The position numbers and the translations under genes were made by a program. Below, in pieces: positions 1 through 64,000 of a stretch of DNA of 64,000 bases; position 1 is the stretch's first letter; each line of letters starts with the position of its first letter. This stretch comes from an uncultured Opitutia bacterium (GTDB taxonomy: Bacteria > Verrucomicrobiota > Verrucomicrobiia > Opitutales > Opitutaceae): positions 1-64,000 of the forward strand of contig CAIMAQ010000098.1 of the NCBI GenBank assembly GCA_903839035.1. The letters run 5' to 3'. The notes beneath the pieces are model-generated. The model was not told the DNA's origin. It did no database searches and saw only the letters and a list, made by a program, of their open reading frames with translations.

Positions 1-1400
1 CCACAGATATGGATCGCCTCACCCATCGTCGCCGCCGCCGACTCCATCACGGCTTCGCTGAGCGTCGGATGCGCGTGGATCGTGTGGTGGATGTCCTCAA
101 CCGTGCCCTCCATCTGGATCACGAGGCCGTACTCCGCGATCAGCTCGGTCGCGTCGGCGCCAATGATGTGCGCGCCGAGGATCTCGCCAGTCTTGGCGTC
201 GCTCAGGACCTTCACAAAGCCCTCTGACTCCGCCGACGCCACGGCCTTGCCGGACGCGGTGAACGGGAACTTGCCGACCTTGTAGTTCAGGCCCTTTTCC
301 TTCGCGGCCTTCTCGGTCAGACCCGTGCTCGCCACCTGGGGCGCGCAATACGTGCAGCCCGGAAAATTTTTTACGCGGTGCGGCTGGCTGTGGCCGAACA
401 TGCCCTGGACCGCATTCACGGCCTCGTAGGTTGCGACGTGCGCGAGCCACGGCGGCCCGATGATGTCCCCGGCACCGTAGATGCCCTTCACGCTGGTCTG
501 GTAATCGTCGCCGACCTTCACGTAGTTGCGGTCGAGCTCGAGCTTCACCTTCGGCGAAAGCACGCCGGCGAGGTTCGGCACCACGCCGATGGCGGACAAC
601 ACCGTCTCCGCCTCGATCTCCTCGCTCTTGCCGTCCTTCACGAGGGTGAGCTTCACGGAGCCTTTCCCGACGCGAAAATTTTCACACTTCGTGGCCACAT
701 GCACGGTGATGCCGTGCTTCTCGAACGAGCGGTGCAGCAGCTTGGCGACTTCCTCATCCTCCACCGGCAGGATCTGCGGCAGCATCTCCACCAGCGTCAC
801 CTTCGTGCCGAAGGCGTTGTAGAAATACGCGAACTCCACGCCGATCGCGCCGGCGCCGACGATGACGATGGACTTGGGCAGCACCTTGCCGGCCAGCGCC
901 TCGCGCGAGGTCATCACGCGTTCGCCGTCCACGGCGAGATCGGGAATGCGGCGCATCTTACAGCCGGTCGCGAGGAGGATGTTTTTCGTGCGCAGGAACT
1001 TCCCCTTGAGCTCGCCCTCGGTGATTTCGACCATGCCCGGCACGGTGATCTGCGCCTTGCCCACGAAGTAATCGACTTTGTTCTTCTTGAACAAAAACTC
1101 GACGCCCTTGGCCATCTGGCCGGCGACTCCGCGCGAACGCTCCATGACCTTCGCGAAGTCAAAGGACACGTCCTTGACCGTGATCCCAAACGCCTCGGAC
1201 TTCTTGATTTTCTGGTAAAGCTCCGCGCTCTTCAGGAGCGCCTTGGTCGGGATGCAACCCCAGTTGAGGCAGGTGCCGCCGGCGCGCTCCATCTCGACGC
1301 ACGCCACTTTTTTGCCGAGTTGCCCGGCGCGAATCGCGCCCGCGTAACCCGCAGGACCACCGCCAACGACGACCAGGTCATATTCAATGGATTCAGCCAT
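1..1400 (-). CDS. lpdA: Dihydrolipoyl dehydrogenase (C-terminal end cut by window edge)
   Basis: Flavoprotein disulfide reductase, the E3 subunit that reoxidises dihydrolipoamide of 2-oxoacid dehydrogenase complexes with NAD+. Translation from the ATG at 1400 gives an FAD-binding glycine motif at residues 13-18 (GGGPAG). The redox pair C44/C49 lies in GGTCLNWGCIPTK, the family signature with W in place of the usual V. A second dinucleotide-binding motif (IVGAGAIGVEFAYF) follows around residues 175-190. The frame is open for 466 codons to the left edge, and the last visible residues (EAVMESAAATMGEAIH) match the usual C-terminal end, so only a few residues are missing. Lipoyl acyltransferase partners are not in the window. 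The family call is firm; which dehydrogenase complex it serves cannot be told here. Confidence 0.95.
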   Translation of the reverse strand, partial: MAESIEYDLVVVGGGPAGYAGAIRAGQLGKKVACVEMERAGGTCLNWGCIPTKALLKSAELYQKIKKSEAFGITVKDVSFDFAKVMERSRGVAGQMAKGVEFLFKKNKVDYFVGKAQITVPGMVEITEGELKGKFLRTKNILLATGCKMRRIPDLAVDGERVMTSREALAGKVLPKSIVIVGAGAIGVEFAYFYNAFGTKVTLVEMLPQILPVEDEEVAKLLHRSFEKHGITVHVATKCENFRVGKGSVKLTLVKDGKSEEIEAETVLSAIGVVPNLAGVLSPKVKLELDRNYVKVGDDYQTSVKGIYGAGDIIGPPWLAHVATYEAVNAVQGMFGHSQPHRVKNFPGCTYCAPQVASTGLTEKAAKEKGLNYKVGKFPFTASGKAVASAESEGFVKVLSDAKTGEILGAHIIGADATELIAEYGLVIQMEGTVEDIHHTIHAHPTLSEAVMESAAATMGEAIHIC

Positions 1401-1487
1401 CTCCCAACGTCGCCACGCTGCCAAAACCCGTCAAATGGAAACTCGACCGGCCCGCCCGCATCCACCCACGGGCGCGACCCGGCGGGT

Positions 1488-1877
1488 TCAAATGTCGATC
1501 ACATCGCCCCGCGGCGGCGCCTTCGGCGGCTTGGGCGGCCCGCGCGTGATCACGCTGATCACGAGATTCGTGAGGCTGACCACCACCGCGCCGCCGATGG
1601 CGGACCAGAAACTCGCCACATGAAAACCCGCGACCAGGTTTCCCACCCAAAAGAACAACAAGGCATTGATCAGGATGACCCCCAGCCCCATGGTGAGCAA
1701 AATGAACGGCAGCGTAAACAGCAGCAGCACCGGCTTGAGGATCGCATTGAAGAAACTCAGCAGCAGCACGACCACGATCAGCGTGGTGCCGTCCGAGCAC
1801 GAAATCCCGCTCACGAGCTTCGTGGCGAGGAGCACTCCCAGGGCCAGCACTAACCAGCGGACGAGCAATTGTTTCAT
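1488..1877 (-). CDS. Small four-helix membrane protein, phage holin family IV / YvlD-like
   Basis: 129-residue protein made almost entirely of hydrophobic segments: an N-terminal helix (MKQLLVRWLVLALGVLLATK), a second around LIVVVLLLSFFNAILKP, a third around LLFTLPFILLTMGLGVILI, and a fourth near the C-terminus, followed by a short P/K-rich tail. Size and the FFNAILKP...LPF pattern fit the Mycobacterial-4TM-holin/DUF360 (YvlD) family of inner-membrane proteins of unknown role. I chose the ATG at 1877 over an upstream one because a good Shine-Dalgarno sequence (GGGAGGTCACC) sits about 8-10 nt before it, unusual in this window. It lies between lpdA and a divergent glycosyltransferase. 'Holin' is a family name only; there is no phage context. 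Confidence 0.8.
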   Translation of the reverse strand: MKQLLVRWLVLALGVLLATKLVSGISCSDGTTLIVVVLLLSFFNAILKPVLLLFTLPFILLTMGLGVILINALLFFWVGNLVAGFHVASFWSAIGGAVVVSLTNLVISVITRGPPKPPKAPPRGDVIDI

Positions 1878-1924
1878 ATGCGAATGGTGACCTCCCGATT
1901 TTCGCCCCGCGGACGCGCCGAGCA

Positions 1925-3019
1925 ATGAAAATCCTAGTCGTTCAGGACTTCCTGCGCAGCGGCGGCACCGAGCGTCAGTCCATCCTGCTGTCCGGCGCCT
2001 TCGCCGCCGCCGGACATGACCCCACTTTGCTCACGTTCCGCCCGGGCGGAGCCCTAGCCGCCACCGTGAGCCCGGCCGTCACCCGCCGGGTGCTGCAATC
2101 CTTTGACACGAGACTCGACTGGTTTGCCCCCGGCCTGATCCGCGCTACAGCGGCGATCGCGCCCGACGTCGTCCTCTGCATGGGCCGGATGGCGAACTGC
2201 TACGCCGGCAGCCTCCAGAAAAAATTCCCCGCCGCGGTGGTGCTGGCCACAATGCGCACCGGCAAACCGCTGCCCGGCCTTTTTCGGCGCTCCCTGCGCA
2301 CCGTCCGGCACATCATCGCCAACAGCCAGGAAGCGAAATCCAACCTCGTCGCCCAGCATGCCCTGCCCGGCGCCAAGATCTCGGTCATCTACAACTCGCT
2401 CGTCTTTCCGCCCGATTCCTCCCGCACCCGCAACACCGCCCTCCGGGCCCATTACGGCGCGGAACCCGGCACGGCGGTTCTGATCTGCGTCGCCATGTTT
2501 CGACCGGAAAAGAATCAACGGGAGCTCATCGAACTGGTTGCAACCCTTCCCGCCGGCACCGACTGGCAACTGTGGCTCGCCGGCACCGGGCCCGCCCTTG
2601 CCGATTGCCAGCGCCTCGTGACCGACCGCGGACTCGGCGCGCGGGTCAAACTGCTCGGCTTTCAACCCGATCCCTCCGCGCTCTACCGCGCCGCCGATAT
2701 CGCCGTCCATGCCTCCCGCAGTGAGTCGCTCTCGAACTTTCTCATCGAGGCCCAGGCTCATGGCCTGCCCGCCGTCGTGTACGAAGCCCAGGGCATCGGC
2801 GAGTGCTTCCTCCCCGACCAGACCGGCTGGGTGTTGCCGCAGGGCGACCGCGCCGGGTTCCTCGCCCGGCTGCAACCCCTCCTAGCCGACGCGGCCTTCC
2901 GCCACAGCCGCGGGGCCCAGGCCCGGGCCTCGGCGAGTGCCCGGTTTGATCCCGTCGCCCAGCCGCGCGCGTATCTCGACCTTTTCACCCGGCTTGTGCA
3001 GAACTCCCCCCGGCCATGA
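1925..3019 (+). CDS. Glycosyltransferase family 4
   Basis: 364-residue GT-B fold sugar transferase, probably using a nucleotide-sugar donor to build a cell-surface glycan or glycolipid. The N-terminal domain starts KILVVQDFLRSGGTERQS, a typical GT4 acceptor-side opening. The C-terminal donor-binding domain has FRPEKNQRELIE (about residues 195-207) and the E-x7-E type region SRSESLSNFLIEAQAHGLP (about 265-285). No membrane helix is evident, so it is a cytosolic or peripheral enzyme. Its stop overlaps the start of the following DeoR-type gene (ATGA), so the two are translationally coupled. Donor and acceptor cannot be predicted. Confidence 0.9.
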   Translation: MKILVVQDFLRSGGTERQSILLSGAFAAAGHDPTLLTFRPGGALAATVSPAVTRRVLQSFDTRLDWFAPGLIRATAAIAPDVVLCMGRMANCYAGSLQKKFPAAVVLATMRTGKPLPGLFRRSLRTVRHIIANSQEAKSNLVAQHALPGAKISVIYNSLVFPPDSSRTRNTALRAHYGAEPGTAVLICVAMFRPEKNQRELIELVATLPAGTDWQLWLAGTGPALADCQRLVTDRGLGARVKLLGFQPDPSALYRAADIAVHASRSESLSNFLIEAQAHGLPAVVYEAQGIGECFLPDQTGWVLPQGDRAGFLARLQPLLADAAFRHSRGAQARASASARFDPVAQPRAYLDLFTRLVQNSPRP

Positions 3020-3780
3020 CCAGCAAGCAGCGCACTGATTCCATCGAGCGGTTCATCCGCGCCCACCAATACGCCGACCTGCACACCCTCGCGGCGAAGT
3101 TTGGCGGCTCGCTCTCCACCGTGCGGCGCGCCCTCGACCAGCTGGAGGAGCGCGGCGTCGTGCGCCGCCACCACGGTGGCGCCTCGCTGATCGAGACCGA
3201 TGTCGTGGCGCAGGAATACGACTTCATCGCCCGCAACCAGCGCCACCCCGACGAAAAATTCGCCATCGCCAGCCTCGTCGCCGCCCAGGTGCAGCCGGGC
3301 ATGACGGTGATCCTCGACGGCGGCAGCACCACCTACGCCGTCGCCCGGCTCCTCGCCGAGAAACGCCTGCAGGTCATCACCAACTCCCTCCCCGTCGCCA
3401 GCCTCTTCAGCGAGGTCGGCAGCGTGGAGACCATTGTCACCGGTGGCAGCATCTACAGCCGGCTCGGCGTCGTGCTGGGCCCGATGTGCGAGGATTTTTT
3501 CAACCAGGTCCACGCCGACCTCGCCATCCTCGGCGGCGCCGGCATCACCGAGAACGGGGTCTGGAACCACAACGCCCTCATCGTCGCCGCCCAGCGCAAG
3601 ATGATCGGCGCCGCCACCCGCAGCATCTTCGCCCTCGATAACTCCAAGTTCGGCCGCAAGGCCCTCAGCCTGACCACGCCGTTTGCGTCGCGCTTCACCA
3701 TCGTGACCGACACCCGCCCCAGCCCCGCCGTCACCCGCGCCATCTCCGCCGCCGGCGCCAAACTGACGCTCGCCCAATAG
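3016..3780 (+). CDS. DeoR/GlpR family transcriptional regulator
   Basis: 254-residue repressor-type protein. An N-terminal winged helix-turn-helix (about residues 5-55, with SLSTVRRALDQLEERGVVRRHHGGA) is followed by the DeoR C-terminal sensor domain, recognised by ILDGGSTTYAVARLL (about 98-112) and the later DNSKFGRKA segment. Family members bind phosphorylated sugars and usually repress sugar-use genes. The 4-nt overlap with the upstream glycosyltransferase suggests one transcript, an uncommon pairing that may link envelope glycan synthesis to sugar-phosphate status (inference). The effector is unknown. Confidence 0.93.
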   Translation: MTSKQRTDSIERFIRAHQYADLHTLAAKFGGSLSTVRRALDQLEERGVVRRHHGGASLIETDVVAQEYDFIARNQRHPDEKFAIASLVAAQVQPGMTVILDGGSTTYAVARLLAEKRLQVITNSLPVASLFSEVGSVETIVTGGSIYSRLGVVLGPMCEDFFNQVHADLAILGGAGITENGVWNHNALIVAAQRKMIGAATRSIFALDNSKFGRKALSLTTPFASRFTIVTDTRPSPAVTRAISAAGAKLTLAQ

Positions 3781-3825
3781 CCGGGAACGCGGCCGCCGAT
3801 TTGGGCTTGAACCGGCCGCCCGCCG

Positions 3826-3839
3826 CTATCAGCTGATAG
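3826..3839. promoter_or_regulatory. Candidate LexA operator 1 upstream of lexA
   Basis: CTATCAGCTGATAG is a perfect 14-bp palindrome of the form TATC-N4-GATA, 19 nt before the lexA start. A second copy with the same half-sites follows, centred 15 bp away. Tandem dyads at the lexA start are the usual arrangement for LexA autoregulation. Binding by this LexA is inferred from position and symmetry alone. Confidence 0.6.
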
Positions 3840-3841
3840 GC

Positions 3842-3853
3842 TATCATCCGATA
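3842..3853. promoter_or_regulatory. Candidate LexA operator 2 upstream of lexA
   Basis: TATCATCCGATA repeats the TATC-N4-GATA half-sites of the first dyad and ends 4 nt before the lexA ATG, where a Shine-Dalgarno sequence would normally be; none is visible. Both copies are preceded by GC (GCTATC). Repressor bound here would block transcription start or early elongation. Confidence 0.55.
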
Positions 3854-3857
3854 CCCT

Positions 3858-4463
3858 ATGCTCACCGAACGACAAGAGGCCGTCCTGGATTTCGTAAACG
3901 AATATCAGCGCCACCACGGGGTCGCGCCCTCAACGCGGGAAATTGCCCGCACGTTTGAGTGCAGCCAGCCCACCGCCCTCAAGCATCTCCAGTCACTCGC
4001 TCGCAAGAGCCAGTTGGACAAGCTCGCCGACGGCAAGTGGGGCTTCAAGGCCGTGCAGGTCCAGGGCCATCTCTTCTCCGCCCCCGTCTTCGGTTCGATC
4101 CCCGCCGGCTTTCCCGCCATGCAGGAGCAGACGCCTGAGGAGACGATCACCATCGACCCCGCACTCTTCGGCGTGCGCTCCGCCCGGAAGGACTATTTCT
4201 GGTTTCTGCGCGTCACGGGTGACTCCATGACCGGCGCCCACATCCTCGACGGCGACCTGATCGCCCTCGTCCGCCGGGAGCCAAAGCCGGGCGACATCAT
4301 TGCCGCCCTCGTGGATGAGACCACCACGACCCTGAAGACTTTCCTGAGGGAGAAGGGCCGGGTCCTGCTCCGCGCCGCGAATCCGCGCTACGCCGACATC
4401 TTCCCGTCGCACCTCGAGTCCCAGGGCGTCGTGGTGGGCGTGATCCGCCGGCAAGTGGCTTGA
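3858..4463 (+). CDS. lexA: LexA SOS repressor (S24 autopeptidase)
   Basis: 201 residues, the normal LexA length. The N-terminal winged helix (about 1-65, opening MLTERQEAVLDFV) is the LexA DNA-binding domain. The self-cleavage bond is A83-G84 in GSIPAGFP. The catalytic serine is S123 in GDSM and the catalytic lysine K160 in TTTLKTF. RecA-stimulated autocleavage would derepress SOS genes. Two palindromes lie immediately upstream and probably mediate autoregulation. The tandem uvrA gene starts 83 nt downstream with no terminator between, so nucleotide excision repair is likely in the same SOS unit. The recognition helix (QPTALKHLQSLAR) differs from E. coli LexA, in keeping with a different operator. 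Confidence 0.93.
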   Translation: MLTERQEAVLDFVNEYQRHHGVAPSTREIARTFECSQPTALKHLQSLARKSQLDKLADGKWGFKAVQVQGHLFSAPVFGSIPAGFPAMQEQTPEETITIDPALFGVRSARKDYFWFLRVTGDSMTGAHILDGDLIALVRREPKPGDIIAALVDETTTTLKTFLREKGRVLLRAANPRYADIFPSHLESQGVVVGVIRRQVA

Positions 4464-4546
4464 ATCCGCCCCGGCTGGCCGCCCGTTGAGAAATCCTCGC
4501 GACCCAGTTGTGTTTCCGCCGCGCCCACGCATCCGTTTCACCTCCA

Positions 4547-7500
4547 GTGTCCAAAGCCGCCTCCCTTGAATCCATCCGCCTCCGCGGCGTCCGCCAGAAC
4601 AACCTCAAGGGCTTCGACCTCGACCTGCCGCTCGGGCAATACGTCGTCGTCACCGGGCTGAGCGGCGCAGGCAAGTCCTCCCTCGTCTTCGACACGCTCC
4701 ACGCCGAGGGCCAGCGGCGCTACGTCGAGACGTTCAGCGCTTACACGCGCCAGTTCCTGGACCTGCTCGACAAGCCCAAGGTCGACTCGATCGAGAACAT
4801 CCGCCCGTCCATCGCCATCGAGCAGACCAACACGGTCAAGACCTCGCGCTCGACCGTCGGCACGATGACCGAGCTGACCGATTTTTTCAAAGTCTGGTTC
4901 AGCCACGCCGCCCGGTGCTTCGATCCCGCCACCGGCGAGGAGGTCGTGGACGACACGCCGCAGTCCATCTGGGAAAAAGTCCACGGCGCCCACCCCGGCC
5001 GCACGGTCATCATCGGCTTCCAGGTGCCCAAGCCCGCCAACCTGACCTGGGCTGAGATCCTGACCAACCTCAAGGGTCAGTCCTATGTCCGTGTCCTGGT
5101 CCCGGACGCAACGGGCACGCTCGCCGTCCATCGGGTGGATGACCTGCTCACCGAACCCAAGCCCCTTGCGGCCGCCGATCATCTCTTCGTCGCGCAGGAC
5201 CGGCTCGACGTCGCGCCGGCCCAAAAGCCCCGCTTCATCGAGGCCGTCGAGACCGCGTTCCACTTTGGCCAGGGGCAGGTCCGGATTTTCTCCGCCAACC
5301 CCCTCACCGGCTTCGGCCATTTCTCCCGTGGGCTCCACTCGCCCGCGACCGGCCGCACCTTCCGCGCCGCGACGCCCCCGCTCTTCTCCTTCAACTCCCC
5401 GCTCGGCGCGTGCCCGAAATGCCGCGGTTTCGGCCGCGTCATCGACATCGACTACCGCCTGACCATCCCCGACCAGTCCCTCTCGATCGACGACGGCGCG
5501 ATCAAGTGCTGGGAGAGTGAAATCTACGGTGAGTCGAAGAAGGACCTCCTTGTATTCGCGAAAAAGAAAAAGATCCCGACCGACGTCCCCTTCGCTTCGC
5601 TGACCCCGGCGCAGCAAAGCTACATCGTAGATGGCGAGCCCGGCTACGGGGAGGAAAACGGCAAGCCCTGGCCGAAATACTGGTACGGCATCAAGGGCTT
5701 TTTCCGCTGGCTCGAGAAGAACACCTACAAGATGCACGTGCGGGTCTTCCTCGCGCGCTACCGCACCTACAACCCCTGCCCCGCCTGCGGCGGCCAGCGG
5801 CTCCAGCCCGAGGCGCTCTGCTGGAAATGGCGCGGCCACACCCTGCCGGAGCTTTATCAACAGCCCGTGTCCGACCTGCTCGTGACCCTGGCCGAGGCCC
5901 GGCCTGCCGTCCGTGACCACCAGTCCGAACTCGCCTACGACTCCATCGTCACGCGTCTCCGCTATCTCGAGCAGGTCGGCCTCGGCTACCTGACGCTCGA
6001 CCGCCAGTCCAAGACGCTTTCCGGCGGCGAGGTCCAGCGCGTCAACCTCACCAGCTGCCTCGGCACCTCGCTCGTGGACACCCTGTTCGTGCTCGATGAG
6101 CCCAGCGTCGGCCTGCATCCGCGCGACATCAACCGCCTGATCGCCATCATCCGTTCCCTCACCGACGCCGGGAACACCGTCGTCGTGGTTGAGCACGACG
6201 AGGCCATGATCCGCGCCGCCGACCACGTCATCGAGGTCGGCCCCGAGCCCGGCGGACGCGGCGGCCACATCGTGTTCCAAGGCACCATCGCCGGCCTGAC
6301 CGACTCGCCCGCCAGCATCACCGGCGCCTATTTCTCCGGCCGCGAAACCCTCGCCGCCCCGTCGTCCCGCCGGCCCGTTCCCGCCCGGCACCCGTCGATC
6401 CATTTTACGCGCGCCACGAAGCACAATCTCTCGGGCCTCTCCTTCCGCCTGCCGTTAAACCGCTTCGTCTGCCTCAGCGGCGTCTCCGGCTCCGGCAAGT
6501 CCACCCTGCTCGACAACGTCATCTACCAGGGCCTGCTGGCCCAGCGCCTGCAGCTCGCCGAGGACGCCGCCGCCATCGAGTCCATCAAGAGCGATGCCGC
6601 GTTTGGCGCGGTCGTCCTCGTGGACCAGTCACCGCTTTCGCGCACCCCGCGCTCCAATCCCGCGCTCTACACCGAGGCCTGGGACCTCATCCGCGAGCTC
6701 TACGCGCAGACGCCCACCGCGCGCGCCGCCGGGTTCAGCGCGTCAAGTTTCTCCTTCAACAGCGGCGACGGCCGCTGCGATCATTGCCTGGGTCTCGGCT
6801 ACGAGCGCGTCGAGATGCAGTTTCTCTCCGACGTCTTTGTGCCCTGCCCCGTCTGTGAAGCCCAGCGCTTCAAGCCCGAGGTCCTCGCCATCCAGTGGAA
6901 CGGCCGCTCCGTCGCCGACCTCCTCGCCACCAGCGTCACCGACGCCCTCCCCCTCTTCTCCGCGCACGCCTCCATCCGCTCGCGCCTCGCGAGTCTCGAC
7001 GCGGTCGGCCTCGGCTATCTCACCCTCGGCCAGCCCCTCAACACCCTCAGCGGCGGCGAATCCCAGCGCCTGAAACTCGTCAGTTATCTGGGGGCGTTCA
7101 GCGGCCAGCAATCAGCGGTCAGTTCTGTTTCCGGAGCTGACAGCCGGTCGCTCAAAGCGGACGGCGCCGGAGCTCTGCTCCTGCTTGACGAGCCCACCAC
7201 CGGCCTGCACCGCCATGACGTCAAACGCCTCCTCGGCGTCCTCCAGGCCCTCGTGGACCGCGGCCACAGCGTCATCGTCATCGAGCACAACCTCGACGTG
7301 CTCAAGTCCGCCGACTGGATCCTCGAGGTTGGCCCCGAGGCCGGTGCCGGCGGCGGCCTGATCGTCGCCGAGGGACCGCCCGAGAAAGTTGCCGCCACCA
7401 ATACCGCCACCGCCTCGTTTCTCCGCGGTGCCCTCGGCCGGCCCACGGCTGCGGACGAGGCACTCGTGCTCCTCGCCGCCGAGGAAGCCGCGGCCTATGA

Positions 7501-10246
7501 ATCCTCGGCCCCGCTCGCCCACGCCACCGGCGGCCTCACCATCATCGGCGCCCGCGAGCATAACCTCAAAAACCTCTCGCTCTCGATTCCCCACCGCCAG
7601 CTCACGGTCGTCACCGGCGTCTCCGGCTCCGGCAAGTCCACCCTCGCCTTCGACATCGTGTTTGCCGAGGGCCAGCGGCGGTTCATGGAGTCGATGTCGC
7701 CCTACGCGCGCCAGTTCGTCGAGCAGCTACCCCGCCCCGCCGTGGACCGGCTTACCGGCATCCCGCCCACCGTCGCCATCGAACAGCGCGTCACCCGCGG
7801 TTCCCGCAAGTCCACCGTCGCCACCATCACCGAGGTCGCCCAATACCTGCGCCTCCTCTACGCGCGGCTCGGCGTGCAGCATCACCCCGACACCGACAAG
7901 GCCGTTACCCCGCTCTCGCCGGGCGCGTTGAAAAGACTCCTCGCGAAGATCCTCGCGACGCCAAAGGCCCGGAAGGCCAAGCATCTTTATCTCTGCGCCC
8001 CGCTCATCCGCGGCCGCAAGGGCCACCACCAGCCCATCGCCACCTGGATCGCCAACCAGGGCTACGAGCTCATGCGGACCGACGGCCGGCTGACGCGGGT
8101 GGATGCCTTTCAAAAACTCGACCGCTACAAGGAGCACGATGTTGAAGTCGTCATCGCGGACCTGAAACACGGCAAAAGTGTCACGCCCAAGGCCGGCGCC
8201 GCCCTCGACCGTGCGTTGCAGGTCGGCAAGGGCGCCTGCTTCCTGCTCACCCCGGCGGGCGAAGTCCTCTCCTGGTTCTCCACCACGCGCACCGACATCG
8301 AGTCCGGCGAGTCCTTCCCCGAGCTCGAGCCGAAGAATTTTTCCTTCAACTCGCCGCGCGGCTGGTGTCCCACCTGCCGCGGACACGGCCGCATCCTGCC
8401 GTGGATGCTCGAGCCGGACGATGACGAGGGTGACGCCAACCTCGACCGCCTGCGCCAGCTCGGGCTCGAACCCGGCGAAGACCTGGCCGCGGACGGCGTG
8501 CCCTGTCCCGAGTGTCACGGCGAACGCCTCAGCCGCATCAGCCGGGCTGTGAAGCTGCACCTGCGGGGCAAACAACCGCCGCTGTCCCTGCCCGCGCTGC
8601 TCACCAGCACGCCATCCCTCCTGCTCACCCGGCTGCGCAGCCTCGAGCTTGATGCGCGCGGCCAGCTCATCACGCAGGACATCGTGCCCCAGATTGAGGA
8701 ACGCCTGAAGTTCCTCGACCACGTCGGCCTCGGCTACCTTTCGCTCGACCGCCCGACCGAGACGCTCTCCGGCGGCGAGGCGCAGCGCATCCGGCTCGCG
8801 GCGCAACTCGGCTCCAACCTCTCCGGCGTGCTCTACGTGCTCGACGAACCCAGCATCGGCCTGCACGCCCGCGACAACGACCAGCTCATCCTCACGCTCC
8901 AGGCCCTCCGCGAAAAGGGCAACACGCTGCTCGTCGTCGAGCATGACGAGGAACTCATGGCCCGTGCCGACCGCATCATCGACCTCGGTCCCGCCGCCGG
9001 CATTCACGGCGGCGAGCTGCTCGCCAACGGCACGCCCGACGAGATCCGCCGCAACGAAAAATCCCTCACCGGCCTGTTCCTCAAGTCCGGGCTCAAGCAT
9101 CCCCAACGCGGCGCCTACCGGTTGGTGGACAAGGCCTCCGTTCCGGGCTGGCTCGAGCTGCGCGGCGCACACTTCCGTAACCTCAAGGACTTCGACCTGC
9201 GCCTCCCGCACGGCCGGCTAATCATGGCCGCAGGCCCCAGCGGCGCCGGCAAATCCACCCTCTTCCGCGACCTGCTCCATCCCGCCGTCACCCACGCGAT
9301 CAAGGCCCGGAAAACCCGGCTCACCGGCCGCGAGTTCGTCAAGGCCACCGGCTTCGTGTCCGATCGCCTCGCCGATGACCAGACCCCGGCACCACCCTTC
9401 ACCGAGCTCACCGGCGCGAGCGGCTTCAAGTCCGTCATCGAGGTGGACCAGGCACCCATCGGCAAGACGCCCCGCTCCACGCCCGCGACCTACCTCGGCA
9501 TCTTCGACCTCATCCGCCAGTTCTTCGCCTCGCTCCCCGAGGCCAAGATCCGTGGCTACACTGCCTCGCGCTTTTCCTTCAACGTCGCCGGCGGACGCTG
9601 CCCCACCTGCGAGGGCGCCGGCCGCATCAAGCTCGAGATGGCGTTCATGCCCGACACTTACCTGCCCTGCGATGACTGCCGCGGCCTGCGCTACGGCCCC
9701 GAACTCAACGACATCACGTGGAAAAATAAAACCATCGGAGCCGTCCTCCAACTCACCTTCGAGGAGGCCGCGCAGTTCTTTGATTTCCACTCCCAGCTCT
9801 CCCAGATCTGCCAGCTCATGGTCGATTGCGGGCTGGGCTACCTCACGCTTGGCCAAAGTTCGCCCACGCTTTCCGGCGGTGAGGCGCAGCGGCTTAAGCT
9901 GGTGACCGAGCTCTCCACCGGGCTCGCCACCTACCGCGAGCGCAGCCGTGGCACGCTGCCCCGCAACCTCTACCTCCTCGAGGAGCCGACCATCGGCCTG
10001 CACCTGAGCGACTGCGAGAAGCTCATCCGCGTGCTTCACTCCCTCGTGGACCAGGGTCACACCGTGGTCGTCATCGAGCACCACCTCGACCTGCTCGCCG
10101 AGGCGGACTACATTCTTGAGCTCGGCCCGGTCGGCGGTCCTGACGGCGGCGAGCTGCTTTACCAGGGTGAACTCTCCGGCCTGCTGCGCGTGAAACGCAG
10201 CCCAACCGCACCCTATCTGGCCGCCCGGATCAAATCCTCGCGCTAG
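4547..10246 (+). CDS. uvrA: Tandem (double-length) excinuclease ABC subunit UvrA
   Basis: Damage-recognition ATPase of nucleotide excision repair, here about 1,899 residues, twice normal length. It contains four ABC ATPase modules with Walker A motifs near residues 37 (GLSGAGKS), 643 (GVSGSGKS), 1023 (GVSGSGKS) and 1563 (GPSGAGKS). LSGGE(V/S/A)QR signatures lie near 490, 833, 1406 and 1775. Eight CxxC pairs (for example CPKC, CDHC, CPTC, CDDC) form the zinc modules. Each half therefore resembles a complete UvrA. I prefer the GTG at 4547 ([14 protein letters not shown]) to the in-frame ATG at 4508 because family homology begins there; neither has a clear ribosome site. In the second module a 28-nt run of CAG-led heptamers (7099-7126) encodes a serine-rich insert between the signature and Walker B. 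Double-length UvrA is known from Chlamydiae. Confidence 0.95.
7099..7126 (+). repeat. Heptamer repeat inside uvrA
   Basis: Four consecutive 7-nt units that each begin with CAG (consensus near CAGCGGT), in frame within uvrA, encode part of a serine/glutamine-rich insert. A partly inverted copy (CTGACAGCCGG) follows at about 7137-7147. The insert lies between LSGGESQR and the [12 protein letters not shown] Walker B strand, where UvrA normally has only a few residues. Confidence 0.6.
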
Positions 10247-10309
10247 GGCCCGGATGCCGGCCAGCGCCTGGCCTGATCCGGCGGCAATATTGCCTCCACC
10301 CCCCCCGGC

Positions 10310-10696
10310 TCACTTCGTCGCCAATGCCTTCTGGATCGCCCGCTTCAGCTCGTCGGGGTGCGCCGGCTTGAGGATGCAGGCCGACAACCCCGCCAGCGGC
10401 ACGGCGCGGGACAGCAGTTCGGGATTGATGTAGCCTGTCAGCATGATCCGGCGGGTGGCGGGGTGCCGCTCGGCGGACCGCATCAGGAACTCCAGACCGT
10501 TCTGCCCGGGCATGACCTGGTCGCACACGATCAAATCGTACTGGCGCGTACCGGTCAGGAGCGTCGCTTCCTCCGCCGAGGTCACCGTCTCGACCTCGTA
10601 GTCTTTTTCGAGGCCAACGCGCATCAGCTCCAGGATATAGGGCTCGTCATCGATGAGCAGCACGGAGGGTTTCGAGCCTGGGACGGGAGCGGTCAT
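10310..10696 (-). CDS. Single-domain response regulator (CheY-like)
   Basis: 128 residues consisting of one receiver domain: acidic pocket DDE in LLIDDEPYILELM, phospho-acceptor Asp in YDLIVCDQVMPG, conserved T in IMLTGY, and conserved K in ILKPAHPDEL. No output domain follows, so it must act by protein contact or phosphotransfer. The MPGQNGLEFL and TGYINPELL wording resembles receivers usually joined to HD-GYP phosphodiesterases or hybrid kinases (family impression). A second receiver-only gene lies just upstream on the same strand, 44 nt away, so they are probably co-transcribed. No histidine kinase is in the window. Confidence 0.92.
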   Translation of the reverse strand: MTAPVPGSKPSVLLIDDEPYILELMRVGLEKDYEVETVTSAEEATLLTGTRQYDLIVCDQVMPGQNGLEFLMRSAERHPATRRIMLTGYINPELLSRAVPLAGLSACILKPAHPDELKRAIQKALATK

Positions 10697-10740
10697 GGCA
10701 ATGGTTGGGCGCGGTGGTGACGAACGTAGCCCGGCTCACC

Positions 10741-11163
10741 TCAGCCGGCGCTCACGCTGGCGTCGTGCATTTTGGCGGCATCATGCACCACCTGGAGCAA
10801 GTCCGGCAGCGTCACGGGCTTGAGCAGGTAACGGAAAAGCGCCGCCTCATTCACGCTACGCATCAGCATCTCGGGCTTCATGTAGCCGGTCACCAGGATG
10901 CGCTGCATATGCGGGTATTCCTCCCGGGCGCGCACCAGAAATCCCATGCCGTTGCCGCCGGGCATCAGGTGATCCGCGATCACCACCTTGAACGACCGCT
11001 TGTGCAGGATGAATTCCGCCTCGCGGGTCGAGGAGGCGGTGGCGACGTCAAATTCCGTCGCGAGCGCGCTCCCGTAAACTTCCAGCAGGGTCTGCTCATC
11101 ATCGATCAGCAGCACGGCGGCCTTGGGGGCTGACGACGCTGACTTGGCTTCCGCTGGATTCAT
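10741..11163 (-). CDS. Single-domain response regulator (CheY-like)
   Basis: 140 residues from the ATG at 11163 (an ATG 12 codons upstream gives an unconvincing basic extension). The receiver motifs are complete: LLIDDEQTLLEVYG acidic pair, D in VVIADHLMPGGNG, T in RILVTGYM, K in LLKPVTLPDLL. Like the following gene it lacks any effector domain. The two share the TGY and (I/L)LKP signatures but differ elsewhere, so they are related rather than a fresh duplication. They probably form a two-gene operon working with a kinase encoded elsewhere. Divergent from the ankyrin-type gene to the right. Confidence 0.92.
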   Translation of the reverse strand: MNPAEAKSASSAPKAAVLLIDDEQTLLEVYGSALATEFDVATASSTREAEFILHKRSFKVVIADHLMPGGNGMGFLVRAREEYPHMQRILVTGYMKPEMLMRSVNEAALFRYLLKPVTLPDLLQVVHDAAKMHDASVSAG

Positions 11164-11278
11164 TCTGCGCGATGGTGCTTGGCCTCGCGTGCATGGCAAA
11201 CTGATTTCTGCCCGTGTCCGCCGCGGCTTTTAGTTTGCCACCGCGCCACCCTGAAACTTCCCTCGCGCCGGCTGCGCC

Positions 11279-12304
11279 ATGGAAACCTACGACCTGCACG
11301 AGGCCGCCCGCTCGGGCCTGCTGACGAAGCTTCCGCCCGATGTCCTCACCCGCGAAAGGCTGGTTGCGCGCAATGCCGCCGGGAACACCCCGCTCCACGC
11401 CATCGCCAAATACGGCGGCCTGCGCCTGGTCCCCGCCGGCCTGCTGACCGCGGACACCCTTTCACTGCGCAATGACTCCGGCTACACGCCGTTGCACCAC
11501 GCCGCCTTGGGCGGCCATCTCGACGAGGTGCCGCCCGCCCTGCTCACGGCGCCGCTGCTCGGCATCTGCAGCAATTCCGGTTATACCGTCTTCCACGTCG
11601 CCGCCGCCAACGGCCACCTTGACCAGCTGCCCGCCGCGCTCGTCAGCCCCGCCATCCTCCTGTCGCGGACCCATCTCGGCAACACCCTGCTGCACGAGGC
11701 GGCGGAAAGCGGCACGCTCGACCGGCTGCCCGCCGGATTCCTCACCGCCGGGCACCTCCTCGAGCGCAACCTCGGCGGCGAAACCGTCCTGCACGTCGCC
11801 GCCTTCAACGGCCATCTCGACCAGCTGCCGCCAGCCCTGCTCACCGCCGCCGCCCTCTGCGAGACCACCACCGCCGGCGACACCGTCTTCCACGCCGCCG
11901 CCATCTCCGGCCACCTGGGGCAGGTACCCACCGGACTCCTCACCCACGACAACCTCGTCATCGCGAGCAAGACCGGCTTCACCGTCATCCACGCCGCCGC
12001 CGAGACGGGCCAACTCGCGCAGATCCCGCGCGAACGCCTCACCGCCGACCTCCTCCTCACCCGCAACGACAACGGCGACACCCCTCTTCACGCCGCCGCG
12101 TACGAGGGCCACCTCGACCAGGTGCCCGCGGCGGTGTTCACCGCCGAACTGCTCAATGTCCGCAATTACGACGGCATCACCGTCGGCCGCCTCGCAGTCC
12201 AGGGCGGCTTCGCCGGGCAGATCCCCGCCAAACTCCGGTCCAAGACCCCCGGAGCCATCAGCAAGCTCCTGACCCGCCTAGGCATGAGCCGCGCACCGTT
12301 TTAA
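11279..12304 (+). CDS. Ankyrin-type repeat protein with an unusual 'GHLDQLP..LLT' repeat
   Basis: 341 residues made almost wholly of about nine 33-residue repeats. Each begins like an ankyrin repeat (GxTxLHxAAxxGHL) but continues DQ(L/V)PxALLTxxxLL, whereas canonical ankyrin has EVVKLLLEAGADVN. The first repeat starts at the N-terminus (METYDLHEAARSGLLTKLP) with no signal peptide, so the protein is cytosolic unless exported by another route. A short basic C-terminal cap ends in MSRAPF. A protein-protein interaction scaffold is the likely general role; the partner is unknown. It stands alone between divergent response regulators and eno, followed by an inverted repeat that may terminate it. 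Confidence 0.8.
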   Translation: METYDLHEAARSGLLTKLPPDVLTRERLVARNAAGNTPLHAIAKYGGLRLVPAGLLTADTLSLRNDSGYTPLHHAALGGHLDEVPPALLTAPLLGICSNSGYTVFHVAAANGHLDQLPAALVSPAILLSRTHLGNTLLHEAAESGTLDRLPAGFLTAGHLLERNLGGETVLHVAAFNGHLDQLPPALLTAAALCETTTAGDTVFHAAAISGHLGQVPTGLLTHDNLVIASKTGFTVIHAAAETGQLAQIPRERLTADLLLTRNDNGDTPLHAAAYEGHLDQVPAAVFTAELLNVRNYDGITVGRLAVQGGFAGQIPAKLRSKTPGAISKLLTRLGMSRAPF

Positions 12305-12323
12305 GGGGGGACGACGGCGCATC

Positions 12324-13776
<1,453 letters not shown>

Positions 13777-13809
13777 GCGCGTCATGGCGAGGTGCCCCAG
13801 GGGCGACGC

Positions 13810-13833
13810 GGCAATCCATCTGCTTGGATCGCC
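13810..13833. repeat. Small hairpin of the 'GCGGCAATCC' word type downstream of eno
   Basis: GGCAATCCA (13810-13818) faces TGGATCGCC (13825-13833) across a 6-nt loop, 8 of 9 positions paired. The surrounding words (GTCATGGCGAGG, GACGCGGCAATCC) resemble a dispersed intergenic repeat I recall from many bacterial genomes. It lies between the eno stop and its terminator. Confidence 0.5.
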
Positions 13834-13860
13834 CTGGTCACCCAGGCTCTGTCTCTCTCA

Positions 13861-13885
13861 GGCCGGGCCCAGCCCGGCCTTTTTT
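13861..13885 (+). terminator. Rho-independent terminator of eno
   Basis: Perfect 8-bp GC stem GGCCGGGC/GCCCGGCC with a CCA loop, followed directly by six T residues. It lies 84 nt after the eno stop and is the clearest intrinsic terminator in the window. Confidence 0.92.
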
Positions 13886-13940
13886 GTGCCCGCACCGCGC
13901 ACTTCCGGTCCGGTCCGCGTTCCAATCCCGCCTATCCCCT

Positions 13941-13968
13941 CGACTCCGCGGCGGACCCGCCTAGGTTG
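13941..13968 (+). promoter_or_regulatory. Possible sigma-70-type promoter of the secreted coiled-coil gene
   Basis: TCGACT (13941-13946), 16-nt spacer, TAGGTT (13963-13968), ending 20 nt before the ATG at 13989. The layout matches a second candidate before ileS (TTGACT, 16 nt, TAGCCT). Inferred from similarity only. Confidence 0.3.
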
Positions 13969-13988
13969 ACCCTGACCCACACCCTCGC

Positions 13989-14618
13989 ATGAAAACCACC
14001 GTTCGTTTTGCCCTGATTACCGCGGTTCTTTCGCTTCGCCTCTCCGCCGCCGACACCCCGGCCAGCACCCCGGATCAGACTCCGTTTGCCGAACCACCGC
14101 CCGGTTGCACGCCGGCCGCGACGCGCACACCGGATGAACAGAGGAAGCTCGAGGACGCCGTCCGTCTCCGGCTCGCCGAACACGCCCTGAAAAAAGCCGG
14201 CAAACCCGCCACCGCCACGACGGCCACACCGGCAGCGCCTGCCAAGGACGACCCGACCATGCTGCTTCCCCGCATCGAGGTGAGCAAAAGCCGCATCACC
14301 GAGCTCGCCATCGCGCTGCATGAGAAGGACGTCGAGATCGCCCGGGAGAAAAAGAACATCAAGCCCAGTGCCTTGGACGCGTCGCTCAACGACCCCGACG
14401 TCGCCCACAAGCTCTCCATCCTGGGCGGTTCCTCGAGCGAAGACCGCTCCCGCCTGGCCGAGGAGCGCGTCAGCCTGCTCGAAGCCGAGCGCGACCTCAT
14501 CGAGCAGGTCTTCGCCGCCCGCACGGATGCCGAACGCGCCGAATTGCAGAAGCAGCTGAACGAATTGAAGACGATGCGCCGCGAACTTGAGCGCTCGCCG
14601 AAGGACGACCGGAAGTAA
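13989..14618 (+). CDS. Secreted coiled-coil protein of unknown function
   Basis: 209 residues. The N-terminus (MKTTVRFALITAVLSLRLSAAD) is a probable signal peptide ending near residue 21. A Pro/Thr/Ala-rich stretch with two Cys-containing patches follows to about residue 80. The rest is strongly charged and predicted by eye to be alpha-helical coiled coil (RLAEERVSLLEAERDLIEQVF, then AELQKQLNELKTMRRELE). No enzymatic motif is seen. It would sit in the periplasm or cell envelope. It is monocistronic between the eno terminator and a convergent methyltransferase. I do not recognise a family. Confidence 0.75.
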   Translation: MKTTVRFALITAVLSLRLSAADTPASTPDQTPFAEPPPGCTPAATRTPDEQRKLEDAVRLRLAEHALKKAGKPATATTATPAAPAKDDPTMLLPRIEVSKSRITELAIALHEKDVEIAREKKNIKPSALDASLNDPDVAHKLSILGGSSSEDRSRLAEERVSLLEAERDLIEQVFAARTDAERAELQKQLNELKTMRRELERSPKDDRK

Positions 14619-14636
14619 GCCCGCCTTTGCGGGCTT
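14617..14636. terminator. Hairpin at the convergent ends of the coiled-coil and rlmI genes
   Basis: AAGCCCGC (14617-14624) pairs perfectly with GCGGGCTT (14629-14636) across a CTTT loop and overlaps the upstream stop codon. A short T tract (TTT including the stem end) follows. It is a plausible terminator for the left gene. Confidence 0.5.
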
Positions 14637-14652
14637 TGCGGTAAAACCCGCC

Positions 14653-15828
14653 CTACTCGGCCTGCACGATATAGCCGCGCAGGTATTCGCTCTCCATCAT
14701 CGTTACGAGCACGGGATGGTCGGCCGGCTGGTGGCAGAATTCGAGCACGCGCACCTTGCGTTTCGCATCGGCCGCCGCCCCTGCCAGCACGCCGCGCAGT
14801 TCAGCGTCCTGCATGTGATGCGAGCAGGTGTACGTCGCAAGGATGCCTCCGGGGGCCAGCCGCTGCAGCGCGCGGAGATTGATCTCCTTGTAGCCGCGCA
14901 GCGCGCCTTCGAGCGCACTCTTGGACTTCGCGAACGGCGGCGGATCGAGCACGATGACATCCCACAGCGGCTCGCCCGCACGCGACGCGTCGTTGAGCCA
15001 GTCAAACACGTTGGCCACGCCAAACTCCGCCTTCACGCCGTTCCGCTCGACGTTGCGGCGGGCCGCCGCAATGGCGTCCTCGGCGCTGTCGAGCCCGAGC
15101 ACCTTCGTCGCACCCGCCCGCGCCGCGTGCAGCGCGAACGGCCCCTGATTGCAGAACGCATCCAGCACGCGCTTCCCTGCGCAATACTTCGCCACCAGCG
15201 GATGCTGCGCCCGCTGGTCGAGGTAAAATCCCGTCTTCTGTCCGCCCGATAGGTCGAGCCAGTATTCAAAGCCGTCGATGTTCACCCAGCGCGGCTCCCA
15301 CGCCGCCCCGGAGCGCGTGTGCACCTCGAGCGGCAGGCCCTCAAGCCGGCGAATGGGGGCATCGTTGCGAAAAATAATCTCCGCGGGTTTCAGCACGTCC
15401 GCCAGCACATCGCCCACCAGCACCGACCGCTTCTCCATCGCCGCCGTCTGGATCTGCACCACCAGCGTGTCGCCAAACTGGTCCACCACGAGGCCGGGCA
15501 CGTCATCGGACTCCGACCACACCAGCCGCCGGTTCCGGCCACTCATCCCGGCTCCTTCGCGCCGTGCGACGGCTCGCTCCACCGCCCCGCGCAAATACGC
15601 CGCGTTGAGCGCCGCGCGCTCGCGGCTGAACCGCCGCCACACGATCTGCGACTTGGAATTGTAGATGCCCGTGCCGAGAAAGCGGTCCGCGCGGTCGCGG
15701 CATTCCACGATCTCGCCGTCCTGGTCGGCCGGCAGCAGCACTTCGACTTCGTTGGCAAACACCCACGGGTGGCCCGACAGCACGCGGGGCTTGGCGTTGG
15801 CTTTGAGTTTGAGCGTGGGCGTCGACAT
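14653..15828 (-). CDS. rlmI: Class I SAM-dependent rRNA methyltransferase, RlmI-like
   Basis: 391 residues. It has an N-terminal PUA domain (LKLKANAKPRVLSGHPWVFANEVE) and a C-terminal Rossmann methyltransferase domain. The SAM-binding loop is VLDAFCNQGPFALHAARAGA, the acidic residue follows in VLGLDSAEDAI, and DVIVLDPPPFAKSK supplies the PP catalytic motif; the YTCSHH segment carries the C near the active site. This layout is that of RlmI, which makes m5C1962 in 23S rRNA; close paralogues exist, so the exact target is not certain. The ATG at 15828 is chosen since homology starts there; a GGGGG run lies 2 nt upstream. It overlaps nothing and ends convergent with the secreted gene. Confidence 0.88.
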   Translation of the reverse strand: MSTPTLKLKANAKPRVLSGHPWVFANEVEVLLPADQDGEIVECRDRADRFLGTGIYNSKSQIVWRRFSRERAALNAAYLRGAVERAVARREGAGMSGRNRRLVWSESDDVPGLVVDQFGDTLVVQIQTAAMEKRSVLVGDVLADVLKPAEIIFRNDAPIRRLEGLPLEVHTRSGAAWEPRWVNIDGFEYWLDLSGGQKTGFYLDQRAQHPLVAKYCAGKRVLDAFCNQGPFALHAARAGATKVLGLDSAEDAIAAARRNVERNGVKAEFGVANVFDWLNDASRAGEPLWDVIVLDPPPFAKSKSALEGALRGYKEINLRALQRLAPGGILATYTCSHHMQDAELRGVLAGAAADAKRKVRVLEFCHQPADHPVLVTMMESEYLRGYIVQAE

Positions 15829-15889
15829 GCCCCCATTCACCCCAAGCCTCCCCGTTTTCGCAACCAGCAATCCTGCGCTCCACGGCCGC

Positions 15890-17023
15890 TCAGACTTCGT
15901 AGGCGTACACAGCGTTGAGCTGCAGGTCGGGTGGACGCGCGAGCACGAGCCGCGTGATGAAATTGCGTCCGCGCACCATCAGCGGATTTTCCCACTGTCC
16001 GATTATCCCGATGCGGCGGGACTGCCGGGCTATGAACGCCGTTCGGGTCTGACGCCGGCGCTCGTACGTCCGGAAGGCCGCGGCTAGGTTCGGCGCCCCG
16101 GGGAGCAGTTTTGCGAGACACGCCGCATCCTCAATCGCCATGCAGGCCCCCTGGCCGACATTGGGCGTCATGGGATGCGCTGAGTCGCCCAGCAAAGTCA
16201 CCACCCCGCGGCCCCAGGGCCGGAGAGCCGGGCGGTCACAGGCGTCGTTTTTCAAGATGCTGGCTGCGGGCGTCGCCTCGATCAGCGCCGGAATCAGCCC
16301 ATGCCAGTGGCGGAACAGTTCCAGTACCTCGGCCTTGCGTCCCTCCGCGGCGTCAGGCTGCGACCGCGGCCCGTTGCGGGTCGCATACCAGCAAATGCGG
16401 GCCTGCCCGATCGGCATGATGCCAAACCGCTCGCCGGCCCCCCAGGTTTCACTGATGTGCCCGCGGACCAGGCCGCCGGGATCGGGCGCCAAGCCGCGCC
16501 AGATGCAATAGCCCCGATAGGCCGGCGGCTCCGCCCCGTGCAACTGCGCCCGGATCAGAGAATTGATCCCGTCCGCGCCGATCAATCCATCCGCCCGGAC
16601 TTCATGGCCGCCGGCAAACTTCGCCGTGACGCCCCCGTCATCCTGGGTAAACGACTGGAAAACCTGGTTGGTCTCCAGGCATCGCGCCGGCAGCGGCTGA
16701 TACAGGGTCCGGTGCAGCTCCGCCCGGTGCATGCACAGCGCCGGCGTCGGATATCCGGTCATGGGCACCATGGAGATCAGGCGGCCGTCAGGGCGGAGCA
16801 GATTGAACTGGGTGACCAGTTCGCCGCGCGCCATCACCTGCTCCAGCACCCCGAGGGACTGCAGGATCCGGGTGGCGTTCGGCCAGAGGCTCATCCCGGT
16901 CCCGACTTCGGCAAAAGCCGGCGCACGCTCGAAGACCGTCACGTCCAGCCCGGCGCGGTGCAGGGCCAGGGCCGCCGCCATCCCGCCAATTCCACCTCCG
17001 GCCACGATCATTTTACGGCTCAT
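15890..17023 (-). CDS. FAD-dependent aromatic-type monooxygenase
   Basis: 377 residues from the ATG at 17023. It has an N-terminal GxGxxG FAD motif (IVAGGGIGGMAAALALHRAG), a DG motif (GLIGADGINSLIRAQL, mid-protein) and a GD motif (VTLLGDSAHPMTPNVGQGA), the three signatures of class A flavoprotein monooxygenases. The nearest relatives by wording are the salicylate-hydroxylase / urate-hydroxylase (HpxO) / zeaxanthin-epoxidase group, which use NAD(P)H and O2. The substrate cannot be assigned, and no aromatic or purine degradation genes are nearby. The first 83 codons of a longer open frame are discarded because homology begins at the FAD motif. It is divergent from prfC. Confidence 0.85.
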   Translation of the reverse strand: MSRKMIVAGGGIGGMAAALALHRAGLDVTVFERAPAFAEVGTGMSLWPNATRILQSLGVLEQVMARGELVTQFNLLRPDGRLISMVPMTGYPTPALCMHRAELHRTLYQPLPARCLETNQVFQSFTQDDGGVTAKFAGGHEVRADGLIGADGINSLIRAQLHGAEPPAYRGYCIWRGLAPDPGGLVRGHISETWGAGERFGIMPIGQARICWYATRNGPRSQPDAAEGRKAEVLELFRHWHGLIPALIEATPAASILKNDACDRPALRPWGRGVVTLLGDSAHPMTPNVGQGACMAIEDAACLAKLLPGAPNLAAAFRTYERRRQTRTAFIARQSRRIGIIGQWENPLMVRGRNFITRLVLARPPDLQLNAVYAYEV

Positions 17024-17192
17024 GGATGCTGGGACCAGCGGCGGATAATCATGGGGGCGCTCCTCTGCGACCGGAGGCTGGGCCGCCGGGTTCCCTCCGC
17101 AAACCCTTTCGCCGGCGGGGCGGCCCCTACCCATCGGAATAAATAATTCTTCCCCTTTTCCCCTTTGCACCTTTGCGTGACCCCTTTCCGTC

Positions 17193-18839
17193 ATGTCCCC
17201 CGCCGCTGAAATCGCCCGCCGTCGCACCTTTGCGATCATCTCGCACCCTGATGCGGGCAAAACCACGCTCACGGAGAAATTCCTTCTCTACGGTAACGCC
17301 ATCCACCTGGCGGGCTCCGTGACCGCGCGCAAAAACCAGCGCGCCACCGCCTCCGACTGGATGGAACTCGAGAAGCAGCGCGGCATCTCCATCAGCTCGA
17401 CCGTCCTGCAGTTCGATTACGCGGGCTACGCGGTCAACCTGCTCGATACCCCGGGCCACAAGGACTTTTCCGAGGACACCTACCGCGTGCTCACCGCCGT
17501 CGACGCCGTCGTCATGGTGATCGACGCCGCCAAGGGCATCGAGGCCCAGACGCGCAAACTCTTCGAGATCTGCCGCCGCCGCGGCATCCCGATCTTCACG
17601 TTCATGAACAAGTGCGACCGGCCCACGCGCAACGCCCTCGAGCTCCTCGACGAGCTCGAGCAGATACTCGGCCTGCAGTCGGCGCCCGTGATCTGGCCCC
17701 TCGGCAACGGCCCGTCATTCCGCGGCGTCTTCGACCGCCGCACCCGCGAGGTCCATCTGTTCGAGCGCGTCGCCGGCGGCAAATTCCAGGCGCCCGTCAA
17801 CGTCACCTCCCTCGCCGACCCCGCCGTCCGCGAGAAACTCGACGACTACACCTACGGGCAGGTCACCGAGCAGCTCGCGATGCTCGACGGCGCCGGCCAC
17901 ACCTTCGACCTCGCCGCCGTGCGTGCCGGCCAGCAGACCCCCGTCTATTTCGGCAGCGCCGTGAACAATTTCGGCATCCAGCTCCTGCTCGACGGCTTCC
18001 TCCACGACTCCGTCCCGCCGCAGCCGCACAAGAATGCGATGCTCGAGATTTCCGCCGGCCACACCAACCAGCCCACGGTCGGCCCGATCGTCGCGGTGGA
18101 CTACCCGCGCTTCTCCGCCTTCGTCTTCAAGATCCAGGCCAACATGGACCCGCGCCACCGTGACCGCATCGCCTTCGTGCGCATCTGCTCGGGCAAGTTC
18201 ACCCGTGACATGCTCGTCACGCATCAGCGCACCGGCAAAACCGTCCGCCTTTCTTCCTCCCACAAGCTCTTCGGCCAGGAACGCGAGACGGTCGACGAGG
18301 CCTGGCCCGGCGATGTCATCGGTCTGGTGGGTCATGGCGAGTTCCACATCGGTGACACGCTCACCGAGGACCGGGGCATCGCCTACGACGAGATTCCCCG
18401 CTTCCCGCCCGAGGTCTTCACCTTCATCAGCAACCCGAACCCGTCCGACGCGAAAAAATTCCGCGCCGGCCTCGACCAGCTGCTGCAGGAGGGCGTCGTC
18501 CAGTCGCTCACCCTCCGCGCCGGCATGACGACCTCCACCCTCCTCGCCGCCGTCGGCGCCCTGCAGTTCGAGGTCGTGCAGTTCCGCCTCGAGAGTGAAT
18601 ACGGCGCCGCGTCCCGCCTCGATCCGACCAACTGGACAATCATGAAGTGGCTGGCGCCCGCCAACCCGGACGAAAAACTCCCCGACGTCACCCGCCTCAT
18701 CGTCGCCAGCGGCGTCGCCTTCGGCACCGACAAGCTCGACCAGCCCGTCGTCCTCTTCCCCAACGATTGGACCCTGCGCTACTTCATCGAGAAGAATCCG
18801 GAGTTGAAGCTGCACGACCTTCCGCTCGAGCAGGTTTGA
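17193..18839 (+). CDS. prfC: Peptide chain release factor 3
   Basis: 548-residue translational GTPase that removes RF1/RF2 from the ribosome after termination. G1 motif SHPDAGKTT (about residues 17-25), G2 region with RGISISSTV, G3 DTPGHKDF, and G4 NKCD, followed by domain II and the RF3 C-terminal domain (GALQFEVVQFRLESEYGA). Length and order are normal. The leader holds pyrimidine-rich words (CTTTGCACCTTTGCGTGAC) and no Shine-Dalgarno sequence. It is convergent with the CbpA-type gene. Confidence 0.97.
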   Translation: MSPAAEIARRRTFAIISHPDAGKTTLTEKFLLYGNAIHLAGSVTARKNQRATASDWMELEKQRGISISSTVLQFDYAGYAVNLLDTPGHKDFSEDTYRVLTAVDAVVMVIDAAKGIEAQTRKLFEICRRRGIPIFTFMNKCDRPTRNALELLDELEQILGLQSAPVIWPLGNGPSFRGVFDRRTREVHLFERVAGGKFQAPVNVTSLADPAVREKLDDYTYGQVTEQLAMLDGAGHTFDLAAVRAGQQTPVYFGSAVNNFGIQLLLDGFLHDSVPPQPHKNAMLEISAGHTNQPTVGPIVAVDYPRFSAFVFKIQANMDPRHRDRIAFVRICSGKFTRDMLVTHQRTGKTVRLSSSHKLFGQERETVDEAWPGDVIGLVGHGEFHIGDTLTEDRGIAYDEIPRFPPEVFTFISNPNPSDAKKFRAGLDQLLQEGVVQSLTLRAGMTTSTLLAAVGALQFEVVQFRLESEYGAASRLDPTNWTIMKWLAPANPDEKLPDVTRLIVASGVAFGTDKLDQPVVLFPNDWTLRYFIEKNPELKLHDLPLEQV

Positions 18840-18876
18840 AAGTCTGCCGCGCGGCCAGCCCCGGACGCGATCCGCC

Positions 18877-19863
18877 TCAGGCGGGTTTGCGCGGATTGAA
18901 GGTGGAAGCCTTGGCCAATTTTTCCCACTCCGCCCGCTCCTCGTCCGACACCGTCGCCGGCACCTGGATGTGCACGGTGGCATAGAGGTCACCGCGGGTC
19001 TTGTCCTCGCGCAGCAAGCCCAGTCCGCGCAACCGCAGGCGGCTGCCAGCCGCCGTACCCGCCGGCACGCGCAATGTGGTTAGGCCGTCGAGCGCCGGGA
19101 TTTTCACCGCCACGCCCAACACCGCCTCCCAGGGCGCAAGGTCGAGGTCGTAGTTCAAATCGGCGCCCTCGACGGTAAAATCTGGATGCCGGGCCAGCCG
19201 CACCCGCAGGTAAAGGTCGCCCGCCGCCGCGCCGCCAAATCCCGCGCCGCCCTGACCCGCGAGCCGGATGCGCTGGCCTTCGCGCACCCCCGCCGGGATT
19301 TTTACCTCATAGGTATTGAGCCGGTCCTCACCGCCACGCTGCGCGGGCCGGCGCAGCGTCACCTTGCGCTTCGAACCGCGGAACGCGTCCTCCAACGTCA
19401 CCAACAGGTCGGCCTCTACGTCGTTGCCGGGATGAGAAAACGTCTCCTCGTCCTCGTCCATCGCCACCGGTCCGCGCCGGCGCGGACCCGCCCCGCCCCG
19501 GCCGCTGCCGAAGAACGACTCGAAAAAGTCGCTGAAGCCCGTGCCATCGAACTCGAAGTCGGGTCCGCCTGCCGGACCCCGTCCGCGCATGCCGCCGCGC
19601 GGCCCGGTGCCATCGGCCTGCTGGCCGCCGGTGTCCTGCCAGTTCGGCCCCAGCTCGTCGTAGCGCTTCCGCTTGTCCGGGTCGCCCAGCACCTCGTAGG
19701 CCTCGTTGATCTCCTTGAATTTTGCCTCCCCGGTGGCCTTGTTTTTGGCCACATCGGGGTGGTGGATCCGCGCGAGCTTGCGAAACGCCTGCTTGATTTC
19801 CTCCGGCGTCGCCGTGCGGGCGACGCCGAGGGTCTGGTAATAGTCCTTGAATTGAACGGCCAT
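18877..19863 (-). CDS. cbpA: DnaJ C-terminal-type co-chaperone, CbpA-like
   Basis: 328 residues. The J domain (residues 1-72) has the HPD motif at 35-37 that stimulates DnaK ATPase. A Gly/Arg-rich linker follows, with FSDFFESFFGSGRGG, and then two DnaJ C-terminal substrate-binding beta domains (DLLVTLEDAFRGSKRKVTL to the end). The cysteine-rich zinc module of true DnaJ is absent, which places it with CbpA/type II co-chaperones. The ATG at 19863 matches the family start. It is divergent from the D-Ala-D-Ala carboxypeptidase gene across 114 nt. Confidence 0.93.
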   Translation of the reverse strand: MAVQFKDYYQTLGVARTATPEEIKQAFRKLARIHHPDVAKNKATGEAKFKEINEAYEVLGDPDKRKRYDELGPNWQDTGGQQADGTGPRGGMRGRGPAGGPDFEFDGTGFSDFFESFFGSGRGGAGPRRRGPVAMDEDEETFSHPGNDVEADLLVTLEDAFRGSKRKVTLRRPAQRGGEDRLNTYEVKIPAGVREGQRIRLAGQGGAGFGGAAAGDLYLRVRLARHPDFTVEGADLNYDLDLAPWEAVLGVAVKIPALDGLTTLRVPAGTAAGSRLRLRGLGLLREDKTRGDLYATVHIQVPATVSDEERAEWEKLAKASTFNPRKPA

Positions 19864-19977
19864 GGGAAAACGAACCCAACCCTTATCCAAAGTTGCGCGC
19901 AGCACAACCACCGGGGCGCAAAATAGCCGCGTGTTTCTGCTCGCCCCGCGCCGCGAAATCCCTGTTCGCTCTCACGC

Positions 19978-20994
19978 ATGATTTTGCCGCGTTCGTTCCT
20001 CGCCGTTTTCCTGCTCGGTGCCGCCACGCTCGCCCCGGCCACCGCCTCCGCGCGCGCCCGCCCCTCCCGGCCGGCCAGCGTCCCGGATGCCAACGCCTAC
20101 AAGGGCGCCGTCATCATGGACGCCGCCACCGGCAAGGTGCTGTTTGAGGATCACGACGGCGAGGCCAGCCCGCCGGCGAGCATGACCAAGCTCATGACGT
20201 TCCTCGTGCTCCACGATAAACTCCAGAGCGGCGCCCTCACGCTAACCACGCCCGTCACCATCACCGCGTCCGACTCCAAGATCGGCGGCACCCAGGTCTG
20301 GCTGAAAGAAAAGGAAGTCTTCCCGGTCGAGGAGTTGCTCTTCGCCATGATGATCCAGTCCGCCAACGACGCCGCCACCGCCCTCGCGCGCACCGCCGCC
20401 GGCTCCGTGCCGGCCTTCGTGGAATTGATGAATGCCAAGGCGCGGGAAATCGGCATGACGCACACCACCTTCCGGAGCCCTCACGGCCTTCCGCCCGCCA
20501 GCCGCCACCTCGCCGATGGCGACCTGACCACCCCGCTCGATTTCGCCATTCTCAGCCGCCACCTGCTGCTGACCACCGACGTGCTCAAGTACACGTCCGT
20601 CAAGACGCGGAAATTCGGCGAGGGGGTCCGCTCCTTTGACCGCGTCATTGTCATGACCAACCACGACCACCTGCTCGGCAAAGTGGACGGCGTGGACGGC
20701 CTGAAGACCGGCTTCACCAACGGCGCCGGTTTCTGCCTCAGCGCCACCGCCCAGCGCAACGGCCGGCGTCTCATCGTCGTGGTCATGGGCAGCTCGGATT
20801 CCAAGACCCGCGACGTCAAAGTCGCCGAGCTCATCGAGCGCGGCTTTGCCGCCATGCCGCTCACCGGTTCGACCTTCACGCCGCAGACCGGTCCCGCCCC
20901 CGAGCCTTCGCCGGTCACGGCGGCCCCGCTCCCCGCGCCCGCCGGCAGCCCCGCGATCAAGTTCTCCCTGCCCCCGCCCGCCCCCAAGAAGTGA
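19978..20994 (+). CDS. D-alanyl-D-alanine carboxypeptidase (PBP5/6 type)
   Basis: 338 residues. The signal peptide covers about residues 1-27 (MILPRSFLAVFLLGAATLAPATASARA). The serine peptidase S11 domain has all three motifs: SMTK with nucleophile S68 and K71, SAN at 128-130, and KTG near 243. It trims the terminal D-Ala from peptidoglycan stem peptides in the periplasm. The C-terminus is a Pro/Ala-rich tail (PAPEPSPVTAAPLPAPAG...) rather than the amphipathic membrane anchor typical of DacA/DacC, so attachment may differ. It is followed by hemF with an 85-nt gap. Confidence 0.93.
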   Translation: MILPRSFLAVFLLGAATLAPATASARARPSRPASVPDANAYKGAVIMDAATGKVLFEDHDGEASPPASMTKLMTFLVLHDKLQSGALTLTTPVTITASDSKIGGTQVWLKEKEVFPVEELLFAMMIQSANDAATALARTAAGSVPAFVELMNAKAREIGMTHTTFRSPHGLPPASRHLADGDLTTPLDFAILSRHLLLTTDVLKYTSVKTRKFGEGVRSFDRVIVMTNHDHLLGKVDGVDGLKTGFTNGAGFCLSATAQRNGRRLIVVVMGSSDSKTRDVKVAELIERGFAAMPLTGSTFTPQTGPAPEPSPVTAAPLPAPAGSPAIKFSLPPPAPKK

Positions 20995-21067
20995 TCGGCT
21001 GCGCCCCGTCGCCGCCGACCGGCCTTGCGATGGAAATTGGCTTCGCCCCGGCACGGTTCTGTATTGA

Positions 21068-22101
<1,034 letters not shown>

Positions 22102-22105
22102 TCCC

Positions 22106-23137
22106 ATGACATCTAGAGAACGTTTCCTCGCCGCCTGTGCCTGCACTCCCCTCGAGCGTCCCCCACTCTGGATCATGCGCCAGGCCGGCCGTTACCTGCC
22201 GGAATACCGCGCGTTGAAGGCCAAATCCTCCTTCCTGGAGATGGTCCGCACGCCCGCGCTCGCCGCCGAGGTCACGCTCCAGCCGCTCCAGCGGTTCCCC
22301 GGCCTCGACGCCGCCATCCTCTTCTCCGACATCCTCGTCATTCCTGAGGCCCTCGGCCAGGGTTACCGTTTCCGCGATGAGGGTGGCATCGGGATGGACT
22401 ACCGCCTCGACACCCGCGCCCAGATCGACGCCCTCGCCCCCGCCGCCGCCGTCCCCGAGAAGCTCCGCTATGTCGCCGACGCCCTCGTCCTCCTGAAAAA
22501 GGAACTCGCCGGTCAAAAAGCTCTGCTCGGCTTCGGCGGCTCCCCGTGGACGCTCGCGACCTACATGGTTGAGGGCGGCAGCTCCGACGAGTTTGAGCGC
22601 ATCAAGCTGCTTTTCTACACCGACCGGGCCACCTTTGACGCCCTGCTGGAAAAACTGACCGCCGCGCTAATCGCGTATTTCCAGATGCAGATCCGAGCCG
22701 GGGCGGACGCCATCCAGATTTTCGACTCGTGGGGCGGCATCATTGCCGGCCCCGACTACGAAGCCGCCTCGCTCAAGTGGATCCGCCAGATCGTCGCCGC
22801 GCTGCCCAAGGATTTCCCCGTCATTCTCTACGCCAAGGGCACGGCCCCGCACCTCACCGACCAGGCGTTTACCGGCGTGCGGGTGCTGAGCGTGGACTGG
22901 ACCAACGACCTCTCGATTGTCCGCCGCACTTTGCCGGCGAATGTCGCCGTGCAGGGCAATCTCGACCCCGTCCTCCTCAACACCACGCCCGCCATCGTCG
23001 CGCGCGAGACCGCCAAGCTGCTGGAATCGATGCGCGGCACCGCCGGACACATCTTCAACCTCGGCCACGGCATCCTCCCGCAGGCCAAGATCGAGTGCTT
23101 CGAGGCCCTCGTCTCCACCGTCACCTCGTGGAAGTAG
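22106..23137 (+). CDS. hemE: Uroporphyrinogen decarboxylase
   Basis: 343 residues. It removes four acetate carboxyls from uroporphyrinogen III to give coproporphyrinogen III, the substrate of HemF. Conserved motifs: PPLWIMRQAGRYLPEYR (substrate-binding Arg region), FSDILVIPEALGQ (catalytic Asp), GFGGSPWTLATYMVEGG, and FDSWGG, with FNLGHGILPQ near the end. Length is normal. It lies between hemF and hemG, almost certainly co-transcribed. The start codon is embedded in an inverted-repeat leader rather than behind a Shine-Dalgarno site. Confidence 0.97.
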   Translation: MTSRERFLAACACTPLERPPLWIMRQAGRYLPEYRALKAKSSFLEMVRTPALAAEVTLQPLQRFPGLDAAILFSDILVIPEALGQGYRFRDEGGIGMDYRLDTRAQIDALAPAAAVPEKLRYVADALVLLKKELAGQKALLGFGGSPWTLATYMVEGGSSDEFERIKLLFYTDRATFDALLEKLTAALIAYFQMQIRAGADAIQIFDSWGGIIAGPDYEAASLKWIRQIVAALPKDFPVILYAKGTAPHLTDQAFTGVRVLSVDWTNDLSIVRRTLPANVAVQGNLDPVLLNTTPAIVARETAKLLESMRGTAGHIFNLGHGILPQAKIECFEALVSTVTSWK

Positions 23138-23171
23138 CCCCGGCCTCAGCCTGTCACCACTCCCGTCGGAA

Positions 23172-23200
23172 TAATTCGCGTCAATCCGCGTAATTCGTGG
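23172..23200 (+). repeat. Stuttered repeat overlapping the hemG start
   Basis: Three 9-10-nt units of the type AATTCGCGT, AATCCGCGT, AATTCGTGG run into the hemG GTG start at 23197. The start codon itself is part of the last unit, and no ribosome-binding sequence is present. Confidence 0.5.
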
Positions 23201-24570
23201 GCTCCTCCGCTCCCAAATCGATCGCCATCCTCGGTGCCGGCATCACCGGTCTGACCGCCGCCCACCGGCTCACCCAGCGCGGGCACCGGGTCCGTCTCTT
23301 CGAGCAATCCAGCCGCGTCGGCGGTGCTATCCGCAGCGAAAACACCGGCGGCTGGCTCATCGAGGCCGGTCCCAACACGATCGTCACCGGCGAGCCCGCC
23401 CTGACCTCCCTACTCGCCGAAATCGGCCTCACCAGCGCCTGCGTGGCCGCCAGCCCCGCGGCCAAACACCGCTATATCGTCCGTCGCGGACGTCCGGTCG
23501 CCGCCCCGCACTCGCTGGCGTCCTTCCTGGGCTCGTCCCTGCTTTCCCCGGCCGCCAAGATCCGACTGCTCGTCGAACTGGTGTCAGGCCGCCGGCTGCG
23601 GACCGCGGACCTCAGCCTCGAGGACTTCATCCGCTCCCATTTCGGCCAAGAGATCGTCAACTACGCCCTCAACCCGTTTGTGAGCGGGATCTACGCCGGC
23701 AACCCGCAAAAATTATCCGCGCGCTACTCCTTTCCCAAGCTCTGGGAACTCGAGAAGGCCCACGGCTCACTCCTGCGCGGCCTGCTCGCCACCGCCAAGG
23801 CTCGTCGCGCCCGCGGCGAGCCCCGGCCGGGGATCATCTCGTTCGCCCAGGGCCTGCAGACGCTTCCGCTAGCCCTGGCGGCCCGCCTGCCGGCAGGTGT
23901 GCTCACACTCAACGCCCGGCTCGAGGGCCTCGTGCCCGGCGCCCAGTGGAATGTCATCTGGCACGACGGACACGCGGCCCAGACCGAGACGTTCGACGCC
24001 GTGATCACCGCCCTGCCCGCCCCGGCCCTCGCGGCACTCCGCGTCGGTCCGCTCGCGGAGCGTCCCCTCGCCGGCCTCGACACCATCGACCATCCCCCCG
24101 TCGCCTCGCTTTTCCTGGGTTTCCGCCGGGAACAGGTGGCCCATCCGCTGGACGGCTTTGGCCTGCTGGTGCCGGCCGTCGAACACCGCTCGGTCCTCGG
24201 CGTGTTGTTCTCCTCATCGCTGTTTGCCGGGCGCGCCCCGGACGGTCATGTCGCGCTCACCGTCATGGTGGGTGGCGCGCGGGAGCCGGAAGTCGCCTCG
24301 CTTCCGCCCGACCGGCTGCTCGCGCGCATCCGCCCCGACCTCACCGAACTGCTCGGGGTCTCCGGCGAACCGGTCTTCACGCGCCACACGCTTTGGCCGC
24401 GGGCTATTCCCCAATATAATCTGGGCTATGAGCACCACCTCGGCGCGATGGCGGCTTGCGAGCGCGCGAATCCGGGCCTGTTCATCGGCGGCCAGGCCCG
24501 CGACGGCATCGCCCTGCCCGCCTGTATCGCGGCCGGTGAGGCCCTGGCGGCGCGGGCGGTGCCGGCCTGA
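23197..24570 (+). CDS. hemG: Protoporphyrinogen oxidase, FAD-dependent
   Basis: 457 residues starting at GTG (VGSSAPKSIAILGAGITGLTAAHRL). The FAD-binding GAGITG motif follows at once, with the GG doublet region FEQSSRVGGAIRSE. The C-terminal flavin-binding end (PGLFIGGQARDGIALPACIAAGEALA) is typical of the HemY/PPOX family. It oxidises protoporphyrinogen IX to protoporphyrin IX, the step after HemF; with hemF and hemE upstream this completes the late oxygen-dependent branch short of ferrochelatase. Some HemY-type enzymes act on coproporphyrinogen instead, but the presence of hemF favours the classic route. The symbol hemG is used functionally; it is not the E. coli flavodoxin-type HemG. Confidence 0.9.
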   Translation: MGSSAPKSIAILGAGITGLTAAHRLTQRGHRVRLFEQSSRVGGAIRSENTGGWLIEAGPNTIVTGEPALTSLLAEIGLTSACVAASPAAKHRYIVRRGRPVAAPHSLASFLGSSLLSPAAKIRLLVELVSGRRLRTADLSLEDFIRSHFGQEIVNYALNPFVSGIYAGNPQKLSARYSFPKLWELEKAHGSLLRGLLATAKARRARGEPRPGIISFAQGLQTLPLALAARLPAGVLTLNARLEGLVPGAQWNVIWHDGHAAQTETFDAVITALPAPALAALRVGPLAERPLAGLDTIDHPPVASLFLGFRREQVAHPLDGFGLLVPAVEHRSVLGVLFSSSLFAGRAPDGHVALTVMVGGAREPEVASLPPDRLLARIRPDLTELLGVSGEPVFTRHTLWPRAIPQYNLGYEHHLGAMAACERANPGLFIGGQARDGIALPACIAAGEALAARAVPA

Positions 24571-24582
24571 AGGCATCTCCCC

Positions 24583-24610
24583 TTGACTCACTCTGCGCGG
24601 GGCCTAGCCT
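24583..24610 (+). promoter_or_regulatory. Possible sigma-70-type promoter of ileS
   Basis: TTGACT (24583-24588), 16-nt spacer, TAGCCT (24605-24610), ending 17 nt before the ileS ATG at 24628. The spacing and TAGNNT -10 form match the candidate upstream of the gene at 13989. It suggests ileS has its own promoter rather than depending on the heme genes. Confidence 0.4.
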
Positions 24611-24627
24611 CGCGCGTTTTCTTTGGC

Positions 24628-27480
24628 ATGGCGCACGAACTTAAAGACACGCTGCAGCTCCCTAAAACGGACTTCCCCATGCGGGCCGGCCTGGCCCAGC
24701 GCGAGCCCGGTCGCGTCGCGCACTGGGAGAAAATGGGGCTCTACGAGGCGATTCAGCGGAATCGTGCCGGGGCCCCGACCTTCGTATTACACGACGGCCC
24801 GCCCTTCACCAACGGCGACGTCCACATCGGCACCGCGCTGAACAAAACCCTCAAGGACCTGCTCAACCGCTACAAGTCCATGCGCGGCTTCCGCACGCCG
24901 TACGTCCCAGGCTGGGACTGCCACGGCCTGCCAATCGAGCAGAAGGTCACCAGCGAGCTCCGGGCCAAGAACGAGACTGTCACGACCGCCCAGCTGCGGG
25001 CAAAGTGCGACGCCTTTTCCGAGTCCTGGATCGCCAAGCAAACCGCCCAGTTCAAGCGCCTCGGCGTCCTGGGTGACTGGCAGCACGAGTACAAGACCAA
25101 GGCGCCCGCCTTCGAGGCGGACATCGTCCGGACCTTCGCCGCGTTCGTCGAAAACGGCCTGACCTACCGCGCCAAGAAGCCGGTGTACTGGTCCATCCCT
25201 TTTGAAACCGCCCTCGCCGAGGCCGAGATCGAGTACAAGGACCACACCTCCATCGCCATCTGGGTGAAGTTCCTCGTGCCGGCCGGCGAGGCCGCGAAGT
25301 TTGGCCTGCCCACGGACAAGCCGCTCTACCTCGTCATCTGGACGACCACGCCCTGGACGATCCCCGCGAACCTCGCGATCGCGCTGCACCCGACCGTGGA
25401 CTACGTTGTCGCGGATGTCGGCGCCGAGCGTCTGATTGTCGCCGAGGCCCTGCTCGGCTCCGTGCTGTCCGCCGCCAAGATCGAAGCCGCTCCGGCCATC
25501 GTCGCCACGCGTAAGGGCGCCGAACTCGAACATCTCGCCGCCCGCCACCCCTTCATCGACCGCGCCTCGCCCGTCGTGCTCGCCGACTATGTCACGACCG
25601 ACAGCGGCACCGGCGCTGTGCACACCGCGCCCGGTCACGGCGCGGACGACTATCTCACCGGCCTGAAGTACAAGCTCGAGATCTACTGCCCCGTCGGTGA
25701 CGACGGCAAATACCTCGATGACGGGCGCGTCCCCGCCGACTTGGTCGGCCTCACCACTCTCGAGACCGTCGAGGACCTTGCCGCCAAGAAGCCCGCGCCC
25801 GCCAACCTCGCGGTCCTGAAGAAACTTGCCGCCGCCAACGCCCTGCTGGCCAAGGCCAAGTATGCGCACAGCTACCCGCACTGCTGGCGCTCCAAGACCC
25901 CGATCATCTTCCGCGCGGTGGACCAGTGGTTCGTCGCCCTCGACAAAAACCACACCCGCACCACCGCCCTGGCCGAGATCGGTAAAATCGCCGCGCACCA
26001 GGGCTGGATCCCCGCGTGGGGCGAGGCCCGCATCCGCGGCGCCGTCGAGTCGCGCCCGGACTGGTGCATCAGCCGCCAGCGTTCCTGGGGCGTGCCCATC
26101 CCCGCGTTCTTTGACGCGAAGAAAAACGCCTTCCTCGACGCCGGCGTCGCCCGCGCCGTTGCGGACAAGCTCGAAAAACTTGGTTCCAACTTCTGGTACG
26201 ACGCCACCCCCGCGCAAATCCTCGAGGGCGTGAAGCTCCCCGCTGGCTGGCCGGCGGCCGCCGAGCTCACCTGCGGACGCGACACGCTCGATGTGTGGAT
26301 CGACTCGGGTTCCTCTCACGCCGCCGTGTTGCGACACGGCCAGGGCGGCACATCTTGGCCCGCCGACCTCTACCTCGAGGGCAGCGACCAGCACCGCGGC
26401 TGGTTCCAGTCCTCGCTCTGGACCAGCGTGATCGCCTACGGCGCCGCGCCGTACAAGGCCGTCCTCACCCACGGCTTCATCGTCGACCAGGAGCGCAACA
26501 AGATTTCCAAGAGCAGCTCCTACGAAAAGCCCCAGACCAGCGATGCCTACATCGGTGAATATGGCGCCGACGTCATCCGCCTCTGGATCACCTCGCAGGA
26601 TTTCCGCGACGACATCCCAATCTCGAAAGAGATCCTCGGGCACGTTGGCGAAACCTACCGGCTCATCCGCAATACCTTCCGCTACCAGATCTCGAACCTG
26701 TTCGACTTCGACGCGGCCCGCGACGCCGTGCCCGTCGCGCAGCTCGACACGCTCGACCGCTGGGCCCTGCACCAGACCGCGGTGCTGGTGCGCGAGTGCA
26801 CCGCGGCCTACGACGCCTACGAGTTCCACCGGGTTTACCAGCTCTGCAACCAGTTCTGCTCGGTCACGCTCTCCGCGACGTACCACGACATCCTGAAGGA
26901 CCGGCTCTACACGCTCGGCACCCACTCCCCGCTCCGGCGCTCCTCGCAGACCGCGATCCACCACATCTTCCGCGCGCTGGTGAAACTCCTCGCGCCCATC
27001 CTGACCTTCACCGCGGACGAGGCCTGGTCCTTCGCCACGACCGGCAAGGAATACTCCGCCGACTCCATCCACCTCCAGGACTGGCCCGTCGCTCCGGCCG
27101 AGTGGACCAGTCCCGCGCTGGAATCCGAGGTTGCCGCGCTGCTCAAGGTCCGCGCGCAGGTCAACGAGGCCATCGAGCCCCACCGCGCGGCGGGCAAACT
27201 CGGGAAATCCCTCGACGCCGAGGCCACACTCACCGGCGCACCACAAGACGAAAATTTTCGCCTGCTGGAAAAACACCGCGACTTTCTACCAGAACTTTTT
27301 ATTGTCTCTCATGTCACTCTAACGCCCTCCGCCGGAACTGCACTCGGGGTCCAGGTCCGCTCCTGCAGCGAGCTTGGCCACGTGCGTTGTCCCCGCTGCT
27401 GGCGCTGGGTTCCAGCCCTCGAAACCAATCCCACCTACGGCGACGTTTGCCCCCGCTGCATTGACGCCCTGAAAACCTGA
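24628..27480 (+). CDS. ileS: Isoleucyl-tRNA synthetase
   Basis: 950-residue class I synthetase. Class motif GDVHIGTALNK (HIGH equivalent, about residue 64), CP1 editing domain (TTTPWTIPANLAIALHP, TAPGHGADDY), KISKS (KMSKS equivalent, about residue 624), anticodon-binding domain, and a C-terminal zinc finger with two CxxC pairs (CPRCW and CPRC). This is the bacterial IleS1-type layout. I start at the ATG at 24628 (MAHELKDTLQLPKTDFPMR) because homology begins there; the upstream ATG-like frame would overlap the promoter. The DksA-like gene and lspA follow within 30 nt each. Confidence 0.97.
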   Translation: MAHELKDTLQLPKTDFPMRAGLAQREPGRVAHWEKMGLYEAIQRNRAGAPTFVLHDGPPFTNGDVHIGTALNKTLKDLLNRYKSMRGFRTPYVPGWDCHGLPIEQKVTSELRAKNETVTTAQLRAKCDAFSESWIAKQTAQFKRLGVLGDWQHEYKTKAPAFEADIVRTFAAFVENGLTYRAKKPVYWSIPFETALAEAEIEYKDHTSIAIWVKFLVPAGEAAKFGLPTDKPLYLVIWTTTPWTIPANLAIALHPTVDYVVADVGAERLIVAEALLGSVLSAAKIEAAPAIVATRKGAELEHLAARHPFIDRASPVVLADYVTTDSGTGAVHTAPGHGADDYLTGLKYKLEIYCPVGDDGKYLDDGRVPADLVGLTTLETVEDLAAKKPAPANLAVLKKLAAANALLAKAKYAHSYPHCWRSKTPIIFRAVDQWFVALDKNHTRTTALAEIGKIAAHQGWIPAWGEARIRGAVESRPDWCISRQRSWGVPIPAFFDAKKNAFLDAGVARAVADKLEKLGSNFWYDATPAQILEGVKLPAGWPAAAELTCGRDTLDVWIDSGSSHAAVLRHGQGGTSWPADLYLEGSDQHRGWFQSSLWTSVIAYGAAPYKAVLTHGFIVDQERNKISKSSSYEKPQTSDAYIGEYGADVIRLWITSQDFRDDIPISKEILGHVGETYRLIRNTFRYQISNLFDFDAARDAVPVAQLDTLDRWALHQTAVLVRECTAAYDAYEFHRVYQLCNQFCSVTLSATYHDILKDRLYTLGTHSPLRRSSQTAIHHIFRALVKLLAPILTFTADEAWSFATTGKEYSADSIHLQDWPVAPAEWTSPALESEVAALLKVRAQVNEAIEPHRAAGKLGKSLDAEATLTGAPQDENFRLLEKHRDFLPELFIVSHVTLTPSAGTALGVQVRSCSELGHVRCPRCWRWVPALETNPTYGDVCPRCIDALKT

Positions 27481-27507
27481 GCTTTCTTACCCTCCCCAAT
27501 TCTCCCC

Positions 27508-28425
27508 ATGGCTAAACACAAATCGAAACCGCCCGCGAAAAAGCCCGCTGCGAAATCCGCCAAGCCCGTGACCAAGAAGTCCCCGACTCCTGCGCGGAAA
27601 GCTGCCCCGGCTCCGAAGCCGGCTCCGAAGCCGGCGGCGGCGGCCGGCAAGGCTCCCAGACCTTCCATGGAAAAACCGTCCAAGAAAACCACTTTGCGCG
27701 ATAACATCCTCAAGCTGAAGCAGAAGGCTCCCGTGAAGCCCATCGCCTTCAGCCTCGACGAGGTCCGCGCCATCGCGAAAACCGTCACCAGCAAGGCCGC
27801 CGCCCCGCTGGCCAAGGGTGCCAAGGCGCCCGTCAAGGCCCCGGTGAAGGTCCTCGAACTGCCCAAGACCAAGCCGCACCACATCAAGGCCGCCTCGCTC
27901 TCCGAAATCCTCGGCTTCAACCCGAAGCGCGCCAAGGCCCCCATTCCCGACGAAGGCAAGGACGTGCCCGAGAAGTTCAAGCGCTTCTACAAGCTGCTCC
28001 TGGACCTCCGCAACCACCTCACCGCCGGCATCACCCTCCACTCCGAGGAGACGCTGAAGCGTTCCAGCAAGGACGACAGCGGCGACCTTTCGAGCTACGG
28101 CCAGCACATGGCCGACGCCGGCACCGACACCTTCGACCGCGACTTTGCCCTGAGCCTCGTCTCGAGCGAGCAGGAAGCGCTTTCCGAGATCGATGCCGCC
28201 ATCAAGCGCATCCATGCCGGCACCTACGGCATCTGCGAAATCACCCAGAAGCCCATCTCGAAGGACCGCCTGCTCGCCGTGCCGTTCACGCGGCACTCGG
28301 CCGAGGCCCAGAAGGGTCTCGAGCGCAACCGCTACCGGGCCCGCACGGCCGGCGGCCTCTTCGGCGAACTCGGCGAAGAGGGTGGCAAGATCTCCGACGA
28401 CAGCGGCAGCAGCGGGGAGGAGTAA
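27508..28425 (+). CDS. TraR/DksA-family protein with a long Lys/Ala/Pro-rich N-terminal tail
   Basis: 305 residues in two parts. Residues 1 to about 120 are highly basic and low complexity (repeated KPAAKSAKP, APKPAPKPAAAAGK), like a histone H1 tail. Residues about 150-290 resemble DksA/TraR: a helical coiled-coil hairpin (FKRFYKLLLDLRNHLTAGI... EQEALSEIDAAIKRIHAGTYGICE) and then the place of the zinc finger. Only one cysteine (GICEITQKPI) remains of the four usual ligands; RLLAVPFTRHSAEAQ has lost the second pair. DksA relatives bind RNA polymerase through the secondary channel. The tail suggests DNA or RNA binding as well (inference). It lies between ileS and lspA, an order I recall also around Chlamydia dksA-lspA. 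Confidence 0.85.
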   Translation: MAKHKSKPPAKKPAAKSAKPVTKKSPTPARKAAPAPKPAPKPAAAAGKAPRPSMEKPSKKTTLRDNILKLKQKAPVKPIAFSLDEVRAIAKTVTSKAAAPLAKGAKAPVKAPVKVLELPKTKPHHIKAASLSEILGFNPKRAKAPIPDEGKDVPEKFKRFYKLLLDLRNHLTAGITLHSEETLKRSSKDDSGDLSSYGQHMADAGTDTFDRDFALSLVSSEQEALSEIDAAIKRIHAGTYGICEITQKPISKDRLLAVPFTRHSAEAQKGLERNRYRARTAGGLFGELGEEGGKISDDSGSSGEE

Positions 28426-28442
28426 GCCGCCCCTGCCCTCCT

Positions 28443-28982
28443 GTGCCGCCCGACGCGCCCACCCCTGAGACCCCACCGGCGGTCGCCCCGGTTCCCCTCC
28501 ACCGCCGCTGGTTCGCTTACCGCGTGCTGCTGGCGCTATTCCTGGCCGTGGTGGCACTCGACCAGGCCAGCAAGGCTTGGATCAACGCCCACGTGCCGCT
28601 CGGCACCTACGGCCCGCCCTTTCGCATCACGGTCATCAAGGGCTTCCTCTACATCGTCCACGTCGGTAACACCGGCGCAGCGTGGAGCATGCTCACCGGC
28701 CGCAGCGTCCTCCTCGCTTCCCTCGCTGCCGCCACCCTGCTGGGAATCTTCTTCTGGCGCCGCGCGCTTGGCCTGCGGGACCGGACCGCCCAGGTCAGTT
28801 TCGGCCTCCTATGTGGCGGCATCATGGGCAACCTCACCGACCGCCTGAGCTACGGCCATGTGATCGATTTTCTGGATTTCCACTTCGGCAACTACGTCTA
28901 CCCGACGTTCAACATCGCCGACTCAGCCATTTGCGTTGGGGTGCTGCTGTACCTCGTCCACTCCCTGCGCCAGCCGGAGTAG
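28443..28982 (+). CDS. lspA: Signal peptidase II (prolipoprotein signal peptidase)
   Basis: 179-residue inner-membrane aspartyl protease that removes signal peptides from diacylated prolipoproteins. Four hydrophobic helices are visible (first at YRVLLALFLAVVALDQASKAW). The two catalytic aspartates are in GNLTDRL (near residue 133) and FNIADSAI (near residue 160), with NTGAAWS before them. It starts at GTG (28443), 17 nt after the DksA-like stop, so it is the last gene of the ileS transcript. A proline-rich N-terminal stretch of about 20 residues precedes the first helix. Confidence 0.96.
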   Translation: MPPDAPTPETPPAVAPVPLHRRWFAYRVLLALFLAVVALDQASKAWINAHVPLGTYGPPFRITVIKGFLYIVHVGNTGAAWSMLTGRSVLLASLAAATLLGIFFWRRALGLRDRTAQVSFGLLCGGIMGNLTDRLSYGHVIDFLDFHFGNYVYPTFNIADSAICVGVLLYLVHSLRQPE

Positions 28983-29009
28983 ACTGAAACGCGCGGCGCT
29001 TCAGCCGGA

Positions 29010-29160
29010 GATCGAAATTCGAAGTTCGGAGTTCGAAATACCGACTGCAGACCGGCCCAGGAGGGTTGGATCATCGCACACCTCTGAGGGTAGATCTCAA
29101 CGCTTTCGCTGGACCATCCGCCCCCGAACTCTGATCTGCGCTCTCCGAACTCCAAACGTG
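29010..29160. repeat. Repeat-bearing spacer between lspA and yicC
   Basis: The 195-nt gap between convergent genes holds a stuttered word (GAAATTCGAAGTTCGGAG) at about 29014-29040. A partial inverted counterpart carries CTCCGAACT at 29143-29151, reverse complement of AGTTCGGAG at 29023-29031. No gene is supported here. It may act as a shared terminator, but T-runs are absent. Confidence 0.5.
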
Positions 29161-29177
29161 AACTGACGGCGCCGCCG

Positions 29178-30050
29178 TTATTCCACGTTGGCCATCTGCT
29201 CGCGTACCCGCTCGAGCTCGTTCTTCAGCTCGATCACGGCGCGGGAAATGGCCAGGTCGTTCGCCTTGCTGCCGATGGTGTTCACCTCGCGGCCGATTTC
29301 CTGAAGGATAAACTCGGATTTCCGGCCGACCTCGCCGTCGGATTTGATCAGCGAGGTGAACTGCTCGAAATGGCTCCGGAGCCGCGTCAGCTCCTCCGTC
29401 ACATCGCAGCGGTCGGCAAACAGTGCGATCTCCTTCAACACCCGCTCGTCGTTCACGTCCAAGTCGAGTCCGGCCTGCCGCAGCCGCGCCAGCAACTGCT
29501 CGCGGTAGCCCGCCGTGACGTGCGGCGCGCGGGCCCCGACCGTCTCGACCTGGTTGCGCAGGGTGTTCAGCCGCGTGATAAAATCGATCAGCAGAGCCTC
29601 GCCTTCGCGGGCACGCATGGCCCCGAAGCCGCGCAGCGCCTCGGCCAGCGCCGCCTTGACCACCGGGGCGGCCTCCTCGGCCGGCGGCAACTCCGCGTTC
29701 TTCCGGCGGGAATTCGCAATGGACCAGAGCAGCTCCGCCGTGGGTTGAAAGCTCACCCCGCGTGCATCCGCCAGGTCCGACAACCGGTCCAGCACGGCGC
29801 CGATCTCCACCTCGTCCCAGACGAGCTCGCTGGTGCCGTTTTCGCCCGTCAGCTCGATGACGACGCTGACCCGGCCGCGCGATGCCACTTTGCGCACCTG
29901 TTCGCCGACTGCGGCCTCGAGGCTCTCCCACTCCTCTGGCAGCTTGATCGCGAGATCGAGGGTCTTCCGGTTCACCGAGCTGACCTGGACCGTAAGTGTG
30001 TACGTGCCCAACGTTGCGATTCCGCGTCCATAGCCCGTCATGCTTTTCAT
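29178..30050 (-). CDS. yicC: YicC family protein (putative endoribonuclease)
   Basis: 290 residues, exact family length. The N-terminus MKSMTGYGRG is the family signature, and the C-terminal domain (DUF1732) contains RCDVTEELTRLRSHFEQF and GRKSEFILQEIGREVNTIGSKANDL, which are highly conserved. E. coli YicC has been linked to RNA turnover and ribonuclease activity; the role here is by family only. It is divergent from nothing close on its left (lspA is convergent). An inverted repeat lies just upstream, between it and trpB. Confidence 0.95.
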   Translation of the reverse strand: MKSMTGYGRGIATLGTYTLTVQVSSVNRKTLDLAIKLPEEWESLEAAVGEQVRKVASRGRVSVVIELTGENGTSELVWDEVEIGAVLDRLSDLADARGVSFQPTAELLWSIANSRRKNAELPPAEEAAPVVKAALAEALRGFGAMRAREGEALLIDFITRLNTLRNQVETVGARAPHVTAGYREQLLARLRQAGLDLDVNDERVLKEIALFADRCDVTEELTRLRSHFEQFTSLIKSDGEVGRKSEFILQEIGREVNTIGSKANDLAISRAVIELKNELERVREQMANVE

Positions 30051-30065
30051 AGAAAATAATAATTA

Positions 30066-30126
30066 ACCACGAAGGACACAAAGCGCACGAAGAGATTGCT
30101 GCCTTGGTCTTCGCGTGCTTCGTGGT
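30066..30126. repeat. Inverted repeat between trpB and yicC
   Basis: Arms 30066-30083 and 30109-30126 pair at 15 of 18 positions, built from the words ACCACGAAG and CTTCGTGGT. The left arm itself stutters (ACGAAG, ACAAAG, ACGAAG at about 9-nt steps). It lies 8 nt after the trpB stop and 16 nt before the yicC start, both on the minus strand. Confidence 0.7.
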
Positions 30127-30133
30127 GAACCAA

Positions 30134-31360
30134 TCAGGGGGTCTTTCCCAGGATCTTTGCCACCTGTTCCACGTCTTTATCTCCACGGCCCGAGAGATTC
30201 ACGATGAGGATCTTGTCCTTCGCCAGTTGCTTCGCGCGCTTCAGGCCGTGCACCAGCGCGTGAGTGGACTCGAGCGCCGGGATGATGCCCTCCAGCCGTG
30301 AGCAGAGCTGGAGCGTCTCCAGCACTTCGTCGTCCGTGGCGTAGGCAAACTCGATCCGGCCCCGGTCGCGGTAAAAGGCGTGCTCGGGTCCCACGGCGGC
30401 GTAGTCCAGGCCGGCGCTGACGGAATGCGTAAGCTCGATCTGCCCCTCGGCATCCTGCAGCAGGAAGGTCTTGCAGCCTTGCAGCACCCCCAAGCGGCCT
30501 CCGGCGAAGCGTGCGGCGTGTTCCCCAGGCTTGATGCCGTGACCGCCGGCCTCGACGCCGAACATCCGCACGCCGGGCTCCTCCAGAAACTCAAAAAAGA
30601 GACCAATGGCGTTGCTGCCGCCGCCGACGCAGGCAATGAGCTCGTCCGGCAGCCGGCTTTCGCGGGCGAGGATTTGCTCCTTCGCCTCCAGGCCGATGAC
30701 CCGGTGGAAATCCCGCACCATCATCGGATACGGGTGCGAGCCATACGCGGTGCCGAGGATGTAGTGGGTGCTGCGGACATTGGTCACCCAGTCGCGCATG
30801 GCCTCGTTGATGGCCTCCTTGAGCGTCTTCTGGCCGGCCTCGACCGCGCGCACCTCGGCGCCCATCAGCCGCATCCGGAAAACATTCAGGGACTGCCGCG
30901 CCATGTCGTGTGCGCCCATGTACACCACGCATTCCAGGCCGAACTTCGCGCACGCCGCCGCCGTGGCGACCCCGTGCTGGCCCGCACCGGTCTCCGCGAT
31001 GATGCGCTTCTTGCCCATGCGCTTCGCGAGCAGGGCCTGCGCGAGGGCGTTGTTGATTTTGTGCGCCCCGGTGTGCAGCAGATCCTCGCGCTTCAGGTAA
31101 ATTTTCGCCCCGCCGGCATGCTGGGTCAGCCGCTCCGCAAAATAGAGCGGCGTCGGCCGGCCGGCGAATTCCTGCAAATGGCGCCGCAGTTCCGCCTGGA
31201 AGGCCGCATCGTTCCGGGCCACCTCGTAGGCCGCCGCCAGCTCCGAGAGGGCCGTCATCAGCGTCTCGGGCACAAACACCCCGCCATAGCCGCCAAAATG
31301 ACCCGCGCCATCCGGCAGCGAGAAGCGGTCGAGTTGCGGGGCGGGGGCGGAGGCGGGCAT
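30134..31360 (-). CDS. trpB: Tryptophan synthase beta chain
   Basis: 408 residues. PLP enzyme that joins indole and serine to make tryptophan. The Schiff-base lysine is in [15 protein letters not shown], and the PLP phosphate loop is the glycine-rich [26 protein letters not shown] at the N-terminus and the [11 protein letters not shown] segment are TrpB1 signatures. The ATG at 31360 is favoured by homology; the open frame extends 13 codons further up. No trpA or other trp genes adjoin, so the trp pathway is split in this genome. It lies next to yicC on the same strand. Confidence 0.96.
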
Positions 31361-31414
31361 ACGTGGCTCGGAGTGAAAGGAGGTCCGCCCGGGAGGCAAA
31401 CCTCTCTTTGCCGG

Positions 31415-32854
31415 TCACACCCGCTTGATGGTCACCAGCGTCAGGTCGTCCCGGAGGGCCGTGTTCCCGGCAAACCGGTGGACCGTTTCCAGGATGCCGT
31501 CGTTGAGTTCACGGGCGCTGCGCGCATGCAGCGCATGCACCGCATCCGCCAGCCGGGCCCCGGAAAACTCCTTGTCCTCCTCGTTCGGCGCCTCGGTCAG
31601 GCCGTCGGTGTAGAGGACCAGCGCATCCCTCTGGTGAAACGGCTCCGTTCGGTCCTGGATGACCGCGGTGAAGATCTCGTCGGGCACCAAGCCGAGCGGC
31701 ATGCCCTCGGACCCGACATACTCGCCCACAGCCACGCCGGTCACCCGGTCCCGGCGCGAAAACAGCGGCAGCTCGTGGCCCGCGCGGGCGAACGTCACCT
31801 CGTTGCGCGCCGTGTCGATCACCGCGTACAGGATCGTGATGAACATGCCGCGCAGGTCGCCGCCGAGCGCGCGGTTCACCTCGGCGAGGGTCTGCGCCGG
31901 CGACTCGTGCCGCGGCGCAATCTGCCGGAGGTTCGTGCGGCACATCGCCATCAGCAGCGACGCCGGGATGCCCTTGCCCGACACGTCCGCGACCGCGACG
32001 CCGAGCCGCGTCGGCGAGAGCGGGAACAGGTCGTAGAAGTCGCCGCTGACCTTCTGCGCCGGGGTGTAACGGGCGTCGATGTCGAGGCCGCCCATTTGCG
32101 GGGGCTCCTTGGGCAGCAGCATCTGCTGGATGCCGCTCGCCAGGGAAAGGTCGAGGTCAAGCTGGCGCTTCTCGATCTGGTAATTGAGGAACTCCGCGTT
32201 GTGCAGCGCGAGGGCGGCCTGCTCCGCGAGGGACTGCATGAGGGAGAAATCCGTCAGCGTGAACGGCTCGCCGTCCGCCGAGTTCGCCACGGCCAGCACG
32301 CCAAAAAACCGGTCGCGGAATTGCAGCGGCACAGCGATGAGCGAGCGAACCTTCAGTGCGGGGTCCTCATGGAGCACCACGCGGGCGTCGGCGGCGGCAT
32401 CCGCGATCAATTGGCCCCGGCCGGTCTGCACGACCGCGCCGACGATGCCCTCGTTGGCCGGAAAGGCCTCCGTCTTGAGCACCTGCTCGATGAAGCGGGC
32501 ACGGGTGGCGAGTTTTTCCCGGACCGCCGCCGGCAACGGCCGGTGCGGCGGGAAAAGTCCCTCCACCGCCGCGCTGCGCATTTTGCCGTCCTCGGTCCGC
32601 TCAAACAGGCAGGCGCTGAGGGCGCCCGAGCACAGGATGGCCGCATGGACGATGCGCTGGTGCAGCGCCTCGCGCGTCAACCCCTCGCCCAGGGCCTCGA
32701 CCATGTGGTGCATGAAGTCCACCACCAGCTGGCGCTCCTGCGTCACCTGCGCCTTTTCCTCCTCGAGGCGGCGCACCGTCCGCCGTGACCGGTAGACGGG
32801 CAGGAACATGGCGAGGGCACCGAGGATAAGGCCAATGACTAGGACCAGAAACAT
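31415..32854 (-). CDS. RsbU-like PP2C serine phosphatase with GAF domain and membrane anchor
   Basis: 479 residues. One N-terminal transmembrane helix (MFLVLVIGLILGALAMFLPVY) leads into a short coiled coil (RRTVRRLEEEKAQVTQERQL), then a GAF-type sensor domain (about residues 60-210, with FFGVLAVANSADGEPFTLTDFSLMQSLAEQAALAL). The SpoIIE/PP2C domain (about 245-479) has metal-binding acidic residues in VAVADVSGKGIPASLLMAM, LYTDGLTEA and DDLTLVTI. Such phosphatases dephosphorylate STAS-domain anti-anti-sigma factors. A STAS gene lies 179 nt upstream on the same strand. The signal sensed by the GAF domain is unknown. Confidence 0.92.
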   Translation of the reverse strand: MFLVLVIGLILGALAMFLPVYRSRRTVRRLEEEKAQVTQERQLVVDFMHHMVEALGEGLTREALHQRIVHAAILCSGALSACLFERTEDGKMRSAAVEGLFPPHRPLPAAVREKLATRARFIEQVLKTEAFPANEGIVGAVVQTGRGQLIADAAADARVVLHEDPALKVRSLIAVPLQFRDRFFGVLAVANSADGEPFTLTDFSLMQSLAEQAALALHNAEFLNYQIEKRQLDLDLSLASGIQQMLLPKEPPQMGGLDIDARYTPAQKVSGDFYDLFPLSPTRLGVAVADVSGKGIPASLLMAMCRTNLRQIAPRHESPAQTLAEVNRALGGDLRGMFITILYAVIDTARNEVTFARAGHELPLFSRRDRVTGVAVGEYVGSEGMPLGLVPDEIFTAVIQDRTEPFHQRDALVLYTDGLTEAPNEEDKEFSGARLADAVHALHARSARELNDGILETVHRFAGNTALRDDLTLVTIKRV

Positions 32855-32950
32855 GGGAGAGGCATGGGTGTGGCAGGCCCCGCGTCGTCCGGCAATGGCG
32901 GAGTGTACGGATACCAGGCACCCGACACCTTATTTTATGTCTTAAAGATG

Positions 32951-33028
32951 GTCGCCGATGTCCTCATCGGCGATCGCGCTGGTCGGAGACCGGCGCCCAC
33001 CCTTGGAGGCGGGGTCAGCGACCCCGCC
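32951..33028. repeat. Two hairpins between the STAS gene and the RsbU-like gene
   Basis: Hairpin 1: GTCGCCGATG (32951-32960) faces CATCGGCGAT (32965-32974) with a 4-nt loop, 9 of 10 paired. Hairpin 2: GGCGGGGTC (33008-33016) pairs perfectly with GACCCCGCC (33020-33028) around AGC, just 5 nt after the STAS stop. No T-run follows on the minus strand, so termination is possible but not typical. Confidence 0.6.
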
Positions 33029-33033
33029 CTGCA

Positions 33034-33543
33034 TTACTTCTGCTCGACCCGGTTCTTCAGGAACGCGAGCACGTCCTGGAACTTGCCGCGGTTGGTCTCG
33101 TCCACCGCGATCAGGGATTCGTGAGCCTCAAGCACCATCCGGGCGCTTTCCAGCTCGGAGCGATCCGGGCACTGCAGCGCGGTGTCGCACTTGTCGAAAC
33201 TCATCTGGAAGTCCCCCGCGTCCACCGTCAGCAGGCGGTGCAGGCCGAGGTTGCGGATCAGCTCGAGGTTGCGCGGGCCGACCCGCGCCAGCACGAAGCT
33301 GCTGCCCGCGGAGGCCTTTTTCAGTTCCAGCGCCGCCCCGGCCAAGACCCCGAGAAACGTGCTGTCCATGCTGGTGCAGTGCAGGAAATCGAGCACGAAG
33401 CGCGTTTTCCCCTGGTGGATCATCTCCGTGACAAAATCCTTCAGGCACGCGCTGTTTTGAAAGCAAGCGCGGCCGTCAATGCGCACGACCACGGGGTCGG
33501 AATAGGCGTCGACAAGAAAGGTGGGTTTGCCGGTTTCGGACAT
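33034..33543 (-). CDS. STAS-domain protein (anti-sigma factor antagonist type)
   Basis: 169 residues from the ATG at 33543. The N-terminal 105 or so residues form a STAS domain, with the phosphorylatable serine region FLHCTSMDSTFLGVLAGAALEL, as in SpoIIAA/RsbV. A C-terminal extension of about 60 residues (CDTALQCPDRSELESARMVLEAHE...) is longer than in simple RsbV and is helical. In partner switching the unphosphorylated STAS protein binds an anti-sigma kinase and frees a sigma factor; the RsbU-like phosphatase downstream would be its activator. No anti-sigma kinase or sigma factor is nearby. Confidence 0.9.
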   Translation of the reverse strand: MSETGKPTFLVDAYSDPVVVRIDGRACFQNSACLKDFVTEMIHQGKTRFVLDFLHCTSMDSTFLGVLAGAALELKKASAGSSFVLARVGPRNLELIRNLGLHRLLTVDAGDFQMSFDKCDTALQCPDRSELESARMVLEAHESLIAVDETNRGKFQDVLAFLKNRVEQK

Positions 33544-33597
33544 GAAGGAAGGGACCAAACGCTAATCACGGCCGCCGCATCGGCAAGGCCGCCGGGA

Positions 33598-36435
<2,838 letters not shown>

Positions 36436-36461
36436 CGCAATGCTTTCGGGTGGGCGGAGGG

Positions 36462-36935
36462 TTATTTGGCCAGGGCGGCTTTCACCGCGGTAAAATTGGG
36501 CAGGTCCTTCGGCGTGGCGGTCTGCTCGGCGTACTTGACCACGCCGTCCTTCCCGATGACGAAGGCCGCGCGGGCCGACGTGTCGCCGATGCCGGCGAGG
36601 CCCGGGAACACGACGTCGTAGGCCTTGGTCACGGTCTTGTTGAGGTCGGAGAGCAGCGTGAGGCCGATCTTGTTCTGTTGGGCCCAGGCCTCGTTGGCGA
36701 ACGGGCTGTCCACGCTGATGCCGTAAACCTCGGCGCCGAGCCCGGTGTACTCGTCGAGCCCGCTCGTCATGTCGCACATCTCTTGGGTGCAGGTGCCGGT
36801 GAAGGCCAGCGGGTAGAACAGCAGCACGGTCTGCTTCTTCCCGAAATTGTCGCTGAGTTTGATGTCCTTCAGCCCCGAGGCGGTCTTGGTCTTGAGGGTG
36901 AAGTCAGGGGCTTTGGAGCCGACGGCGAGAGGCAT
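36462..36935 (-). CDS. Peroxiredoxin (AhpE/Prx5-like)
   Basis: 157 residues from the ATG at 36935. Thioredoxin fold with the peroxidatic cysteine in [13 protein letters not shown] (T-x-x-C type), where a second cysteine three to four residues on could be a resolving residue; the conserved Arg is in [13 protein letters not shown]. It reduces hydrogen peroxide and organic peroxides in the cytosol. Located immediately upstream of acnA on the same strand: a sensible pairing, since aconitase clusters are sensitive to oxidants (inference). Divergent from tyrS across 200 nt that hold no gene. Confidence 0.92.
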
Positions 36936-37135
36936 GGCGGAAGGGTTGGACGAGGATTGTGGTTGGGTCCGCGGCCCGGGAACGGGCGCGACGGCAGAAC
37001 GCAAGGAATAGACCGCGTGGCGCCGCGGCAGCAAACCGTTTTTCCCAAAAGAAGCGGGTATTCTATTTTCGACGTCTTCGTCATAAGTTTTGTTTTGCGC
37101 CGCTCCGGCTCCGCCCCGTTAACTCGCCCGTCCCC

Positions 37136-38413
37136 ATGACGATCCTCGAAGACCTCCAGTGGCGCGGCTTGTACGCCGATTGCACCGACGCGGCGGCGCT
37201 AACCCAGCGCCTGGCCGAGGGCCCGATCGCGCTCTATTGCGGCTTCGACCCGACCGCCGACTCGCTCCACGTCGGCAACCTCGTGCCGCTGCTCGCCCTC
37301 CGCCGCTTCCAGCGTGCCGGCCATCGCCCCATCGCCCTCGCCGGCGGGGCCACCGGCATGGTCGGCGATCCGTCGGGCAAGTCCGATGAGCGCAACCTGC
37401 AGACGCCGGAGCAGGTCGCCCACAACATCACGGCCATTCGCGAGCAGCTCTCGCGCTTCCTGGATTTCACGGCGGCCGGAAATCCGGCGCGCCTCGTGGA
37501 CAACGCCACCTGGACCGCCCCGCTGAGTTTCCTCGAGTTCCTCCGCGACGTCGGAAAGCATTTCTCCGTCAACGTGATGATGGCGAAGGACAGCGTGCGC
37601 TCGCGGCTCGAGGGCGACGGCGGCATCAGCTACACGGAATTCAGCTACATGCTGCTTCAGGCGAATGATTTCCTGCACCTGCGCACCAACCTGAACTGCG
37701 AGTTACAGGTGGGCGCCACCGACCAGTGGGGCAACATCACCGCCGGCACCGACTTGATCCGCAAGAAGCTCGGAGCGCCCGCCTGGGGCCTGACCTTCCC
37801 GCTGCTGACCAAGGCCGATGGCACCAAATACGGCAAATCCGCCAGCGGTGCCGTATGGCTCGATGCCAAGCGCACGTCGCCCTACCGCTTCTATCAATTT
37901 TTCATCAACGCCGACGACGCCGACGTCATCAAACTCCTCAAGGTGCTGACGTTCCTCTCCCACGAGGAAATCTCCGCCCTCGAGACCGGGATGAAGGCCA
38001 ACCCCGGCGCCCGCGCCGCGCAAAAGGCCCTCGCCCGCGAGCTCACCACCTTGGTTCACGGCGGCGGCGCGCTGACGGCGGCCATCAAGGCCAGCGAGAT
38101 TCTCTTTGGCGGCTCACTCGATGGGGTCACCGAAGAGCTCTTCAACGATGTCGTGGGCGAGATCCCGACCAAGGAACTCGCGTCGTCGTCCCTCGCCGAG
38201 CCCGGCGTGCCGCTGACCGACCTGCTCGTCCACTCGGGTCTCGCCACCTCCAAGGGTCAGGCCCGCAAGGATATCGAGGGCGGCGGCATCAATTTGAATA
38301 ATGTCCGCGTCACCGATGTCGCGCGGGCCGTCACGACCGCCGACCTGCACTTCGGCAAGTACGTCCTCCTGCGCAAAGGCAAGCGGACGTACGCCGTGAT
38401 CAACGTCAAGTAA
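37136..38413 (+). CDS. tyrS: Tyrosyl-tRNA synthetase
   Basis: 425 residues, bacterial TyrRS. HIGH-equivalent DSLHVGNL (about residue 42), tyrosine-binding YTEFSYMLLQANDF, the QVGATDQWGNITAG segment, and KYGKS (KMSKS equivalent, about residue 231). A C-terminal S4 RNA-binding domain (about 355-425, TDLLVHSGLATSKGQARKDIEGGGINLN) follows. The ATG at 37136 is the family start; the frame is open further upstream. The upstream 200-nt region is shared with the divergent peroxiredoxin gene and must contain both promoters; I see no convincing -35/-10 pair. Confidence 0.97.
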   Translation: MTILEDLQWRGLYADCTDAAALTQRLAEGPIALYCGFDPTADSLHVGNLVPLLALRRFQRAGHRPIALAGGATGMVGDPSGKSDERNLQTPEQVAHNITAIREQLSRFLDFTAAGNPARLVDNATWTAPLSFLEFLRDVGKHFSVNVMMAKDSVRSRLEGDGGISYTEFSYMLLQANDFLHLRTNLNCELQVGATDQWGNITAGTDLIRKKLGAPAWGLTFPLLTKADGTKYGKSASGAVWLDAKRTSPYRFYQFFINADDADVIKLLKVLTFLSHEEISALETGMKANPGARAAQKALARELTTLVHGGGALTAAIKASEILFGGSLDGVTEELFNDVVGEIPTKELASSSLAEPGVPLTDLLVHSGLATSKGQARKDIEGGGINLNNVRVTDVARAVTTADLHFGKYVLLRKGKRTYAVINVK

Positions 38414-38498
38414 TCCCCCACCGCCCGCCCGGGTGGACCCGCCGCTCCCTTTTCCGGCAACCCCCGCCGCCCGGCCCGGTCAGTGTCAGTGTCAGCGC

Positions 38499-39644
38499 AT
38501 GGCCTCTCCTCCCTCCGATTGCTCTCCCGACGTCCGCTGGCTGCCCACCGGCGAGGAGGCCTATCGCCGCATGCTCCCGGCGATCGCGGCGGCAAAGCTC
38601 TCGATTCGCTTCGAGATGTACATTTACCATGCCGACGCGTCCGGCGAAATTTTCCGCACGGCGTTGACCCAGGCCGCACAACGCGGGGTGCGCGCCCAGC
38701 TTCTCCTCGACGGCCTGGGAGCGGGCGGGCTGCCCTCCGGCTACTGGGCCGACCTGATCGCGGCCGGCGGCGTGGTGCGGATCTTCAATCCCCTTTCCGT
38801 CCGCGGCTTCCTCTTCCGCAACCACCGCAAGCTGCTGCTCATTGACGATGCCGTGGCCTTTGTCGGCGGCTTCAACATCGCCGACGAATACAACGGCGAT
38901 GGCGTGACCCAGGGCTGGCGCGACCTGGGCTGGGAACTGCACCGGCCGGACACCGTGAAACAGCTCGCCACGGCCTTTGACGGGATGTTCCGCGCCTACG
39001 ACCTGCAGCACCGGCTGCTGCACCGCATCCGCCGGCCCCTGCGCCGCACACATCCCCGCCATCCCCGCGGGCCCGTCCTGCTCGGCGCGCCGCGACTGCT
39101 GCGCAATCCCTTCGGCGTGAGCCTGCGGCAGGCCCTGCACGGGGCGAAAAGCGTGCAGCTCATCTCCGGCTATTTTGTCCCCAATTTCCGCCTGCGGCGG
39201 GCCCTCCGTCGCGTCGCCCGCCGCGGTGGCAACGTGGAGTTGATCCTCGCCGGGAAATCCGACGTGCCAATCGCCCAGACCGCCGCCCGCGCGCTCTACG
39301 GTTCGCTGCTGCGCGCCGGCGTGAAGATTTACGAATACCAGCCGCAGATCCTGCACGCGAAACTGGCCGTCGTGGATGACGTGGTGTTCGTCGGCTCCGC
39401 TAACCTCGACATCCGCTCCTTCGGCATCAACTACGAGGTGATGATCCGCGTGGAGGATGCCTGCCTTGCCGCCGAGGCCCGGGCCATCTTCTGCGCCGAT
39501 CAGAACCACTCGGTCCAGGTCACCCGGGAGGACTGGCGTACCAGCCGGAGCTGGCTGACCCGGCTCCGCGGCCACTGGGCGGTTTTTTTCTTCACCAAGA
39601 TCGACCCCTGGCTCGTCCGCCGGGCCCTGCGCGGGCTATCCTGA
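38499..39644 (+). CDS. Phospholipase D-type cardiolipin synthase-like protein
   Basis: 381 residues with two HKD motifs: NHRKLLLIDD (first, near residue 115, followed by FVGGFNIADEY) and HAKLAVVDD (second, near residue 287, followed by FVGSANLDIRSF). This pairing and length match short cardiolipin synthases of the ClsB type, which transfer phosphatidyl groups to make cardiolipin. No transmembrane helix precedes the catalytic part, again as in ClsB. The ATG at 38499 gives MASPPSD..., preceded by a small direct repeat of GTCAGT. Phospholipase or nuclease activity cannot be excluded from sequence alone. Confidence 0.88.
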   Translation: MASPPSDCSPDVRWLPTGEEAYRRMLPAIAAAKLSIRFEMYIYHADASGEIFRTALTQAAQRGVRAQLLLDGLGAGGLPSGYWADLIAAGGVVRIFNPLSVRGFLFRNHRKLLLIDDAVAFVGGFNIADEYNGDGVTQGWRDLGWELHRPDTVKQLATAFDGMFRAYDLQHRLLHRIRRPLRRTHPRHPRGPVLLGAPRLLRNPFGVSLRQALHGAKSVQLISGYFVPNFRLRRALRRVARRGGNVELILAGKSDVPIAQTAARALYGSLLRAGVKIYEYQPQILHAKLAVVDDVVFVGSANLDIRSFGINYEVMIRVEDACLAAEARAIFCADQNHSVQVTREDWRTSRSWLTRLRGHWAVFFFTKIDPWLVRRALRGLS

Positions 39645-39774
39645 CTCGATCCTCTGGGTGAAAACGCGGGCACTGGAATTACGGAACCGAGCCTCAGTTT
39701 TCCCGGAAGCCCAGTCGTCTCCCGCTTCCGCGATCCACCTTGGAAAACGGACGCCCGGCGTTAGATTTCCAGCG

Positions 39775-41052
39775 TTGAAACGTCCACTCACCTTTGGATT
39801 CATTTGGCTGTACCTGGCGCTCGGCAGCCTCCTCGCCAACGGAATCGCGCCTGATTCTGCCGCGAATCCGTTGCGTACCGTCCACTTACTCGAGACCGGC
39901 CAGCCGGTCCGTATCGTCTGTTTCGGCGACAGCGTCACGGGGGTTTATTACCACACCGGCGGCCGCCGCGCCTGGTGTGATCTCGTGGGAATTGCGCTGC
40001 AGCGCCTCTACCCTCGTGCCCACCTTGAAATGATCAACGCCGGCATCAGCGGCAACAGCACGGCCGATGCGTTGCCGCGCATGGCGGCCGATGTCCTCCG
40101 TCACCGACCCCAGCTGGTAATCGCCATGTTCGGGTTGAACGATGTGACGCGCGTCTCCCCGGACGATTTTCGCGCCAATCTCCGGCAAATCGTGCAACGT
40201 TCCCGGCAAGTCGGCGCCGAGGTCATCCTGATGACACCGAATCTGGTTTCGGCCGGGGACGACAAGCGCCCCCCCGGGAGAGTGGCGGCCTACGCGCAAA
40301 TCACCCGCGAGGTGGGTCAGGAGTTGGCGGTGCCCATGACGGATATCTTTCGCGCCTTCCAGTCCGTTCAGACCACGGACCACCGTGCTTGGCTCGGACT
40401 CATGAGCGACACCATCCACCCCAATCTGCGCGGCCACAAGTTGCTTGCCGCGGAAGCTATCCGGACCGCGACCGGCCAGCGCGTGTCCCTCGCCGAACTG
40501 CCCGGCCTGCAGCCCGGCCTGCCCCGGGTGCGGGCGCGATTGCAGGCGAAGGAAACGGTGAGAATCATCGCGATGAAACCCTACGACGCCCTGGTCGGCC
40601 CGGCCCTGCAAAAACTCTATCCGGGCGCCCAGGTCGAGGTCACTGCCTGGGATGCAACCGGCAAATCCCTCGCCCTGATTGAGGCCCAGGCCAAGGCACT
40701 GGGTTGGCCGAAATTTCGGGAGCAACCGAGCCTGACCCGCCCTGATCTCTATGTCCTGGCGGTCCCGGCCGCTGCCGGTGCGGCCAGTGAAGATGAATTC
40801 TTCCACTGCTACACCTGGATCATGAACTGGTCGCTGAGCTTCAACCCGCCGAACTGGGACTGCCTTGTGATCCTGCCCTCCGTCGCCCAGCCTGATCAGG
40901 ATCAGGCCCAGCGCGCCGCCGAGAGTCTCGCGCACGAGGTTATCCGGGGCCAGGACCTGCCCTGGCTGCAGCGAACGCCGGGGGACCCGCGGCCAACCGC
41001 GGAATTACTGGGCGAAGAACTGGCAGAACTGCTCGAAGCCCCAAAGCCCTGA
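39775..41052 (+). CDS. Secreted SGNH/GDSL hydrolase with a second, degenerate domain
   Basis: About 425 residues if it starts at the TTG at 39775, which gives a clean signal peptide (LKRPLTFGFIWLYLALGSLLANG); a GTG at 39658 in the same frame is an alternative. The N-terminal SGNH domain has block I FGDSVTG (catalytic Ser), block II GISGNSTADALPRM (Gly), block III FGLNDV (Asn) and block V DTIHPNLRGH (Asp/His). It is likely a periplasmic or secreted esterase on sugar or lipid substrates. The C-terminal roughly 160 residues (from VRIIAMKPYDALVGPALQKLYPGAQVEV) echo the start of a second SGNH domain but lack the catalytic serine. Convergent with opcA. Confidence 0.8.
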   Translation: MKRPLTFGFIWLYLALGSLLANGIAPDSAANPLRTVHLLETGQPVRIVCFGDSVTGVYYHTGGRRAWCDLVGIALQRLYPRAHLEMINAGISGNSTADALPRMAADVLRHRPQLVIAMFGLNDVTRVSPDDFRANLRQIVQRSRQVGAEVILMTPNLVSAGDDKRPPGRVAAYAQITREVGQELAVPMTDIFRAFQSVQTTDHRAWLGLMSDTIHPNLRGHKLLAAEAIRTATGQRVSLAELPGLQPGLPRVRARLQAKETVRIIAMKPYDALVGPALQKLYPGAQVEVTAWDATGKSLALIEAQAKALGWPKFREQPSLTRPDLYVLAVPAAAGAASEDEFFHCYTWIMNWSLSFNPPNWDCLVILPSVAQPDQDQAQRAAESLAHEVIRGQDLPWLQRTPGDPRPTAELLGEELAELLEAPKP

Positions 41053-41059
41053 GCCAACC

Positions 41060-41128
41060 GATCGCGGAAACGCGGAAGAGCGGAAAAACTGAGCCGAACC
41101 TTCCCGGTATTTCTGCCCTTCCGCGATC
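41060..41128. repeat. Inverted repeat between the convergent SGNH and opcA genes
   Basis: GATCGCGGAA (41060-41069) is a perfect reverse complement of TTCCGCGATC (41119-41128). The left arm then stutters as GCGGAA-type words at about 8-nt steps, and the right arm continues the match more loosely (15 of 19). Placed between two stop codons it may serve as a bidirectional terminator. Confidence 0.6.
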
Positions 41129-41133
41129 CGGCC

Positions 41134-42120
41134 TTAAAAAAACATCGCCTCGCTCAGCGCCGCCTCAGGGACGAGGAGGCTGATGGCCGCAGGGAGTGAG
41201 GTGCGGCCAGTGCCGAAGTCCGCCTCGAAGTGCGCGGTGCCGCGCGCAAGGTCGCCCGACCAGGAGAAAGTCTTCTTTCCCCCCGCGTAGGTGAAACCGA
41301 GGGTGAAACTGCCCGGCTGGTCCGCCGCGAGTGGCGCCAGGGAATATGCCGCCTGGTTGCGGCCGCATTGCCCGATGCGCTCCTTCAGCCACGCCAGCAG
41401 CACGCGGCCCTCGGCCGGATGCGCGGCATCGTGCGCCAACGCGACGGTTTGCAGCCCCTCACAGAGGGCGGACATCGGGTAGCGGCTGAGAAACTGGCCG
41501 AGACTCTGCCGGATCGGCAGCAGCCGCGAGTGGACGAGATCCCGCAGCGTCTCGGGTCGCGGCCAGGGATAGGTCATCGCATCTGGCGGGGCGATGGCAC
41601 TGTCCAGCAGCACGCGCTGCGCGCGGGTCAACAGGTAGTTGTAATCCGCGAGCTTCACACTGGCCGAGAACCGGTGCGCCCAGTAATACATCGGCAGGTC
41701 GGTCGAGAGGCAGATGGACACCTGGTTCTCCAGAAACTGGCGCGCGCTGCGCGGGTAGCTCAGCATCACGAACTCGACGCAGCGCTTGTCGCTCTTCGAT
41801 TTGCCGAGGTGGCACTCGCCGTAGATCTTGGCCCGCATGTCCATGCTGGCCGTCTCCTCGCTCAGCGGGCACAACACCACCACCCGGCTCGGGTAACGCT
41901 TCGAAAATTCCACGGCGGTCTGGAACTGGGCGACGGCGTCCTCCGGCGTGGTCACGAAGCCGAGATGGAGCACGAAATTGACCTGCGTCGCCTTCGCGTC
42001 CTCCGAGGCCGGCGCGGCGCGGCCCGCGGCCGCGGAGTCCGTCCACATCTGGCCGAGGCTTTTCGCAATCGCCCCGACGGGCACCTCGATGCCGGGCAGG
42101 GCGTTGAAGATGTCCGGCAT
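41134..42120 (-). CDS. opcA: Glucose-6-phosphate dehydrogenase assembly protein OpcA-like
   Basis: 328 residues from the ATG at 42120. The sequence matches the OpcA pattern (VVLCPLSEETASMDMRAKIYGECHLGK, VEFVMLSYPRSARQFLENQVSICLSTDLPMYYWAH). OpcA is an allosteric activator needed for full activity of glucose-6-phosphate dehydrogenase in cyanobacteria and actinobacteria. It follows zwf by 5 nt on the same strand, which supports the call strongly. No catalytic motif is expected. Confidence 0.88.
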   Translation of the reverse strand: MPDIFNALPGIEVPVGAIAKSLGQMWTDSAAAGRAAPASEDAKATQVNFVLHLGFVTTPEDAVAQFQTAVEFSKRYPSRVVVLCPLSEETASMDMRAKIYGECHLGKSKSDKRCVEFVMLSYPRSARQFLENQVSICLSTDLPMYYWAHRFSASVKLADYNYLLTRAQRVLLDSAIAPPDAMTYPWPRPETLRDLVHSRLLPIRQSLGQFLSRYPMSALCEGLQTVALAHDAAHPAEGRVLLAWLKERIGQCGRNQAAYSLAPLAADQPGSFTLGFTYAGGKKTFSWSGDLARGTAHFEADFGTGRTSLPAAISLLVPEAALSEAMFF

Positions 42121-42125
42121 GGCGG

Positions 42126-43664
42126 CTACGGCTGGCGCCAGACGTGGTTTTTCTGGGCGAGAATCGCGTCGCTGCACGGCGGACCCCACGAGCCGGCGGC
42201 ATAGCTATCGAGGCCGGTGCGTCCGGCCTTGGCCCACGCCTCCAGCACCGGGGTGTAGAGTTTCCACGAGGTCTCGGCCTCGTCGCCGCGGATAAAGAGC
42301 GTGCCGTCCCCGATCATCGCATCGAGCACCAGGCGCTCGTAAGCCTCGGGCGTGTTGGAACCGAAGGTGGTCGCGTAGCGGAAGCTCATCTTCACCGGCT
42401 GCAGGCGCGTTTCCAGGCCGGGAATCTTGGTGTTGAGGATGAGGCTGAGGCCCTCGTCGGGCTGGATCTGGAACGAGAGCGTGTTGGCCGCGAGGTTGAA
42501 GCGGTTGCTCTCGGCGAACAGCGTGCCGGGCGCGGGCTTGAAGTTGATGGCGATCTCCGAGACGCGCCGGGCCATGCGTTTGCCAGAACGAAGGTAGAAC
42601 GGCACGCCCTGCCAGCGCCAGTTGTTGATCGAGAGGCGGATCGCCGCGTACGTCTCGGTGGCGGACTGCGGCGCGATGCCCTCCTCCTGCAGGTAACCCG
42701 GGACCGACTTGCCGGCCATCATGCCGGCGGCGTACTGGGCGCGGGCGACATCGCCCCCGGGCCCGAGATTGAGCGGCTGGATGGCCTTGAGCACCTTCAC
42801 CTTTTCATCGCGGATGGCCTCGGCCTCGTAGGCGACCGGCGGCTCCATCGCGGTGAGGGCGAGCAGCTGCATCGTGTGATTCTGGATCATGTCCCGCAGG
42901 CAGCCGCTCTGCTCGTAATAACCGCCGCGCGCGCCGACGCCGACCTCCTCGGCCACGGTGATCTGGACGCTGTCGATGAAGTTGCGGTTCCAGAGCGGCT
43001 CGAAAATGGCGTTGGAGAAGCGCTGCACGAGCAGGTCCTGCACCGTCTCCTTCCCGAGGTAGTGGTCGATCCGGTAAACCTGATACTCCTCAAACACCCG
43101 GCGGAGCGTGGCGTTGAGCTGCTGCGCCGACGCGAGGTCGTGGCCGAAAGGTTTCTCGATGATCACCTTCGCGTGGTGAGCCTGGCCGATGTACTTGGCG
43201 GCGAGGCCGGAGGCGCCGAGGTTGAGCAGGATGGGCTCGAAGACGGACGGCGGCGTGGAGATGTAGAACAGCGTCTGCACCTCGCGGCCGATGGATTTCT
43301 CGATCTGGGCGATGTGCGCCGCTAGCCGGTCGAAGGCGGCCTTGTCGTCATAGCCACCGGCGACGTAGCTGGTGTGGGCGGCGATGCGGCCCCAGGAATC
43401 CTGGTTCAACTCGCGGCGGGAAAACTCCTTGATGGCATCGGCCGCGAGGGTGCGGAACTCCTCGTCGGGGATCGCCTTGCGGCCGTAACCCACGAGGTAG
43501 AAGTCGGCCGGGAGCAGGTTGTCCACGCCGAGATTGTAGACGGCAGGGATGAGCTTGCGGGCGGTGAGGTCACCCGAGGCGCCGAAGATGACGACCACGG
43601 TCGGCGGTGCGCCGCGATGCTTGCTGAGCCCCTGCAGGAATGGATGACGCGAAATTTCGGCCAT
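42126..43664 (-). CDS. zwf: Glucose-6-phosphate 1-dehydrogenase
   Basis: 512 residues. NADP-dependent oxidation of glucose 6-phosphate, the entry step of the oxidative pentose phosphate pathway. N-terminal coenzyme motif VVIFGASGDLTARKLIPAVYNL; active-site signature RIDHYLGKE with the catalytic His; EKPFGHDL before it. The C-terminal domain includes IRDEKVKVLKAI and SYAAGSWGP. Length is normal. opcA follows by 5 nt, so the two are surely co-expressed. The following gene upstream on the strand is a YraN-like nuclease-family protein. Confidence 0.97.
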   Translation of the reverse strand: MAEISRHPFLQGLSKHRGAPPTVVVIFGASGDLTARKLIPAVYNLGVDNLLPADFYLVGYGRKAIPDEEFRTLAADAIKEFSRRELNQDSWGRIAAHTSYVAGGYDDKAAFDRLAAHIAQIEKSIGREVQTLFYISTPPSVFEPILLNLGASGLAAKYIGQAHHAKVIIEKPFGHDLASAQQLNATLRRVFEEYQVYRIDHYLGKETVQDLLVQRFSNAIFEPLWNRNFIDSVQITVAEEVGVGARGGYYEQSGCLRDMIQNHTMQLLALTAMEPPVAYEAEAIRDEKVKVLKAIQPLNLGPGGDVARAQYAAGMMAGKSVPGYLQEEGIAPQSATETYAAIRLSINNWRWQGVPFYLRSGKRMARRVSEIAINFKPAPGTLFAESNRFNLAANTLSFQIQPDEGLSLILNTKIPGLETRLQPVKMSFRYATTFGSNTPEAYERLVLDAMIGDGTLFIRGDEAETSWKLYTPVLEAWAKAGRTGLDSYAAGSWGPPCSDAILAQKNHVWRQP

Positions 43665-43715
43665 GACGGAGGGGAATCCTCCTCACCGCCGCTCCGCGCG
43701 CAAGGGAAATGCTGG

Positions 43716-44153
43716 TCATCCGCGGTAGTGTTTCGGAAACAGGGGCACATTTGCAAAGTGCCGGACCTCCGGCGCCCCTTCCGCCCCGTCCGCCGGTAGC
43801 GCGACTTCGACCACGTCGAGGCGGAACGTCCGCGGGCGCACCGGCAGCTGCCCGAGATATGCGCCGCAGGCCCGCAGCAGGGCCCGTTTCTTGCGCCGGT
43901 CGACGGCGTAGTAGCCAGGCACGAGTGTGCCGGCCGTGCGGGTCTTCACCTCGACAAACACCAACACCTCGCCGTCCCGGCAAACGAGGTCCAGTTCCGC
44001 CCGCCGGTCGCGGGGCGAGCGCCAGTTGCGCACCACCACACTGAAACCACGCTCGCGCCGCAGAAATTCCGCCGCGAGCCGCTCGCCGGTCTCGCCGCGC
44101 GAACCGGCGGCGGTTTCACGTCGGAAGAGGAGTCGCTTGAACCAGTCGAACAT
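43716..44153 (-). CDS. YraN family (UPF0102) endonuclease-like protein
   Basis: 145 residues. The N-terminus MFDWFKRLLFRRETAAGSRGETGERLAAEFLRRERGF is longer and more basic than usual. The core RAELDLVCRDGEVLVFVEVKTRTAG carries the E-x-D...E-x-K arrangement of restriction-endonuclease-like folds, diagnostic for UPF0102. Function is uncertain; homologues are often near rnhB or rsmI, neither of which is here. It lies 51 nt upstream of zwf and is divergent from the GspE-type gene. Confidence 0.9.
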   Translation of the reverse strand: MFDWFKRLLFRRETAAGSRGETGERLAAEFLRRERGFSVVVRNWRSPRDRRAELDLVCRDGEVLVFVEVKTRTAGTLVPGYYAVDRRKKRALLRACGAYLGQLPVRPRTFRLDVVEVALPADGAEGAPEVRHFANVPLFPKHYRG

Positions 44154-44246
44154 GGTGGGGTTTATCCGCGCCGCGGGCTTTCTTTCTCATTGCGGGACCG
44201 GGCCTTCGCTGACAATTCCAGATTCGCATCCCGACGCGCCCACCTC

Positions 44247-46433
44247 ATGGCCACACCCAACATTGCCGGTACCCTGCGGCGTTCCCTGCTGATCAAGATT
44301 ATCTCGAAGGCGGCGCCCAGCCGCGAGGATCTGGACTCGGTCGTTGAGCTCACGGCCTCGAAGGTCGTAGAGGCCCTGCAGTCCCAGTCGATGACGTTTT
44401 ACATCGTCGAGGGCAACGAGATCACCTTCCGGCACATTTACTACTCCCCCACCCTGTGGGCCAAGGACCCCGAGCTGGAGCTGAAGCTCAAGGAAACCAC
44501 CACCAAGCTGCTCGCCCTGCGCCTGCCGCTCGGCACCGGCGTCGTCGGCAAGGTCATCAGCACGTCCGAGCCGGTCTTTTACCGCAACTCCGACAGCCAA
44601 GCGCCGTTCATGTCGTCCATGGCCAAGAGCACGGGCTTCGAGGTCCGCTCGATGCTCACCGTGCCGCTGAAGAGCAACGGCAAGGTCATCGGCGCCATCC
44701 AGGTGCTGAACAAGGAGCACACCGCCGGCACCGACGGCGAATTTACCGACAAGGACCTCCTGCTGCTGAAGGAAGTGGCCGAGTACTCCGCGGCGCTGCT
44801 CCAGCGCATGCTGGACCCCAAGTTCGAGCTCAGCGCCGACGACACCGCGAAGTTCGTCGCCAAGCTCACCGACCTGCCCCTCGTCACCAAGATCGAGGAG
44901 GTCGAGGTGGATGACAAATTGCTCGAGGTCATCGGTTACGCCCTCATCCGGCGCGAGGGCATCTTCCCGCACAAGCGCTGCAGCCCGAACTCCGTGGCCG
45001 TGTTGATGAGCAACCCGCTCGACTACGCCAAGCGCGAGTCCTTCACGCAGGCCACCGAGATGAGTATCGAGGAGGTCCGCGTGGTCTCCGCCACCCTGTT
45101 CGAGGCCCTGCTCAAGAAATACTTCAACACCAAGGCGGCCAGCCCCGATGCCGTGGACGTCGGCTCCGTCGTCGAGGTCATCAGCTCCACCTACAACACT
45201 GACACGGCCACGTCGGACATCGCCGCCGCCGATCTCGAGAAGGAGGACTCCGCCCCCATCATTCAGCTGACCAACCGTATCATCGAGGATGCCTACGTCT
45301 CCGGCGCGTCCGACATCCATATCGAGCCGATGGAAAAGGATCTGCTGATCCGCTACCGCATTGACGGTCTCTGCCAGGAAAAGCTCCGCCTGCCAAAACT
45401 GGCCGCGAACTCCATGGTCACGCGCATCAAGATCATGTGCAACCTGGACATCTCGGAGCGCCGGCTGCCGCAGGACGGACGCATTGTCTTCAAGAAGTAC
45501 ACGAAGAAGAACATCGACATCGACCTGCGCGTGGCCACCGGCCCGATGAATTACGGCGAGAAGGTGGTCATGCGTATCCTGGACAAGCAGAAGTCCACCC
45601 TGCCGCTTCCGGCCCTGGGCTTTTCCGACGAGAACCTCGCCCGCTACCGCGAGTGCATCCGCCAGCCTTATGGCATGATCCTGCACTGCGGCCCGACCGG
45701 CTCCGGCAAGTCCATGACGCTGTACTCCGCGCTCGGCGAGGTGAACACCCCGGACGTCAACATCCAGACGGCCGAGGACCCGATCGAGTACACCCTTCCC
45801 GGCATCAACCAGATGCAGATGAGCCGTGCCATCGGGCTGACCTTCGCCCGCGCCCTGCGCTGCTACCTGCGTATGGACCCCGACATCATCCTCGTCGGTG
45901 AAATTCGCGACGAGGAAACCGCCGGTATCGCCGTCGAGGCCGCCCTCACCGGTCACTTGCTCGTCTCCACCCTCCACACCAATGACGCGCCCTCGACGAT
46001 TGCGCGTATCGGTGAAATGGGCGTCGAGCCGTTCAACATCTCCGCCTCCCTCGTCTGCGTCTGCGCCCAGCGTCTGCTCCGCCGCGTCTGCAAGAGCTGC
46101 AAGGTCGCCTACGAGCCCGAGGGCCGTGAGAAGGAGCTCATGGAAAAGGCGCTCGGCTGGTCCGGCCAGGTCTTCAAGGCCAAGCCCGACGGCTGCCCCG
46201 CCTGCGGCGGCCTCGGCTACAAGGGCCGCGTCGGCATCCACGAGCTCATGATCAACAGCGAGGAGCTCACCGAGGCCATCAACAAGGAGGTGGAGGTCGC
46301 CGGCCTGAAGCGCATCGCCATGAAGAACGGCATGAAGACGCTCCACCAGGACTCCTTCCTCAAGGTCAAGATGGGCCTGACCACGATCGAGGAAGCCCTC
46401 AGCAACGTCCCGCCGGACCTGATCTCGGCCTAA
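44247..46433 (+). CDS. PilB/GspE-type secretion ATPase with N-terminal GAF domain
   Basis: 728 residues from the ATG at 44247. Residues about 15-190 form a GAF-type domain (EDLDSVVELTASKVVEALQSQSMTFYIV... VRSMLTVPLKSNGKVIGAIQVLNKE), replacing the usual first N1 domain. An MshEN-like stretch (DKLLEVIGYALIRREGIFPHK) precedes the T2SE ATPase. That core has SDIHIEP, Walker A GPTGSGKSMTL, Asp box and Walker B around DPDIILVGEIRDEETA, the His box TGHLLVSTLHTND, and a tetracysteine zinc site (CKSC and CPAC). It powers type IV pilus or type II secretion assembly. No pil or gsp partners lie beside it. Convergent with smc. Confidence 0.93.
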   Translation: MATPNIAGTLRRSLLIKIISKAAPSREDLDSVVELTASKVVEALQSQSMTFYIVEGNEITFRHIYYSPTLWAKDPELELKLKETTTKLLALRLPLGTGVVGKVISTSEPVFYRNSDSQAPFMSSMAKSTGFEVRSMLTVPLKSNGKVIGAIQVLNKEHTAGTDGEFTDKDLLLLKEVAEYSAALLQRMLDPKFELSADDTAKFVAKLTDLPLVTKIEEVEVDDKLLEVIGYALIRREGIFPHKRCSPNSVAVLMSNPLDYAKRESFTQATEMSIEEVRVVSATLFEALLKKYFNTKAASPDAVDVGSVVEVISSTYNTDTATSDIAAADLEKEDSAPIIQLTNRIIEDAYVSGASDIHIEPMEKDLLIRYRIDGLCQEKLRLPKLAANSMVTRIKIMCNLDISERRLPQDGRIVFKKYTKKNIDIDLRVATGPMNYGEKVVMRILDKQKSTLPLPALGFSDENLARYRECIRQPYGMILHCGPTGSGKSMTLYSALGEVNTPDVNIQTAEDPIEYTLPGINQMQMSRAIGLTFARALRCYLRMDPDIILVGEIRDEETAGIAVEAALTGHLLVSTLHTNDAPSTIARIGEMGVEPFNISASLVCVCAQRLLRRVCKSCKVAYEPEGREKELMEKALGWSGQVFKAKPDGCPACGGLGYKGRVGIHELMINSEELTEAINKEVEVAGLKRIAMKNGMKTLHQDSFLKVKMGLTTIEEALSNVPPDLISA

Positions 46434-46527
46434 GGGTTGGCCGGTCGCGGTGCAGACAGCTTCCGGAATATGGGTCCCAGAGATCTTATCTGACCGATAG
46501 GACCTGGGCAATGCCCTCAGCCCAACC

Positions 46528-49500
46528 TTACACCAGCGCCACCGGCTTGGCGCCGCTCACCGATTCCGCGATGTTCGGCGCATGCACCTCGGCCTCGCCG
46601 CGGTCCTGGTTGAAGCGCATCGAGACGGTCTTCGACACGCCGCGCTCCTCCATCGTCACGCCATAGATCGCACGCGCCGCCGAGACGGTACGCTTGTTGT
46701 GCGTGATGATGATGAACTGTGATTCGCTCACAAATTTCTTCAGCAGGTCGGTGAACCGCCCGATGTTGGACTCGTCGAGCGGTGCATCCAACTCGTCAAG
46801 CAAACAGAACGGCGACGGCTTCACCATGTAGAGCGCGAAGAGCAGCGCGACCGCCGTGAGGGTCTTCTGGCCGCCGGAGAGCAGCGAGATGCTCTTCAGC
46901 TTGGTGCCGGGCGGCTGCGCCACGATCTCGATGCCGCTCTCCAGGATGTCCTCGGCCTGGATGAGCTCCAGCGCGGCGCGGCCGCCGCCAAAGAGCGTCT
47001 CAAAGGTGTAGGCGAAGTTCTTTTTGATCTGATCAAACGTCACCTCGAACTGCTTTTGCGACGTCTGGTTGATCTCATCAATGGCCTTGAGCAGGTCCGC
47101 CTTGGCCGTCGTGAGGTCGGTGCTCTGCGCCGTGAGAAAGTCATGGCGCTGCTTCAGTTCGGCGTACTCCTCGATGGCGACGAGGTTGACCGCCCCCATG
47201 CTGTTCAGGCGGGAGCGCAGGGCGTCCGCCTCGACTTTGATCTCGTCCCAATTGGTTGCGTCCAGCGCCGCCAAGTCCGCCTCGGTGGGTTCGCCGCGCG
47301 GGGCCTTGGCCTTCCGCTTCTTCGGCTTGGCTTCGCCCACCGCCGGATCCGGCTGGCCGCTGGCCGCTGCCAGCTGGGTGCCCTCCGTTTCCTCCTCCTC
47401 ATCCAGGTCGAGCGGCTTGACGCCCTCGGGCTCGTCCTCGGCGTGCCACAGCAGCTGTTTCCAGTCGAGGGTGGCAATATCCGCCTGAAATTCCCGCGTG
47501 ACTTCCTCGGCGAGGAACAGGGCGCGCTGGCGTGTCTCGGCGAGTTTCACCTCGTGGCTGCTCAATTCGTCATGTGCGGCCTCGGACTGCGTGTGCAGGG
47601 AGGATTGCGCCGTCTCCAGCGCACTGATCGCGCGCTCGAGCTCGACGAGCTCGAGCCGGATCTTCTCCACCTGCTCCTGCGCGACGCCGAGCGTCCCGCT
47701 GATCTGGGCGGCGCGCTCACGCTGGGTGGCGGACTCACGCTCGAGTTCGTCCGTCTGCCCGGACCAGGATTCGATTTCCGTCTGACGCTGCACCAGCAGG
47801 TCATCGAGCTGGTGGCGGCGCTTTTCCATCTCACCCAGGCCGCGGTCGAGCACTTCAACCTTCTGGCGGCGCTCCGCGAGCTCGAGCCGGGCCTGGGCCA
47901 GCGACTCGCGCTTCACGTCGCGGTCCGTGCGGGTTTCGACGATGCGGGTTTCGAGTTGGTGAATTTTTTCGCGCTGCGCCGTCGCCTCGGCATCCGCCGT
48001 GGCCAGCCCCCCCTGCGCCTTTTCCCAGCGGGCATGCGCCTCGTTGCGCGCCTGCTCCAGGGTCGTGAGCTCGGTTTCCATGCGCCGCAGGCGGTTGCCC
48101 ACGTCTTCCAGTGCCCGCTGGGCACTGCGCTGTTCCGCCTGCACGGCTGCCACATTCTGCGTGATCACCAGCACCTCGGCACGCCGCTGCTCGACCGCCT
48201 GCTCGGCAGCGGCCAGCTTCGCACTGAGGGCGTCAATCGCCGCCTTCTGGTCGTCATGCAGCTTCTGGTCGTCCGCGAGCGACTTGGCCGTCTCGCGCAG
48301 GTCGATCTCGCGTTGGACGATGCTCCCCGAGGACTTCCGGGCGCTGTGATGTCCGCCGTAAACCAGGCCACGCCGGTCCACCAGGTCACCCTTGCGGGTC
48401 GCCACGGCGAGAAACGCGAAACCGGGGTTGGCTTTCCAAAATTCCAGGAACGCCCCGAGGTCGTCCGCAATGTAGCAGCTCGCCAGAATGCTCGCCGCCG
48501 GATGCCCGTTCGCTTCACCTGCCAGGGCCTCGGTCGCCGGACGGAGAAACGCCGGCCGCTCCGCCGCGTCTGCGCCGGCGGCCTGCACAACTTCGCCAAT
48601 CTGCAGCACGGCCGAGCCGATCTGCTCGTTGTCCAGCTGTGCGAGGATGCGCTGCGCCGTGGCGAGATCACTGACGCTGATGGCCTCGGCCGCAGAGCCG
48701 AGAATCGCCTCCACCGCCTTGCCGTACTCGGGCTTCACCTCGAGTCCGGACGTGATCGGCGTGGCCTTGGCACCGGCGAGAGCCGCATCGAGCCGGCCCT
48801 GCAGCACGGCCTTGGCGCCTTCGCCGAAGCCTTCCCACTTTTCCTGCAATTGCTGAAGCAGCCGGAGCCGCGCCGTGCGTTGCGCCAGCTGGCGGTCGAT
48901 GTCCTGGAGCTTGCGCTGGGCGTCGCGGAATTCCCGCGTCAGGTCCGTGATGGTCTGCTGCGCGGCCGTGGCCTCGTTGTGAATGCGCGATTTCTCCGCC
49001 AGCATCGTTTCGGTGCGGGCCGTGAGCTCGGTGGCGGTCTGACCGGCGGAGGTGTGCTGCGTGCGGACCTGCCCGATGTCTTGCGCGACGGCGTCGTGCC
49101 GCAGCGCGCTGGTCTTCTGGTCCACCTCGTAGCCGGAGCAGTCGGTGCGCAGGCGCGCCACCGTGCTCTCGAACTGGAGGAGCTGGAATTTCGCCTGCTG
49201 CAGCTCCTGCTCGAGCTTGCTCAGCTCGCCCTCGGCGATGGCCTGCTCGCGGTTGCGCTGCTGGAACACCGCGTCGCTGCTGCCGAGCAGTCCGAGCTGC
49301 ATCTGCTTATCCTGGGCGCCGGTGTCGACCTGGGCCGACACCTCGCGGAGCTGCATCTCGATTTCGCCGAGGTTGTCGCGCGACGAGGCGAGACGATCCT
49401 CGAGCCCGGTGCGCTTGATCTGGGCAAGGTTGGCTTGGTTCTCCGCGGCTTCCTTCTGCGAACGGAGGTCGAACACGGCCTGCTGGGCGTCCTGCACGCG

Positions 49501-50343
49501 CTGGTTGAGGCGCGAGCGCCCGGATTTCTTTTCCTCCAGCGTGCCCTGCTGCGCCTCGAGGCCCGCCCGGCGGGCGTCGGCCTCGGCGCGCAGCGCGGCC
49601 ACCTTGGTCTCCAGCTCACCCAGCGTGGCGGAAAGCTGCGCGTGCTGGTGGCTGCTCCAGGCAAGGCTGAGGTGCCGGAGGCGGAAGCTGAGGCGCTTGA
49701 AGCGCATGGCCTTGGCGGCCTGGCGGCGGAGACTGCCGATCTGGCGGCCGACCTCGGCCACGACATCGGCGACGCGCGCCAGATTCTGGTCGGTCAGCGC
49801 CAGCTTGTTCATCGCCTCGCGACGGGCGCTCTTGTACTTGGTGATGCCCGCGGCCTCCTCGAACACCGCCCGGCGCTCCTCGGGTTTCGACGACAGGATC
49901 TGGTCAATCTGGCCCTGCGCCATGATCGAGTAGCTGGTCCGGCCGACGCCGGTGTCCATAAAAAGCTTCTGGATGTCCTTCAGCCGGCACGTCTGGCCGT
50001 TGAAGGCGTACTCGCTCTGGCCGTCGCGATGGACGCGGCGGGTGATCTCGATCTCGTGAAATTCGCTGCCCAGCTGCTTCTCGCACTCCGTGAGGAGCAG
50101 CGACACTTCACAGAGCTGGGAGGCCTTGCGGGTGTCGGCGCCCTCGAAGATGACGTCCTGCATCTTGCCGCCGCGCAGGGCTTTCGCGCTTTGCTCGCCG
50201 AGCACCCAGCGGATCGCGTCCGCGATGTTCGATTTGCCGCAGCCGTTGGGGCCGACAACCGCGGTCACGCCGGGTTCAAATTGGAGGGTGGTGGCATCGG
50301 CAAAGGACTTGAAGCCGTGCAGTTTTAGCGCCTTGAGATACAT
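46528..50343 (-). CDS. smc: Chromosome segregation protein SMC
   Basis: 1,271 residues, the usual SMC length. N-terminal head with Walker A GPNGCGKS (residues 31-38) and the Q-loop region. Long coiled coils flank a hinge at about residues 510-660 (KWEGFGEGAKAVLQGRL... RKGDLVDRRGLVYGG). The C-terminal head carries signature SLLSGGQKTLTAVALLF and Walker B SPFCLLDELDAPLDESN. It organises and segregates the nucleoid with ScpA/ScpB. The C-terminal coil before the head holds a low-complexity acidic then basic linker (EEEETEGTQ..., KPKKRKAKAPRGE) that is unusual for SMC. ScpA/B are not in the window. Confidence 0.97.
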   Translation of the reverse strand: MYLKALKLHGFKSFADATTLQFEPGVTAVVGPNGCGKSNIADAIRWVLGEQSAKALRGGKMQDVIFEGADTRKASQLCEVSLLLTECEKQLGSEFHEIEITRRVHRDGQSEYAFNGQTCRLKDIQKLFMDTGVGRTSYSIMAQGQIDQILSSKPEERRAVFEEAAGITKYKSARREAMNKLALTDQNLARVADVVAEVGRQIGSLRRQAAKAMRFKRLSFRLRHLSLAWSSHQHAQLSATLGELETKVAALRAEADARRAGLEAQQGTLEEKKSGRSRLNQRVQDAQQAVFDLRSQKEAAENQANLAQIKRTGLEDRLASSRDNLGEIEMQLREVSAQVDTGAQDKQMQLGLLGSSDAVFQQRNREQAIAEGELSKLEQELQQAKFQLLQFESTVARLRTDCSGYEVDQKTSALRHDAVAQDIGQVRTQHTSAGQTATELTARTETMLAEKSRIHNEATAAQQTITDLTREFRDAQRKLQDIDRQLAQRTARLRLLQQLQEKWEGFGEGAKAVLQGRLDAALAGAKATPITSGLEVKPEYGKAVEAILGSAAEAISVSDLATAQRILAQLDNEQIGSAVLQIGEVVQAAGADAAERPAFLRPATEALAGEANGHPAASILASCYIADDLGAFLEFWKANPGFAFLAVATRKGDLVDRRGLVYGGHHSARKSSGSIVQREIDLRETAKSLADDQKLHDDQKAAIDALSAKLAAAEQAVEQRRAEVLVITQNVAAVQAEQRSAQRALEDVGNRLRRMETELTTLEQARNEAHARWEKAQGGLATADAEATAQREKIHQLETRIVETRTDRDVKRESLAQARLELAERRQKVEVLDRGLGEMEKRRHQLDDLLVQRQTEIESWSGQTDELERESATQRERAAQISGTLGVAQEQVEKIRLELVELERAISALETAQSSLHTQSEAAHDELSSHEVKLAETRQRALFLAEEVTREFQADIATLDWKQLLWHAEDEPEGVKPLDLDEEEETEGTQLAAASGQPDPAVGEAKPKKRKAKAPRGEPTEADLAALDATNWDEIKVEADALRSRLNSMGAVNLVAIEEYAELKQRHDFLTAQSTDLTTAKADLLKAIDEINQTSQKQFEVTFDQIKKNFAYTFETLFGGGRAALELIQAEDILESGIEIVAQPPGTKLKSISLLSGGQKTLTAVALLFALYMVKPSPFCLLDELDAPLDESNIGRFTDLLKKFVSESQFIIITHNKRTVSAARAIYGVTMEERGVSKTVSMRFNQDRGEAEVHAPNIAESVSGAKPVALV

Positions 50344-50501
50344 TAAAGGCGGAGAGTGTGAGCGGGCGGCGCGAGCGCGGGCAAACGGAAAGTGACGGGC
50401 CTCTTTTGGCGCTCGCCAAGCCCCCTTTCCCGCTCCATCCGCCGCCGGCGGCCAAAAGTCGCCGTTGCGAAGCCGGCCGGGCTGGTTAGCCGTGCTCGAC
50501 C

Positions 50502-50607
50502 GTGCCTGCCGTACCCGCGACCGAGCCGATCCTCTCCGCCGAGACCCGGCGCTATCTCCCCTGGCTCGTGGCGCCGTTCATGGGGAGCCGGGACGCAACC
50601 GTCGGAC
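50502..50607 (+). pseudogene. Possible N-terminal remnant of an MFS drug transporter
   Basis: From a GTG at 50502 the frame reads VPAVPATEPILSAETRRYL then PWLVAPFMGSRDATVGL, and runs out in the tail of the oppositely oriented GNAT gene. The segment RRYLPWLVA...FM...DAT resembles the first helix of DHA2-type drug/proton antiporters as I remember them (RRYLPWLVA, FM, LDATI). Nothing after helix 1 survives. This is a weak, recall-based call within a 264-nt stretch that otherwise holds no gene. Confidence 0.3.
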
Positions 50608-51021
50608 TCAGCTCTCCTCCAGCCGCTTCCCCATGCTCACGACTTCGTCGCGCTTGAAGCCGAGCCGTTCGTAAAATGCGATGACCCCGGTGTTGGTCGT
50701 GCGCACCTGCAGGTTGATCTTGGCGCAGCCCACCGCCCGCATCAGGCGCTCGGCTTCGGCCAGGAGGGCCTTGCCATGTCCGCCCTTCTGATAAGCCGGC
50801 GCCACCCCCAGCAGGTTGATCCAAGCCCGGTGGCCTTCGTAGCCCAGCATGCAGGTCGCCATGACCACGCCTTCGATCTCGCCCACGAGGAACCACTCGG
50901 GATTCACCTTCAACTTCCGCGCAATGTCCTTCCGCGGGTCGCTCCACCGCTGCAGCCCGCACTCATCCCAGAGCGCGATAACCGCGGACTCGTCCGCGGC
51001 GCGGTAGGGACGGATTTTCAT
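50608..51021 (-). CDS. GNAT family N-acetyltransferase (YpeA-like)
   Basis: 137 residues from the ATG at 51021. Single GNAT domain with the acetyl-CoA loop VAPAYQKGGHGKALLAEAERL (Q/RxxGxG/A-type) and the C-terminal NTGVIAFYERLGFKRDEVVSMGKRL. The opening MKIRPYRAADESAVIALWDECGL is that of the small YpeA/YjdJ type. The substrate is unknown. The ATG at 51021 is favoured because family homology begins there; the open frame upstream translates a perfect inverted repeat whose arm begins 12 nt before this start. Confidence 0.9.
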   Translation of the reverse strand: MKIRPYRAADESAVIALWDECGLQRWSDPRKDIARKLKVNPEWFLVGEIEGVVMATCMLGYEGHRAWINLLGVAPAYQKGGHGKALLAEAERLMRAVGCAKINLQVRTTNTGVIAFYERLGFKRDEVVSMGKRLEES

Positions 51022-51032
51022 GGCTTTTAGCG

Positions 51033-51125
51033 TTGTCATTCTGAGCGGAGCGAAGAATCCAGTGAGCGTCCGCCGCAAACTTCGGCAATATCCAATTGGA
51101 TTCTTCGCTCCGCTCAGAATGACAA
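51033..51125. repeat. Perfect 28-bp inverted repeat before the GNAT gene
   Basis: Arms 51033-51060 and 51098-51125 are exact reverse complements, 28 of 28 (core GTCATTCTGAGCGGAGCG), with a 37-nt loop. It lies between the sialidase-like gene and the GNAT gene, both on the minus strand, and would form a very stable RNA stem in any joint transcript. The core word resembles a repeat I recall from many unrelated genomes. Confidence 0.85.
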
Positions 51126-51152
51126 TCTGTTGAGCGCGCCCCGTACCCCGGC

Positions 51153-52343
51153 TCACTTCGCCGGGTAGTTCAGGATCGCCCGTTTGCCGCCGCCGATGAG
51201 GTTTTCCCGCGGCGTGCGCCGGGACTTGCCGGAGTTGGAAAAATGCGACGACCACACGACCAGCATGCCTTCGTCGACGAAACAGATCGACGGGTAGATG
51301 TTCTCGCGGGTCGGCACCTCCGGGTCCCAGCCTTCGTCGTCCACGAGCACGGGTGCGCCCCAGGTTTTACCATCGGCGGAAACGGCGTAGACCAGCGGGC
51401 AGCGCGGAAAGAGGCTGCCGGGGCTTTCCTCCTTCACGTGGTTGTAGAACACGATCAGCCGCCCGTCGGGGAGCGTCTTCAGCGTGAGCGAGGTGCACGG
51501 CGAAAGCAGCGCGGTGTTTTGCGGCGCCGACCAGGTCACGCCACCATCCTGCGACCACGAGTTCACGAGGCAACCCGTGCCCGAGCGGGCGAGCATCAGG
51601 ACGTGCCCGTTCGGCAGCTGCGCCACGCACGGCTCCGCCATGCCGCGCAACGCGCCTTTCGGTTTCACCAGTTGGGAAAGTTTCCACGTCGCTCCGTTGT
51701 CATCACTGTAAAAACAGCCTGATTCCGCCAAATCACCCTCCGGTCCGCTGCCCGGCACGGCGTGGGCCACCGGGATCAGCAGCCGGCCGCTGTTCAGCTG
51801 GACCAGGCGGTCATTCATGATGTACCAACCGTCGTCCGGTGCGACTTCCTGGCCGACGATGCGCGCCGGTTTCCACGTGGCTCCGTTGTCCGAGGAATAC
51901 GAGATGACCGGCAACCCTCCGCCCTTGTTGTCGGGCACATAGCGGTGTCCCACCAGCGCCAGCCGGCCGTCCATCAGCCGCAGGAAGGAGAAGCCGCCGT
52001 TGTTGATCGTACCGGTGATTTTCCAATCCATCGCAATGCGCTGCTCCTGCGTCCAGGTCCGGCCGTTGTCGGTGCTGCGGTAAAAATTCGGCAGCGGGTA
52101 AACCCCGCGCAGCTCCTGGAATTCCGCCGGAGCGGAACCCCATGGGGCAAGCATGAGAATGTCGCCGTTGGGCAGCTGGGTCGTGCCGGGACCGATGAAC
52201 ACGCGGTCCGATTCGTGCGGAATGACCACCCCCGGCGGCATGACAAAGCGCGCCCAGGCGTACGGCAGCGTTTTCACTTCAGGATCGCCGAACGCGGAAA
52301 GAGCGAGGAGGGCGAACAGCAGGACGGGGTATGATAGGCGCAT
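51153..52343 (-). CDS. Secreted sialidase-like BNR/Asp-box beta-propeller protein
   Basis: 396 residues. Signal peptide MRLSYPVLLFALLALSAFG (about 1-19). Five Asp-box motifs of the S-x-D-x-G-x-T-W type recur through the chain: STDNGRTW, SSDNGATW, SDDNGATW, SQDGGVTW and SADGKTW. This is the six-bladed propeller fold of exo-alpha-sialidases. The Arg triad and Tyr/Glu nucleophile cannot be confirmed by eye, so activity on sialic acid is uncertain; many such proteins act on other glycans. It may cleave extracellular glycans whose sugars are used by nearby catabolic genes (inference). The open frame extends 34 codons into an inverted repeat; the ATG at 52343 is preferred because of the signal peptide. 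Confidence 0.85.
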   Translation of the reverse strand: MRLSYPVLLFALLALSAFGDPEVKTLPYAWARFVMPPGVVIPHESDRVFIGPGTTQLPNGDILMLAPWGSAPAEFQELRGVYPLPNFYRSTDNGRTWTQEQRIAMDWKITGTINNGGFSFLRLMDGRLALVGHRYVPDNKGGGLPVISYSSDNGATWKPARIVGQEVAPDDGWYIMNDRLVQLNSGRLLIPVAHAVPGSGPEGDLAESGCFYSDDNGATWKLSQLVKPKGALRGMAEPCVAQLPNGHVLMLARSGTGCLVNSWSQDGGVTWSAPQNTALLSPCTSLTLKTLPDGRLIVFYNHVKEESPGSLFPRCPLVYAVSADGKTWGAPVLVDDEGWDPEVPTRENIYPSICFVDEGMLVVWSSHFSNSGKSRRTPRENLIGGGKRAILNYPAK

Positions 52344-52363
52344 GAGGATAAGAAATCGGAATT

Positions 52364-52462
52364 TATCGCAAAAGCGAGAAATGGCGAAAATCGCGAAGGG
52401 AAAGCCGGGAGAGATTGAATCGGACGATCTTGGCGCTTCCGCCATTTCGCGCTTTTGCGATA
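52364..52462. repeat. Inverted repeat in the leader of the sialidase-like gene
   Basis: Arms 52364-52386 and 52440-52462 pair at 22 of 23 positions, with a 53-nt loop that itself continues the stutter (GCGAAAATC then GCGAAGGG). It lies between glcD and the sialidase-like gene, both on the minus strand, starting 21 nt before the latter's ATG. Confidence 0.8.
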
Positions 52463-52482
52463 CCTCAGGAATTTAGTGATTC

Positions 52483-53919
52483 CTATTTGTGATCCCACGG
52501 CAGATGCACCGCGAGCTTCGGGTATTTCCAAATCCGCACCGGCGCAAACATCTTGCCGGGATTCAGGATGCCGCGCGGATCAAGCGCATCCTTCACCGCC
52601 CGCATGGCCTTCACCTGCGCCGCGCGGTGCTGCACGCGTAAAAAAGGCGTCTTCGCCAATCCGATGCCGTGCTCGCCGGAAATCGCCCCGCCCAGCTTCA
52701 CCACCGTGCGCATCAGTTCATTCACCGCCACCTCGGCCGCGTGCGACTCCTGCCGGTTCGCACGGTGATACATGATGTTCACGTGGAGGTTGCCGTCGGC
52801 CAGGTGGCCAAAGGTCGGGATGGGTAAACCCGACCGACGCTTCAGGCCGCTGAGAAATTGGATGAATTTCAGGTAGTTCCGCATCGGCACCACGATGTCC
52901 TCGTTGAGCTTGGCATCGCCGAGTTCGAACATGGCCCCCGAGCACTTGCGGCGCACCGCCCAGAGCGTCTCCGCCTCGGCCCGGCTGCGCGCCGCGCGGT
53001 AGCCGGTCGCATTTTTCTTCGCCCAGGCCAGCACGACTGCCTTGGTCTCGCGCACCTCGGCGGCGCTGCCCGTGAATTCGAGCAGGATCACCGGCCGGCC
53101 CGCCTGGCCGGGGAATACCGTCGTCCTCGTCGCCCGTTCGGCGCACAGCACGCTCTCGCGATCGAGGAACTCGCAAATCGCTGGCTGCACGCGCTGACGA
53201 AACAGCGCCAGCCCCGCGCGCAACGCCGCCGCCTCATCGCGATAGGAAGTAAGCAGGGTCCAGCGCGCCGCAGGCTGCGGGATGAGCTTCAGCACCGCGC
53301 CAGTGACGATCCCGAGCATGCCCTCGCTGCCGATCCACAGGTCGCGCAGGTTGAAGCCCGCGGAAAATTTCTTCGTGGCCGTCCCCCACTCCACGTAGTC
53401 GCCCGACGCCATGAAACCGCGCAGCGCGAGGATGAAGTCACGCGTCACCCCGTACTTGCCGCCGTGCATGCCGCCGGCGTTGCAGGCGATGTTGCCGCCG
53501 ATGGTGCAGTACTCCTTGGAAGAAGGGTCCGGCGGATAAAACCAGCCCTGGGCCTCCGCCGCGCGCTGGATGTCCGCCACTTTCGCCCCGGCCTGCACGA
53601 GCGCCATGCCCGCCTCCCCGTCGATCTGGATCCGGTTCAGCGCCAGCATGTCGATGACCCAGCCGCCGTGCACCGGCGCCGCCGAGCCCATCAGGGTCGT
53701 GCCCCGGCCGCGCACCGTGACCGGTACGCGGTACTTGTGCGCCAGCTGCAGCGCCACGCCGATATCGGCCTCCTTGCGCGGCCTGATGACCGCCTCAGGC
53801 AGGAAGGAGATCTTGCTGCTGTCAAACGATGCCTCGAACAACGCGTCCTTGCCGGTGGAGACAACCCGTGAACCGAGCCGGCGCTTGAGCTTGAGGGTGG
53901 CGGAACGAAAGGACGGCAT
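52483..53919 (-). CDS. FAD-linked oxidase, GlcD/D-lactate dehydrogenase type
   Basis: 478 residues from the ATG at 53919. VAO-type flavoprotein: FAD-binding PCMH domain with PVTVRGRGTTLMGSAAPVHGGWVIDM and GGNIACNAGGMHGGKYG, then the C-terminal cap (FAD-oxidase_C) with TFGHLADGNLHVNIMYH and GEHGIGLAKTPFL. It oxidises a 2-hydroxy acid such as glycolate or D-lactate, passing electrons to GlcE/F or the quinone pool. GlcE and GlcF partners are not adjacent. A longer open frame running antisense through the kinase gene to 55116 is not real. It lies head-to-head with the sugar kinase gene. Confidence 0.92.
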   Translation of the reverse strand: MPSFRSATLKLKRRLGSRVVSTGKDALFEASFDSSKISFLPEAVIRPRKEADIGVALQLAHKYRVPVTVRGRGTTLMGSAAPVHGGWVIDMLALNRIQIDGEAGMALVQAGAKVADIQRAAEAQGWFYPPDPSSKEYCTIGGNIACNAGGMHGGKYGVTRDFILALRGFMASGDYVEWGTATKKFSAGFNLRDLWIGSEGMLGIVTGAVLKLIPQPAARWTLLTSYRDEAAALRAGLALFRQRVQPAICEFLDRESVLCAERATRTTVFPGQAGRPVILLEFTGSAAEVRETKAVVLAWAKKNATGYRAARSRAEAETLWAVRRKCSGAMFELGDAKLNEDIVVPMRNYLKFIQFLSGLKRRSGLPIPTFGHLADGNLHVNIMYHRANRQESHAAEVAVNELMRTVVKLGGAISGEHGIGLAKTPFLRVQHRAAQVKAMRAVKDALDPRGILNPGKMFAPVRIWKYPKLAVHLPWDHK

Positions 53920-53939
53920 GGAGTGGTGCGGATGAAATT

Positions 53940-54054
53940 GCCCACGGAACCCACGGAATACACGGAAAAAAGCCAAAGCATCCCAACCAGACCTACCAGA
54001 CCTGATGGTGGTTACTGATGTTCGAATTCCGTGTGGTCCGTGTGTTCCGTGGGC
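53940..54054. repeat. Inverted stuttered repeat between glcD-like and sugar kinase genes
   Basis: Arms 53940-53967 and 54027-54054 pair at 25 of 28 positions. Each arm is three 9-nt units of the type CCCACGGAA. The loop is 59 nt. It fills the divergent promoter region between two sugar/acid catabolic genes (54118 start and 53919 start). Confidence 0.8.
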
Positions 54055-54117
54055 CCTCCCGGTATTCTGAGCTTCCATTTGAGCCCCGGTGGTTTTGAAG
54101 TGCTGCTCTGCCCCGCC

Positions 54118-55215
54118 ATGAGCCTTACTCTCAAGCCCACCGCCCAATGCCAGTTTGACGAACTCTCGCTCGGCGAGGTCATGCTCCGTCTCGACCCCGG
54201 CGAGACCCGCATCCGCACCACCCGCGCCTTCACGGCCTGGGAGGGTGGCGGCGAGTACAACGTCGCGCGCGGCCTCCGCAAGTGCTTCGGCCTGCGCACC
54301 GCGGTCTGCACCGCGTTCGTGGACAACGAGGTCGGCCACCTCATCGAGGATTTCATCCTGCAGGGCGGCGTGAACACCGACTACATCCAGTGGCGCGAGG
54401 ATGACGGCATCGGCCGCACCATCCGCAACGGCCTCAACTTTACCGAGCGCGGCTTCGGCGTCCGTGGCGCCGTCGGCGTCTCCGACCGCGGCCACACCGC
54501 GGCCAGCCAGCTCAAGCCCGGGGACTTCGACTGGGAGAAAATCTTCGGCTCGCAGGGCGTGCGCTGGTTCCACACCGGCGGCATCTTCGCGGCGCTGTCC
54601 GAGAGCACCGCTGCGCTCACCCTCGAGGCTGTGAAGGCCGCGAAGAAGCACGGCACGATCGTTTCCTATGATCTCAATTACCGACCGTCGCTCTGGAAGA
54701 GCATCGGCGGCCAGGCCAAGGCGCGCGCCGTCAACCAGGAGATCGCGAAGTACGTGGACGTCATGATCGGCAACGAGGAGGATTTCACCGCCTCGCTCGG
54801 CTTCGAGGTTGAAGGCGCGGACGAAAACCTGAGCCACATCGAGACCGACGCATTCAAGAAGATGATCACGAATGCCGTCGCGAAGTACAAAAACTTCCAG
54901 GTCGTCGCGACGACCCTCCGCAAGGTCACTTCTGCGACGACGAACGACTGGGGCGCGATCTGCTACACCGACGGCAAGTTCTTTGAGAGCCGGGCCTACC
55001 CCGCCCTCGAGATTCTCGACCGCGTCGGCGGCGGCGACAGCTTTGCCAGCGGCCTGATCTACGGCTTCCTCAAGACAGGCGACGCCGCCAAGGCCGTCAA
55101 CTACGGGGCCGCCCACGGCGCCTTGGCGATGACCACCCCCGGCGACACCTCGATGGCCACGCTGAAGGAAGTCGAGAAGCTGATGTCCGGCGGCAGCGCG
55201 CGCGTAGTGCGCTGA
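54118..55215 (+). CDS. PfkB-family carbohydrate kinase, probable 2-keto-3-deoxygluconate kinase
   Basis: 365 residues from the ATG at 54118. The ribokinase-like fold is shown by GGGEYNVARGLRK (N-terminal glycine motif), IVSYDLNYRPSLWKS (the DxNxRxxLW pattern that is strong in KdgK), IGNEEDF and the C-terminal anion hole/catalytic segment DRVGGGDSFASGLIYGFL with the base Asp. These features favour 2-dehydro-3-deoxygluconokinase over ribokinase or fructokinase. It would phosphorylate KDG from uronate or Entner-Doudoroff-like routes. No aldolase (KDPG) gene is nearby. Divergent from the GlcD-like gene. Confidence 0.82.
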   Translation: MSLTLKPTAQCQFDELSLGEVMLRLDPGETRIRTTRAFTAWEGGGEYNVARGLRKCFGLRTAVCTAFVDNEVGHLIEDFILQGGVNTDYIQWREDDGIGRTIRNGLNFTERGFGVRGAVGVSDRGHTAASQLKPGDFDWEKIFGSQGVRWFHTGGIFAALSESTAALTLEAVKAAKKHGTIVSYDLNYRPSLWKSIGGQAKARAVNQEIAKYVDVMIGNEEDFTASLGFEVEGADENLSHIETDAFKKMITNAVAKYKNFQVVATTLRKVTSATTNDWGAICYTDGKFFESRAYPALEILDRVGGGDSFASGLIYGFLKTGDAAKAVNYGAAHGALAMTTPGDTSMATLKEVEKLMSGGSARVVR

Positions 55216-55237
55216 GGCGCTGGAAGCCGTTAGGCTT

Positions 55238-57484
55238 TCAGCACTTCCCCTTCTGCTCCGCCACCTCCAGCGCCAGCTCGCGGCAGCCTTTCAAGTCGAG
55301 TTTGCCGGTGCCGAGGACGGGGATGTTCTCCACGCGGGCGACAATCTTCGGGACCCAGAGATTGGGCAGGCCGTCGGCGAGGAGCTTTTCGCGGATTTGA
55401 TCCGAGGTGACGTCACGGGTCGTCAGCAGCACCAGCGCCTCGCCTTTTGTGGGATCGGGCACGCTCATCACGGCCACGCTGACACCCTCGGATTCGTCCC
55501 AGCCAAACACCTGGACGAGCTTCTGCTCGACCGTGCCGTGCGGCACCATCTCGCCGCCAATTTTTGAAAAGCGGGACATGCGGCCCTCGATGAAGAGAAA
55601 GCCGTCGTCGTCCATGCGGCCGAGGTCACCCGTCACAAACCAGCCGTCCCGGAACGCCGCCGCGGTTTTTTGCGGATCGTCGAGGTAGCCGCTGAAGACA
55701 TTCGCGCCCTTGAACCACACGATGCCCTGCTCACCCGACGGGACCTCCTCGCCGGTCTCGGGGTGTACGATCCGCACCGCCATCCCGGGCAGGAGCCGGC
55801 CGGTGGAACCCGTGCGTTTGCCGATCTGCGGCTCGGCGGTGGGCGTGGTGACGAGTGGGTGCGGCTGGTTGATATTGCTCGCCGGGGTCGTCTCCGTGAG
55901 CCCGTAACCCTGCAAGATCTCGATGTGGAACGTCTCGAGGAAGGCCTTGTACAGGTCGTCGGGGAGCTTCTCGGCGCCGGTGACAACAAGTTCCAGCGAG
56001 CGGAGTTCGGCCGGCTGGGCCTTGCGCAGGATGGGCCGGATGAACGTCGGCGCGCCCAGCAGCACCGTCGCCTGTTCGTCCTTGATCGCGTCGATGATTT
56101 TCCGCGTATCGAGCGGACTGGGTACCGTCACCACCTTGCAGCCGCGAATCATCGGGTACCAGAGCGTGACGGTGAAACCCATGCTGTGGAACAGTGGCAG
56201 GCAGCCAACCAACGAGGCGGTTTCGGGCAGGATGGAGAGCGAGGAAATCTGGGAGCAGTTGGCCAGGATGTTGCGGTGCGAGAGCGCCACGCCCTTCGGT
56301 TCACCGGAGCTGCCGCTGGTAAAAAGCAGGCCGGCCTCGGCGTTGTCGCCGACCTTGGGCAGGCCCAGAAAATTGGCGAACCACTGGTTAGGCAGGATCC
56401 AAGCGGCGATGAGCCACGGGAAGATGGCCTTCTTACCGCCCATCGCCTCGAGCGTTTTCGCGAGGTCGAGGGTTTGCTCAGGCCAGGGAAAGTTGGCGAC
56501 CCGCGAGCAGAGTGCGTCGGCGGACAGGATCGTCTTCACGCCGGCAATCTTGATGCTGGCCTCTGAGGCGGCGCGGCTGGAGGTGAAATTGAGGTTCACC
56601 GGGATTTTCCCGGCGCACATCACGGCGAGATTGGCGATGAACGCGCCCGCGCCCGGCGGCAGCACGATGCCCACGCGTTTCTCGGGCACGGTTTTTCGCA
56701 GATGCCGCGAGAGCGCCGCAGCGACAGCGGCGAGCTGGCCGGCCTTGACCTCGCGGCGGCCGACCGTGCGGTCCACCACGGCGATGCGCCAGGGATGCTT
56801 CACCAGCGCGCGGATGCACTCGCGTCCGAGATGGCGTTTCAGCACCGGCCGCTCCCCAAACGCTTCGGCCCCGAGATCGAGCAGCACCTGGCGCACGCGG
56901 ACCGGAGTGGCCTCCTCCGGTGGGATGGGCGCACCGAATTGCACGAACACCTGCGTCGGCATGACCCGGGGTGGTTTCCACAGGTAGCGGTTGCCGGCGA
57001 AGGAAAAGACGGAGCCCCAGACGCCATCAATAAACGCCGCCACCACCGGCACGCCGGCGCGGCGCGCGATCACTTCGAAGCCCCGCTGGATGGCCATCAA
57101 CTGGCCGGTGCGCGAGATGTGGCCCTCGGGAAAAATCGCGACGACCTCCCCGGCGGCGAGCGCCTTGATGGCGAGGCGGATGCCATCGGATGCGTTTCGG
57201 GAGGAAATCGAGAGCACACCCGCCTTGCGGAAGCTCCAGTCAAACAGAGGGTTGTCACGCAAACCCTTGTAGCCAATGAACCGGATGGGGCGCGGGCAGG
57301 CCAACTGGAGCACGACCGGGTCGATGTACGACAAATGGTTCGCGATCAGGAGCACGCCACCGGTGGGCGGGAAGAGTTCCGTCCCTCGGTTCCGCACGTG
57401 GTAAAGCAGGCGGGCCACGGCCCGGGCGGGGTACTCAAGAAACGCCGGCACATACGATCGCCGGCGGGGAAGCAGGGGTAACAT
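55238..57484 (-). CDS. Bifunctional acyltransferase / acyl-ACP synthetase (Aas-like fusion)
   Basis: 748 residues in two modules. Residues about 1-215 are a PlsC-type lysophospholipid acyltransferase: HX4D motif at H50-D55 (NHLSYIDPV) and the FPEGHIS motif. Residues about 230-740 are an AMP-forming acyl-CoA/ACP synthetase: P-loop LLFTSGSSGEPKGVALSH (near residue 384), YGLTETTPAS, and GWFVTGDLGRMDDDGFL with the C-terminal K region GTGKLDLKG. The same order occurs in E. coli Aas, which reacylates 2-acyl-glycerophosphoethanolamine with exogenous fatty acids. It is expected at the inner membrane, though without the MFS/LplT partner nearby. Confidence 0.9.
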   Translation of the reverse strand: MLPLLPRRRSYVPAFLEYPARAVARLLYHVRNRGTELFPPTGGVLLIANHLSYIDPVVLQLACPRPIRFIGYKGLRDNPLFDWSFRKAGVLSISSRNASDGIRLAIKALAAGEVVAIFPEGHISRTGQLMAIQRGFEVIARRAGVPVVAAFIDGVWGSVFSFAGNRYLWKPPRVMPTQVFVQFGAPIPPEEATPVRVRQVLLDLGAEAFGERPVLKRHLGRECIRALVKHPWRIAVVDRTVGRREVKAGQLAAVAAALSRHLRKTVPEKRVGIVLPPGAGAFIANLAVMCAGKIPVNLNFTSSRAASEASIKIAGVKTILSADALCSRVANFPWPEQTLDLAKTLEAMGGKKAIFPWLIAAWILPNQWFANFLGLPKVGDNAEAGLLFTSGSSGEPKGVALSHRNILANCSQISSLSILPETASLVGCLPLFHSMGFTVTLWYPMIRGCKVVTVPSPLDTRKIIDAIKDEQATVLLGAPTFIRPILRKAQPAELRSLELVVTGAEKLPDDLYKAFLETFHIEILQGYGLTETTPASNINQPHPLVTTPTAEPQIGKRTGSTGRLLPGMAVRIVHPETGEEVPSGEQGIVWFKGANVFSGYLDDPQKTAAAFRDGWFVTGDLGRMDDDGFLFIEGRMSRFSKIGGEMVPHGTVEQKLVQVFGWDESEGVSVAVMSVPDPTKGEALVLLTTRDVTSDQIREKLLADGLPNLWVPKIVARVENIPVLGTGKLDLKGCRELALEVAEQKGKC

Positions 57485-57562
57485 GGCGCGAAGCCGTTAT
57501 GCCGACGCGGACACGGATATTTTCAACGCTATTCCTTGGCCGGGCACAGCCAGCCTGCGCCC

Positions 57563-58165
57563 CTACTCCGCCTTCACCACCACCAGGTCGTCCGTGTGGA
57601 GGCCGCAGTAAACGAGGTCCCCGGCATGGAAGATGTCGCCCAGGGCGCTTTCGTTGGCCACCACCACGCCGAGCCGCGTGCCGTCGGCGGGGACAAGGAT
57701 CAGATGGTCGGTCGCGCCCTGGAAAATCTCCTCCTCGATCCGCGCCCTGGATAATATTGGCCGCGCCGGGCGCAATGGCGGTCGAGGACTGCGACTTCGA
57801 AACGTGCACCTTCTCCGGCCGCATTGCGATGAGTGCAAAGGGTGGCGCCGGCCGGCCAGGCGGCGAGCGGCAGCGTCAGCTCCAAGCCCCCGTCACCGCC
57901 ACCCGCACGCACTCGGAATCCTGCAGCAGCAGTTGCGCCTCCAGCAGGTTGGCCCGGCCGACGAAGTCCGCGGCGAAGCGGTTCGCTGGCCGGTGGTTAA
58001 TTTCATGCGCCGTGCCGAGCTGCTCGATCCGGCCACCGTTCACGATGGCGATCCGGTCGCTCATCGTGAGCGCCTCCTCTTGATCGTGCGTCACAAAGAC
58101 AAACGTGATGCCCAGCTGGCGTTGCAGCCGCTTGAGCTCGAGCTGCATGGACCGGCGGAGCTTGG
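57563..58165 (-). pseudogene. Decayed PotA-like ABC transporter ATPase fragment
   Basis: Reading right to left, [20 protein letters not shown] then [33 protein letters not shown] (58165-58000) is the segment just after Walker B in PotA/MalK-type ATPases. It continues past [24 protein letters not shown] and then shifts frame. A piece FALIAMRPEKVHVSKS (about 57845-57795) and a last piece RIEEEIFQGATDHLILVP...GLHTDDLVVVKAE (57745-57563) are in other frames. Together these cover the switch/D-loop to the TOBE domain. Walker A and the signature motif are missing, and at least two frameshifts break the rest. This is a non-functional remnant. No permease or binding-protein genes survive nearby. Confidence 0.85.
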
Positions 58166-58277
58166 CGGCGAGCAGCGGTCAGGGGCGCGGCATTGCAGGG
58201 GAGAATGCAGGAACTATGCGAGCCGGGATCCTTGCGCAAGGAGAGGCTTTCAGCGCGCTGCGCTGAGCGCAGACAGC

Positions 58278-61268
58278 CTACTTCCTAAACAGACTGTCCA
58301 GCAGGCCGCTACGCTCGAGCGCCGAGTTCAGCAGCGCATCGCGGATGGCCGTCGTATCCGGCCGCTCGAGCGTGCCGCCCAGCTTGAGCGGCACGGCAAA
58401 GGCCGAATAACCCAGATTATCCAACTGGGGCTCGAGGAGCCCCGCACGTTTCATGAGGTCCCCGAGCCGGCCCCGCGTGCCCAGGCTGAGTTGAGCCTGA
58501 AGCGACTGGGCCAGCAGCGGCACCCCGGTCGCGTAGCGGATGTTGCCGCTTCCGCCGATCCGCACTTCGGGGGAAATGAGGGTGAAATCCCTGACCAGCA
58601 GGTTCAGCGACTCGTCGCGGGTCGCCGTGAGGCTCAGCTGGTCATACGGAATCGCGGAAAGCGATTTCGTGATGTCGGCGAGGATCTTGGTCTTGTTGAC
58701 GAAATCATCGGTGACCACGCCCAGCAGGCTCCCGATTGCCACCACCCGGGACTGGGTTTTTTGGATCCGGTCCGACAGGTCCACCGAGAAGGCGCGGAAG
58801 ATTCCGCTCTTGCCCGTCACCTTCAGGTCGCCCCGTGTGACCGCAGCCAGATCCGCCAGCGAGGCACTCTGGCCGGTGAGATGGCTCAGCAGGTTGACGC
58901 GGCCCTCGATGGTGGGGGGCCGCGTCGGGTCCAGCGCCCGGAACACGGCCGACAGGTCGAAATTATCCAATGCCAGGTCCGCCGCGAAACCGTAGATGGG
59001 CGTGCCGCCCGGATAAAACGTCAATCCGCCGCTGAGTTTGACGGTGCTGTCCGGCCCGAAGACCGCCCGCAGATCGGCCAGTTTCAAAACCGTGGGGTCG
59101 AGTGCAATTGCGCCACTGAGATCGCTGACCTGCAACTGGTCGTTCCAGATCACCTTTTTCAAGCTGAGCGCACACCGGCCGTTCAACCCACTCCATACGG
59201 CCGCCGCGGGTCTGGCCGGCGTCATGCCGGGGGTGAGCGCGGAGGGCTCAGCCGACGCGAGCAGGGGGAGAACCAGAGTCTGCACATCCTCGATCGCCAG
59301 CTGGTCGCTCGTGAGCCGGGCGGCGAGTGTCCGCCCGGTCGCGCCCGGGGTGAGCGTGCCCGCCAGCGTGAGGTCGGACTTGCGCCCGGCCCGTTCGAAA
59401 ACCAAAGGGGCGTTGAAAGTGATCTTGTCCGTGGAATCCACGTCCGCGCGCAATTCGGCCGTCAGCGTGGGGAGGGCCGGGCCGGCGGACGCCACGAGAC
59501 GGGTGAGAGCCAGCCGGGCTTGAAACTCCCGCTGGGGGCCTAGGCTCGCGGCAAAATTCCCCTGCGCCTCACCCGCGGACAGCAGGTTTCTCCCGGTGGC
59601 GAGCGGTTGATCGAGCAACCCCGGCAGTTGGGCGGTCCAGTCACCGACCACCTTGAGCGGCTGGTCCTTGCCGGCCAGCTGGCCCACCTTCAACGCGAGG
59701 GCAAACATGGGGGCGCCGCGGCTGCTCACGGTGAGCGACGCGAACTCCACCTGCCAGCCCTGGGGGGCGTAGTCCGCGGAGGCGGACAGCGTGAGATCCA
59801 CCGCGCGCAGTAGCGGCCGGCCATCCCTGAGTGAAACGGAGACATGGCCCATGGTCAGCGGGGCCTTCGGCCGGAGCCTAAAGCCACCATTGCGGGCGCT
59901 GGCCGCGAACTCACCCTGGAGCACGTTGCCCGTCACCATCACGCCGGCCGGTCCCAGCAGCGGCGCAACCCAGGAAACCGGCAGTCCTTGAAAAACCACC
60001 CCGAGCAGTTCCTTGGCTGGGTCGGCCACGCTGAGCTCGCCAGTCTTGAGGTTGAACTCAAATGCCTGCAGGGCCCGGACCGTGGCCACGGGCTTCTCGC
60101 CCGTGATGGTCAGCGCGAGGCGGTCCACCCGGGTGGCATTGCCGCGCTGGGCGACATCGAAATCCGCCACGACCTGGACGGAGCCAAGGACGGCGAGCTG
60201 CGGGTTGATGGCGCCGAGACCGGCGGCGGTCGCATTCAGGCGGCCGCTGGCAATCAGTTCGGTAAAGTCGGTGTCGACGTCGAACCGACCGTCACCCACC
60301 GATTCGAACACCGGCAGCTCCTGACCGAGGACAAAGGGCGCGAGGTCCGTGTCGTGCATGTCGAGCCGCCACGCACCGCGCAGGTGGCTCTCCCCGGCGG
60401 CGTAGCTCGTCTCGATCGCAGCGATCTGTTTCGCGCCGGAACGCACCGCCACGGCGTAATTTTCGCCAGCGGCCGACCGGGCGGCCGACAGCTCAAGCGC
60501 CAGTTTTACCGCGCCGGGAAACTTTGGACCGGTCGCGTCGGCTGTCGTCGCGGCGACGAACCGCGTGAAGGTTCGCGGCGTGTCCATGACGAGGCCCAGC
60601 GTACCGCTGACCCGGAGTTCGCGCACGGCGGCATTCTCCCCTTCGAACAGGAACCCCGCGGTGTAGTCGAACTTGCCCGGGTGGTCCGCCGCCAGGTTGC
60701 CGCCCGTGAGCGTCACATGCGCCCTGGCCGCTGGGCGGCCGGGTAGCGCCGGCAGCAGCACGTCACCCGCGAGATCCACGCCCGACAACGAGAGATCCAC
60801 CGGGAGCCGGAGTTGGCTGAAAATTCCCGCAAAGACGACCGGCGGCACCGAGGCCGCGACCTCGGCGTAGGCCGAGGGCAGCAGGGAAAATTCCCGCGGC
60901 CCCGACCGGGCCACGGCCGGGACCGGCACTGACCGTTGCGCCTGCGTCAGGTCGAGGGTCCAGCCGTGCGCCACCAGCCGCCGTACCCGCACCTGCTGCC
61001 GCAGGAGTGCGGAGAGGATCGGCAAATCAGCATGGAGGGACGGAAGGGTCAGCACGGCGCCGGCGCGGACCACCCGGACATTTTCCAGGCGTACCTGACT
61101 CGGGCCGGCGGAAACCCGGCCCAGCGTCACCGCGTAACCCGACTGGCCCTCCAGGGCGCGGCGGGCCGCCCACGTCTGGAAGCCCGGGATCAGGACAATC
61201 CCCGCCGCCGCGAGCAGCAGCGCCGCCAGCCCGACGAGGGCAATCAGGAGGACGCGACCAAATTTCAT
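58278..61268 (-). CDS. AsmA/TamB-like inner-membrane protein
   Basis: 996 residues. One N-terminal transmembrane anchor (MKFGRVLLIALVGLAALLLAAAGIVLIPGF) is followed by a long, mostly beta-strand periplasmic chain with repeated patterns such as LTLPSLHADLPILSALL, VDLSLSGVDLAGDVLL and LKLGGTLERPDTTAIRDALL at the end. Layout matches AsmA-like proteins that bridge inner and outer membrane for phospholipid transport. The C-terminal AsmA-like segment with NFDLSAVFRALDPTRPPTIEGRVNLLSHLTG supports this. The exact subfamily cannot be told. It follows the TolC-type gene with a gap of 111 nt and could be in the same unit. Confidence 0.8.
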   Translation of the reverse strand: MKFGRVLLIALVGLAALLLAAAGIVLIPGFQTWAARRALEGQSGYAVTLGRVSAGPSQVRLENVRVVRAGAVLTLPSLHADLPILSALLRQQVRVRRLVAHGWTLDLTQAQRSVPVPAVARSGPREFSLLPSAYAEVAASVPPVVFAGIFSQLRLPVDLSLSGVDLAGDVLLPALPGRPAARAHVTLTGGNLAADHPGKFDYTAGFLFEGENAAVRELRVSGTLGLVMDTPRTFTRFVAATTADATGPKFPGAVKLALELSAARSAAGENYAVAVRSGAKQIAAIETSYAAGESHLRGAWRLDMHDTDLAPFVLGQELPVFESVGDGRFDVDTDFTELIASGRLNATAAGLGAINPQLAVLGSVQVVADFDVAQRGNATRVDRLALTITGEKPVATVRALQAFEFNLKTGELSVADPAKELLGVVFQGLPVSWVAPLLGPAGVMVTGNVLQGEFAASARNGGFRLRPKAPLTMGHVSVSLRDGRPLLRAVDLTLSASADYAPQGWQVEFASLTVSSRGAPMFALALKVGQLAGKDQPLKVVGDWTAQLPGLLDQPLATGRNLLSAGEAQGNFAASLGPQREFQARLALTRLVASAGPALPTLTAELRADVDSTDKITFNAPLVFERAGRKSDLTLAGTLTPGATGRTLAARLTSDQLAIEDVQTLVLPLLASAEPSALTPGMTPARPAAAVWSGLNGRCALSLKKVIWNDQLQVSDLSGAIALDPTVLKLADLRAVFGPDSTVKLSGGLTFYPGGTPIYGFAADLALDNFDLSAVFRALDPTRPPTIEGRVNLLSHLTGQSASLADLAAVTRGDLKVTGKSGIFRAFSVDLSDRIQKTQSRVVAIGSLLGVVTDDFVNKTKILADITKSLSAIPYDQLSLTATRDESLNLLVRDFTLISPEVRIGGSGNIRYATGVPLLAQSLQAQLSLGTRGRLGDLMKRAGLLEPQLDNLGYSAFAVPLKLGGTLERPDTTAIRDALLNSALERSGLLDSLFRK

Positions 61269-61379
61269 GCGCAGGAAGAGGACACTCCAAAATACGCCAA
61301 GTTGCGAGCCCGGGTGAAAAAGTGCGGTCCACCCCTCCACCCCACCCGGCCGCAGCGGGGCTGAGACGCCCGCTCCGGA

Positions 61380-62720
61380 TCAATTGCTCACAAACTCATC
61401 CGTCAGACCCATCGCCCGGCGGAGCGCGGCGACCGCGATGTTATAGTTGTAATAGGCCTGAAGCTGGTTGGTGCGCGCCGTGGTGAGGGCGACCTGGGAC
61501 TGGAGGACCTCCAGCTGCGTGGCCGTGCCAGCGTCATAGCGGGCCGTCGCAAGCCGCACGGCCTCCTCGGCCTGGGCGACCACCTTTTGCGAGGCGTCGG
61601 CCAGTTCCGTGGCCTCCTGCCAGGAGGAAAAGGCGCGGCGTACCTCGACCTCGACGTTGAGCTGGGCCTCGGTCTGCGTGAGGCGCGACTGCGCGAGGAG
61701 CGACTTGGCCTGGGCGACGCGACCCTGGGTGGCGCGGCCGTCGAAAATATTCCACTGCGACTGGAGCCCGAGCAAAAATCCGTCGGGTGAGTCGCTGAAA
61801 TTGTTCGTGGGGCCCTTGCGCAGCTCCCACCCGCCGTACAAGGAAAGGTTCGGGTAGTAATTGGAGCGGGCTGTCGTGACCGACTTCTCCCGGGCCTCCG
61901 ACAGCTTGGCGTAGCCCTGCAGCTCGGGGCGGTTGTTGAGCGCGGCGGAAAAGACCGTCTCGAGGTCAAAGTGGGACGGCGTGTACTCGAGCGTGCCGAT
62001 GATCTGGGGCACCTTGCGGGTGAATTCGCGCTTGTTGTTGGTGAAACCGAGCGCCTGGCGGAGCGACTCGATCGCGAGGCGGTAGTCGTTGCGCGCGGTG
62101 ATCAGCGGAACCTGCGCGTTGGCCACGGCGACCTCGGCTTGGAGCTTGTCAAAGGCGGACACCGTGCCGGCCTCGTAGCGGTCCGAGACGTTCTTCAGCT
62201 GCTGGCGGAGCAGCTCGACGTTCTGCTCCTGCACCTTGATTTTTTCCCGGTTGAGGAGCACGTCGTAATAGTCGGTGCGCACGCTGAGCAGGGCGTTGTT
62301 GATGACACCCTTGAGCTCGAGCAACGCGGCCTCGCGGACGAGGTCGGCGCTTTTGACGGCCGAGCGCACGCCGCCGCCGGCAAACAGGACCTGGGTCGCG
62401 GTGAGGTTGATCGCCCAGGATTTGTCGCTCGCGGGAAAACTCTGCGAGAGGGCCTTGTCACTGCGCTGGTAGTAGCCGTTGGCGGCGACGTTGGGTATCT
62501 CGCGGGAGGTAATCTCGATGACGACGCCGTCCTGCTGCATGATGCGCTCGCGCGCCTGACGGATGGCGAAGTTGCTATTGATGGCAAACCCGATGGCCGT
62601 CTTGAGGTCGAGCGCGTCCGGGACCGGCGTTTCCTCGGGAATGGGCGCGGCGGAGAGCGGGGTCAGGGAGCAGAGCGCGACGGCCGCGGCTACCAGCAGG
62701 GGGAATCGGACAGGTTGCAT
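61380..62720 (-). CDS. TolC-family outer-membrane efflux channel
   Basis: 446 residues. Signal peptide MQPVRFPLLVAAAVALCSLTPLSAA (about 1-25). Two outer-membrane efflux (OEP) repeats of long helices: LKTAIGFAINSNFAIRQARERI at the start and a second from SAALNNRPELQGYAKLSEAREKSV, ending with the characteristic ALRRAMGLTDEF. It forms a trimeric outer-membrane duct. It starts 9 nt after the RND pump stop codon, so it is the channel for that pump. Confidence 0.93.
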   Translation of the reverse strand: MQPVRFPLLVAAAVALCSLTPLSAAPIPEETPVPDALDLKTAIGFAINSNFAIRQARERIMQQDGVVIEITSREIPNVAANGYYQRSDKALSQSFPASDKSWAINLTATQVLFAGGGVRSAVKSADLVREAALLELKGVINNALLSVRTDYYDVLLNREKIKVQEQNVELLRQQLKNVSDRYEAGTVSAFDKLQAEVAVANAQVPLITARNDYRLAIESLRQALGFTNNKREFTRKVPQIIGTLEYTPSHFDLETVFSAALNNRPELQGYAKLSEAREKSVTTARSNYYPNLSLYGGWELRKGPTNNFSDSPDGFLLGLQSQWNIFDGRATQGRVAQAKSLLAQSRLTQTEAQLNVEVEVRRAFSSWQEATELADASQKVVAQAEEAVRLATARYDAGTATQLEVLQSQVALTTARTNQLQAYYNYNIAVAALRRAMGLTDEFVSN

Positions 62721-62729
62721 GGGATGGGC

Positions 62730-64000
62730 TTATTTGACGTGGGTCGCAGTGGCAAGTGCAGGGGCAGCGGAGCGGGCCGGGAGCTTCGCGTGGTCCCGCG
62801 CGATGAGGAGATAAAAGGCGGGGACGACAAACAGCGTGAAGACGCTGCCGACGGCCATGCCGACGACGAGGACCCAGCCGATGCTGTTACGGGCCGCGGC
62901 CCCGGGGCCGGTGACGAAGATCAGCATGAGGTGACCGAAGACCGTGGCCGCGGACGTCATCAACACCGGGCGGAGCCGGGTGGCGGCCGCCTGCCGGATG
63001 GCGTCGATCTTGGCCGCGCCCTGTTCCTGGAGGGTGTTGGCGAACTCGACGATCAGGATGCCATTCTTGGCGATGAGGCCGACGAGCGTGATCAGGCCGA
63101 TCTGGGAATAGATGTTGAGCGAGGTCTTCCACAGGAAGATCGGCACCAGCGCGCCCACGAGGGCGAGCGGCACCGAGCCGAGCAGGATGATGAACGGATC
63201 ACGGAAGCTGTTAAATTGCGCGGCCAGCACGAGGAAGATGAGCAGGACCGCGAGGACCGCGGCCTTCCACAGGGCGCTGCCCTCGGTGCGGAGCTGACGA
63301 GACTGACCGCCGTAGTCGATGGAGTAGCCCGGCGGCAGGATCTCGGCGGCCTTGGCCTCGAGTTTGCGGAGGGCGAGGTCGATGCTGGGGCCGACGCCGG
63401 TGATCTTCACGGAGTTGAGCTGCTGGAAGCGGTTGAGCGTCCGCGGCTCGACCGTGGACTTGAGCGTGGCGATGGTGGACAGCGGAATGAGCTGCCCGGC
63501 CGGGCCGCGCACGTGGTAGTCAAGCAACTGGTCGGCATTGAGCCGGGAGCCGCGCTCCACCTGGGGAATGACGCGGTAGCTGCGGCCATCGTTGACGAAG
63601 CGGTTGACGTAACCGCCGCCGAGCATGGAGCCGAGGTCGCGGGCGACTTCGCTGAGGTTGAGGCCCATGGAGGCGACCTTGTCCTTGTCGATCTCGATGC
63701 CGACCTGCGGCAGGTCGAACTTGAGGTCGGTGTCGGCGAAATAAAACGTGGGCGCGCCGTTCGGGTCGTTGGCCTCGGTATTGGCGTAGAGCGCGAGCTT
63801 CTGCGCGTATTCCAGCATCTCGCGATGGTCCGCGGTGGAGCGGATCACGAACTCGATGGGGAAGTTGCCGCCGGACGGCAGCGGTTCGGGGGTGGTGACG
63901 ATGACCTGCAGGCCGGCGATGCTGGCGGCCGGGCCCTGCAGCGCGTCCTGGATCTGGATCGCGGAGCGCTTACGCTGCGACCACGGCTTGAGAATGATGC
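62730..64000 (-). CDS. RND (AcrB/HAE1-type) efflux pump, C-terminal part (cut by window edge)
   Basis: Open frame of at least 423 residues entering from the right edge. The opening residues (IILKPWSQRKRSAIQIQDALQ) and the porter/funnel segments QVGIEIDKDKVASMGLNLSEVARDLGSMLGG and GYSIDYGGQSRQLRTEGSALW are AcrB-like. The C-terminal membrane domain follows with FLWKTSLNIYSQIGLITLVGLIAKNGILIVEFANTLQEQG (the G-x-x-x-K-N-G-I helix) and RPVLMTSAATVFGHLMLIF. It is a proton-driven inner-membrane exporter; the missing N-terminal half carries the first helices and the periplasmic adaptor gene probably lies further right. A TolC-type gene follows after 9 nt. Confidence 0.95.
   Translation of the reverse strand, partial: IILKPWSQRKRSAIQIQDALQGPAASIAGLQVIVTTPEPLPSGGNFPIEFVIRSTADHREMLEYAQKLALYANTEANDPNGAPTFYFADTDLKFDLPQVGIEIDKDKVASMGLNLSEVARDLGSMLGGGYVNRFVNDGRSYRVIPQVERGSRLNADQLLDYHVRGPAGQLIPLSTIATLKSTVEPRTLNRFQQLNSVKITGVGPSIDLALRKLEAKAAEILPPGYSIDYGGQSRQLRTEGSALWKAAVLAVLLIFLVLAAQFNSFRDPFIILLGSVPLALVGALVPIFLWKTSLNIYSQIGLITLVGLIAKNGILIVEFANTLQEQGAAKIDAIRQAAATRLRPVLMTSAATVFGHLMLIFVTGPGAAARNSIGWVLVVGMAVGSVFTLFVVPAFYLLIARDHAKLPARSAAPALATATHVK

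Follow-up and report, generated by a model that had tools for sequence, protein, structure and literature searches.

LexA is the textbook example of a regulator whose DNA target shifts between bacterial groups. The Bacillus or Gram-positive LexA box is GAAC-N4-GTTC and the E. coli LexA box is CTGT-N8-ACAG. In Verrucomicrobia the operator is reportedly TGTTC-N4-GAACA, and tandem sites before lexA are said to have been described as well. In some bacteria a second LexA with a diverged motif controls imuA-imuB-dnaE2, as does LexA2 of Pseudomonas putida. A total of 17 LexA motifs have been reported, and these are otherwise stable over broad bacterial groups (PMC8565304). Motif change has been modelled as a duplication of lexA, followed by the divergence of one copy and the loss of the primary copy (PMC8565304). 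In the searchable literature, which covers few of the subscription papers, we found neither TATC-N4-GATA described as a LexA site nor any account of an Opitutaceae LexA.

Here we describe two tandem dyads in front of lexA in an uncultured member of the Opitutaceae. The window is the whole stretch of DNA that was analysed, 64,000 nucleotides of one contig. A sequence-only reading had placed two dyads 15 bp apart before lexA, the first a perfect 14-bp palindrome, and coordinates and sequence agree with it (Table 1). The 15 bp are measured from centre to centre, and dyad 2 ends 3 nt before the lexA ATG. The pattern TATCNNNNGATA (TATC-N4-GATA) matches the window twice, against 0.06 matches expected from shuffles. 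With a weight matrix derived from the relatives' sites, the dyads score 26.1 and 21.0 in a scan of the window and the runner-up scores 10.7. The claim that the window holds no third copy with N4 spacing is confirmed by both searches.

Table 1. Features of the lexA locus, in window coordinates
Feature	Sequence or product	Coordinates	Strand	Reading and basis
-35-like element	CTTGAAC	3806..3812	+	Likely; promoter role inferred
Dyad 1	CTATC-AGCT-GATAG, CTATCAGCTGATAG	3826..3839	.	Distal LexA operator (predicted); perfect 14-bp palindrome
Dyad 2	CTATC-ATCC-GATAC, CTATCATCCGATAC	3841..3854	.	Proximal LexA operator (predicted); TATC 3842-3845, GATA 3850-3853
lexA	201 aa; ATG at 3858	3858..4463	+	PF01726 LexA_DNA_bind and PF00717 Peptidase_S24; TIGR00498 equivalog
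Recognition helix of LexA	SQPTALKHLQSLAR, residues 36-49	3963..4004 (codons)	+	Turn before it lacks one residue relative to most of the family; alignment
uvrA	Double-length, ~1,899 aa	4547..10246	+	NF001503/TIGR00630; start codon inferred; next gene after lexA

In the entire 3.39-Mb genome TATC-N4-GATA occurs at 6 places, versus 1 for the reversed control. Four of the places are away from lexA: three fall within unrelated ORFs, and one overlaps a small hypothetical gene at its start. This last copy, TATCCATAGATA (position 1501 of L003; G000:C79:61937-61948), lies across the start codon region of the gene, whose product is a putative small membrane protein. It is the sole exact TATC-N4-GATA of the genome at a gene start, lexA aside.

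The product of the gene behind the dyads is a LexA. Both of its domains exceed the curated cut-offs (PF01726, 42.4 bits against 23.7; PF00717, 72.3 against 23.3), and it scores 120.3 with TIGR00498 (cut-off 110.95). The cleavage site A83-G84 and the catalytic residues S123 and K160 are invariant in the LexA alignment. The AlphaFold prediction for it (mean pLDDT 84.5) agrees with the Thermotoga and E. coli LexA structures, including the DNA complex 3jsp, and places the recognition helix at residues 37-49. No second LexA was found in the window genome, so that the lexA of the window is the only one detected.

The lexA upstream regions of the Opitutaceae were gathered for comparison, and the dyad count covered 19 promoters of the variant clade, whose LexAs have a shortened turn (see below), and 56 other promoters. 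The commonest dyad is TGTTC-N4-GAACA, and the motif that the sequence-only reading had named for some Verrucomicrobia is thus the majority lexA motif of this family. There are zero exact copies of it in the window genome. The window and its nearest relatives have CTATC arms in tandem dyads 14-15 bp apart, with a CTTG 27-28 bp above the distal dyad. This distance, taken to the dyad centre, is kept wherever the tandem is present in the variant-clade lexA upstream regions scanned. Among the close relatives L008, L009 and L017 the arms of dyad 2 are constant and its N4 centre is variable. The sister groups of the window lineage have CACTC, CATTC or TTGTC arms at lexA, and a TC-N4-GA core is common to all of these classes as well as to TGTTC and CTATC. 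Of the 19 variant-clade promoters, 17 have a perfect TC-N4-GA dyad with 5-bp arms no more than 60 bp from lexA (shuffle mean 0.08), and 34 of the 56 others have one too (shuffle mean 0.24). The exact CACTC palindrome of genus g18 is found at lexA in 8/8 genomes having one. Four loci of genus g38 (L029, L030, L033, L035) have no dyad in the 60 bp upstream of the LexA gene; lexA follows closely behind a conserved upstream reading frame in this genus and may be transcribed together with it.

The operator arms co-vary with the recognition helix. In the variant LexAs the helix-turn-helix has a turn that is shorter by one residue (FECSQ versus FGFASQ in the alignment), and a tree built without the helix columns places this deletion as a single event with support of 100/97. 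CTATC, CACTC, CATTC or TTGTC arms are found in 19/19 rows with the deletion and in 0/42 rows without it. Turn length by itself is not unique to this clade, as the Thermotoga LexA (3k2z) aligns to the shortened turn without a gap. Within the clade, CTATC goes with SQPT, CACTC and CATTC with SQAT or NQAT, and TTGTC with SQQN or SQQG. The same pairing is found within the window's genus, where G154 has the helix SQQGAAKHL and a TTGTC operator, as in other TTGTC LexAs, and the rest have the SQPT helix with CTATC arms. G153, whose helix is SQPTIHKHL, has mixed TATC...GACA dyads. Only two independent pairs of helix and operator switches lie on branches with good support. Each runs the way expected, but two are too few to reach significance (sign test p = 0.5), and the co-variation is a strong association and not statistical proof.

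Across 12 genomes of the genus, 10 of the 11 exact TATCANNTGATAG sites are at the starts of lexA or imuA, and the remaining one does not coincide with a repair gene. Two members of the genus in which LexA was not detected (G015 and G124) have zero exact TATCANNTGATAG sites. Both assemblies are near-complete (99-100%) and no LexA was found in them with this query, though close relatives have one. The variant type of LexA often heads an imuA-imuB mutagenesis cassette in the relatives. G151 contains two lexA genes of the CTATC type; each has tandem dyads, and roughly 1.3 kb downstream of each there is a match to the ImuB family. The tandem CTATC dyads of G152 directly precede imuA-imuB, with lexA on another contig, so the dyads also have a target that is separate from lexA. 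The window genome has neither imuB nor an imuA-imuB cassette.

We propose that the tandem dyads are very probably the operator through which the only LexA of this genome represses lexA itself and, where transcription reads through, probably uvrA too. LexA autoregulation entails a palindromic operator at the repressor's own promoter, and judged by sequence such an operator is present here. The suggestion of a lineage-specific LexA operator is well supported by comparative sequence evidence: the dyads are kept with lexA across the clade despite differing upstream genes, their arms track the recognition helix of LexA, and in a relative a separate imuA-imuB locus has tandem copies before it. One LexA dimer would bind each site of the CTATC-N4-GATAG type. 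No consensus sigma-70 promoter and no recognisable -10 hexamer were found before lexA. Dyad 1 would occupy the expected -10 position under the CTTG box, and dyad 2 would cover the start region. Occupied dyads would then block transcription of lexA and uvrA, and the RecA-stimulated self-cleavage of LexA after damage would lift the block. The double-length uvrA comprises two UvrA units in one protein. No terminator was found on this strand in the gap between lexA and uvrA, and the two genes are possibly co-transcribed. Their adjacency is retained in the close relatives L008, L009 and L017.

The size of the regulon is where the sequence-only reading, which is partly supported overall, departs from the results. 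It had expected the motif to be enriched at recA and other DNA-damage genes, and such enrichment was not found. In the window genome, which lacks imuB, neither recA nor any of the three dinB-type genes has a site by the weight scan, and recA has none by the perfect-dyad scan either. Control of recA and other SOS genes is usual for a LexA, if not invariable, and the sequence gives no indication of it here. The absence of a recA site does not exclude a LexA identity, since most recA genes of the family are without a perfect site. Such a dyad is found at recA in 5/41 Opitutaceae genomes, all of the TGTTC type, and in no genome of the variant-LexA groups examined. Its arms equal those at lexA in the genomes compared (for example G025, G044, G118 and G139). 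In this the recA upstream regions of the family (L163-L202) depart from the usual SOS core: most of them carry no perfect LexA-like dyad.

The dyads could be a LexA operator while a normal SOS regulon persists via degenerate sites that strict searches miss, which we consider unlikely. LexA sites within a genome often vary, dyad 2 is itself off consensus, and the dyads of L012 and L018 have GAAA arms. However, the two lexA sites score far above anything at recA, at the three dinB-type genes or elsewhere in the window, and a search allowing one mismatch revealed no clear additional promoter site at an SOS gene. A search allowing two mismatches gave 184 sites versus 154 in the control and is too noisy to use. 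At this stringency there is room for weaker LexA sites elsewhere in the genome. From the sequence, the targets of the window LexA are probably its own gene and perhaps uvrA next to it, and its regulon looks much smaller than had been expected.

The remaining explanations do without LexA. The dyads might be the operator of another regulator, for example the DeoR-family protein encoded directly upstream on the same strand (3016-3780). Yet the dyads stay at lexA in L008, L010, L012 and L019, where the upstream DNA is different, and they are also found before imuA in G152, with an arm class that tracks the LexA helix. An operator of the DeoR-like regulator is rejected as most improbable because a change of neighbours leaves the dyads in place at lexA or imuA. 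It is equally far-fetched that the palindromes are hairpins of the lexA leader RNA controlling translation, or a terminator of the upstream gene: concerted arm changes would preserve an RNA stem too and dyad 2 lies very close to the ATG, but the stems are weak (5 bp, A/T-rich), there is neither a T tract nor a terminator call on this strand, and a dimer bound to DNA would suit both the tandem spacing, constant at 14-15 bp, and the tie between the arms and the LexA helix. These candidates are rejected as well.

With LexA as the probable ligand, the CTATC arms are probably a form of TGTTC-N4-GAACA specific to this lineage, derived in co-evolution with the recognition helix of the turn-deleted LexAs. 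On a broader reading, which we hold with about even confidence, the turn deletion freed one Opitutaceae LexA lineage from TGTTC, giving at least four helix-paired operator classes (CTATC, CACTC, CATTC and TTGTC) and a regulon that has shrunk to lexA and to repair or mutagenesis genes close by, recA not among them. The cassette and any second LexA are missing from the window genome, which would leave a small regulon. G152 holds both a TGTTC-type LexA (L223, G152:C71) and a CTATC-type LexA (L131, G152:C1), and this two-LexA state represents a natural coexistence stage for operator divergence. With ancestral-type and derived repressor together in one genome, stepwise operator change becomes directly testable.

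The window dyads share with the Verrucomicrobia operator TGTTC-N4-GAACA the 5-bp arms, the N4 centre, the TC-N4-GA core and the position before lexA. They differ from it in their arms, which are CTATC/GATAG in place of TGTTC/GAACA, and in the lack of a recA site in the window genome. The Bacillus and E. coli LexA boxes are likewise palindromic operators of a LexA dimer, with half-sites that differ from those of the window and, in E. coli, with a different spacing too. As in LexA2-type systems, a diverged LexA is tied to imuA-imuB in the relatives of the window. Unlike those systems, the diverged LexA is the only one in the window genome and the cassette is absent. The TGTTC-type and CTATC-type LexAs of G152 and the lone diverged LexA of the window genome fit the duplication and loss model (PMC8565304). 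The window motif is a variant, new as far as the searchable literature shows, of a known kind of operator. What makes it valuable is the fine gradation of operators and matching helices, with several classes in one family and two within one genus.
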